The notes under the pieces are model-generated. The model worked only from the letters and a program-made list of their open reading frames with translations. It did not search any database and was not told the origin of the DNA. Shown one piece after another: positions 1 through 31,346 of a DNA stretch of 31,346 nt. The position numbers and the translations under genes are program-made. The number at the start of each line of letters is the position of its first letter. Position 1 is the first letter of the stretch. Location of the stretch: positions 1 to 31,346 of the IMG/VR virus record IMGVR_UViG_3300035661_000237. One strand, 5' to 3'. Source of the stretch: a virus.

Positions 1-1
1 G

Positions 2-388
2 ATTAGATTAATGCATAGAAAGCTATCTAATATTCGGAATAACCATTTACATCAAGCAACTACTAAGATAGTGAAAACCAAACCATCAAGAGTAGTTATG
101 GAAACACTTAACATCAAAGGTATGATGAAAAATAAACATTTATCAAAAGCTATAGCACAACAAGGATTATATAGTTTTAAAAGACAGCTTAAATATAAAT
201 GTGAATTTTATGGAATTAAGTTTGTTGAGGCTGATAAGTGGTATCCTTCATCAAAAACTTGTAGTGAGTGTGGTCATGTTAAAACTAAATTATCACTATC
301 AGAAAGAACTTATATCTGTGAAGAATGTGGGGCTATAATTGATAGAGATTTCAATGCTTCAATTAATCTAAGCAGATATTCAGCATAA
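2..388 (+). CDS. tnpB: TnpB (IS200/IS605-type RNA-guided nuclease), C-terminal part, cut by window start
   Basis: The frame is open to the left edge, so this is only the last ~129 residues of a protein usually near 370-400 residues. Visible signatures are the RuvC-II glutamate in a V-V-M-E-T-L-N-I-K-G-M context, a zinc ribbon made of two C-x2-C pairs (CSEC and CEEC), and the RuvC-III aspartate in D-R-D-F-N-A-S-I-N. All expected C-terminal catalytic and zinc-binding residues are therefore intact. By family knowledge TnpB is a transposon-encoded nuclease guided by an RNA (omegaRNA) made from the element's right end, and it favours retention of the element at its donor site. The right-end-like sequence starts only 6 bp after the stop. 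TnpA is not visible and would lie upstream if present. Whether the N-terminal half is intact cannot be judged from this window. Confidence 0.9.
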   Translation: MRLMHRKLSNIRNNHLHQATTKIVKTKPSRVVMETLNIKGMMKNKHLSKAIAQQGLYSFKRQLKYKCEFYGIKFVEADKWYPSSKTCSECGHVKTKLSLSERTYICEECGAIIDRDFNASINLSRYSA

Positions 389-393
389 CTACG

Positions 394-542
394 TAAACAG
401 TTATGACTGATATGTAGGATTCGTTGTATCCGAATTTAAGCCCTTGGAGTGTCAAATAAAACGAAAGTAGCTTTTAGCAAAATCAGACACGTTGAATAGG
501 GAATTAAACAATCTTTATTAAGTTTTATAAAGTTTTGGCAAC
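394..542 (+). repeat. IS200/IS605 right end / omegaRNA-like sequence, copy A
   Basis: This segment directly follows the tnpB stop and recurs at 1407-1545 with only two substitutions and one 10-bp insertion near its end (an extra ATAAAGTTTT at about 527-536). It contains a small ATTCG/CGAAT hairpin (419-423 with 431-435) and ends in GGCAAC. Position and repetition fit the transposon right end, which in this family is also the scaffold of the TnpB guide RNA, the guide being read from the flank just beyond the end. The exact element boundary is inferred from where the two copies stop matching. Confidence 0.7.
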
Positions 543-553
543 GGAAGTTATTA

Positions 554-793
554 ATGGGTTGGGTAAATGGAGTCGATGTGGCTTCAAAAGTATTAGATGC
601 ATTCTATGATTTAATAGAAGGTATTAACGAAGATTTGATAAGTGCAGATGACCGATGTGATTTTATCTTTGAATTATTTGATGCATTAAGTGACTATGAT
701 TGTGACCTCTGTGAATTAGAGGGATACTCCAGTGATGTTAACGCTGTTTTAAATGAGATGTACGGAAAAGAGGACGATTTTTATGATTATTAA
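554..793 (+). CDS. Small acidic protein of unknown function
   Basis: A 79-residue, very acidic protein rich in Asp and Glu, with hydrophobic residues spaced as in amphipathic helices. I recognise no family. It starts 11 bp after the end of repeat copy A with only a weak GGAAG upstream, so the start is not secure and the gene may have been cut off from its original promoter by the insertion. Its 3' end overlaps the next gene by 11 bp, which suggests translational coupling. Strong acidity in a small phage protein would be compatible with a DNA-mimic or inhibitor role, but nothing here shows this. Confidence 0.55.
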   Translation: MGWVNGVDVASKVLDAFYDLIEGINEDLISADDRCDFIFELFDALSDYDCDLCELEGYSSDVNAVLNEMYGKEDDFYDY

Positions 794-1367
794 AGGAACT
801 GATTTGCCTTTTAAAAAGTATCCTGTACTTCCTGAGGTAGATCATGACGCAAGTATTTTCGCGCTAAAGGAAGAAGTATACGTCACCGAGAAGTTAATAG
901 GTAAGCAGATTAGGATTCGTGTAACTGAGCAGGGATTGATATTAGGGGATAAAGATGAAACTATTTCCAACCCTGATGATTATGATTTATCTGCAATTGA
1001 AGCAGTTTCCGATAGAATTTTGGAGTATTTTATGCCTTTTGTTAAGGAAGGTAAAGATGTAATTATTTTTGGAGTCATTATAGATGACGAATTTGTTGTT
1101 TTTGATGTTTATATGAATTCCTTTCAAGACTATGAAACCGTGATGAACTTTGCGGAATTAGTAGAAATACCCTATGCAAAGTTGGTGTACTATGGATATC
1201 TGGACAAAGATAAGTTCGCAGAGTTTATTGTGGATTATGATGTACTTGTGATTAAGTCTTATACCCACTTTGACTTTGATGGTCGTCCTTTATTTGTGCA
1301 GGTGGTTAATAAAACCCCAACTGTTCATAAAATTTTCGTTAACAAAGATGGACAGGCAGTGCTATAA
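783..1367 (+). CDS. Possible degenerate RNA-ligase-like nucleotidyltransferase
   Basis: A 194-residue protein. The ATG at 783 is preferred over one at 753 because GAGGAC lies at the right distance and the start then overlaps the upstream stop by only 11 bp. Residues 33-43 read VYVTEKLIGKQ, similar to motif I of covalent nucleotidyltransferases (K-x-x-G, K37). DVIIFGV (92-98), VFDVYM (106-111), DVLVIKS (153-159) and VQVVNK (172-177) occur in the order of motifs III, IIIa, IV and V of the RNA ligase family. The glutamates normally seen in motifs III and IV are replaced (G-V, D-V), so the protein may be inactive or may be a convergent resemblance. If active it would seal or cap RNA ends, for example in repair of host-damaged tRNA. 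The family call is tentative. Confidence 0.4.
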   Translation: MIIKGTDLPFKKYPVLPEVDHDASIFALKEEVYVTEKLIGKQIRIRVTEQGLILGDKDETISNPDDYDLSAIEAVSDRILEYFMPFVKEGKDVIIFGVIIDDEFVVFDVYMNSFQDYETVMNFAELVEIPYAKLVYYGYLDKDKFAEFIVDYDVLVIKSYTHFDFDGRPLFVQVVNKTPTVHKIFVNKDGQAVL

Positions 1368-1406
1368 TAAAAATGTGATAAGAACAAACAACCTAAAGTG
1401 AAGGAC

Positions 1407-1545
1407 TAAACAGTTATGACTGAGATGTAGTATTCGTTGTATCCGAATTTAAGCCCTTGGAGTGTCAAATAAAACGAAAGTAGCTTTTAGCAAAATCAGA
1501 CACGTTGAATAGGGAATTAAACAATCTTTATTAAGTTTTGGCAAC
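1407..1545 (+). repeat. IS200/IS605 right end / omegaRNA-like sequence, copy B, without tnpB
   Basis: A near-identical direct repeat of 394-542 (differences at about 1424 and 1434, and lacking the 10-bp insertion). No tnpB fragment lies upstream; the preceding gene ends at 1367. It is either the remnant of a second element, a small tnpB-less derivative, or a stand-alone guide-RNA gene that the TnpB at the left edge could use. The sequence after GGCAAC differs from that after copy A, as expected for different guides or insertion sites. Confidence 0.65.
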
Positions 1546-1564
1546 AGTTAAAGTGTGATTAGAA

Positions 1565-1624
1565 TTGTCCGCGAAGATTATATTAAACTTCTTATTTTCA
1601 ATAAGAAACTCGTTCACAGGACGA
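1565..1624 (+). other. Potential structured RNA in a non-coding stretch
   Basis: The 200-bp gap from 1546 to 1745 has no gene. It contains an 8-bp perfect hairpin (TTCTTATT 1589-1596, AATAAGAA 1600-1607, loop TTC) enclosed by a weaker 6-bp stem (TTGTCC near 1565-1570 with GGACGA near 1619-1624, one G-U). The structure lies upstream of the 1664 promoter and so would be in a transcript coming from the left. Function unknown. Confidence 0.3.
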
Positions 1625-1663
1625 AATGTACCTTTTGGAAGATAGGAAATTGATTAACCCTCC

Positions 1664-1691
1664 TTAACAATTAAATATATTGTGTTATAAT
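1664..1691 (+). promoter_or_regulatory. Sigma-70/A-type promoter for the head gene operon
   Basis: TTAACA (1664-1669), a 16-bp spacer, and a perfect TATAAT (1686-1691). It precedes the first gene of the terminase-capsid block. A start point near 1697-1699 would fall inside the left arm of the adjoining terminator hairpin. Confidence 0.65.
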
Positions 1692-1692
1692 T

Positions 1693-1723
1693 AGCGTAGG
1701 CAAACTTTAGCCTATGCTTTTTT
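1693..1723 (+). terminator. Rho-independent terminator abutting the promoter
   Basis: A 9-bp stem (AGCGTAGGC 1693-1701, GCCTATGCT 1710-1718, one G-U pair) is followed by a run of T. It would stop transcripts from the left. Transcripts from the 1664 promoter begin within the left arm and could not form the full stem, so the head operon can be insulated from upstream reading. Confidence 0.6.
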
Positions 1724-1745
1724 ATTATCAAAAGGAGGTAAAAAT

Positions 1746-2021
1746 ATGGCTAACGCAGAAGTCGGACAATATAATAATAATACTGGCGGAACTTCAAGAC
1801 AGGGAGAACCGCAATTCCCGGCGGGAGATGTTTACGCACAGAACGTTAAAGGTATTTCTCGTCAAGAATATCAACAAAGATATTTTTATGAGCAGATAAA
1901 TTACAATTTAACGAACAAAATTTCCGCGGGAGAAGCAGGTATGAATCAACGTTACAATGACCTACCATTGATTGATGACATTAGTAGCGACTCTAACATG
2001 TTCAGACAAAAGGATAGGTAA
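1746..2021 (+). CDS. Small protein of unknown function, first gene of the head operon
   Basis: 91 residues after a strong AAAGGAGGT site (about 1731-1739). The N-terminal third is rich in Asn, Gly and Gln and looks disordered; the middle is polar and aromatic (Q-R-Y-F-Y-E-Q-I-N-Y). It lies 3 bp upstream of the large terminase gene, the usual place of a small terminase, but I see no helix-turn-helix or oligomerisation helix to support that. Left as unknown. Confidence 0.7.
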   Translation: MANAEVGQYNNNTGGTSRQGEPQFPAGDVYAQNVKGISRQEYQQRYFYEQINYNLTNKISAGEAGMNQRYNDLPLIDDISSDSNMFRQKDR

Positions 2022-2024
2022 GTT

Positions 2025-3617
2025 ATGATTACAACCGCAGAATTAGTAGATAAAATATTTTTATTTTGTGAAACATATGCGTATGGGGATACTGGAAAGC
2101 ACTTCTTTCCATATCAGGCCCAATTCGGAAAAAGAATCATTCGCAGTTTACTTGAAAATGACGGGGAAGAAATTTCAGCATTATTTAGTCGACAAAGTGG
2201 TAAGAGTGAAACAGTATCAATTGTATCTGGGGGATGTGCCGTACTTCTTCCTGTATTAGCAAATATGGCAATGTTTGTTACAGATAAACGTTTAATGTCT
2301 TATAAGGGTGGAATGCTGATTGGTATTTTTGCCCCTGCAATGAACCAAGCTCAAGTTTGTTTTAACCGTGTTAAACAGTATATGGCTACGGATAGTGCCG
2401 TAGAAATATTTAATGACCCCGATATTAATGCGGTTTTTGACACGAATAATGGAGTCAACGTATCAATTCGCCTTGCTAATTTGAATGTTTCTTCTATAAT
2501 TACCTGCATGACGGCATCAGAGAACAGTAACATAGAAGGACGTTCATACCACCTCATTATTGTTGATGAAGCACAAGATGTTTCAAACTATAAATATAGC
2601 AAGTCTATATCCCCTATGGGAGCATTCTACAATGCAACTAAAATTATTATAGGGACTCCAACAATTCAAAAAGGTTTCTTCTACGCCGCCATTCAGCGTA
2701 ATATTGCTGATTATGAAAGCGGAGAGAGAAAAAGAAACCACTTTCAGTATAATTATGAAACTGTATGTAAATACAATCCTAATTATCTTAAATATATAAC
2801 CGGAGAGAAAAGACGTCTGGGTGAAGATAGTGATGAGTTCCAAATGTCCTATAACCTTAAATGGCTATTGGAACGTGGTATGTTTATAGATGATAAACGA
2901 TTAGAAGCACTTGGCGAAACTTCTATGGGTAGAAGTATATTTGACACGCAAAAAGTACATGTCGTAGGAATAGATTGTGGTAAACAACATGACAGCACCG
3001 TAGTAACAGTCGGAGAAGTGGATTGGGACAACCCTGTCATAGTCCAGAAGTCCGAGGATGCCAATGTTCCTGATTATGTCATTTATTCAGTATACATCAA
3101 GGATTGGTTAGAACTTGGTGGGGATAATTGGGAAGAACAATACCACCAAATTATTAGTTACCTCGCAAGTTTTAACATTCAGCGCATTGTAATAGATGCA
3201 ACTGGAGTTGGTAGTCCTATAGCCGACAGGTTAGCCGCTAGTGTTAGTTGCGAAGTTATCCCTTACGTATTCTCAACCACTTCTAAATCAGAACTGTATA
3301 AAAACTTCGACAGTCTGATTAAACAGAAGATGTTCCATTACCCGGCAAATGCAGAAGCACAAGAGTCAAGAGAGTATCAAAGATTTCAGAAACAGATGTT
3401 GGATTTAATCAAGGAGTTTAAGGGACAGCACATGGTATGTTATCACTCTGATGAAAGGGATGCACACGATGATTATCCCGATAGTTCCGCCTTAATGTGT
3501 TGGGCGGCAAGAGGAGAAGTAGTAAGACCGGAATGTGGAGCGCAGAATCCTTTTATGCAAAAAAACAGTTCCAAATACTATCAAAGTAGAAATACTCTCA
3601 CGGCAAAAAGAATATGA
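2025..3617 (+). CDS. terL: Terminase large subunit (packaging ATPase and nuclease)
   Basis: 530 residues, a normal length. The N-terminal ATPase has a Walker A-type loop S-R-Q-S-G-K-S-E (55-62), Walker B L-I-I-V-D-E-A (177-183, D181/E182), and a coupling-motif-like I-I-G-T-P-T (208-213). The C-terminal RNase-H-like nuclease has its metal-binding aspartates in G-I-D-C-G (D317), V-I-D-A-T-G (D391) and D-A-H-D-D-Y-P-D (479-486). The protein pumps phage DNA into the prohead through the portal and cuts it at termination. The portal gene follows directly. The start has a modest AAGGATAGG site just upstream. Confidence 0.95.
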   Translation: MITTAELVDKIFLFCETYAYGDTGKHFFPYQAQFGKRIIRSLLENDGEEISALFSRQSGKSETVSIVSGGCAVLLPVLANMAMFVTDKRLMSYKGGMLIGIFAPAMNQAQVCFNRVKQYMATDSAVEIFNDPDINAVFDTNNGVNVSIRLANLNVSSIITCMTASENSNIEGRSYHLIIVDEAQDVSNYKYSKSISPMGAFYNATKIIIGTPTIQKGFFYAAIQRNIADYESGERKRNHFQYNYETVCKYNPNYLKYITGEKRRLGEDSDEFQMSYNLKWLLERGMFIDDKRLEALGETSMGRSIFDTQKVHVVGIDCGKQHDSTVVTVGEVDWDNPVIVQKSEDANVPDYVIYSVYIKDWLELGGDNWEEQYHQIISYLASFNIQRIVIDATGVGSPIADRLAASVSCEVIPYVFSTTSKSELYKNFDSLIKQKMFHYPANAEAQESREYQRFQKQMLDLIKEFKGQHMVCYHSDERDAHDDYPDSSALMCWAARGEVVRPECGAQNPFMQKNSSKYYQSRNTLTAKRI

Positions 3618-3630
3618 TGGAGTTGATTAA

Positions 3631-5292
3631 ATGACAATGATTAGCAGAGGAATGTTCGTAGACTTTAGCACAGGTTATAATTTTGTTAACCCCAATCTTA
3701 TTGCCTTTGAGGAAATGCTAAATGCCGAGGACGTTCAACGTATACGCAAGTATATAAATAACTGGAATTTTTATGATGGATTTCATTGGCAGAATATTGA
3801 GTCTACAGATAAGCCAGAAATAACTCAGAATTGGTGTCGTAGATTCGTTAATAAGTTTGCATCAGCAGAGTTTTCGGGAGGAGTAGCATGGAAGTTCGAC
3901 CAAGAAATTGAGTCGGAAATTCTACCTTTCTTAGATGATGTGTGGAAAGATAACGGCAAAGATGTTCTGTTCCAAGAGATAGGACAAGCAAAAGGAGTTA
4001 CCGGGGATGTATATTTGCATGTTCATTATGAGCCTAAGATGATTAATGGACAGGTAAATCCCGACTTCGATGACCCTTATGAACTTTACCCTAATGGAAG
4101 AATCAGACTGTTTATAGTACCCCCTAGTATCTGTTTTCCTATTTGGAAAGATGGTTATGATATGGGAACTATGGAAAGTTGTACTATTATGTTTCCCGTT
4201 AGAAAAGACCCTAATGCTTTTGGACTAGGACAAGCAAACCGTTATGAGATTATGAAATACGTTTATACCTCTAATTACATTCAAGTATTTAGAGGTAAAG
4301 ACCTTGTTTCTAGCATGGACAATCCTTATGGAGTTATTCCTATTGTTCATTTCAAGAATCTATCCCTTACTGGTAGACACTTTGGACTATCTGACCTTGA
4401 AGATATTATTCCTCTAAATGTGGAATTAAACTTAAAGTCCTCTGATATTTCAGAGATTATTGACTACCATTCTGCCCCTATTACAGCAATTTTTGGTGCT
4501 AAAGTCACTCAATTAGAAAAAGGCGCGAATAAAGTATGGGGGGGATTGCCGAAGGATGCTAAGATAGAGAATATTGAGTTGAGTGGAGACTTACTTGCGG
4601 CAAATACCTATAGGGACAATATTAAACTTGCCATGCATGAAATTGGAGGAATACCACAGTTCGCATTAGGAGGAGGTAAAATTCCCCGTGTACTCTCTGG
4701 AGTATCTCTACAAATTGAGTTCATGCCTTTATTAGATGTTATCAATGCCAAACGTTCTAATACCGCAAAATCATTAAAAAATGTGAACCGTATTATCCTT
4801 AAAATAGGACAGCAAGAAGGTCTTTTAAAGTTAAGTAAGGACTTTAAGCCCGCTCAAATATATAATATGGATTCAATATTCGGGGATATTCTACCAAAGG
4901 ATATGACGCAGGAACTAGAACAATTACAATCAGAATTTAAAATGGGGCTTGAAACACGCGAAGATGCTTTAAAACGTCTAAAACGTGATAATATCCAAGA
5001 TAAATTGGCCAAAATTGATGCAGAACGTATATCCAATGCTATGGTATTTGGAATAAATCCTGTTGCTATTGCCGCAGGACAAAAGTTAGTCGACCCAGAA
5101 ACAGGTAAAGTTATAGCAGATAATCCTGCTCCTTTATCTGCAATTAGTGAAGGTCAGAACCCTGAGAACAAGGAAAATCCTAATAAACCAGTTGGAACAA
5201 ATAAGTCTGGTAATGATATGAAGGTTAACTCAGGAATAATGAACTTTAACCCAGGAAAGCAGAACCATAAACTGAGTAATTCTGCAAAATAA
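3631..5292 (+). CDS. Portal protein (SPP1 gp6-like)
   Basis: 553 residues, located directly after the large terminase and before scaffold and capsid, as in most tailed phages. The pattern fits the portal family: an N-terminal helical region with N-W-N-F-Y-D-G, a central part with G-V-T-G-D-V-Y-L and G-V-I-P-I-V-H-F, and a long helix-rich middle (V-E-L-N-L-K-S-S-D-I-S-E-I-I-D-Y) that would form the wing/stem. The C-terminal ~60 residues are Asn/Pro/Lys-rich and probably disordered. It forms the dodecameric ring for DNA entry and tail attachment. ATG at 3631 follows GGAGTTGAT; a second in-frame ATG at 3637 is also possible. Confidence 0.88.
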   Translation: MTMISRGMFVDFSTGYNFVNPNLIAFEEMLNAEDVQRIRKYINNWNFYDGFHWQNIESTDKPEITQNWCRRFVNKFASAEFSGGVAWKFDQEIESEILPFLDDVWKDNGKDVLFQEIGQAKGVTGDVYLHVHYEPKMINGQVNPDFDDPYELYPNGRIRLFIVPPSICFPIWKDGYDMGTMESCTIMFPVRKDPNAFGLGQANRYEIMKYVYTSNYIQVFRGKDLVSSMDNPYGVIPIVHFKNLSLTGRHFGLSDLEDIIPLNVELNLKSSDISEIIDYHSAPITAIFGAKVTQLEKGANKVWGGLPKDAKIENIELSGDLLAANTYRDNIKLAMHEIGGIPQFALGGGKIPRVLSGVSLQIEFMPLLDVINAKRSNTAKSLKNVNRIILKIGQQEGLLKLSKDFKPAQIYNMDSIFGDILPKDMTQELEQLQSEFKMGLETREDALKRLKRDNIQDKLAKIDAERISNAMVFGINPVAIAAGQKLVDPETGKVIADNPAPLSAISEGQNPENKENPNKPVGTNKSGNDMKVNSGIMNFNPGKQNHKLSNSAK

Positions 5293-5307
5293 ATTAAAGT
5301 TTTTCAA

Positions 5308-5389
5308 TTAGGTTACTTGTTTAAATGCGGTTTTTATCCTACAATAAAAATCGAGCAAAAAATTTATGGTTTTGTAATAAGTAACCTAA
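5308..5389 (+). promoter_or_regulatory. Nested RNA stem structure in the portal-to-next-gene gap
   Basis: A perfect 11-bp inverted repeat (TTAGGTTACTT 5308-5318, AAGTAACCTAA 5379-5389) encloses a second 10-bp stem (CGGTTTTTAT 5328-5337, ATAAAAATCG 5344-5353, one G-U). It lies just before the ribosome site of the 5416 gene. There is no T-run right after it, so it is not an obvious terminator. It could be a cis-acting mRNA element, a processing site or a remnant. Confidence 0.45.
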
Positions 5390-5415
5390 ATTTTAATTTA
5401 AGGAGTGATACCTCA

Positions 5416-5607
5416 ATGGCTAGTAACGATGAAAACACTGGAGAATTATTCCAAGGTACAGGTAATGATACTCTTGCTGAAATTAAAAGCAAAATGGGAA
5501 TGTCTGAAAAAGTTAAAAAAGGCGGGGCCGATGTATACCGTGAAAATGGACAGTACAATGACTTTTGGAAACCCGTTCAGACTCCTCAGCCTGGTTGGAA
5601 TAGATAA
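5416..5607 (+). CDS. Small protein of unknown function between portal and scaffold
   Basis: 63 residues beginning at ATG 5416 after AAGGAG (5401-5406). An upstream in-frame ATG at 5317 would read through the stem structure and has no ribosome site. The protein is hydrophilic with a helical middle (L-A-E-I-K-S-K-M-G-M-S-E-K-V-K-K) and a proline-rich end. Position suggests a head-assembly accessory, but no family is recognised. Confidence 0.65.
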   Translation: MASNDENTGELFQGTGNDTLAEIKSKMGMSEKVKKGGADVYRENGQYNDFWKPVQTPQPGWNR

Positions 5608-5635
5608 TCTCAATTAATTTGGAGGATAAACACAA

Positions 5636-6391
5636 ATGCCTGACAATGATAATGTAAATCAGAACACAGAAACAAACCAGAACACAAATACGACAGGTTC
5701 ACAAATTGACTTTGAAGCCTTAATTGCGAAAGCAAGACAGGATGAAAAGAATAAACTCTACCCTGAGATTGAGAAATTAAAAGGCGAGTTAACAATTAAA
5801 ACTGAAAAAATGAACGCATTGCTACTTTCTGGTTCTGAAAAGGATGACGATATAAAATCCAAGGAAGTCAAGATTGCCGAATTGGAAAAGAAAATTGCCG
5901 ATTTAGAAGAGAAAGAGGGTAAGCATGTGGAAACATCTAAAGAACAAAAGGAACTAGAAAAGAAAGTGGCTGAACTAGAAAAACAACTCGCGGATAAAGA
6001 TGCTGAGATTTCTAGAATTGCTCTTGAAAGTTACCGCAAAGAAAAATCTGCTGGACTCGATGAGTCTGTAGTTGATTTAGTATCTGGCTCAACTAAGGAA
6101 GAGATAGACGCTTCTGTAGTTAAAGCCAAAGCACTATTTGAAAAGATTAGTGCTAAGTTTGGCGGCGTTACGAAGGAAGATGAGAAGAAGGAAGAAACCT
6201 CTGAAAAGAAAGAAGAAGAGAAGAAACCTGATAATAAAATTCCTTTACCCAATGTAAACCTCAATGACTCCGAGAAGATTTTTAGAGATGCTAAACCGGA
6301 AGATTTCCGCGATATGGACATTTCTACTCCAGAAGGTCGTAAGCATTGGGAAAAAATGCGCGTCGAATTAGGTATTGGAAAGAAAAGATAA
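5636..6391 (+). CDS. Capsid scaffolding protein
   Basis: 251 residues preceded by GGAGGATAA. The polar, Asn/Thr-rich N-terminus is followed by a long Lys/Glu coiled coil (about 40-125), then a helical segment (V-D-L-V-S-G-S-T-K-E-E-I, ~145-175) and a highly charged linker of Glu/Lys. The conserved-looking end reads D-M-D-I-S-T-P-E-G-R-K-H-W-E-K-M. This layout and the place immediately before the major capsid gene fit the scaffold family often annotated DUF4355 or gp20-like. It would organise capsid subunits inside the prohead and leave before DNA entry; no protease domain is present. Confidence 0.8.
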   Translation: MPDNDNVNQNTETNQNTNTTGSQIDFEALIAKARQDEKNKLYPEIEKLKGELTIKTEKMNALLLSGSEKDDDIKSKEVKIAELEKKIADLEEKEGKHVETSKEQKELEKKVAELEKQLADKDAEISRIALESYRKEKSAGLDESVVDLVSGSTKEEIDASVVKAKALFEKISAKFGGVTKEDEKKEETSEKKEEEKKPDNKIPLPNVNLNDSEKIFRDAKPEDFRDMDISTPEGRKHWEKMRVELGIGKKR

Positions 6392-6417
6392 AACCTAACA
6401 AGGAGTGAATTAAATAA

Positions 6418-7428
6418 ATGGCTAACTATATTAATACAGTAGTTAATACTGGTGCTTTATCTGGTGGTACTGCCGTTCAGTTGACCAACAACGTTCGTGC
6501 TGTATACAGTAAAGAAATTGAGTTCTACGCTATGCCGATTATGAAATTCCTTCAGTTTGCCAAAATCAAAACTGAATTAGGAGTTCAACCCGGTCTAACA
6601 ATTCAAATGATGACCTACAACAACCTGGCTATGGGCGGAGCATTAACTGAAGGTGTGCGTATGCAGACTCAGGCTCTAAGTTCAAGCATGAAATCCATTA
6701 CTATTGGCGAACAAGGTAACGCTATTGCTGTTACTGAATTAGCCCTACGTGAATCCTTCACGGACGTTATGGCTGATGCCACTACTCTTTTAGGTCGCGA
6801 TATGGCTCTTACACTTGACTGCCAACTACGTGATGTGTGTATTGCTGGAGGAACTACTGGCCCTTACACTACTTCAACAATTTATGGTCGTGCTAACGCA
6901 TCTTCCGCTAAAATTGGGGCAAGAAACCAGATTGTTGCTGGTTCTAATATTCTTTCAGTTGCTACCATTAAGGACGCAGTTGAAATTTTAGCTACTAACA
7001 ACGCACCCAAATTCGGTGGAAGTTATTACGTTGCTTTCTGTCATCCTCACCAGAGCCGTACCCTTCGCGATGACCCTGCGTGGGTTGAAGCAAGCAAATA
7101 CGGTCAACCAGAACAGCTTTTCACAGGAGAAATTGGACGTATTGACGATGTTCGTTTCATTGAAACAACTTTAATGAGCAACGGAGCCGCCGCTACTTCT
7201 GACCCTGGATACAAAGTCGCTCTTGCTGGAGCAGGTTTCTCAGGAGCCAACGTATTCCAAGCAGTTGTTATGGGAGAAGATTACTTTGGATATGCCGTTG
7301 GACTACCTGTAGAACTACGTGATAACGGAGTCATTGACTTTGGTCGTGAACATCAACTTGGATGGTACGCCATTTGGGGTTCTGGTATTCTTCACGCTGA
7401 ACGTGCCGTTATTGTAGAAACTGCGTAA
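6418..7428 (+). CDS. Major capsid protein, N4-gp56 family (HK97 fold)
   Basis: 336 residues after AAGGAGTG. The sequence carries the string pattern typical of the N4-gp56 capsid family: E-I-E-F-Y-A-M-P-I-M-K-F, then G-V-Q-P-G-L-T-I, G-G-A-L-T-E-G-V-R-M-Q-T-Q-A-L-S, G-E-Q-G-N-A-I-A-V-T-E-L, and D-C-Q-L-R-D-V. Later come C-H-P-H-Q-S-R-T-L-R-D-D-P-A-W and G-E-I-G-R-I-D-D-V-R-F-I. No cleavable delta domain is obvious, in agreement with a separate scaffold gene upstream. It forms the icosahedral shell. Confidence 0.95.
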   Translation: MANYINTVVNTGALSGGTAVQLTNNVRAVYSKEIEFYAMPIMKFLQFAKIKTELGVQPGLTIQMMTYNNLAMGGALTEGVRMQTQALSSSMKSITIGEQGNAIAVTELALRESFTDVMADATTLLGRDMALTLDCQLRDVCIAGGTTGPYTTSTIYGRANASSAKIGARNQIVAGSNILSVATIKDAVEILATNNAPKFGGSYYVAFCHPHQSRTLRDDPAWVEASKYGQPEQLFTGEIGRIDDVRFIETTLMSNGAAATSDPGYKVALAGAGFSGANVFQAVVMGEDYFGYAVGLPVELRDNGVIDFGREHQLGWYAIWGSGILHAERAVIVETA

Positions 7429-7442
7429 GGAGTGTGATTTAG

Positions 7443-8114
7443 ATGCCTTTTATTTCAACAGAAGAAGTTTTTTACTGTAAGAATATCCCTCAACAGGTAT
7501 CAGCTAAATGCAGTCAACATGCAATTGTTGAAGGGTACGCCGGAAAAGCCAACGGAGCAGGAACAGCACAGGTTAATACCGCTACTGTTGTTGGAACTGT
7601 TGTTAATGCCGGAAATGCGACCGTTACTGTAACATTAGCTAACCCCTACAATGGATTATTCATTTCTCCAAAAGTTTACCAAGTTCCTGTTGCCGCCGCA
7701 GATACCGCAACTCAAGTTGCGGGTAAAATTGCCGCAGTATTACAGGCTGATGCTACCATAACTGCATTGTTTACAGTTACCACTTCAACTAATACCGTTG
7801 TTCTAACTTGTGTTGCCCCATTTAGAGCTAATGATACAACGTTAAACATTGCTATAGCCAATGGAACATGCACAGGATTAACAGCCGCACCAACTTCCGT
7901 TAATACAACTCCTGGTGTGTCTGCTGGAGTTCAAGTGTTAGTAAACAAAATTAGTTCTCTGATAGCTGTACTAGCTTTTGTAACTGCTACTGGCGCACCC
8001 GCCACTAAGACATTGTTAGCCCTTACAACTGATTATACCATAGGAGCAGATAATCAAACTATCACCTATGTTACAAATCAGTCGGCTAATACCCTATTTT
8101 TCATCTATAAATAA
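7443..8114 (+). CDS. Beta-rich structural protein, probably capsid decoration or head fibre
   Basis: 223 residues, very rich in Thr, Ala and Val. Residues ~40-150 form a beta-sandwich-like repeat (A-T-V-V-G-T-V-V-N-A-G-N-A-T-V-T-V-T, then A-D-T-A-T-Q-V-A-G-K-I-A-A-V-L) that recurs in structural proteins of many Firmicute phages. The end (L-L-A-L-T-T-D-Y-T-I) also looks beta-rich. Its AAGGAG site overlaps the capsid stop codon and a strong terminator follows, so it is the last gene of the capsid transcription unit. Decoration or head-fibre role is inferred from position. Confidence 0.65.
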   Translation: MPFISTEEVFYCKNIPQQVSAKCSQHAIVEGYAGKANGAGTAQVNTATVVGTVVNAGNATVTVTLANPYNGLFISPKVYQVPVAAADTATQVAGKIAAVLQADATITALFTVTTSTNTVVLTCVAPFRANDTTLNIAIANGTCTGLTAAPTSVNTTPGVSAGVQVLVNKISSLIAVLAFVTATGAPATKTLLALTTDYTIGADNQTITYVTNQSANTLFFIYK

Positions 8115-8123
8115 TTAACCTAG

Positions 8124-8159
8124 AAGGTTGAAGGTAATCTTTTTGCCTTCAACCTTTTT
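8124..8159 (+). terminator. Rho-independent terminator after the capsid genes
   Basis: A perfect 11-bp stem (AAGGTTGAAGG 8124-8134, CCTTCAACCTT 8146-8156) with an 11-nt loop ends in a short T-run. I see no clear promoter between it and the next gene, so it may act as a partial terminator that lowers connector-gene output relative to capsid. Confidence 0.85.
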
Positions 8160-8184
8160 AACAATATTAGGAGGATAAAAACAA

Positions 8185-8439
8185 ATGGCGAAAAATGATA
8201 GCGTTCAAATTAATTTAGAAGAGGTAAAAGTAGAAAACGCGGAAATTAAGAGCGAGGAAAGTGTAATTGAGATAGATGATTCCTCAGTCAAAGATAAGAA
8301 AGTTAAAGTCAGAATTGCACAGGATTCTACTTTCTATCATGGAGATAGGTGGTATGAACTTAAAAAAGATGAAACTTTAACTGTAACGCAAGGATTAAAA
8401 GAATGGTTACAGTCTATGGGACTGTTAAGTGTTCTATAA
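8185..8439 (+). CDS. Small acidic head protein of unknown function
   Basis: 84 residues after AGGAGGATAAAAA. The N-terminal half is acidic and probably disordered (E-E-V-K-V-E-N-A-E-I-K-S-E-E). The second half (K-V-K-V-R-I-A to K-E-W-L-Q-S-M-G-L-L) looks like a compact beta-beta-alpha domain of the kind often found just after capsid genes. No firm family. Position suggests a head or connector accessory. Confidence 0.7.
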   Translation: MAKNDSVQINLEEVKVENAEIKSEESVIEIDDSSVKDKKVKVRIAQDSTFYHGDRWYELKKDETLTVTQGLKEWLQSMGLLSVL

Positions 8440-8460
8440 ACCAAGAGGGTGTGATTAACC

Positions 8461-9189
8461 TTGGCGGATATTAGTTCATTAGCCGCTTATATAGCCAATA
8501 GTATAAATACGCCTTTGTTAGCTTCTGACCCTTGTTATATGCAAGTTATTGATGACCTGCCTACTATTGTAGGACAGACATGTAAGGAACTTGAATATAC
8601 CGTATTATCTCTTCCTCCTGAGTATGAGGCATTGTTAATATTGTTAGCTAAGAAAGAAGTCTACTGGCGATTAGCTACTTCTGTAGCGGCAGATTTAGAC
8701 TTAGAAACTGAATTTACTAAGATAATTAAGACAAAGAGATTTGACCATTATTTTAAACTCATTACTCTCGCTCAAACGGAAATTGATAAACTTCAACAGC
8801 CCGTTAAAATTAGAGAAGTAACGGTGCGTTCCAGAGATTATACTATGAGAAATCACCAACTAGCACAACAACAGGTAAATATAGGAGTAACCGTTTCTGG
8901 AATTACTTCTTCTACGGCCAATCTCGATTGGCTACCTTTTGATCTATCTTTAGGGACTTTTGGATACTATAAATTGCTAGTAAGCACTTCCCCTATTTAT
9001 GACCCCTACAATGACCCTGTGTTGACTGAGAACGACCCTAGTGTTGTTCTTAATATTCAACTAACAGATATGCGCCGTTTGCAGTACAGAGTCACTGGAC
9101 TAACAACCAACAAATTGTACTACGTGACCTTCGTATACTGTGGGTATAATATCAACACTTATTCTACTGCGAATTTTACTACTTTATAA
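8461..9189 (+). CDS. Head-tail connector (adaptor) with C-terminal fibronectin-III-like domain
   Basis: 242 residues starting at TTG 8461, with GAGGGTG upstream. The N-terminal ~130 residues are helical (P-P-E-Y-E-A-L-L-I-L-L-A-K-K-E-V-Y-W-R-L), like gp15/gp6-type adaptors that sit under the portal. Residues ~140-242 have the beta-strand rhythm of a fibronectin-III domain, with T-G-L-T-T-N-K-L-Y-Y-V-T-F-V near the end. The extra domain would be exposed on the neck and might bind sugars weakly. The adaptor call rests mainly on position and helicity. Confidence 0.6.
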   Translation: MADISSLAAYIANSINTPLLASDPCYMQVIDDLPTIVGQTCKELEYTVLSLPPEYEALLILLAKKEVYWRLATSVAADLDLETEFTKIIKTKRFDHYFKLITLAQTEIDKLQQPVKIREVTVRSRDYTMRNHQLAQQQVNIGVTVSGITSSTANLDWLPFDLSLGTFGYYKLLVSTSPIYDPYNDPVLTENDPSVVLNIQLTDMRRLQYRVTGLTTNKLYYVTFVYCGYNINTYSTANFTTL

Positions 9190-9201
9190 GGAGTTGGGTA
9201 T

Positions 9202-9648
9202 ATGCAATTGCAAACACTCTCACAAGCAGAAATAAGTTCAATCACTGATGGAATTTCTTCTGTTTTTGCTATGTCCAATTCTATGAAGTATATTCCTTTA
9301 GCTAGTAGAACACCGGAATTAAACAGGTATGGAGAATCAACATTCACTTATAATGAATATGCGGCGTTTCCCGTTTATGGATGTTTAGAATTACAACAAA
9401 ACTTGACTCCCGACTTAGATAGAAATGACACTAAATCCAGCAAAAGAGTAGAAGCTATTCTTAAACTAGTTGTGAGGGACGTTGTATTAAGTGGGTACGA
9501 AGTTGTTATGGGTGATGCTGTGGATATTATCAATGAGTACGGAAACTGGATTAGATGGGTTATATTTGGAGAACAGTCCAGAGTTGAGCTTCCTGGTATT
9601 ATAGCGAGATACTCTATAGTTCGTGCTGATACTTTGAGTTGTGGGTGA
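9202..9648 (+). CDS. Putative head closure / neck protein
   Basis: 148 residues after AAGGAGTTGGG, 12 bp downstream of the connector. Alternating polar and hydrophobic residues (E-A-I-L-K-L-V-V-R-D-V-V-L) and the length fit a small beta-barrel head-closure (stopper) protein, and the gene sits where that gene normally lies. No motif proves it. Overlap with the next reading frame is possible depending on the start chosen there. Confidence 0.5.
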   Translation: MQLQTLSQAEISSITDGISSVFAMSNSMKYIPLASRTPELNRYGESTFTYNEYAAFPVYGCLELQQNLTPDLDRNDTKSSKRVEAILKLVVRDVVLSGYEVVMGDAVDIINEYGNWIRWVIFGEQSRVELPGIIARYSIVRADTLSCG

Positions 9649-9652
9649 TATT

Positions 9653-10057
9653 ATGGCGGGAATAGAATCTTTAATGAATAATATTCGTGATGCCGTAGAT
9701 GCCGAACTAGAAAGATGTGCCACCGATTTATTAGCTAAGGCAGTAGAACTTGCCCCTAAGGAAACTGGAACATTAAGAAGTTCGGGATTCGTTCGACCCA
9801 ACCACGTTAGTTTAAGCCACAGACGTTTTGATGTGGTTTTTAATACCAACATTATTACCGGAGGAAATTTTAACTACGCTATAATTCAGCATGAAAAGCA
9901 ATTTCCGCATAAAGAAGGTCAATGGAAGTTTTTAGAAACGCCTTACAAGGCTTATAAGGATGATTATAGAGGAGAGGTAGTCAGCGTATTAACTCCTATA
10001 GTAAGTAAAGGAACCGCAGTAATTTTAGATGAAACAGTTAGATTCCAAGGGAGGTAG
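9653..10057 (+). CDS. HK97 gp10-like neck / tail completion protein
   Basis: 134 residues from ATG 9653, which has GGGTGAT close upstream; a GTG at 9641 would add four residues and overlap the previous gene. The sequence has the family pattern of an N-terminal helix (A-K-A-V-E-L-A-P-K-E-T-G-T-L-R-S-S) followed by strands and I-I-Q-H-E, as in the HK97 gp10 family that joins neck and tail. It lies between head closure and tail terminator genes. Confidence 0.72.
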   Translation: MAGIESLMNNIRDAVDAELERCATDLLAKAVELAPKETGTLRSSGFVRPNHVSLSHRRFDVVFNTNIITGGNFNYAIIQHEKQFPHKEGQWKFLETPYKAYKDDYRGEVVSVLTPIVSKGTAVILDETVRFQGR

Positions 10058-10062
10058 TAATA

Positions 10063-10449
10063 TTGGTATTTGATGATTTAGGAGAATATCTTCAACAATA
10101 TGGAGTAGGAATTTTGGGTAAAGATATTATCATAGGTTCAATAAGAAAAGACATTGATAACCTTGTTGTTATTACTCCTACTGGTGGCTATACTCAATCT
10201 CAGAGGATAAAAGATATAAAACCCACTTTTCAAATTTACGTAAGAGATGTATCATTTATAGGTGGATATACAAAAATAAATGCTATTTTTAACTTACTTG
10301 ACCGCGGAGATAAGGAATTAATTGTTTCCCCTAGAGGAAGAAGTATGCTTATAAAAGCCATGCAACCCCCTATTCACTTAGGTAAAGACGAAGCTAACAG
10401 AGATGAGTTCGTCTTTAATATCCGAATTATTACGGATAGAGATTATTAA
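10063..10449 (+). CDS. Tail terminator-like protein
   Basis: 128 residues, TTG start at 10063 with a strong AAGGGAGGT site. It begins D-D-L-G-E-Y-L-Q-Q-Y-G-V and contains P-T-F-Q-I-Y-V-R-D and Y-T-K-I-N-A-I-F-N-L-L-D, similar in layout to the small 'minor capsid/tail terminator' proteins of Firmicute phages that cap the tail tube at the head side. Identification is by size, layout and order. Confidence 0.65.
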   Translation: MVFDDLGEYLQQYGVGILGKDIIIGSIRKDIDNLVVITPTGGYTQSQRIKDIKPTFQIYVRDVSFIGGYTKINAIFNLLDRGDKELIVSPRGRSMLIKAMQPPIHLGKDEANRDEFVFNIRIITDRDY

Positions 10450-10464
10450 AAGGAGGATAAATAA

Positions 10465-10794
10465 ATGGCACTTTTAACAGTCCAAACTCTAAACTATAAT
10501 GGAAGTTTGCTGGGAGCCACCGCAGTAAGTGCTTCTGATACCTTCGCCAATGATGGTCATACTGTTATACAAGTAATTAATGGTGGAGCATCTTCAGACA
10601 CCGTTACTATTGTTTCCGCAGTACCTTGTAACCAAGGTGTTAACCATCCAATTACTGTGACTGTTGCTAGTGGAACAACTCAGCTTATTGGGCCGTTCCC
10701 AACCAACCGTTTCAATGACGCGAACAACCTTGTTACAGTTACCCATAGTTATACAACTTCGGTTACTTGTTCAGTATACCGCGTAAACTATTAA
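10465..10794 (+). CDS. Small beta-sandwich virion protein
   Basis: 109 residues after AAAAGGAGGATAA. Almost all beta: T-V-I-Q-V-I-N-G, then T-V-T-I-V-S, I-T-V-T-V-A-S-G, I-G-P-F-P and V-T-V-T-H-S-Y. The pattern with a central V-x-N-G and I-G-P-F-P is a recurrent Ig-like fold of phage decoration proteins. It lies between the tail terminator and tail tube genes, so it could decorate either head or tail. Confidence 0.65.
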   Translation: MALLTVQTLNYNGSLLGATAVSASDTFANDGHTVIQVINGGASSDTVTIVSAVPCNQGVNHPITVTVASGTTQLIGPFPTNRFNDANNLVTVTHSYTTSVTCSVYRVNY

Positions 10795-10814
10795 TTTATA
10801 AGGAGGAATTTTAA

Positions 10815-11384
10815 ATGGCATTAGCTGGAATTAATAATATCAGATTAATTGAACTTTCAGACACAAAGATTTCCAAGTTGTTAACTGATACCACAGGCTC
10901 ACCCACTTACGGAACTTCTGTTGACTTAGCCGCTATTACTAAACTTCAGGTTGCACCTAAAACTGAAACTAAGAAGTTACACGGAGATAGTGTTCTACTT
11001 GACGTTTATCAAAGAACGTTAGAAGTTGAAGTAGAGGTCGAGTTCGGTGAGTTCGTAATGGACGCTTATCCAATATTCTGCGGAGGGTCTTATGGTACAA
11101 CCGGTACTAGCCCTAACCAAATAGTTCGTTATAGCCTAGTATCAACCAACACCGCTCCCCCCTATTGGAAAATAGAAGGAAGATGGACATATACCGGAAT
11201 TGATAACGCAGACGCTCATGTTATTCTATATAAGGTTAAAGCAACCGACTTGCCTGCTGTAGAAATTAATGACGCTAGTGGAAACTTTGGAGTTATGAAA
11301 GTTAAGGGATTAGCCGTTCCTTGCGTATCAAATAACTCATGGTTCGACATTGTTATCAATGAAACTGCAACTGCTATATCCTAA
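10815..11384 (+). CDS. Major tail tube protein
   Basis: 189 residues, preceded by AAGGAGGAA. Features of tube proteins of Firmicute siphophages are an early T-K-L-Q-V-A-P-K-T-E-T-K-K-L-H-G-D, a strand V-E-V-E-V-E-F-G-E, and a late L-A-V-P-C-V segment after Y-K-V-K-A. It is followed by a terminator, so the gene can be transcribed to high level from upstream. It assembles as hexameric rings around the tape measure. Confidence 0.82.
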   Translation: MALAGINNIRLIELSDTKISKLLTDTTGSPTYGTSVDLAAITKLQVAPKTETKKLHGDSVLLDVYQRTLEVEVEVEFGEFVMDAYPIFCGGSYGTTGTSPNQIVRYSLVSTNTAPPYWKIEGRWTYTGIDNADAHVILYKVKATDLPAVEINDASGNFGVMKVKGLAVPCVSNNSWFDIVINETATAIS

Positions 11385-11388
11385 TAAT

Positions 11389-11418
11389 AAGGGCGGAATA
11401 TTCCGCCCTTATTTTTTT
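11389..11418 (+). terminator. Strong terminator after the tail tube gene
   Basis: A perfect palindrome of 22 bp (arms AAGGGCGGAAT and ATTCCGCCCTT, 11389-11410) is followed by a run of seven T. It starts 4 bp after the tail tube stop codon. Confidence 0.93.
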
Positions 11419-11419
11419 G

Positions 11420-11448
11420 TTGCAATTTGCGCAAAAGTATGGTATTAT
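11420..11448 (+). promoter_or_regulatory. Promoter for the tail assembly / tape measure operon
   Basis: TTGCAA (11420-11425), a 17-bp spacer, and an extended -10 TGGTATTAT (11440-11448). It begins right after the T-run of the terminator and precedes the assembly chaperone gene by about 40 bp. Confidence 0.6.
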
Positions 11449-11486
11449 TAAAAGTGATTATAAAATATATTGGAGGTAATTTATTA

Positions 11487-11828
11487 ATGGCAAGTAAGGA
11501 ACTGCGTAAAATCAGAGCAGAAAAAGTGACTATCACTTTAGATAAAGTTAGAACTATAGTATATGATTTAAACGCTTTTGCGGAGTTGGAAGAACAGTTT
11601 GGTACTATTGAAGAAGCTATGAGATTGTTAGAAGCAGGGAAATTGAAAGCAGTTATTGCTATTCTTTGGGCGGGATTAGTCCATGAAGATGAAACTTTGA
11701 CTCCTAAGAAAGTAGGCAGTCTTGTAGGAATTAACGATATTGAGATGATTGCCGATGCTTTATCAAAAGCTATTTCTTCTGCTTTACCAGAATCTAAAGA
11801 GGTTACTGGGGATGAAGGGGGAAACTAA
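11487..11828 (+). CDS. Tail assembly chaperone, short form
   Basis: 113 residues from ATG 11487, which has TTGGAGGT upstream; an in-frame ATG at 11427 lies inside the promoter region and is rejected. The fold pattern is a small N-terminal beta part (K-V-T-I-T-L-D) and helices (A-E-L-E-E-Q-F-G-T-I-E-E-A, W-A-G-L-V-H-E-D), as in gpG-type chaperones. These bind the tape measure protein and are absent from the finished virion. The gene ends in a slippery sequence that gives a longer -1 frameshift product. Confidence 0.85.
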   Translation: MASKELRKIRAEKVTITLDKVRTIVYDLNAFAELEEQFGTIEEAMRLLEAGKLKAVIAILWAGLVHEDETLTPKKVGSLVGINDIEMIADALSKAISSALPESKEVTGDEGGN

Positions 11829-11854
11829 ATTCCCCCGATAGAGAAAACGGGGGA
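11817..11854 (+). promoter_or_regulatory. Programmed -1 ribosomal frameshift signal
   Basis: Heptamer GGGAAAC (11819-11825) in the correct register (G GGA AAC in the chaperone frame), the stop TAA right after it, a 5-nt spacer, then a perfect 7-bp hairpin (TCCCCCG 11831-11837, CGGGGGA 11848-11854). An alternative 7-bp hairpin pairs GGGGGAA (11817-11823) with TTCCCCC (11830-11836); it competes for the same C-tract. Confidence 0.92.
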
Positions 11855-12073
11855 TGGGATTGGCCTAATTTATATTATATAGGCACAGTAGTCCTATGTA
11901 TGGAGGAGCGCGAGTTCTGGAAAACGATTCCGCGCAAATTATTCGCGCTATTAGAAGTTCATAATAACTTGAACACAGCAAATCCAGAGGACGCAGAACA
12001 GGCGGAACTGCCCTCTAAAACAATACGGAAGTTAACGTTAGAAGAAGCATTGGCATGGGCAGGAAAAAGCTAA
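11825..12073 (+). CDS. Tail assembly chaperone, -1 frameshift extension (gpGT-like)
   Basis: This 82-residue reading frame has no start codon of its own and is entered by the -1 shift at 11819-11825, giving a fusion of about 195 residues (11487-11825 joined to 11825-12073). It contains W-D-W-P-N-L-Y-Y-I-G, then C-M-E-E-R-E-F-W-K-T-I-P-R-K-L-F-A-L-L, and ends T-L-E-E-A-L-A-W-A-G-K-S. The W-D-W-x-x-L-Y and E-F-W-x-x-x-P-R-K motifs are those of T-domains in Firmicute phage chaperones. The T-domain recruits tube subunits to the tape-measure complex. The tape measure gene starts 41 bp later. Confidence 0.88.
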   Translation, partial: LNSPDRENGGWDWPNLYYIGTVVLCMEEREFWKTIPRKLFALLEVHNNLNTANPEDAEQAELPSKTIRKLTLEEALAWAGKS

Positions 12074-12113
12074 TCTTCTTCCTTTTCTATTATGATTAAA
12101 AGGTGGTGAGTAT

Positions 12114-15100
12114 ATGCCCAGTGTAGACAATGGAGAGTTACTTGTTAGTTTAAATGCCGACATAAGTGGTCTTAAAAGTGCATTAAAAGATGCTACAGAA
12201 ATGCTTAAAAATATGCAAAGTTCTATGGACAACTTAGAGTCCGGCGTTAAGAAAAATGCCTCCAATATGGGCAGTAGTTTTGACCAAATTGCGCTAGAAG
12301 TAAAGACAATGAAAGGCACAATTGAAGAATCTGCATTAGAGTCTATGTACGTTATGGATAGACTTCAAGGGTCAATACAAAAAGGAGCAAAACTTACTAC
12401 TCTTGGGGATTTAGGAAAGTATATTAGGAACGTAAACAGTAACATTACTACTAGCACCACACAACTTGATAAATCACTAAATGCTATGATGTCGCAACAA
12501 GAAAGACATCTTAAATTATTTGCTGAGGGTATGCATAAACTAGGAAGTAATATGGATGAATCTTTTAGAAGAGGTTCAACTAACCTTCGTCAAATTCCTA
12601 GATTATTAGACGAAAACCGTAATCATACTAACTCTTGGATGGAGTCATTTAAGCAATTTGCAATACACACATATATTATTCGCTCATTCTTAGAATTTGC
12701 GGCAAGAGAAGTTGCAGAAATATTTACCCCAGGAATACAGTTTGCTCGTCAAATGGAAACTGAGATGTACGGAATTGCTGCCGTTATTACCTCTACCTTT
12801 CAAAAAGATGGTCAGGAAATACCGTTTGTTAATTCTATAAAAATGGCTAATCAAATTCTGTTCGACATGAAACAGATGGCGATTACATCTCATTCTACAG
12901 TTCAAGAATTAATGTTATCATTCCAAGAATCTCTTGCTCCTGCCGCTAAATTAGGAATGACTATTAAGGAAACTGAACAGTTTACTTTAATGGCTGTTGA
13001 AGCAGGAAAGACTTTAGGTATGCAACAGGCTCAGTTAGCCAGAGAAGTAAGAAGCGTTCTTATGGGAGGAGCTACTGGTACTGGAGAAAGAAGCATGTTA
13101 GCTGCTGCATTAAATATTAGTGCTAAAGACATTCAAGCTGCTAAAGACAAAGTTGGCGGAGTTTATAAATATTTAGTAGATAAGATGAAGGGTTATCAAA
13201 TAGCCACACAAGAATCCGCAAACAGCCTGCTTGGAATCTGGAGTAACTTCTTAGACGGACTACAGCAGACACAAGCCGCAGGATTCGCAGGACTGTACCA
13301 ATATATCAAAAATGAAGGGTCAGAGTTAGATAACCTGTTCTTCAAATTAAAACGTTATAAAGAAGATGTAAAAGATGATAAAGGCAATGTTACTCATAAA
13401 AAGGGCGAGATTGAAAATTATGAAGGATTAAATGAAAACATTATTGCTGTTTGGAAACAGGCGGCAGAAGTTGCAGTAAATGTGTGGGAAAGACTTAAAG
13501 CTAATGTAATTGCATTACTTCCTGTTCTTAAAGGATTATGGGATGCTTTTTCTTCTGGAATAAAACTTCTTTGGGATACCGGAGCCACTATTGGAAAGGT
13601 ATTTAGTCCTGCGATAGCAGTAAGTATTAAAGGAATTGCTTTAACTTTAGAAGGATTAGCTAGAGTATTTCAATTATTAGATAATTACTTAGCTATTGCC
13701 ACCGGACTTTCTATATTGTTCTTCTCTGTATGGGCCGCTACTAAAATAACAGACATAGTTAGTGCTTTTACGTCTTTTTTAAGTAACTTAAAAGCCGCTA
13801 TTGTTATCATAAGAAGTGCTACTGCGGCTCAAGCGGCGTATTTACTTGTTCAAGATGTAGTTAAGTTATCAACGTTGGAAACAGCCGCCGCTATGTTAGT
13901 TGCCGCTTTACCTTATGCCACTATTATTGCGGCAATATTAGCTACTATTGCAGTTATTTCTCTATTTATCATGAACTCAAAGGATTGCATGAATATAGTA
14001 TCTTCGGCCTTTGATTGGATGAAGCAGAAAGTTTCTAATGCTTTTGATGAATTGGGAATTGCTATTGGAAGAACTTCGCAATTTATTTTAGGATGGTTAG
14101 TGAAAATAGCCAAGGGAATTAATACTTTATTCCGCACTAATATTGATACTTCCGATTGGGAGTCTAATGTTAAAATATGGGAAGATAGTATTAATGGAGC
14201 ATATAAACGTATACACAATAATAATGTTCAAGCCAGTAAGGATGTAGATAAGTTAAAATCATCTTTTATTGGATTAGGAAATTCTATTAAGGATACTTTC
14301 TCTTTTAAAGCATTGGGATTAGGTAGCGGGGATATTACCAATCCTAAAGTAGATTTAAGTGGAATGACTCCTATAAGTGGTAACACTAGTGGAGAAGAAG
14401 GTAAAGGAGCACACTCTGCCGAAAATACCGCTTACAAAGAAGCATTAGAGGAAGAAGAAGATACAGTAAGAGCAAAAATTGCAGTAATAAAAGCGGAAAA
14501 TGATGACTTGGAGAGATTACACAATAAACACTTAATAGATGATGCCGAGTATTATTTTAAATTAGCTGAAAATCAAAGAAAAATTAATGCAATGGAAATG
14601 GGAATGTTGGAGAAACAGAAACTGCTTGCTTTAGAAAAGTATAACTCTACAACAGGAAATGACCATTTAAATGCCAAGAAAGAAATCAATAGAATTGACT
14701 CTGAGTTAATTCAAAAGAATATTGAAGGAACTCAGGCATTAAAGAAAATAACTGATGACTATACTGACGCATTAAAGAACTTGAAGGATGCCACCGATCA
14801 ACTACAAGTTGAATTATTACAGGAACAAGGAAAAACAGGAGAGTCAGAAGCATTAGCTAATAGGCTAAAATATGAAGATAAGATACTAGAAACTACAACT
14901 GCAATAGGAAGTGCTACTGAACATTACCATAACGCTGAAAAGACTATGACAGATGAACAGAAAAAAGACGCGCAAGATAATATTGCCGAACTTCAAAGAA
15001 CGCTTAGCATATATGAACAGCTAAACAATCTAGGAAAAACTAAAGCAAATTATGACGGTTTAATGGCCCAATATCAGCACTTAGAAACTCAAAGAGCCAT

Positions 15101-16310
15101 TCAAACTCAACATATTAAAAACGACACAAACTTATCTGACCGTCAACAGAAAGACCAGATTGTACTGCTAGATAAAAATATTGCGCAACAAGAACGCAGT
15201 ATTCTCGATATGATTAGTAAACTTCCTGGTCTAACTGAGGAATGGAAAGAAAAATTAGCTGAGTGCTACAATAATGTAGGACAATTAAATGTTGAAATTT
15301 CTCAGACTCAACAGGACATGAAAGATGCTTTAACCAGTGGATTTGACGCTTTCTTCCAAGACCTACAAGGTGGTAAGAAGAAGATGAAAGATGCTTTTAA
15401 AGATTTCTTTAAGGCAATTCTTCAAAGCATTGTAAAGAAACTTATTGATAACTTCCTTGACCAACTATTTAAGGGATTGGGGCTTAACGGAAAGAACGAC
15501 ATTGCCAGCAAGTTGAGCGGTAACCAGAAGTCTATGCCGGAACCTAGTAAGTTTTCTGGAGGAATGGGTGGGCAGGGAGCAATGATTACTCAGAAAGTTC
15601 CCACCGCTCAAATGAATCAATTAGCTTCTGCTACTACTAAAGTAACAGCGGGAATTAATAAGATGAACTCTGCTATGCAACCTGCCACAAAAAATGTAAA
15701 AACATTAGGGGCAGATGCTAATAAGAGTGGAAATGAACTTGCTCATAAACTCGCTCCTAACGTTAAAAGTGCGTCAGATTCTTTAAAACAGAATTTAGAT
15801 GGGGCAACTAAAGAAGTTGCCAATATTCAACAAACTACTGTAACAACTGCACTAAACCAATTAGCTATGAATGCAATGAAGGCCGCCGTTACTTTAGCCA
15901 CTTTAGCCGCTTCATCTGGATTAGGAGGATTTGCTAGTGGAGGATATATTGATGGTCCCGGTACCGAAACCTCTGATAGTATTCCTTCAATGCTTTCAAA
16001 AGGAGAGTATGTGCTGAGAGCATCAGCAGTTAAAAAGATAGGTGTAAACAACCTACATGCAATGAATGAAGGAAAAATTCCTGTCGCTAAATTCGCTCGC
16101 GGAGGAAGTGTAGGTGGGCCTTCTACTACAAGTGGTGGAATGTATAGCAACTCTTACAATATATCAATGAATCCAACGTTCCATAGCGTTGACCCCGCTC
16201 AAAATCAGAAGATATTCATGGAACAGTGGCCTAAATTCAAGAGAATGATGCTTGAAAGTATGCAGACGGAACCTTCAACAAGAACAATTATGAGAAGGGC
16301 GGTAATGTAA
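12114..16310 (+). CDS. Tape measure protein
   Basis: 1398 residues after AAAAGGTGGTGAG, the longest gene here, and directly after the chaperone pair. The N-terminus is helical with heptad-like repeats. Hydrophobic stretches at ~523-545 and ~597-620 are candidate membrane segments used in DNA delivery. A charged coiled coil spans roughly 770-1060. The C-terminal part has the classic G-G-F-A-S-G-G-Y-I-D-G-P-G-T and D-S-I-P-S-M-L-S-K-G-E-Y-V-L-R signature (from ~1267) of phage tape measure proteins. It sets tail length; with 0.15 nm per helical residue the tail would be about 200 nm. No peptidase or lysozyme domain is evident. Confidence 0.95.
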   Translation: MPSVDNGELLVSLNADISGLKSALKDATEMLKNMQSSMDNLESGVKKNASNMGSSFDQIALEVKTMKGTIEESALESMYVMDRLQGSIQKGAKLTTLGDLGKYIRNVNSNITTSTTQLDKSLNAMMSQQERHLKLFAEGMHKLGSNMDESFRRGSTNLRQIPRLLDENRNHTNSWMESFKQFAIHTYIIRSFLEFAAREVAEIFTPGIQFARQMETEMYGIAAVITSTFQKDGQEIPFVNSIKMANQILFDMKQMAITSHSTVQELMLSFQESLAPAAKLGMTIKETEQFTLMAVEAGKTLGMQQAQLAREVRSVLMGGATGTGERSMLAAALNISAKDIQAAKDKVGGVYKYLVDKMKGYQIATQESANSLLGIWSNFLDGLQQTQAAGFAGLYQYIKNEGSELDNLFFKLKRYKEDVKDDKGNVTHKKGEIENYEGLNENIIAVWKQAAEVAVNVWERLKANVIALLPVLKGLWDAFSSGIKLLWDTGATIGKVFSPAIAVSIKGIALTLEGLARVFQLLDNYLAIATGLSILFFSVWAATKITDIVSAFTSFLSNLKAAIVIIRSATAAQAAYLLVQDVVKLSTLETAAAMLVAALPYATIIAAILATIAVISLFIMNSKDCMNIVSSAFDWMKQKVSNAFDELGIAIGRTSQFILGWLVKIAKGINTLFRTNIDTSDWESNVKIWEDSINGAYKRIHNNNVQASKDVDKLKSSFIGLGNSIKDTFSFKALGLGSGDITNPKVDLSGMTPISGNTSGEEGKGAHSAENTAYKEALEEEEDTVRAKIAVIKAENDDLERLHNKHLIDDAEYYFKLAENQRKINAMEMGMLEKQKLLALEKYNSTTGNDHLNAKKEINRIDSELIQKNIEGTQALKKITDDYTDALKNLKDATDQLQVELLQEQGKTGESEALANRLKYEDKILETTTAIGSATEHYHNAEKTMTDEQKKDAQDNIAELQRTLSIYEQLNNLGKTKANYDGLMAQYQHLETQRAIQTQHIKNDTNLSDRQQKDQIVLLDKNIAQQERSILDMISKLPGLTEEWKEKLAECYNNVGQLNVEISQTQQDMKDALTSGFDAFFQDLQGGKKKMKDAFKDFFKAILQSIVKKLIDNFLDQLFKGLGLNGKNDIASKLSGNQKSMPEPSKFSGGMGGQGAMITQKVPTAQMNQLASATTKVTAGINKMNSAMQPATKNVKTLGADANKSGNELAHKLAPNVKSASDSLKQNLDGATKEVANIQQTTVTTALNQLAMNAMKAAVTLATLAASSGLGGFASGGYIDGPGTETSDSIPSMLSKGEYVLRASAVKKIGVNNLHAMNEGKIPVAKFARGGSVGGPSTTSGGMYSNSYNISMNPTFHSVDPAQNQKIFMEQWPKFKRMMLESMQTEPSTRTIMRRAVM

Positions 16311-16311
16311 T

Positions 16312-16752
16312 GTGGCGGTAATGGATACGTTAGACACTTCCATTAACCTATATTTCAACCCTTCCAGTTCTATAGCTACTCCTGTAGTGTGCGGCTGTAA
16401 GTGTTTATACGCTTACAGCGCAACTACTGAGTTTAAGACCGTAATAGATGAGCATTTCTCAGGAAATGAACAAAGACGCGACCAATGGACTACTCCTAGA
16501 CGTTCTTGGGTATTGGAGTTTGCTAAAACTCCCGATAATTTCCGCCAGATTGACGCATTTTTTGTGCGCCAAAAAGGAAGAAAACGCGCATTTAGATGGA
16601 CTTGGTTTAGAACTGTAGATGGAATGGATACAGGCGGGGATGGAAACACATATACTGTTCGTTTTGATACGGATAAACTTGATTATCAAATGTTAGAAAT
16701 GGGCTATGCAACCTTTAAAGTGCCTATTGTACAAGTAAATACTAATAGTTAA
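16312..16752 (+). CDS. Minor tail protein, DUF2460 / gpM-like
   Basis: 146 residues. GTG 16312 lies 2 bp after the tape measure stop and is preceded by AAGGGCGG; an ATG at 16321 is an alternative. The stretch S-G-N-E-Q-R-R-D-Q-W-T-T-P-R-R followed by F-F-V-R-Q-K-G-R-K-R-A-F-R-W matches the characteristic G-x-E-x-R...FF...G-R...F-R-W layout of DUF2460 tail proteins. In lambda-like and gene-transfer-agent tails this protein is the first of the tip complex distal to the tube. The downstream order supports the call. Confidence 0.72.
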   Translation: MAVMDTLDTSINLYFNPSSSIATPVVCGCKCLYAYSATTEFKTVIDEHFSGNEQRRDQWTTPRRSWVLEFAKTPDNFRQIDAFFVRQKGRKRAFRWTWFRTVDGMDTGGDGNTYTVRFDTDKLDYQMLEMGYATFKVPIVQVNTNS

Positions 16753-16764
16753 GGAGGAATAAAT

Positions 16765-17487
16765 GTGCCAAGAAATATACCCTCAGGTATTTTAACGGGA
16801 CTAGAAGGAAATGAATTAAGTACCAGAATGTTATTAGAAGTTCGCTTAAATTATGATGATGTAGCCGCCGCAGGAAATGCTTTATCTATTATAGAAGGGC
16901 AATATCAATCCGTAGGAATGAATATTGTAGTAGAAAATAATTACGTTGTATTTAGATTTGTGGCGAATGATACTGATAATTTAATTATTCCTGATACTTG
17001 TATAGATTCTAATTATGCTAACCGAATTTATTTCGCGGCGGATATTACGCGAGGTTCAATAGATACTTCTATAGATGGACAAGTAGAAAAGTGTAATGTT
17101 AAAATATCTAATAAGTGGCAGTTATGGGCGGCTGTTTTCGCTAATTGTGGAAACATTATGAATAACCGTCCCTGCGTACTTTTGCAGTATTTTCTAGACT
17201 ATCCTAATGAAGCTCCTATTGTTTTATTTAGCGGAGTGATGAATAATATTCAGATGACTGCAAGTCAATTTGGCTGGGACATCAAACGTAGTGTTGTTGA
17301 CTTTAACGAGGATGGTCCAAATTATACCTATGATGTAGGATGTCAGTGGGTATTTAAGAGTTTTAGATGTGGATATACCGGAAGTGAAACTACCTGTGAC
17401 CGTACTTTAACTAGATGTTTAGCACTTCAAAATGTTATAAACTTTGGAGGACATCCTTCTGTCCCTAGAGAGATGGTAGTTAAATAA
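16765..17487 (+). CDS. Tail tip hub protein, DUF2163 / lambda gpL-like, with cysteine cluster
   Basis: 240 residues, GTG start at 16765 with AAGGAGGAAT; the overlapping ATG at 16763 is in another frame that stops at once. The C-terminal ~50 residues carry four cysteines (C193, C202, C211, C218) in G-C-Q-W-V-F-K-S-F-R-C-G-Y and C-D-R-T-L-T-R-C, then F-G-G-H-P-S-V-P. This is the C-terminal domain of the BR0599/gpL family. In lambda gpL that region is reported to bind an iron-sulfur cluster, and the cysteines are kept here. The protein would form the central hub ring between DUF2460-like and gpJ-like proteins. Its stop overlaps the next start by 1 bp. Confidence 0.8.
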   Translation: MPRNIPSGILTGLEGNELSTRMLLEVRLNYDDVAAAGNALSIIEGQYQSVGMNIVVENNYVVFRFVANDTDNLIIPDTCIDSNYANRIYFAADITRGSIDTSIDGQVEKCNVKISNKWQLWAAVFANCGNIMNNRPCVLLQYFLDYPNEAPIVLFSGVMNNIQMTASQFGWDIKRSVVDFNEDGPNYTYDVGCQWVFKSFRCGYTGSETTCDRTLTRCLALQNVINFGGHPSVPREMVVK

Positions 17488-17888
17488 TGACTAACTTCGA
17501 GGAGTTATTTAAACTTGTGGGAAGTAAATATCAAAAGTATGATGAAAATGGAAAAGCATTGGGGTGTCTTGCCCCGATGTATAGTGCATTTCCCGATGAA
17601 AAGGGGTACCGTTTTGATTGGCCCGAGGGTGTAGATTTGCGAGAATATATGCTCAGCGAACTTGATAAACATTGTGATAGAATACCTTTAGATGATATAC
17701 AGCCAGGGGATTTTTTAACAATGAAAATGCCTAGAGGATTATATCACGTTTCCTTGTATTTAGGCGATGGAAAAATGCTTCATTGTTTAGAGTGCGGAAC
17801 AGAAATTTCGCGAACTATATTATATAAAAATAGGATTGAAAGGGGGTATAGATGGAATGGCAGGAGCCGCAATGAGTTTCTTCTTTAG
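17487..17888 (+). CDS. NlpC/P60-like tail tip peptidase (gpK-like)
   Basis: 133 residues, ATG at 17487 overlapping the upstream stop. The candidate catalytic Cys is C27 in A-L-G-C-L-A-P and the His is H87 in L-Y-H-V-S-L-Y-L-G-D-G; Q-P-G-D-F-L (72-77) is the usual strand before the His. The cysteine context is G-C-L-A rather than the common D-C-S-G, so activity is less certain. By family knowledge such proteins cut peptidoglycan cross-links or assist tip assembly. Its end overlaps the gpJ-like gene by 32 bp. Confidence 0.75.
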   Translation: MTNFEELFKLVGSKYQKYDENGKALGCLAPMYSAFPDEKGYRFDWPEGVDLREYMLSELDKHCDRIPLDDIQPGDFLTMKMPRGLYHVSLYLGDGKMLHCLECGTEISRTILYKNRIERGYRWNGRSRNEFLL

Positions 17889-20800
17889 TTTTGCTGGAAG
17901 TTTATTAATGAGTTTGCTTTTTGGACAGGACGATGATACCCAAAGCCCAACATATAGTGGTTCGTTGAGAACTGCCATATCCAATACCTTACCTATACCT
18001 TTAGTGTACGGAACCGTAAAATCTGCCGGAAATATGATTTGGAGCAAAATTAATGATGATAAAACATGGCAGTATAAATTAGTTAGTTTTGGCGATGGCC
18101 CTATTCAGGGATTTAGCGATGTCCGTATTAATGATGTTCCTATTGATGGTAATGTCACCGCTTTAACTATATGGAATAATGTTTATCCAGATTCCTGTGT
18201 TAGTATAGATAAAAATAATATCATTACTTTACATGCAAACGGAACTGATATACAGGTGGAAGGTGCTATTCCTGACCATGATGACGGAGAGGGAAATGGG
18301 ACAGGAGGAAATGAAAAGTCTTTTGAAGATGTTGGTGCAGAAATAGAGTCTTATGGTGGTGGATGGGAAGTAGAAATACCGGGGAACACTTTTGATGCCG
18401 CAAACTTAATACCAATTGTGGCCAAAAGTTGTTATAACTCTCCAGTGTCTTTACAGGTGACAAAAACTTCCGATATGATTAAAGGTGCTTGGTGGAGAGG
18501 ACACGTTGGGGATGGAAGTGAAGCTATTGATGCTATTATCTCAGGACAGACCACAACTAAAGTATGGGTAACTGTTGCTGATAATGGTAAAAATGGTAAT
18601 CCAACAACTTATGCGGGGTATAAAACAGTTAAAGTTATGGGTGACCCTGTAGTACAAGCCTGTGAAGTTGGCGGATTAAAATGGGAAGCATATATAGCTG
18701 TAGGTGTAGAAGCCACTAATATGATTAGTGATAGTTATAACGTTACTGCTATTGTACAAGGAAGATTAGTTAGAGTTTATACTAGTCCTACTGCCTATAC
18801 TATAAGATGGAGTAATAACCCTGCTTGGTGCATTGCCGATTTTTTAACCTGTGACAATGGATGCGGATTAGATTGGAGTCAATTAGATATTCAGTCCTTC
18901 ATTGACGCCGCCACTTATTGTGATGAGTTAGTATATAATGCGGGAGGAAGCACAACAAAGTCAAAACGATATACTCTTAATTATGTACTAGATAGTAAAA
19001 AGTCCCGTTTAGATTGGATTACTGATATGATGAGAGCGTGTTGCTCTTACCCCACATATCAAAATGGACTTTATGGAATGTGCATAGAAAAGGAAGTTAT
19101 AGGCTCTGCACAGTCTTATGACCCCGATTGCATGGATGAATTACAATTATGGTGGAGTCCTATTGAGGAAGTTCCAGATAAAGTGCATGTAATATATGTA
19201 GACCCAAAATATGAATGGGCGCAAATTGCTGCGCAAGCTGAATCAAAAACTTGGCTTAGAGAGTTTCCTTTCATAAAAGAGGTTGAAATATTCGGAGTAA
19301 CTAATTTCTCGCAAGCTAGTAGATTAGCTTGGTTCTATCTTAATCAAGCAAACACATGCACTATGTACTGTAAATTTAAAACCGACCGCAGGGCGTTAAG
19401 TAGAGCCATTGGAGATGTAATTGATATAACAGATTATATCTGTCAATTTACGAATAAATTATTCCGCATAATGCAAATGTCCGAAGCAGATGATGATATG
19501 ATTGAGGTAACTTGCAGGGAATATAATGGAAGTTTATATACTGATGAATATGGTTCAGTTCCTACCTCTGTAAACTATGCAACATTATCCAATCCTTTTG
19601 GGACAATTCCCGAAGTAACTAATATTAATTCCACGCAGGATTATTATGTTCAAAAAGATGGAACGATAATTTCAAATGTTAATTTATTTTATTCTTTACC
19701 TGACTATATATTTTTTGACCATGTTATGGTAGAATATTCTATAGATGACGGAAGTACATGGAACTCCGCAGGAACTACTACAAATAGTTCATTTTGTTTA
19801 ACTAACTGTAAAGTTGGACTTTATTATCTTGTTAGAGTTAGGGTAGTTAATAATATTGCATGTAAGTCAGATGGAGCAGTTTCTTCCCCTATCTTAATAC
19901 TAGGAAAGGACGATAACCCCTCTGATTTAGACTCTAATTTTATTGTCGCACAAGTTCCGGGGGGATTCACCTTTAATGGTAGTATTCCTTCTGATACCGA
20001 TTTTAATAGGATAGAGATAAGAGTAGACCCTGCTACAGGGTCTGCTGGATGGGGTAATTCCCAATATCTTTGCTCTATTACTAGTCTGCCCGCTACTATC
20101 CAAAATACAGCTGTTGCCGATGGAACTAGATTATTTCGCGCAAAAGCGGTGGATAATGGAGGAAATTATAGCACGAATGATGTAACAGTGATAGTAGATG
20201 TCGTTGGAACAGATAGCTATAAAAATATAATATTAACTAGGGATGATGCTTATTTAGGGGATGGAACTATAACCAATCTAGTTAAACTTTCAAATAATCA
20301 AGGATTTATAGTTCCTTTTTGTGTGCAATGTGGGGATTATGACACTTTTGGCAATTTGCCATTCTCTGTTTGGCCTAACATTAATTTATCCTTCTATTAC
20401 TTATCCCCTATAGTGGACACCTCAAAACTTGGATTAACAGGAGTAGTATTTGACTTTAACATTAGTTTACATGATGCTATAGCTATGTTCGGTTCTTATG
20501 GAACAAGAACTTTTGGATTATACCCGTTAGATGCTTTTGGAAACGTTACGGCAAACAGTACTGTGGGTATACAAATGCGTTTTAGTAAAACGAGCGCAGT
20601 AATTGATGATACTTGGACTGATTGGATGACCTATACTCCCGCGCAATATAATTTTAGATATATTCAGTACCAAATAAATTCCGCTTTTGAGAGTAGTACA
20701 GTTAAGGCAATGATAACACAACTACTTCAAAAGTATGATGTTCCCGATGTCACGTTCAGTAAGAACGTTTCAGTATCCGCCACAGGAACTCATGTTGATT

Positions 20801-20979
20801 TTGGCGGAGTATTTTATGCTCAACCTACGCAAGTTTCTGTTCAGGTAGTTGGAAGTACAGCTATAACAGCTACTATTTCATGGGATGCCACCCCTTCTTC
20901 CGGATTAACTGTTCACTGTTTTAATACCAGTGGTACTGCTGTTGCAGGTAATGTAATTTTAGTTTGTAAAGGATATTAA
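17857..20979 (+). CDS. Tail tip attachment protein (gpJ-like)
   Basis: 1040 residues from ATG 17857, which has AAAGGGGGT 9 bp upstream; a TTG at 17836 lies within that site and is rejected. The hydrophobic N-terminus (M-S-F-F-F-S-F-A-G-S-L-L-M-S-L-L-F-G) resembles the membrane-active part of gpI. The following L-P-I-P-L-V-Y-G-T-V is the conserved start of gpJ/megatron proteins. The middle carries the hub domains. Residues ~590-790 read as fibronectin-III-like modules (V-E-Y-S-I-D-D-G-S-T-W, Y-L-V-R-V-R-V-V). The C-terminus is beta-rich and probably points toward the receptor or anchors the fibres that follow. Apparent fusion of gpI-like and gpJ-like parts is an inference. Confidence 0.85.
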   Translation: MAGAAMSFFFSFAGSLLMSLLFGQDDDTQSPTYSGSLRTAISNTLPIPLVYGTVKSAGNMIWSKINDDKTWQYKLVSFGDGPIQGFSDVRINDVPIDGNVTALTIWNNVYPDSCVSIDKNNIITLHANGTDIQVEGAIPDHDDGEGNGTGGNEKSFEDVGAEIESYGGGWEVEIPGNTFDAANLIPIVAKSCYNSPVSLQVTKTSDMIKGAWWRGHVGDGSEAIDAIISGQTTTKVWVTVADNGKNGNPTTYAGYKTVKVMGDPVVQACEVGGLKWEAYIAVGVEATNMISDSYNVTAIVQGRLVRVYTSPTAYTIRWSNNPAWCIADFLTCDNGCGLDWSQLDIQSFIDAATYCDELVYNAGGSTTKSKRYTLNYVLDSKKSRLDWITDMMRACCSYPTYQNGLYGMCIEKEVIGSAQSYDPDCMDELQLWWSPIEEVPDKVHVIYVDPKYEWAQIAAQAESKTWLREFPFIKEVEIFGVTNFSQASRLAWFYLNQANTCTMYCKFKTDRRALSRAIGDVIDITDYICQFTNKLFRIMQMSEADDDMIEVTCREYNGSLYTDEYGSVPTSVNYATLSNPFGTIPEVTNINSTQDYYVQKDGTIISNVNLFYSLPDYIFFDHVMVEYSIDDGSTWNSAGTTTNSSFCLTNCKVGLYYLVRVRVVNNIACKSDGAVSSPILILGKDDNPSDLDSNFIVAQVPGGFTFNGSIPSDTDFNRIEIRVDPATGSAGWGNSQYLCSITSLPATIQNTAVADGTRLFRAKAVDNGGNYSTNDVTVIVDVVGTDSYKNIILTRDDAYLGDGTITNLVKLSNNQGFIVPFCVQCGDYDTFGNLPFSVWPNINLSFYYLSPIVDTSKLGLTGVVFDFNISLHDAIAMFGSYGTRTFGLYPLDAFGNVTANSTVGIQMRFSKTSAVIDDTWTDWMTYTPAQYNFRYIQYQINSAFESSTVKAMITQLLQKYDVPDVTFSKNVSVSATGTHVDFGGVFYAQPTQVSVQVVGSTAITATISWDATPSSGLTVHCFNTSGTAVAGNVILVCKGY

Positions 20980-20994
20980 AAGGAGATTGATATA

Positions 20995-22197
20995 ATGCCA
21001 GATTTTAAAACATATATTCCCGGTAATACTACAGTAATGTTGACAAATGCTGTGGATAGTAGAAATAACGAAAACCTTTTACAATCTACTTTCTATGGAA
21101 GTTCTCCTCCTAATAACCCTACTCAGGGGCAGAAGTGGTGCTGTTCAACTAACAATATAACTTATGTTTTCACTGGAGTAGCTGTTGATGGACAGATTAA
21201 TACAGGATGGGACGAAGATGTTTCCACTTCCACTATAGGTAAGGATGTCATAGATGCGTATGGAACTCAGCCTAGTCTTGCCGCTAGACTTGAAGTAGCT
21301 TTAAATGATGACGGTAGTTTGAAATTATCCGCCGCCCAGAACCCTACCGAGTGGGTTGACCCTGGATTAACATACACCTATGTTAATACGACTCAGTTTA
21401 CTACAGCGGGGGATAAAAGAACATATTTCTCTGTGAATAGGCCATTAAAGATAACTACTAATGGGGTTACAGTTTACACCTTTGTAACTTCCTTATCCTA
21501 CTCCACCGTGACAACGGTTACTGTTAGAGATGCTGTATTAAATTCAGCGGGAATAACTAATGTTCAGTACGGATGGGCTAGTAAGTATACGCAGGATTCG
21601 AAAGGAATTAAAGTAACTCCCACTGGAAATATTACCGCCGTAAATGTGCAGGATGCTTTAGCCGCTCTTGACTCAGGTAAGTTGAATGTTAAATTAGGAA
21701 CCCCCTCTATTTCGATGGGGGCGGCAAGTTTTCCTTCAAATCCAGTGAAGAACCAAGACCTGTGTTTTGATACAAAGAAACGTATTTGGTATCAATTTGG
21801 AAATGTTATGTGGCAGGAATATTGTGCATATGTCACTAGAGCCAATTCCACAGCATATACGTTAGGTGTATATATTGTTCAAAGTGGACATCTATACAAA
21901 TGTACTTTAGCCGGAACTTCTAACAGCTCTTTACCTGTTTTTATTACTACTCCTAATTCAACTACAACAGATGGTACTGTAGTATGGACAGAACAGGGAG
22001 TATGTACTACTTGGGCTAGCTCAACTTGGTATAGTCTTAACTCTTATGTAATTCCTGTTTCAGCCAACGGACATGTTTATGTTAATACCGCATATGGAAC
22101 TTCTGGAACTAACACCCCTGCTTGGCCTACTACTACGGGAACTGAAATTGAAGAAACATACTCTAGCTGGATTCCATGCGCCACTATGTATGTATAA
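20995..22197 (+). CDS. Tail fibre protein A
   Basis: 400 residues after AAAAGGAGATTG. The first ~230 residues are homologous to the N-terminus of the fibre encoded at 26719-28542 (A-V-D-S-R-N-N-E, N-D-D-G-S-L-K-L, G-N-I-T-x-x-x-V-Q-D-A-L), so this part is a shared virion attachment module. The C-terminus differs: two tandem ~55-residue modules of the type W/Y-x-x-G-x-Y-V...G-H-V/L-Y-x-C/N...G-T-S (about 270-400), resembling small carbohydrate-binding modules of phage tail proteins. Likely a receptor-binding fibre or spike at the tail tip. Confidence 0.75.
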   Translation: MPDFKTYIPGNTTVMLTNAVDSRNNENLLQSTFYGSSPPNNPTQGQKWCCSTNNITYVFTGVAVDGQINTGWDEDVSTSTIGKDVIDAYGTQPSLAARLEVALNDDGSLKLSAAQNPTEWVDPGLTYTYVNTTQFTTAGDKRTYFSVNRPLKITTNGVTVYTFVTSLSYSTVTTVTVRDAVLNSAGITNVQYGWASKYTQDSKGIKVTPTGNITAVNVQDALAALDSGKLNVKLGTPSISMGAASFPSNPVKNQDLCFDTKKRIWYQFGNVMWQEYCAYVTRANSTAYTLGVYIVQSGHLYKCTLAGTSNSSLPVFITTPNSTTTDGTVVWTEQGVCTTWASSTWYSLNSYVIPVSANGHVYVNTAYGTSGTNTPAWPTTTGTEIEETYSSWIPCATMYV

Positions 22198-22214
22198 TAT
22201 GGAGATGAAATAGT

Positions 22215-22727
22215 ATGGCAACTCAATGGACTGACTCTGTAATTCAAAAAGGTGGTGGCACAAAAGTAAGTCCGAAGCACATTACTGAACTTCGTTCAGC
22301 AATTGTTGCAGAGGAAACTCGCAGAAATGTTGCCGTAAGTGGGTTTAATGATACTATTGCTATAGGAACTCCTGTTAAAAAAATGCACATTGATGATTTA
22401 CGCACTGCTTGTAAAACAATTAATAGTTCTAACTTTACGGATGATACTATTGTAATAGGTAATACGGAAGTTAAAGAAGTGCATATAGACGAATTACGTC
22501 TTAGAGTAAACACTTATGAATCTTATAGCCCCGGTGCTTTTTCTCCTCATGGATGCTCTGCCGCTTGTACCGGATTTTGCACCAGTTGCACTAATGCTTG
22601 CACCAGTTGCACCAGTTGCACTAATGCTTGCACCAGTTGCACCAGTTGCACTGGTTGCACCGGTTGCACCAGTTGCACCAGTTGCACTGGGACATGTACT
22701 GGTACTAATTCTGGAGGTTCACATTAA
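22215..22727 (+). CDS. Phage structural repeat protein with C-terminal Cys-Thr-Ser repeat tail; candidate radical SAM substrate
   Basis: 170 residues, ATG after GGAGATGAA, 17 bp downstream of fibre A. Residues 1-100 contain three repeats with motifs H-I-T-E-L-R (22-27), H-I-D-D-L-R (58-63) and H-I-D-E-L-R (90-95), each preceded by a G-T/N-x-V turn; this repeat is familiar from phage tail and adhesin proteins. From 114 to 161 there are 15 cysteines spaced 3 or 4 residues apart (C114, 118, 122, 125, 129, 132, 135, 139, 142, 145, 148, 151, 154, 157, 161), mostly as C-T-S-C, with Asn-Ala or Gly variants. It ends in a Gly/Ser-rich tail. Three radical SAM genes follow, so the cysteine tail is probably crosslinked as in thioether RiPPs. 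Zinc or Fe-S binding or disulfides are alternatives. The substrate role is inference. Confidence 0.8.
   Translation: MATQWTDSVIQKGGGTKVSPKHITELRSAIVAEETRRNVAVSGFNDTIAIGTPVKKMHIDDLRTACKTINSSNFTDDTIVIGNTEVKEVHIDELRLRVNTYESYSPGAFSPHGCSAACTGFCTSCTNACTSCTSCTNACTSCTSCTGCTGCTSCTSCTGTCTGTNSGGSH
22578..22691 (+). repeat. In-frame tandem DNA repeats (30-bp and 9-bp units) encoding the cysteine tail
   Basis: Two identical 30-bp units (22578-22607 and 22608-22637) are followed by six 9-bp units of TGCACCAGT type (22638-22691), with ACC/ACT and AGT/GGT changes. All unit lengths are multiples of three, so slippage would add or remove cysteines without breaking the frame. Confidence 0.95.
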
Positions 22728-22742
22728 AGGGGTGAATTTTAA

Positions 22743-23279
22743 TTGACTTTTAGTGCATTAAATTTTATTAATTACTACGATGCTTCGCTTGAAGTAAATA
22801 GGGATAATTTAATCGTTATCCTTACTCAAATCACTCCTGCTTTAGTAAAAGAATATCAATCTATTATAACTTCCTTGGTAGAGTCTGATATTTCAGCAAT
22901 AAACTCCTACATCTCCAACCAATATATTTATAAAGTTGTTTCGATTATGTTGGATGCTAATAATAAACTTAGCCGTGAACAGGGAATTATAATAGTGCAG
23001 ATTATGAATATGATTAATGCAGTATATCCTGTCTTTTCATATTTGGTAATTACTGAGTTATTAGCAAGCAATGACCCTGACAATTTTTCCGTCGCCAGAG
23101 ATTTGATTGATAATCATTTATTAAGTTCTAATCTATCTACCTCAGAAAAGATTAACCTGTTACTTTTCCAAGTGCAAATAGAAATGATATTAGCCTCTAA
23201 AGAAGGCCGCGCAATAGATAGAATGTTGTTGCAAAAGAGTCTTAGCCTAGTTAATGCGTTACGTGCAGATGAAAAATAA
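22743..23279 (+). CDS. All-helical protein of unknown function in the radical SAM cassette
   Basis: 178 residues, TTG start at 22743 with AAAGGGGTG upstream. The sequence reads as successive amphipathic helices (L-V-K-E-Y-Q-S-I-I-T-S-L-V, I-N-L-L-L-F-Q-V-Q-I-E-M-I-L) with no cysteine and no recognisable winged-helix precursor-binding domain. It lies between the Cys-rich protein and the first radical SAM gene and overlaps the latter, so coupled expression is likely. It might deliver the substrate, act as a chaperone, or regulate the cassette; none of this is shown by the sequence. Confidence 0.75.
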   Translation: MTFSALNFINYYDASLEVNRDNLIVILTQITPALVKEYQSIITSLVESDISAINSYISNQYIYKVVSIMLDANNKLSREQGIIIVQIMNMINAVYPVFSYLVITELLASNDPDNFSVARDLIDNHLLSSNLSTSEKINLLLFQVQIEMILASKEGRAIDRMLLQKSLSLVNALRADEK

Positions 23280-24126
23280 CATAGTAGCTATTCACTTAAC
23301 AGATAGATGTAATATGCGTTGCACTTATTGTTATCTTAATAAGGGTAAGTCGGACACTAAATATTCCGATATTAAAGAAGTTCTCCACCGTATGGATTTT
23401 GATTCATTGTTTTTATATGGTGGAGAACCCCTCCTATGTATGGATACTATAAGAAAAATTGCGTCAGAAACAGATAAGCAGTTATGGTTGGAAACTAATG
23501 GATTGTTATTGCCGAAGCATATAGAGGAATTATTGCGTATTAATATTCGTCCTTTTGTATCCTTGGATAGCTTTGATTATGAGATTAATTGTAGATGCCG
23601 CCCTATGCGACCTAATGAGTTTAATGATTTAGTTTCGGTTATTAAGGAATATAAGCTGGATATTATTAATAATATTTACGCAGGATTAAGAGGAACGAAG
23701 GAATTTTACAATACGTGTAAGCAGTTAGGTATCAAATGCGACACATACCCTGTCATTACCCCTCAGAATTGTGAAGATGTATCTTGTATAGAAGAACTCC
23801 CGATTGATGTTTTAGTATTTCTGGGGCGACACCAGACACCTCATACGCGACCCAAGTTGCGCCTTCATGTTGATGGATATGTTTCCCGTATTTTTGACCC
23901 CGGAAGTATGCGAATTTCCCATATATCTAAATGGGAGCCGAGAATGGAATCTCTGGGGGAACTGCCCTATCCTAAATCTTGCGAGTCTTGTGAAGTATTT
24001 GGCAAATGTATGTTCTTATCTTACTTCTGTTATTGGGCGTGGATATATGACCAGATGGGAATTTTGCATGCTTCGTTTGGGTGTAAGGCAAGTAAAGCTA
24101 TTTATAGGAGAAGATTTGATGTATAA
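23269..24126 (+). CDS. Radical SAM protein 1 with half SPASM-type cysteine set
   Basis: 285 residues from ATG 23269, whose start overlaps the upstream stop; an ATG at 23254 is an alternative, and neither has a good ribosome site, so translation is probably coupled. The radical SAM 4Fe-4S motif is C14-x3-C18-x2-C21 (T-D-R-C-N-M-R-C-T-Y-C-Y), followed by G-G-E-P (51-54) for SAM binding and E-T-N-G. The C-terminus has C238-x2-C241-x5-C247-x6-C254-x17-C272. This matches the second half of a SPASM domain, while the usual first-half Cys after D-G is absent (H-V-D-G-Y-V-S-R). It may therefore hold fewer auxiliary clusters than its neighbours. It likely modifies the Cys-rich protein or assists the other two. 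Confidence 0.85.
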   Translation: MKNNIVAIHLTDRCNMRCTYCYLNKGKSDTKYSDIKEVLHRMDFDSLFLYGGEPLLCMDTIRKIASETDKQLWLETNGLLLPKHIEELLRINIRPFVSLDSFDYEINCRCRPMRPNEFNDLVSVIKEYKLDIINNIYAGLRGTKEFYNTCKQLGIKCDTYPVITPQNCEDVSCIEELPIDVLVFLGRHQTPHTRPKLRLHVDGYVSRIFDPGSMRISHISKWEPRMESLGELPYPKSCESCEVFGKCMFLSYFCYWAWIYDQMGILHASFGCKASKAIYRRRFDV

Positions 24127-25168
24127 CCGCTATAAGTCGCACGAAACAATAGCAATTATTATTACTAAAATGTGTAATTTGCGTTGTAAATATTGCTTTG
24201 AAGATGACCACTCAGTAGAGCATGTAGATGTAGATAAGGTAAAAGAAACATTAACTTATCTATTAAGCCTACCTCCAGCAAGGGAGCAAGTTCTATATTA
24301 CTTCTTTGGTGGAGAGCCTTTCCTAAGAATTGATGAAGTTATTGAATTAGCGGATTTTATCCATGAGAAGGAAACAAGACCTTACCAAATTTTATTCTTC
24401 ACCAATGGAACACAATTCGGTAACGAAAAAGTGCGCAAGTTTATAGAAAGGGACAAAGAGGAGAAGCAAATTGTCATTTCTATAGATGGATGCCCCGAAA
24501 CCCATAATGAATATAGATGTAATTCCTTTGACACTATAATGGAATATTTCTGGTGGTGGAGAAAGTTATTTCCCGCAGAAAGAGTTAGAGGAACAATGAC
24601 ACCAGAAACCATAGTCGATTTATTCAAGAATTTTAAGTATATGTACCAAGTTCTTGAGTGTCGAAACTATATTGAGATTGAGTTTGCTCATGGCCCTGGA
24701 ATTGCGTGGAAGGATGAACACTGCGCTATCTTAGAAGGACAGTTAGAGCAGATTGCCGACTACCTTCTTGGAATGAACAATCCTCCCGAATTTAGTATGT
24801 TCAAACGTTATAGCTCTCTTTTAATAGGAGAACAAGCACAATGCGGATGCGGAGTGCTGTACAAAGGAATTGACGTAGATGGAACCATTTATCCGTGTTC
24901 TGGATTTGCCGCAGAAAGAATGTATCCTCTTGGTAAGACCATTGATGATGATAAGATTGAACCTTTTAGATTCGTTGGATATGCTAGAGGTAAAGAGTGT
25001 CTTGACTGTGAATTAAGACTTATGTGCTTTGAATGTCCATATGTCAGGTATAAAATTAACAATAGTATTTTTGAAAACACTCCGATAACATGTAGCGCAA
25101 CCAAAGTTATAGCCAAAGTTGCAAAGTCTTATTTTGAAAGGAGTAATAAACTTGATTATAAAGTGTAA
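24119..25168 (+). CDS. Radical SAM / SPASM peptide maturase-like protein 2
   Basis: 349 residues; ATG 24119 has TAGGAGAAG upstream and overlaps the previous stop by 8 bp. The longer open frame to 23867 lies inside the previous gene. The core motif is C19-x3-C23-x2-C26 (K-M-C-N-L-R-C-K-Y-C), then F-G-G-E-P (63-67), F-T-N-G and S-I-D-G. The SPASM region is complete: C242/C244, D-G-T-I-Y-P-C260, C294-x2-C297-x5-C303-x2-C306, C325. Enzymes of this build install Cys-to-carbon thioethers or C-C links in peptides, or modify sulfatases. With a Cys-repeat protein in the same operon and no sulfatase, peptide crosslinking is the better guess. Confidence 0.9.
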   Translation: MYNRYKSHETIAIIITKMCNLRCKYCFEDDHSVEHVDVDKVKETLTYLLSLPPAREQVLYYFFGGEPFLRIDEVIELADFIHEKETRPYQILFFTNGTQFGNEKVRKFIERDKEEKQIVISIDGCPETHNEYRCNSFDTIMEYFWWWRKLFPAERVRGTMTPETIVDLFKNFKYMYQVLECRNYIEIEFAHGPGIAWKDEHCAILEGQLEQIADYLLGMNNPPEFSMFKRYSSLLIGEQAQCGCGVLYKGIDVDGTIYPCSGFAAERMYPLGKTIDDDKIEPFRFVGYARGKECLDCELRLMCFECPYVRYKINNSIFENTPITCSATKVIAKVAKSYFERSNKLDYKV

Positions 25169-25628
25169 GGATTCAGAAGTTTATACTAAAGTTCTTCAGG
25201 CAATTGGGTGCAAAGAGTACAATATTGATTTAGATGTAACTGTGGATGATTTCCGTATTTATGATTCTGAGTTAAAAAAGGTTGCAAATTTAATATATGA
25301 CAATTATAATGTAGGTATAGAGGTAGCAGTAAATGTCATCACTGATTTGCTGACTGCTAGTGAAGTAACTATACCAATGGAACATGAAGAATTTGCACTA
25401 TTCTGCAAGCATTGTCCTTGCTATCAATGCAAACCTGACCCCGATTTATTTGAATCTGTTACTGGAGATAGGTATTTTCCTCCGAAGAAGTTTTGCGAAA
25501 AATCATTCGTGGAGTTGGATGCATCTAGATATTTAATTAATAAACTGGAACTTGATTTAGGAGTTTCCGACATATCCTTTGAGGAATTTAGAGATGTAAT
25601 ACACGCATATTATGGGGCGGTGATTTAG
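25152..25628 (+). CDS. Small cysteine-cluster protein of unknown function in the radical SAM cassette
   Basis: 158 residues from TTG 25152, which has AAAGGAG 8 bp upstream and overlaps the previous gene by 17 bp. A helical N-terminal part with C5 and C20 precedes a compact cluster C85-x2-C88-x-C90-x2-C93 plus C115 (F-C-K-H-C-P-C-Y-Q-C), well suited to bind zinc or an Fe-S cluster. The C-terminal third is acidic and helical. It sits between radical SAM genes 2 and 3, so a role as an electron carrier, scaffold or substrate-binding partner is plausible. A second, minor substrate is also possible. No family recognised. Confidence 0.75.
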   Translation: MIIKCKDSEVYTKVLQAIGCKEYNIDLDVTVDDFRIYDSELKKVANLIYDNYNVGIEVAVNVITDLLTASEVTIPMEHEEFALFCKHCPCYQCKPDPDLFESVTGDRYFPPKKFCEKSFVELDASRYLINKLELDLGVSDISFEEFRDVIHAYYGAVI

Positions 25629-26707
25629 TGCCGTATAAAAAAGCATTAATGGCTGATGAATTTCCTTGCACTAAAACTATAACATTTATGGTAACTGAGG
25701 AATGTAATCTTAGATGTTCATACTGTTATGAAGAAAATAAATGCCACAAAACTATGCCCTTTGACATAGCTAAAAGGGCAGTAGATTTATTATCCCCTGA
25801 TTTTAAAGACTCCGGTAAAATCTATTGGGAGTTTATTGGTGGGGAACCCCTTCTGGAGATAGATTTAGTTGACCAAATTACTGACTATATTCTGCAAAAG
25901 TCCCATAAGGAGTCATGGAAAAGTCAGCAAGTATTCTTCATTACTACTAATGGGACTTTACTTGGCGATGAAAAAGTGCGCAAATATTTATTAAAAGATA
26001 AGTGCAAAAAGAGTGTAGGACTTTCCTTAGATGGACCTAGAGATGTGCATAATATAAATAGATGTGATTCATGGGATGTTGTTATGGCTAACTTTGGATG
26101 GTGGAGAAGAAACTTCCCTTGGTGTACAACCAAGTCTACAGTTAGTCAGAACACACTTCCTCATTTATTTAGAACTATCAAGTTCCTTACTGACCTGGAA
26201 TTAACCGACATTTTTATCAATCTCATATATGAAGCTGAATGGACGGATGAAGATGCCGCGATATATTATGACCAATTAATTTTAGCGGCAGATTATCTCA
26301 TAGACTCTGGAGTTTATGAAACATCAAATGTATCTCTATTCCATGAACTGCTGAACACTGACAACTTTAATAGAAAATCTGGATGGTGCGGATGCGGAAA
26401 TTCCATGTTAGCAATATCTCCAGATGGAGGAATTTACCCCTGTCTACGATTCTATACCGGAAAGGATTGGATAGTCGGGGATGTATGGAACGGAATTAAT
26501 AATGAACGAATTACTCCATTCCAGTATTGTCATAATGAACGTAATTCTGAATGTCGGGACTGCGAATTATTGTGCAAATGTCCTCATTGTTTAGGATGGG
26601 ATTATCAATCAACCGGGAGTATTTTTAACCGCTCAACTAATATCTGTAAGATGTTTAAGGCTCAAGTAAAAGCTAATCAGTATTTCTTTGGGCGCATTAA
26701 TAAATAG
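25628..26707 (+). CDS. Radical SAM / SPASM peptide maturase-like protein 3
   Basis: 359 residues, GTG at 25628 sharing one base with the upstream stop and preceded by GGGGCGGTGAT. Core motif C26-x3-C30-x2-C33 (E-E-C-N-L-R-C-S-Y-C-Y), G-G-E-P (71-74), T-T-N-G and S-L-D-G. SPASM cysteines are C254/C256, D-G-G-I-Y-P-C272, C309-x2-C312-x3-C316-x-C318-x2-C321 and C340, a denser arrangement than in protein 2. It is clearly a paralogue of protein 2 (shared G-D-E-K-V-R-K / G-N-E-K-V-R-K and W-W-R-K/R segments) but diverged. Probably acts on the same Cys-rich protein at other positions or residues. Fibre B starts 12 bp later. Confidence 0.9.
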   Translation: MPYKKALMADEFPCTKTITFMVTEECNLRCSYCYEENKCHKTMPFDIAKRAVDLLSPDFKDSGKIYWEFIGGEPLLEIDLVDQITDYILQKSHKESWKSQQVFFITTNGTLLGDEKVRKYLLKDKCKKSVGLSLDGPRDVHNINRCDSWDVVMANFGWWRRNFPWCTTKSTVSQNTLPHLFRTIKFLTDLELTDIFINLIYEAEWTDEDAAIYYDQLILAADYLIDSGVYETSNVSLFHELLNTDNFNRKSGWCGCGNSMLAISPDGGIYPCLRFYTGKDWIVGDVWNGINNERITPFQYCHNERNSECRDCELLCKCPHCLGWDYQSTGSIFNRSTNICKMFKAQVKANQYFFGRINK

Positions 26708-26718
26708 GAGGAATTAAA

Positions 26719-28542
26719 TTGGCGCAAACCTTCGTCAATACTATACCTAATTCGGGTTCAAATATATTGCAAACTGCGGTAGATAGTAGAAACAATGAAC
26801 TTGCTTTACAATCTAATTTTAGTGGAACTTCTTTTCCAGGTAGTGCTGTAGCAGGACAGACTTGTTATAGAACTGACTTAAATGCGTATTTTACATTCAA
26901 TGGAATACTGTGGGGAGAAACTTTCTTAAGTTCCACTATGGGAAGGGATATAAAAACGGCATATGGAAGTATGTCTAATTTAACAAATAGATTAAATGTT
27001 TCTTTAAATGCAGATGGAAGTTTAAAACTTCCTGCTGTTATGAACTTTTCGTCATGGATTGATTTAAACCAATCTTATACCTATGTAAGTGCTAATTCAT
27101 TCACAATACCGGGAGATTGGACGGGAACACTTACTCCGGCAAAACCCCTTCGTCTTACTTGCAATGGAGCCTTTGTTTACTCTTATGTAGCTTCTATTGC
27201 ATACGCAGCAGGGGTATCAACTGTTACAACTCTCGACTCTACTCTTGTTTCTCCAATTACAGCACTACAATATGGAATACTGGATAATTATGTAGGAAAT
27301 GCTAAAGGAATTATATTCACCCCATCTGGTAATATTACTTCCTATACTGTGCAAGATGCTTTAGTAGAATTGGATGCAGAAAAATTAGCCAATACTACTT
27401 CTTTTACAGGGGATTTTAACTTAAAAAGTACTGGAGGATACTACGTAACTAGTACAACAGGGCAATCCAATGCCCCCAATTCAACTGATACTTTCTTGTT
27501 GTCGGTAATGTCAAACATATCAAAGACCTTTGTTGTTCAACAAGCTGTAGGATTAACTTCTGGAGTAATATATAACCGTCAGTATAATACTGGGGCATGG
27601 AGTGTGTGGGATGTAATGCCTACAATGGGAACATTACCTACTACTAACCGTAACCGCATAATCAATGGAGATATGAAAATTGCGCAAAGAGGAAATACCC
27701 AAGCATTATCAAGTTCTGCCGCTTATGGAAGTTTGGATAGATGGTGGGCATTAATGTCTAATTCTGCCGCAGGGTCTGTTAATGTTGTAGCTATATCTGA
27801 CTTAGTAGGATATAGTAGTTGCGCTAAATTAAATAGAACTAGTGCTTCTGCATTAACAAATTCTATACTATTTGGACAAATAATAGAGAGTGCTAACTGT
27901 TATTCACTTCAAGGTAAAACAGTAACATTATCATTTTATGCTAAAGCTGGGGCAAATTTTTCTTCATCTTCTGGGGTATTAAATTCTTTTATAGTAACCG
28001 GAACGGGTGTAGACCAAGGATTGTCATCTTTATCCGCTTCTACTTGGACAGGACAGACTACTGCAAGCACTAAGGCAAATATACTTACCACTTCTTGGCA
28101 GAGATTCACACAGACAGTAACTTTGGGAGTAAATATTTCAGAGATTTCCGTCCAGTTTGGATTTACTCCTGTGGGTACTGCTGGAGCAGATGATTCCTTT
28201 TATATTACAGGAGTGCAATTAGAAGATGGATATACTGCTACTGCGTTTGAATTTTTACCTGTTTCACATATGATTAATTTATGTTTAAGATATTATGAAA
28301 GACTGACCCTTCATGTTAGAACTTATGCCGCCGCGGCTGGTTCTCATGGTATACCTGTAAGTCATACTTCTAAAAGAGTAATTGCATCTTCTAGTGTAAT
28401 TACAGCCCCCACATATACTAATGCTTCTGCTGCAAGTTGTACTCCTGAGGGATTAAATACAGCATATATTCTTTTTTCAATGTCAGCGGCAGGTAACTCC
28501 TCCATTACTGGATACGTTGTTGGATTAGATGCGGAATTATAA
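26719..28542 (+). CDS. Tail fibre protein B
   Basis: 607 residues, TTG start at 26719 with AGGAGGAATT. The N-terminal ~230 residues repeat the module of fibre A (T-A-V-D-S-R-N-N-E, N-A-D-G-S-L-K-L, G-N-I-T-S-Y-T-V-Q-D-A-L). The C-terminal part has N-R-I-I-N-G-D-M-K-I-A-Q-R-G, the aromatic jelly-roll-like body and V-Q-L-E-D-G-Y-T-A-T-A-F-E-F-L-P, a combination common in receptor-binding phage tail fibres with a carbohydrate-binding fold. Shared N-termini imply that A and B dock at equivalent sites on the tail tip. Confidence 0.85.
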   Translation: MAQTFVNTIPNSGSNILQTAVDSRNNELALQSNFSGTSFPGSAVAGQTCYRTDLNAYFTFNGILWGETFLSSTMGRDIKTAYGSMSNLTNRLNVSLNADGSLKLPAVMNFSSWIDLNQSYTYVSANSFTIPGDWTGTLTPAKPLRLTCNGAFVYSYVASIAYAAGVSTVTTLDSTLVSPITALQYGILDNYVGNAKGIIFTPSGNITSYTVQDALVELDAEKLANTTSFTGDFNLKSTGGYYVTSTTGQSNAPNSTDTFLLSVMSNISKTFVVQQAVGLTSGVIYNRQYNTGAWSVWDVMPTMGTLPTTNRNRIINGDMKIAQRGNTQALSSSAAYGSLDRWWALMSNSAAGSVNVVAISDLVGYSSCAKLNRTSASALTNSILFGQIIESANCYSLQGKTVTLSFYAKAGANFSSSSGVLNSFIVTGTGVDQGLSSLSASTWTGQTTASTKANILTTSWQRFTQTVTLGVNISEISVQFGFTPVGTAGADDSFYITGVQLEDGYTATAFEFLPVSHMINLCLRYYERLTLHVRTYAAAAGSHGIPVSHTSKRVIASSSVITAPTYTNASAASCTPEGLNTAYILFSMSAAGNSSITGYVVGLDAEL

Positions 28543-28556
28543 GGAGAGAGATAAAT

Positions 28557-29063
28557 GTGTATAAAATAAAAGATAATTTCGTTATAAGAATTGCAGATGG
28601 AACTATCATTCCTATGGCAGATGGAAATATGGATTATGAAGCATATAAAATATGGATAGCCGCTGGAAATAGTCCTGTAGAAGATTTAGCGGAAATAAAG
28701 GCGAATAAAATGAGCGAACTTTATTCAGCATATGTTAATGCAAGAACTTCTATAGTGTGGACTGAGGACGGTTTTGGATTTGATGCGGATGAAAGTAGTC
28801 AGAATGATTTCGTTCAAGCCTTTAAAACTGCAGAGATATTAGATAAGAGAGGGAACAATAAGGGGGATACTCCTTGCGTTCCTTACCGACTTTGGACTTC
28901 TCCCACAACCAAGGAAATTAAAGTATTGACTTTAACGCAATTTGAAAATGCTCAAATTGCTGGTTCAAATGTCGCTTTTGCCGCATTTCAAAAGTTTGAC
29001 GGACTTAGAACTCAAGTAGGATTAGCCGCTAGTAAAGAAGCAGTTACAGCAATTACTTGGTAG
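28557..29063 (+). CDS. Tail fibre assembly-type protein
   Basis: 168 residues, GTG at 28557 after AAGGAGAGAG; the overlapping ATG at 28555 is out of frame. The N-terminus (Y-K-I-K-D-N-F-V-I-R-I-A-D-G-T-I-I-P) and middle (A-E-I-K-A-N-K-M-S-E-L) followed by a conserved-looking P-Y-R-L-W-T-S-P fit the small proteins encoded right after fibre genes, often DUF4376 or fibre-assembly chaperones. It is the last gene before a terminator. Could instead be a structural cap. Confidence 0.6.
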   Translation: MYKIKDNFVIRIADGTIIPMADGNMDYEAYKIWIAAGNSPVEDLAEIKANKMSELYSAYVNARTSIVWTEDGFGFDADESSQNDFVQAFKTAEILDKRGNNKGDTPCVPYRLWTSPTTKEIKVLTLTQFENAQIAGSNVAFAAFQKFDGLRTQVGLAASKEAVTAITW

Positions 29064-29091
29064 AGGAAGGCAGATACGCCTTCCTTTTTTT
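29064..29091 (+). terminator. Rho-independent terminator after the fibre operon
   Basis: An 8-bp stem (AGGAAGGC 29064-29071, GCCTTCCT 29078-29085) is followed by a T-run; it starts directly after the stop codon. Confidence 0.9.
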
Positions 29092-29100
29092 ATTGGTTTA

Positions 29101-29109
29101 TGATATACT
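29101..29109 (+). promoter_or_regulatory. Extended -10 promoter element
   Basis: TGATATACT (29101-29109) has the TG-N-TATACT form of an extended -10; no good -35 is seen because the T-run of the terminator occupies that place. It precedes the phosphoesterase gene. Confidence 0.45.
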
Positions 29110-29132
29110 ATACGTAGAATGGAGGAATTTGT

Positions 29133-30278
29133 TTGGATTGGTTTGAAGAAGCATTTAGAAAAAAAGAAAAGTTAAACTCTCAAGGGTTAGTATATACCTA
29201 CAACCAAATTGCAAATGATTTTGGAGTTCATTATGACACTGTAAGAAAGAAGTTCAAGAAACACAGACGACTCACTACAGGAGGATTTTATAGTGAAAAG
29301 GATGTAGCATCCGACCACTCAGGAGAAAATATTCGTCCTATTTTAGACGAAAAACCTTTAGATGTTAAGATATATAATGCACTAAAAAAGGAATGTAGCA
29401 TAATTGGATTAGCTAGAGAGTTTGGGGTATCTGTCAATTTTATTAAATCCATTATTGCCGACTTAGTAGATAATGGAATTAATATTTTTGAACATGGGGA
29501 TACCGTCAAACTTAGTAAAGTAATTGTTCCATCTACTGACACTTTTGATTGGCATTGGGATGGAAGTAGAGTAATCCGTATAGGATTGGTTTCAGACACT
29601 CATCTTTGTTCTAAGTATCAACAACTCACTCATTTAAACACTATGTACGATATATTTGAGCGCGAAGGAATTTCCCGAGTACTAAACATAGGAGATTTAA
29701 CGGACGGAATTAACATGAGAAAAGGACATGAGTATGAATTGTTTATATTAGGAGTTGACGACCAAGCAGACTACGTTATAGACGTTTATCCTCAGAGAGA
29801 TGGAATAGTCACAGAGTTTATCACAGGGAATCATGACCATACCGGAATAAAATCCGCTGGAGCAGATATTGGTAAAAGAATTGCGGTGGCGAGAAAAGAT
29901 ATGAAGTATTTAGGACTCGCTAATGCAAGAGTGAATATCACTCCTAAATGTACCATAGAATTAAATCATGGATTGGATGGTAGTTCGTATGCTTTATCTT
30001 ATACTTTGCAAAAATTCATTGATGCTCTCGATGCTAGTGACTTGCCTAACATTTTTATTAATGGGCATCACCATAAATTAATGTACTCTTATTATAGGAA
30101 TATCCACGCTTTAGAGTGTGGGACATTTCAAAGACAAACTCCTTGGATGAAGGGTAAAAGACTTTCCGCACATGTAGGTGGATTAATCCTTACTGTACAC
30201 GTAGATGATGAGGGAAGCGTGAAAAGATTCATTCCAGAGTTCGTCCCCTTTTACAAATTCATAGACAAGGATTATTAA
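29133..30278 (+). CDS. HTH plus metallophosphoesterase fusion protein
   Basis: 381 residues, TTG at 29133 with GGAGG 8 bp upstream. Two helix-turn-helix-like segments lie at 24-47 (I-A-N-D-F-G-V-H-Y-D-T-V-R-K-K) and 89-115 (L-A-R-E-F-G-V-S-V-N-F-I-K). From ~148 follows a calcineurin-type phosphoesterase with all core motifs: S-D-T-H (D155, H157), I-G-D-L-T-D-G (G187 D188), G-N-H-D (232-235), N-H-G (H279) and G-H-H-H (311-314). Such enzymes hydrolyse phosphodiesters or phosphomonoesters using two metal ions. The substrate is unknown; the HTH part suggests action on or near DNA. The gene has its own promoter and terminator, like an accessory gene in the late region. Confidence 0.88.
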   Translation: MDWFEEAFRKKEKLNSQGLVYTYNQIANDFGVHYDTVRKKFKKHRRLTTGGFYSEKDVASDHSGENIRPILDEKPLDVKIYNALKKECSIIGLAREFGVSVNFIKSIIADLVDNGINIFEHGDTVKLSKVIVPSTDTFDWHWDGSRVIRIGLVSDTHLCSKYQQLTHLNTMYDIFEREGISRVLNIGDLTDGINMRKGHEYELFILGVDDQADYVIDVYPQRDGIVTEFITGNHDHTGIKSAGADIGKRIAVARKDMKYLGLANARVNITPKCTIELNHGLDGSSYALSYTLQKFIDALDASDLPNIFINGHHHKLMYSYYRNIHALECGTFQRQTPWMKGKRLSAHVGGLILTVHVDDEGSVKRFIPEFVPFYKFIDKDY

Positions 30279-30280
30279 GA

Positions 30281-30305
30281 GGAGAAATTCGTTTCTCCCC
30301 TTTTT
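30281..30305 (+). terminator. Rho-independent terminator with TTCG loop
   Basis: GGAGAAA (30281-30287), loop TTCG, TTTCTCC (30292-30298), then a T-rich tail. It starts 2 bp after the phosphoesterase stop. Confidence 0.88.
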
Positions 30306-30320
30306 ATTTTTTTGTTATTT

Positions 30321-30348
30321 TGGTATACTTATTGTGGTTATCAATAAG
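30321..30348 (+). promoter_or_regulatory. Extended -10 promoter with overlapping inverted repeat
   Basis: TGGTATACT (30321-30329) is an extended -10 element. A perfect dyad CTTATTG (30328-30334) / CAATAAG (30342-30348) covers its end and the expected start point, so it could be an operator or a 5' mRNA hairpin. AAGGGGG follows before the next ATG. Confidence 0.45.
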
Positions 30349-30362
30349 TAAAGGGGGATATT

Positions 30363-30728
30363 ATGATTGCCGCAACTTATGACATAAGCCTTGAACAAGG
30401 TACAGATTGGTCTATTACTATCACACTCACTGGACTACCATCTTTATCTGGGTATTCTGCTAAGAGTCAGATAAGAACTGGAGCAGGAGGAACTATAGTT
30501 GCTACCCCTACTGTTACCATATCAGACCCTATAAATAATGTAATTATAATGAGTCTAACTTCTGCGCAAACTTCTGCTATACCTATTACCAAAGGAAATT
30601 CAGCCATTTCATTAACATATAAGGATATTGCTAAATTTACCTATGATTTAGTTATAACTTCTCCTGAAAATATTACAACAAGAATCCTTAACGGGATGGT
30701 GTATGTTTCTCCAGAGGTGACTGAATAA
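30363..30728 (+). CDS. Small beta-rich baseplate/fibre-associated protein
   Basis: 121 residues, ATG after AAAGGGGGATATT. The pattern L-E-Q-G-T-D-W-S-I-T-I-T-L-T-G, then S-G-Y-S-A-K-S-Q-I-R, and a final L-N-G-M-V-Y-V-S-P belongs to a common small Ig-like protein encoded beside fibre and baseplate genes of many phages. Function probably structural (adapter for the fibre encoded next). The following gene starts immediately after its stop. Confidence 0.65.
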   Translation: MIAATYDISLEQGTDWSITITLTGLPSLSGYSAKSQIRTGAGGTIVATPTVTISDPINNVIIMSLTSAQTSAIPITKGNSAISLTYKDIAKFTYDLVITSPENITTRILNGMVYVSPEVTE

Positions 30729-31346
30729 ATGAGTGACTTAATTTCAGTAGTAGTTACTCCTCCAGAGGAGGTAAATATTACTGTTATTCCTCCATCATCT
30801 TCATCTTCATCTACAATTACTGTAGCTACAGAAGTACCTGGAATTACAGTGGAGGTTACTCCTCCCGAAGAGATAAGTGTTACCGTCGTTCCTCAAACCC
30901 CTCCCTCTGTTATTACTTTAAATACAGGATTGCCGGGGGAGAGAGGAGTGGGTGTATCTAATGCTGTGATTGATGGAGGAGGACATTTAGTATTTACTAT
31001 GTCTGATTCTTCAATTATTGATGCAGGAGTGGTTAGCGTAGCAGGGGGAAGTGATTCTGCTTACGTTACTAAGATAGCAGATATAACATTAAGTGGGCAT
31101 AGATTAGTAACAATGGCTACAACTACTACAGTTACTTATGCGGATAAAGATTCAGCCTATCATGTGTTGGGAATGACAACAAATTCTGCAATGGCAGGCA
31201 GTTCAGTATCCATTCTTACCGCAGGAGAAATAGTTGAGCCTTCATGGAGTTTCACTATTAATAATCCCGTTTATTTAGGAAACAATGGATTATTAACGCA
31301 AGTAGTTCCTACCAGCGGATGTATACTTCAAGTAGGGTTAGCTACT
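30729..31346 (+). CDS. Fibre-like protein, cut by window end
   Basis: At least 206 residues, ATG 30729 directly after the upstream stop, with GAGGTG about 10 bp upstream; still open at the window edge. The N-terminus has two related proline-rich repeats (V-T-P-P-E-E-V-N-I-T-V-I-P-P and V-T-P-P-E-E-I-S-V-T-V-V-P), a short Ser run between them, then G-L-P-G-E-R-G-V-G-V-S-N, a collagen-like joint often seen in tail fibres, and G-G-G-H-L-V-F-T-M-S-D. The rest is Thr/Ser-rich and beta-like. Likely another tail fibre or spike. Confidence 0.75.
   Translation, partial: MSDLISVVVTPPEEVNITVIPPSSSSSSTITVATEVPGITVEVTPPEEISVTVVPQTPPSVITLNTGLPGERGVGVSNAVIDGGGHLVFTMSDSSIIDAGVVSVAGGSDSAYVTKIADITLSGHRLVTMATTTTVTYADKDSAYHVLGMTTNSAMAGSSVSILTAGEIVEPSWSFTINNPVYLGNNGLLTQVVPTSGCILQVGLAT

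What the first reader, a model, noticed from the sequence alone, without database searches (positions are those of the whole stretch)
22215..26707. A three-enzyme radical SAM cassette with a Cys-repeat protein inside a phage tail-fibre operon
Six coupled genes sit between two fibre genes: a Cys-repeat protein, a helical protein, radical SAM 1, radical SAM/SPASM 2, a small Cys-cluster protein and radical SAM/SPASM 3. Gene order, overlaps and motifs are seen directly. Known SPASM enzymes crosslink Cys-containing precursor peptides (sactipeptides, ranthipeptides and related classes), and Cys-repeat-target maturase families have been described. What looks new is that the apparent substrate is a virion-type structural protein. 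Inference: the phage builds a radical-SAM-hardened tail appendage, or displays a RiPP-like toxin or adhesin at the tail tip.
Basis: partly seen in the sequence, partly recalled or inferred. Interest (0 to 1): 0.95.

Follow-up and report, generated by a model that had tools for sequence, protein, structure and literature searches.

The report
Radical-SAM-modified cysteine array on phage tails
This phage carries enzymes that probably staple a cysteine-rich protein belonging to its tail fibres, and dozens of unrelated phages, including well-studied Salmonella giants whose cysteine genes had been overlooked, carry the same kind of cassette.

Summary
The six genes are real and lie between two paralogous tail-fibre genes behind a lambda-J-like gene. 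rSAM3 is closest to the NCBIfam CXXX-repeat maturase TIGR04115 (293 bits; cut-off 350). The small Cys protein matches its partner TIGR04119 weakly. Using rSAM3 relatives I fetched 102 phage loci. Of 83 with the close enzyme type, 74 carry a Cys array (C-X2/X3 repeats) nearby, always on the same strand. Searching the other way, with the array protein's own domain, 20 of 21 loci carried the enzyme. A chance-array control found none next to it. Upstream genes are mainly tail-fibre and baseplate genes. In some phages the array ends a canonical tail fibre. In SPN3US-like phages two or three array genes, mostly unannotated, lie beside tail proteins already found by mass spectrometry and are under strong purifying selection. 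Best explanation: rSAM/SPASM enzymes install Cys thioether crosslinks on a tail appendage. The chemistry, the presence in virions and the biological role are inferred. The chemistry family is known (bacterial CXXX-repeat systems with exported targets). The virion version, widespread in phages of several independent lineages, appears undescribed in the open papers searched; bioRxiv was not available.

The parts
17836..20979 (+). lambda J-like central tail fibre / host-specificity protein (context)
   Evidence: PHROG phrog_31 'central tail fiber J' E=3.5e-60
20995..22197 (+). tail-fibre-like gene upstream of the cassette
   Evidence: 43% identity over 228 aa to the downstream fibre; C-terminus phrog_20658
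22215..22727 (+). Cys-repeat protein, predicted substrate: attachment-type domain (about residues 1-112) plus 15-Cys array
   Evidence: array by spacing; domain homologous to the domain of 40 other phage Cys-array proteins (hhalign prob 93.5, E 2.4e-7); 40% identity to L018
22554..22697 (+). the Cys array itself (C-X2/C-X3 repeats, CTS/CTN/CTG units)
22743..23279 (+). helical accessory protein; same position as the ~185-aa helical protein between array and rSAM in other phages (homology not demonstrated)
   Evidence: no family hit; hhalign negative
23254..24126 (+). rSAM1: radical SAM protein without a full SPASM domain
   Evidence: PF04055 E=5.5e-15; relative in L018, 28%
24119..25168 (+). 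rSAM2: radical SAM protein with SPASM-like cysteines
   Evidence: PF04055; NF047865 PapB 119 bits, TIGR04115 116 bits
25152..25628 (+). small Cys-cluster protein related to CXXX repeat peptide maturase TIGR04119
   Evidence: E=6.3e-12, below curated cut-off; L018 homologue 30%, E 5e-15
25628..26707 (+). rSAM3: radical SAM/SPASM enzyme of the CXXX-repeat-target type
   Evidence: TIGR04115 E=3.1e-87, 293 bits (cut-off 350), SPASM PF13186
26719..28542 (+). second tail fibre, paralog of the upstream fibre
   Evidence: phrog_4492 tail fiber E=4e-30

Best explanation
The cassette is a phage tail-protein maturation system. The Cys-repeat protein is a tail appendage subunit. Its conserved helical domain, which sits N-terminal in most phages and C-terminal in others, probably anchors it to the fibre/baseplate. 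Its Pro-free, Ser/Thr/Gly-rich Cys array is the substrate of the radical SAM/SPASM enzymes. In the host cytoplasm, before or during tail assembly, rSAM3, with rSAM1/rSAM2 and the small SPASM-like protein, binds the array and abstracts side-chain hydrogens next to successive cysteines. It then closes Cys-to-carbon thioether bonds; in this phage Thr follows nearly every Cys, as in Cys-Thr linkages made by SCIFF-type enzymes. A floppy array becomes a stapled, protease- and reductant-resistant rod or tip on the virion, probably used for adsorption. Shown by sequence: gene set, co-occurrence, tail context, fusion to tail fibres, selection on the array. Inferred: substrate relation, thioether chemistry, virion location in this phage, function in adsorption/stability.
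For: Enzyme class: rSAM3 to TIGR04115, E=3e-87; a phage relative (L033) exceeds that model's cut-off (431 > 350) and a phage array exceeds that of TIGR04114. Nearest solved structure by profile is 5wgg, CteB of the SCIFF system by my knowledge. Association: 72 of 83 phage loci with the enzyme have an array (74 after recoding and a short array), none on the opposite strand, median gap 328 bp. Reverse search 20 of 21. Array-pattern control: 29 chance-like arrays without the enzyme, against 6 of 7 Ser/Thr/Gly arrays with it; the seventh is phage CR5, which has rSAMs beside the array. Tail: 84 upstream genes give mainly tail-fibre and baseplate PHROG/Pfam families. Array at the C-terminus of a PF12571 tail-collar fibre (1.8e-40) in L117 and of a collagen-like fibre in L081. 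The domain occurs on either side of the array (hhalign 98.1%), so it is not simply a cleaved leader. SPN3US: array genes follow gp170-gp167, where gp168-170 are tail proteins by mass spectrometry (PMC10052503). SPN3US vs SPAsTU array: 42 synonymous vs 4 nonsynonymous changes, 21/21 Cys kept with 8 TGC/TGT switches.
Against: No modified residue has been observed. The main text of the two SPN3US virion proteomics papers does not mention the array proteins; supplements were not readable, and arrays with almost no Lys/Arg and missing annotation could explain the silence. Window rSAM3 and the small Cys protein fall below the curated cut-offs. A few phages have the enzyme without a visible array (L058, L059, L066-L068, L112-L114, L118). 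The close bacterial relatives have exported targets of unknown function, so the product need not be structural.
Confidence: 0.66

Rival explanations
1. The modified array is a RiPP-type toxin, signal or host-manipulation factor made during lysis or carried on the tail and delivered, rather than a structural part.
For: Close enzyme relatives modify exported CXXX peptides in bacteria (Tat signal, next to TatA/TatC in L008). One relative (L018) has a Hint self-processing domain after the array.
Against: No exporter, leader peptidase or immunity gene seen in the phage cassettes read. No Tat-type signal in the phage arrays. Arrays fused to canonical tail fibres. The array sits in the tail operon, not the lysogenic or lysis module.
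Confidence: 0.12
2. The enzymes do act on the array but do something other than thioether crosslinking, for example epimerisation, Cys-C bonds of another type or a cofactor/metal-binding array.
For: Residues next to Cys are varied (Ser, Thr, Gly, Asn, Asp), unlike the single acceptor of some known systems. Three distinct rSAMs in the window suggest more than one reaction.
Against: All nearest characterised relatives by profile are Cys-thioether enzymes or sulfatase maturases. The universal constant of the substrate is Cys itself.
Confidence: 0.2
3. The cassette is a transferable cargo region: the rSAM genes and the Cys gene are neighbours without functional link, or the rSAMs are viperin-like defence genes.
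For: rSAM domains match pVip models weakly. The two flanking fibres are paralogs.
Against: Co-occurrence in both directions across several lineages. Best family is the CXXX-repeat maturase, far above viperin.
Confidence: 0.02

Closest known systems
Bacterial CXXX-repeat radical SAM systems (NCBIfam TIGR04114, TIGR04117 targets; TIGR04115 rSAM; TIGR04116; TIGR04119)
   Same: Same enzyme family (phage clade is sister to the bacterial Tat clade), same Cys-X2/X3 Ser/Thr/Gly repeat targets, traces of the same partner genes TIGR04116 and TIGR04119.
   Different: Bacterial targets carry a Tat signal; phage targets lack it, carry a phage-specific helical domain or a tail-fibre domain, are often much longer (up to 86 consecutive array Cys) and lie in tail operons.
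SCIFF maturase (CteB, Tte1186) and PapB ranthipeptide maturases
   Same: Radical SAM/SPASM enzymes making Cys-to-side-chain thioethers; closest solved structure is the SCIFF enzyme 5wgg; Cys-Thr adjacency in the window array.
   Different: Their substrates are short peptides with few Cys, not virion proteins; sequence scores are far below the equivalog cut-offs.
Phage tail-fibre post-assembly or chaperone systems (lambda Tfa, P2 gpG)
   Same: In L117 the accessory gene and rSAMs follow the fibre gene where the fibre chaperone lies in P2-like phages (position by my knowledge).
   Different: Those assist folding and do not make covalent radical chemistry.

Membership tests
CXXX-repeat radical SAM maturase TIGR04115 | score above curated cut-off 350 bits | tested here: not met
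   window rSAM3 293 bits; L009 301; the phage relative L033 meets it with 431
CXXX-repeat radical SAM maturase TIGR04115 | CX3CX2C radical SAM core plus SPASM cysteines | tested here: met
   PF04055 and PF13186 above cut-off; invariant Cys in A1/A6
CXXX-repeat system | adjacent target with Cys at every 3rd/4th position (TIGR04114/04117) | tested here: inconclusive
   window array is CXX/CXXX but gives no NCBIfam hit; phage array L045 passes TIGR04114
CXXX-repeat system | TIGR04119 maturase and TIGR04116 partner genes | tested here: inconclusive
   window gene 25152-25628 hits TIGR04119 at E=6e-12, below cut-off; no TIGR04116 in the window; weak in L045 (E=0.005)
Bacterial CXXX-repeat system (Tat-exported) | Tat signal on the target | tested here: not met
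   absent in the window and the phage arrays read; present in bacterial loci L142-L199
Sactipeptide / ranthipeptide | thioether crosslinks in the mature product | not testable with these tools
   needs mass spectrometry
Phage tail fibre protein | recognised tail-fibre domain on the same chain as the array | tested here: met
   met in relatives L117 (PF12571 1.8e-40), L081 and L079; not in the window protein, which has the phage-specific domain only
Virion protein | detected in purified particles | not tested
   main text of the SPN3US papers does not mention the array proteins; supplements not available

The most novel reading that the evidence does not exclude
Many tailed phages build part of their tail tip from a ribosomal polypeptide that phage-encoded radical SAM enzymes convert into a long poly-thioether rod or knot, a new covalently stapled structural material in virions, evolved in several independent lineages (including Salmonella/Erwinia/Cronobacter jumbo phages and stop-codon-recoded phages).
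Probability: 0.5. Interest if true: 0.93.

Novelty: new variant of a known kind. Interest (0 to 1): 0.87.

Why it matters
Radical SAM peptide chemistry is known for small secreted peptides and enzyme cofactors, not as a way to build virus particles. The data suggest that a large phage branch of the CXXX-repeat enzyme family serves tails, with substrates of up to 86 consecutive array cysteines. It makes the roles of long-annotated 'radical SAM superfamily protein' genes in SPN3US, phiEaH2, CR5 and relatives directly testable, exposes overlooked genes in those model phages, and offers a possible route to genetically encoded, covalently stapled protein fibres.

Tried and rejected
Single-sequence search with window rSAM3 and with the window J protein found no relatives in viral contigs, so no empty-site comparison was possible. 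Campylobacter phage CP220 rSAMs match weakly but no CXXX array lies beside them; their Cys ORF is another type. Human-gut 'phage' scaffolds MT835702, MT835472, MT836452, MT837846, MT838578 and MT836133 carry rSAMs that look like bacterial SCIFF maturases and were set aside. Cys-repeat matches L005-L007 have CTDC/CRYC-type repeats without the enzyme. hhalign did not link the window helical protein with the ~185-aa protein of other phages. Fold search of the domain model (pLDDT 77) found only uncharacterised phage proteins and no solved relative. Viperin/defence reading rejected. DNA slippage as sole cause of the array rejected by codon analysis. L058-L068 and L106 first looked array-less or frameless; most of the missing frames are TAG read as Gln, and L106 has a short interrupted array.

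Full report
WHAT IS THERE. The window is a 31,346-base virus record. Six ORFs lie tail to head between two tail-fibre genes: a Cys-array protein, a helical protein, rSAM1, rSAM2, a small Cys protein and rSAM3. Starts that fit ribosome-binding sites better are ATG 24119 for rSAM2 and TTG 25152 for the small protein. Upstream is a lambda J-like gene (phrog_31). The two flanking fibres are paralogs (43% over 228 aa). The three rSAMs pass the Radical_SAM cut-off and rSAM3 also passes SPASM.

ENZYME CLASS. rSAM3 is by far closest to NCBIfam TIGR04115, 'radical SAM peptide maturase, CXXX-repeat target family' (E=3.1e-87, 293 bits, cut-off 350), followed by PapB-type and SCIFF maturases. The small Cys protein matches TIGR04119, a partner of the same system (E=6.3e-12, below cut-off). 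Phage relative L033 passes the TIGR04115 cut-off (431 bits), and the Cys array of L045 passes TIGR04114. The profile's best solved relative is 5wgg (E=4.6e-47), which I know as the SCIFF enzyme CteB; it makes Cys-Thr thioethers.

ASSOCIATION TEST. Two alignment searches of IMG/VR with rSAM3-type enzymes gave 102 loci. 78 hold an ORF with at least seven Cys at spacing 3 or 4, all on the enzyme's strand and none on the opposite strand. Among 83 loci whose enzyme scores at least 350 bits to the phage profile, 72 have the array under the standard code. Two more appear in L116 (TAG read as Gln) and L106 (short interrupted array), giving 74. Counted as distinct enzyme sequences, 64 of 72 have it under the standard code. 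Median gap between array gene and enzyme gene is 328 bp. Of 19 loci with more distant rSAMs, 6 have an array. Searching the other way with the array protein's own domain (A9) gave 21 loci, 20 with the enzyme in reach; the exception is a 5.3-kb fragment. As a blind control, a DNA pattern for four CxGx units found 36 array-like ORFs in the loci returned. By my reading seven have Ser/Thr/Gly composition. Six of these seven have the enzyme in the stretch; the seventh is phage CR5, whose rSAMs lie beside the array in the full record. The other 29, mostly Gly/Pro/Arg-type, have none.

TAIL CONTEXT. 84 genes directly upstream of 31 cassettes were scanned. The commonest matches are tail-fibre, tail-collar, baseplate-wedge and baseplate families, and in Pfam Baseplate_J, Mu gp48, Phage_tail_fib and collagen. 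Several arrays are part of a recognisable fibre: L117 is a PF12571 tail-collar fibre (1.8e-40) that ends in an array and is followed by an accessory gene and two rSAMs inside a contractile-tail gene cluster. L081 is a collagen-like fibre and L079 a fibre-repeat protein with a C-terminal array. PHROG hits of the array proteins are otherwise to phrog_6085 (59 of 79, unknown function).

THE DOMAIN. Most phage array proteins begin with a conserved helical domain (LKxRVKxEMxRR ... EHxxKI) followed by CxxxC[TS]GxC. The window protein has it too (hhalign 93.5%, E 2.4e-7) and is 40% identical there to L018. In another group (L021, L022, L027, L028, L038, L042, L055) the array comes first and the same domain follows (hhalign 98.1%, 6.6e-14). 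A domain that works at either end is more like an attachment domain than a cleaved leader. Its predicted fold (pLDDT 77) has no solved relative.

MODEL PHAGES. SPN3US, SPAsTU, phiEaH2, Machina, ChrisDB, CR5 and Phobos all have two long array genes, and most also a short third one with only four array Cys (found in this scan in SPN3US, SPAsTU, phiEaH2, Machina and ChrisDB). They lie between a virion structural gene and an accessory gene plus two rSAMs. In several they are unannotated, and in CR5 the annotated gene in that place runs on the opposite strand. In SPN3US they follow genes 0170-0167, and gp168-170 are tail-fibre/baseplate proteins by mass spectrometry (PMC10052503; PMC5694885). Main texts do not mention the array proteins, whose arrays have almost no tryptic sites (K+R 1.0%). 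Between SPN3US and SPAsTU the first array differs by 42 synonymous and 4 nonsynonymous changes. All 21 Cys are kept despite 8 TGC/TGT switches, while the domain is less constrained. So these are real genes under strong selection for the array.

EVOLUTION. In a quick tree (FastTree, with long-branch warnings) the main phage enzymes form one large clade (83 rows) next to the bacterial clade whose targets carry Tat signals. The best-scoring window enzyme plus L018, and the SPN3US group plus L081 and L117, fall outside it. Several of these lineages pair with Cys arrays, as do stop-codon-recoded phages (TAG=Gln, and one TGA=Trp, L089). Named bacterial genomes with phage-type loci include Neglectibacter timonensis, Eubacterium pyruvativorans, Anaerobacterium chartisolvens and Faecalibacterium sp. 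I4-1-79.

MECHANISM. Shown: gene set, association, tail context, fusions, selection. From knowledge of the families: TIGR04115/PapB/SCIFF-type SPASM enzymes act on Cys-containing peptides and the characterised ones make thioethers. Inferred: the array is the substrate; each Cys is bridged to a neighbouring residue; the product stiffens or protects a tail appendage used in adsorption. The window's array has Thr after 93% of Cys and no charged residue, which fits a Cys-Thr scheme, but other phages have Ser or Gly there, so the acceptor is uncertain. Why the window has three rSAMs is open; L018 and the SPN3US group also pair a short rSAM with a SPASM one.

NOVELTY. The chemistry family is catalogued in bacteria (NCBIfam). 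I found no open paper on phage CXXX arrays or rSAM-modified tail proteins, but preprints and many subscription journals were not searchable. I therefore call it a new variant of a known kind: known enzyme and repeat type, new host (virion appendage), new scale.

Noticed in passing
L014:5097-5489 and 5920-6126 (SPN3US); L203:7172-7564 (CR5): Array genes missed or mis-annotated in reference phage records; in CR5 the annotated CR5_157 lies on the opposite strand over the array region.
   Followed up: yes
L018:4405-5520: Closest relative of the window Cys protein has a Hint (intein-like) domain directly after the array, suggesting self-processing.
   Followed up: no
L102:13420-15756: A second rSAM followed by a 364-aa protein with 81 Cys in Asp/Asn-rich CCxxDC-type repeats and a similar N-terminal region: a possible second class of target in the same phage.
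   Followed up: no
L115:4664-11820; L085:7995-12341: Four (L115) or two (L085) further-related rSAM genes near tail-fibre-like genes without a CXXX array; L115 has a small CxC-rich protein next to them.
   Followed up: no
L112:7005-9245; L114:6894-9227: rSAM fused to a long N-terminal region; in L112 directly before a tail-fibre gene, with no array in reach: unknown target.
   Followed up: partly
L058, L059, L066, L067, L068: TAG-recoded phages with the enzyme and the small helper-like protein in a tail operon but no visible Cys array.
   Followed up: partly
L200:17842-18213; L007:2918-3604: Campylobacter phage CP220 and an IMG/VR phage encode a different Cys array (CxxC with Asn/Lys/Asp/Arg/Tyr) without an adjacent rSAM of this type.
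   Followed up: no
window 20995-22197 and 26719-28542: The two fibre genes flanking the cassette are paralogs over their N-terminal 228 residues, as if the cassette had entered a duplicated fibre gene.
   Followed up: partly

Follow-up and report, generated by a model that had tools for sequence, protein, structure and literature searches.

Gene cassette and neighbouring genes

The window, the whole stretch of DNA analysed here, corresponds to a 31,346-base virus record. An ORF at 22215-22727 on the plus strand, with an ATG start and a GGAG upstream, encodes a protein of 170 aa (P0001). It belongs to a cassette whose genes are all located on the plus strand (Table 1).

Table 1. Features of the cassette and of the adjoining genes in the window
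Feature	Position	Strand	Basis or remark
Fibre/appendage-like gene, 400 aa	20995..22197	+	phrog_20658 'head decoration', E 1e-13, residues 283-393
N-terminal ELR domain of P0001, three repeats, predicted helical	22215..22553	+	HMM of other loci; AF2
Cys array of P0001, 15 Cys, residues 114-161	22554..22697	+	opens with conserved CxxxCxGxC
DNA tandem repeat inside array	22577..22687	+	TRF
178-aa protein without Cys	22743..23279	+	no family in Pfam, NCBIfam and PHROG searches
Radical SAM protein 1, CNMRCTYC	23269..24126	+	PF04055, E 5e-15; without SPASM match
Radical SAM protein 2, CNLRCKYC	24119..25168	+	PapB model 117.9 bits, TIGR04115 115.6 bits
Companion protein	25119..25628	+	partial TIGR04119 'CXXX repeat peptide maturase' match
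Radical SAM/SPASM protein 3, TIGR04115 relative	25628..26707	+	TIGR04115, 293.4 bits
Tail fibre-like gene directly behind cassette	26719..28542	+	phrog_4492 tail fiber protein, E 4e-30

Protein 3 was compared with three family models and stayed below the cut-off of each: TIGR04115, 'radical SAM peptide maturase, CXXX-repeat target family' (293.4 bits, E 3e-87, cut-off 350), the PapB model NF047865 (190.8 bits, cut-off 340) and the SCIFF model TIGR03974 (133.5 bits, cut-off 425). It contains the radical SAM motif CNLRCSYC and a SPASM domain (PF13186, 22.0 bits, cut-off 21.5), and the solved structure most closely related to it is 5wgg (E 2e-24), which we take to be CteB, the SCIFF maturase. The companion protein reached 45.3 bits with TIGR04119 (E 6e-12), below the cut-off of 150, and showed 30% identity with 6486-6995 of locus L276 (E 5e-13); L-numbers denote the loci collected from viral and bacterial scans in this analysis. 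Radical SAM protein 1 showed weak similarity to 4723-5610 of the same locus (E 4e-8). The start of radical SAM protein 2 was placed at the ATG of 24119 within an ORF beginning at 23867, and the bit scores in Table 1 are those of the long ORF. The 178-aa protein occupies, by gene order, the same position behind the array gene as proteins of 140-200 aa in other loci; phmmer comparison with these same-position proteins returned only the self-match, and no homology was found.

The fibre/appendage-like gene lies between the tail-tip region, labelled from gene order, and the cassette. Genes further upstream were labelled terminase, portal, tape measure and tail tip from order and size alone; a PDB search with two other window proteins (labelled tail tip and terminase) gave nothing at E 0.001, and that with 17487-17885 gave two weak NlpC/P60 matches (E 0.009). 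At the left end of the window (2-388), the C-terminal part of a TnpB/transposase-like zinc-ribbon protein was recognised by eye.

Cys-array protein of the window

Residues 1-113 of P0001 comprise three repeats of about 35 aa each with the form [F/W]xD...G...HxxELR. The motifs are HITELR at residue 22, HIDDLR at 58 and HIDELR at 90, that is, two exact HxxELR and one variant (HIDDLR). The protein contains 16 Cys, 15 of which are located in residues 114-161 together with 14 T, 8 S, 4 A, 4 G, 2 N and 1 F. The union of HxxELR-type repeats with a tail of 15 cysteines, reported in a preliminary description of this DNA, is therefore present in the ORF. That description also gave the array a period of three. 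The spacings of the array Cys are, in order, 4, 4, 3, 4, 3, 3, 4, 3, 3, 3, 3, 3, 3 and 4, so that the period is right for nine of the 14 spacings and wrong for the five of four residues, and the array is a mixed CXX/CXXX array.

A run of 15 Cys was reached in none of 100,000 shufflings of the whole protein (maximum 7) and in none of 100,000 shufflings of the tail only (maximum 9). The array start, CxxxCxGxC, was invariant at C114, C118, G120 and C122 in an alignment of 21 sequences.

Within the array DNA, TRF revealed tandem repeats of 9 bp (11.7 copies) and 30 bp (3.5 copies). The array Cys codons are 13 TGC to 2 TGT, a bias opposite to that of 13 other window ORFs (36:81). The tandem repeat and the codon bias suggest recent growth, and the array was probably expanded through DNA repeats. 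A frame-shifted ORF of 76 aa rich in V, A, L and P (22516-22746, plus strand) crosses the array, the same trap as in the jumbo-phage annotation described below.

P0001 found no match in Pfam or NCBIfam (the latter searched to E 1), only chance-level matches in PHROG (best E 0.31), and none in INPHARED by tblastn.

ELR-domain family

Related loci were collected by a scan with P0001, then by alignment scans with protein 3 and with the ELR domain, and by a scan of bacterial genomes. The single sequence of protein 3 retrieved no loci, and the alignment queries found them. An HMM built from 19 ELR sequences of other loci, trimmed of their Cys part, recovered P0001 from a set of 4141 sequences (residues 1-112, E 2.5e-5), with the next unrelated sequence at E 0.31.

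The search for proteins with similar N-terminal repeats, suggested in the preliminary description, yielded 45 distinct ELR proteins, the window included. A run of at least 8 Cys was found in 44 of them, the sole exception being an 83-aa fragment of L260 whose array is read in the adjacent frame, and for 40 the enzyme was present in the same locus. Relatives that keep the protein and the enzymes and lack the cysteines had been named as counter-evidence; within this family, which was gathered starting from array proteins so that more distant array-free forms may be missed, none was seen apart from the frame-split fragment.

The closest relative was L276, with 41% identity in the ELR domain over 107 aa (E 1e-21), 43% in protein 3 and 30% in the companion-like protein. 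Identities with the window were 32% (ELR domain) and 41% (protein 3) in L277, and 39% and 35% in L326, both with an array; L125 showed 44% in protein 3 and contained a pair of array proteins as well as two further radical SAM genes. The ELR domain precedes the array in most loci and stands behind it in L001/L129, L128, L130, L131, L134, L136 and L147. Array proteins of the family reach 350-940 aa. The spacings in the related phage arrays are dominated by four (1149 of four, 364 of three and 19 of five).

Judged from these comparisons, the predicted proteins form a large family in which a helical ELR domain and a Cys-Xaa2/3 array are encoded beside a TIGR04115-related radical SAM/SPASM enzyme. 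The phage family is apparently undescribed: a literature search, subscription papers aside, found no account of phage ELR/Cys-array proteins and none of radical SAM or thioether cross-linking tied to phage tails.

A pattern scan with CTxCTxCTxC was abandoned as a family finder; it returned at least 119 stretches in viral contigs, and among the matches listed most were low-complexity frames and only L059 was recognised as a relative.

Predicted structure

AlphaFold (AF2, 21 sequences) predicted helices at residues 20-36, 56-69 and 88-103 of P0001, with pLDDT of about 90 over most of 20-105, and left the array unstructured (pLDDT about 44). The preliminary description had argued from a period of three to a rod with cysteines on one face. 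This geometry was not borne out by the mixed spacings and the low pLDDT of the array, and a strict period-three rod or beta-helix was also rejected as a rule of the family, since spacing four dominates the relatives.

Foldseek against the PDB found no match to P0001 at E 0.001. The best VIA-align match, TssK 5m30 (Z 3.8, rmsd 3.7 over 90 residues), was not counted as a fold relative, and the best BFVD match was an unnamed viral protein (E 3e-3). The ELR repeats thus matched no convincing PHROG or Pfam family, solved fold or viral fold in these searches.

Tail context and domain fusions

Chosen upstream neighbours in 24 loci were scanned against PHROGs. At least one neighbour of the tail category was found in 16 loci (L160, L125, L163, L137, L133, L135, L141, L143, L242, L256, L257, L258, L136, L147, L128 and L156), and no tail PHROG was found among the scanned neighbours in the other eight (L132, L263, L244, L152, L253, L162, L138 and L248). 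In the Anaerobacterium chartisolvens locus (L160), the Cys protein comes after genes for, in this order, a baseplate hub, a tail protein, a baseplate wedge, a baseplate/tail protein and a tail fibre, and it is followed by two small proteins, a radical SAM gene, endolysin and holin.

Several array proteins are fused to other domains. In L277 a GDSL esterase (E 6e-26) is joined to the ELR domain and array, and a baseplate J gene lies upstream of the fusion; in L125 an RCC1 propeller is fused to the array (E 3e-27); and in L276 (3636-4751) a Hint domain (PF05203, E 1e-9) stands behind the Cys array.

By predicted gene content, P0001 is encoded among tail genes, as indicated by the phrog_4492 gene behind the cassette and by the 16 of 24 related loci. 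The case for the repeats as a virion domain would rest on gene position together with the domain fusions, and we place the array protein in the virion with moderate confidence.

Association of enzyme and array

The loci of three viral scans were pooled, identical enzymes were grouped, and each was scored with the family HMM; an array was counted when a run of at least 10 Cys was found in the locus DNA examined. Arrays were located near the enzyme in 57 of 66 distinct groups scoring at least 250 bits and in 7 of 8 groups between 125 and 250 bits. The distant radical SAM enzymes below 125 bits, which served as control, had an array in 0 of 15 groups, with one run of 8 Cys on the opposite strand in L328. 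The 23 loci of one scan had been found via the ELR domain and not via the enzyme; because they were chosen in this way, they are biased towards arrays and not towards enzymes. Loci without an enzyme match were placed in no band (L334, L336, L337, L249, L251, L252 and L260), and L260 contains ELR domain and arrays but no such enzyme within its record of 31.8 kb.

The nine misses at 250 bits and above comprise L295 (a run of 7), L302 (contig end) and seven groups of TAG-recoded phages (L146, L148, L149/L150, L151, L153, L155 and L157), in which no array was found in the locus DNA with TAG read through. A close TIGR04115-like enzyme, its gene containing TAG codons in frame, is retained in these TAG-recoded phages. 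Phass-1, a phage listed under a 'code 15 clade', has an 8-Cys ORF beside its enzyme (L271 7832-8065).

In many loci a protein of about 100-110 aa is encoded directly before the enzyme. An HMM of this protein gave 25 matches at E 0.01 or lower in the gene set of 43 loci (11 built the model) and no match in the window, and in L248 (4371-6005) the protein is fused to the N-terminus of the enzyme (544 aa). We consider it a candidate substrate-binding partner.

The array might instead be an unmodified segment rich in disulfides or binding metal or Fe-S, with the radical SAM enzymes serving something else. The Cys-x2/3-Cys spacing would suit metal binding, and in the flanks of the CTDC arrays L002, L003 and L004 no radical SAM gene was noticed. 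Such an explanation leaves aside that the arrays accompany the TIGR04115-like branch and not the distant radical SAM enzymes, and that the array start motif and composition are common to bacterial CXXX targets. Disulfides would also be unlikely before release from the cytoplasm if the host is an anaerobe. We regard an unmodified array as unlikely. That the array is a substrate is the reading we prefer, and the argument that protein 3 acts on it is, in our judgement, strong.

Cultured jumbo phages

Through tblastn with protein 3 or its L137 relative, radical SAM genes were revealed in jumbo phages of Salmonella, Erwinia and Cronobacter. All seven that were inspected (SEGD1, SPN3US, Asesino, pEa_SNUABM_29, phiEaH2, Machina and CR5) contained two array ORFs with 20-21 Cys each, which adjoin virion genes and a pair of radical SAM genes. 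In SPN3US the pair is formed by genes 0163 and 0164, and the best-matching models of its radical SAM protein 1 were TIGR04115 (125.6 bits) and PapB (113.6 bits). The arrays showed no clear ELR match; in a two-sequence search two of the N-termini gave E 0.011 and 0.032.

These arrays are obscured in the annotations. In SPN3US (JN641803, 143409-144229) the array ORFs lie on the minus strand at about 143416-143817 and 143831-144229; gene 0166 was called over one of them in a different frame, no gene is annotated for the other, and in SEGD1 (L262 14152-14882) gp169 and gp170 overlap the arrays in another frame. According to PMC10052503, the 2023 proteomics search of SPN3US used 273 annotated proteins and fixed Cys carbamidomethylation; a search so designed would hardly see the arrays. 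The term 'radical SAM' is absent from the main texts of PMC5105663, PMC5694885 and PMC10052503. A 7 kDa virion protein, gp172 (PMC5694885), was considered as an array product of SPN3US and set aside, as it is absent from the JN641803 gene table at 136000-156000.

The SPN3US arrays have the radical SAM pair on one side and gene 0167 on the other; gene 0167 carries the annotation virion structural protein and is followed by gp168-170. The products gp168-170 were detected in virions and are baseplate or tail fibre candidates (PMC5694885). This arrangement bears on whether the modified array protein could be a cytoplasmic protein of host takeover or of the lysis stage, encoded late and not part of the virion. 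The cassette also borders endolysin and holin genes in several loci (L160, and L001 by eye), as such a role would lead one to expect; yet the direct fusions to GDSL esterase and RCC1 domains, the position behind fibre and baseplate genes, and the SPN3US arrays adjoining gene 0167 near virion-detected proteins (PMC5694885) all speak against it, and we judge it very unlikely. A tail component remains our preferred reading of the array protein.

Bacterial relatives

An array ORF with a run of at least 7 Cys was found in 69 of 80 bacterial loci. Eight loci of the bacterial scan carried both ELR domain and array (L159, L160, L162, L163, L164, L187, L201 and L223) and were taken for prophages or phage contigs; L160, L162 and L163 of these were among the neighbour scans above. 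The make-up of the array is alike in bacterial and phage proteins, with S or T after Cys and Gly at +2. A Tat-type motif, RRxF[FL], was present in the first 90 residues of 56 of 73 distinct non-ELR arrays (bacterial loci L166-L238) and of none of the 45 ELR proteins, P0001 included. Bacteria may thus move the modified array out of the cell along a pathway known to accept folded cargo, and phages may have replaced the Tat-type leader by a tail-region domain.

These leaders also invite another explanation, in which the ELR domain is a recognition leader only and the modified array is cleaved and released from the cell as a free RiPP, such as a bacteriocin or a superinfection or signalling peptide. 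The enzymes are of the RiPP-maturase kind, and the bacterial relatives are mostly peptides with Tat-type leaders. The ELR domain, however, is distinct from the bacterial leader and is found either before or behind the array, unlike an ordinary leader, which argues against recognition as its only role. Array proteins of up to 350-940 aa and the fusions to GDSL and RCC1 domains also fit poorly, and neither protease nor transporter was noticed in the window cassette. Release as a free peptide seems to us improbable, and we continue to favour P0001 as a modified part of the tail.

In Margulisbacteria/Termititenax contigs (L226 and L228-L231), proteins of 500-660 aa contain array runs of 42-69 Cys, which stand behind a segment resembling the ELR domain by eye. 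A 6.8-kb record named 'Bacteriophage sp.' (L264, MT837480) contains a CXXX locus with an RRxFF leader and may be bacterial DNA.

Proposed role and comparison with known systems

We think it fairly probable that a phage-borne cassette of radical SAM enzymes modifies P0001 as its substrate, the protein being most likely a tail (fibre or baseplate) component. The ELR domain would be a small helical module for attaching P0001 to the tail, and the Cys-T/S-x array behind it would be the modified part. Protein 3 and its partner proteins would recognise the array start (CxxxC-x-G-x-C) and link cysteine sulfur to nearby residues, most likely by ranthipeptide-type thioethers to T, S, N or G neighbours. 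A flexible chain of Gly, Ser, Thr and Cys could in this way become a compact, protease-resistant stalk or tip on the virion. By analogy with the characterised maturases, we hold thioether chemistry on the array with moderate confidence; a role of the modified array as stalk or adhesin is a weaker suggestion. The preliminary description had compared the protein with a RiPP precursor. Its substrate part is retained here for an unusually large protein joined to a tail-region domain, with maturase-type enzymes adjoining, and its period-three geometry is dropped.

The nearest known systems are the CXXX-repeat systems (TIGR04115, TIGR04117, TIGR04114 and TIGR04119). They have in common with the window the enzyme branch and the companion, the Cys-x2/3 array with S or T after Cys, and the array start CxxxCxGxC. 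Measured against a Cys at every fourth residue, the window array has +4 in 5 of 14 spacings and +3 in 9 of 14. The bacterial CXXX targets of the loci collected here are mostly short with Tat-type RRxFF leaders where the window has a phage tail-region domain. Two phage relatives exceed the TIGR04115 cut-off of 350 (L137, 362.0 bits; L160, 458.5 bits). With the target models TIGR04114 and TIGR04117, P0001 gave no match at E up to 1 and the phage L137 target reached 17.1 bits (cut-off 50); three bacterial targets reached 35-45 bits for TIGR04117, below the cut-off, and one passed TIGR04114 (32.2 against 20). Since enzyme and companion stay below their cut-offs and the target models do not match, the window cassette is better regarded as a CXXX-like variant than as a family member.

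Ranthipeptides (SCIFF CteA/CteB and PapA/PapB) share related radical SAM/SPASM maturases and multi-Cys substrates. The window has neither a Cys-X3-Asp motif nor a six-Cys-in-45 precursor; P0001 is a full-size protein of structural type. The SPN3US genes 0163/0164 and their kin resemble the window in a TIGR04115/PapB-like enzyme, in Cys arrays (two) and in adjoining virion genes, and differ in lacking a clear ELR match, in arrays unannotated in frame and in two radical SAM genes against three.

QhpD, of the quinohemoprotein amine dehydrogenase, forms Cys-Asp/Glu links in an enzyme subunit; it is not known to act on a repeat array or to occur in phages. It is a precedent for radical SAM cross-linking of a real protein subunit, and a Cys-Thr thioether occurs in SCIFF peptides, both according to PMC8326336. 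PapB forms Cys-X3-Asp/Glu links, tolerates a variety of Cys-Xn-Asp motifs and can place its links in line or nested (PMC9413430).

Radical SAM maturases have been described for small secreted peptides and for a few enzymes; in many phages this enzyme branch now proves to be associated with a protein of structural type encoded in the tail region. We know of no capsid or tail structure with such cross-links. If the reading is true, the phage would assemble part of its virion by a chemical trick so far familiar from small peptides of bacteria. We might speculate further, with rather more doubt than belief, that many tailed phages (gut siphophages, P2-like prophages, and jumbo phages such as SPN3US) bear a radical-SAM-stapled polythioether rod on baseplate or tail fibres. 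Such a rod would form a new class of virion component, covalently cross-linked through a RiPP pathway directed at the virion, and would have been overlooked because gene callers misframe the arrays and proteomics assumes free cysteines. A real modification would bear on virion stability, on host binding and on the making of stapled protein rods, and the cultured phages with related genes make the modification reading testable now.

Other arrays and enzyme genes

An intein interrupts the radical SAM gene in L059 (3006-5381, minus strand) and L154 (2362-4734, plus strand) (PF14890, E 3e-9, LAGLIDADG), and, judged by eye, the insertion follows immediately on the final Cys of the CxxxCxxC cluster motif. 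Strict CTDC-type arrays with a period of three were observed in viral contigs L002, L003, L004 and L016, and in the listed DNA of these contigs no radical SAM gene was noticed; they are perhaps another kind of Cys array. Q/D-rich arrays (CQTCYTGQCATCETCDSC) were found in L310, L313, L316, L318 and L320 beside more distant radical SAM enzymes (132-164 bits), and these loci represent a further branch.
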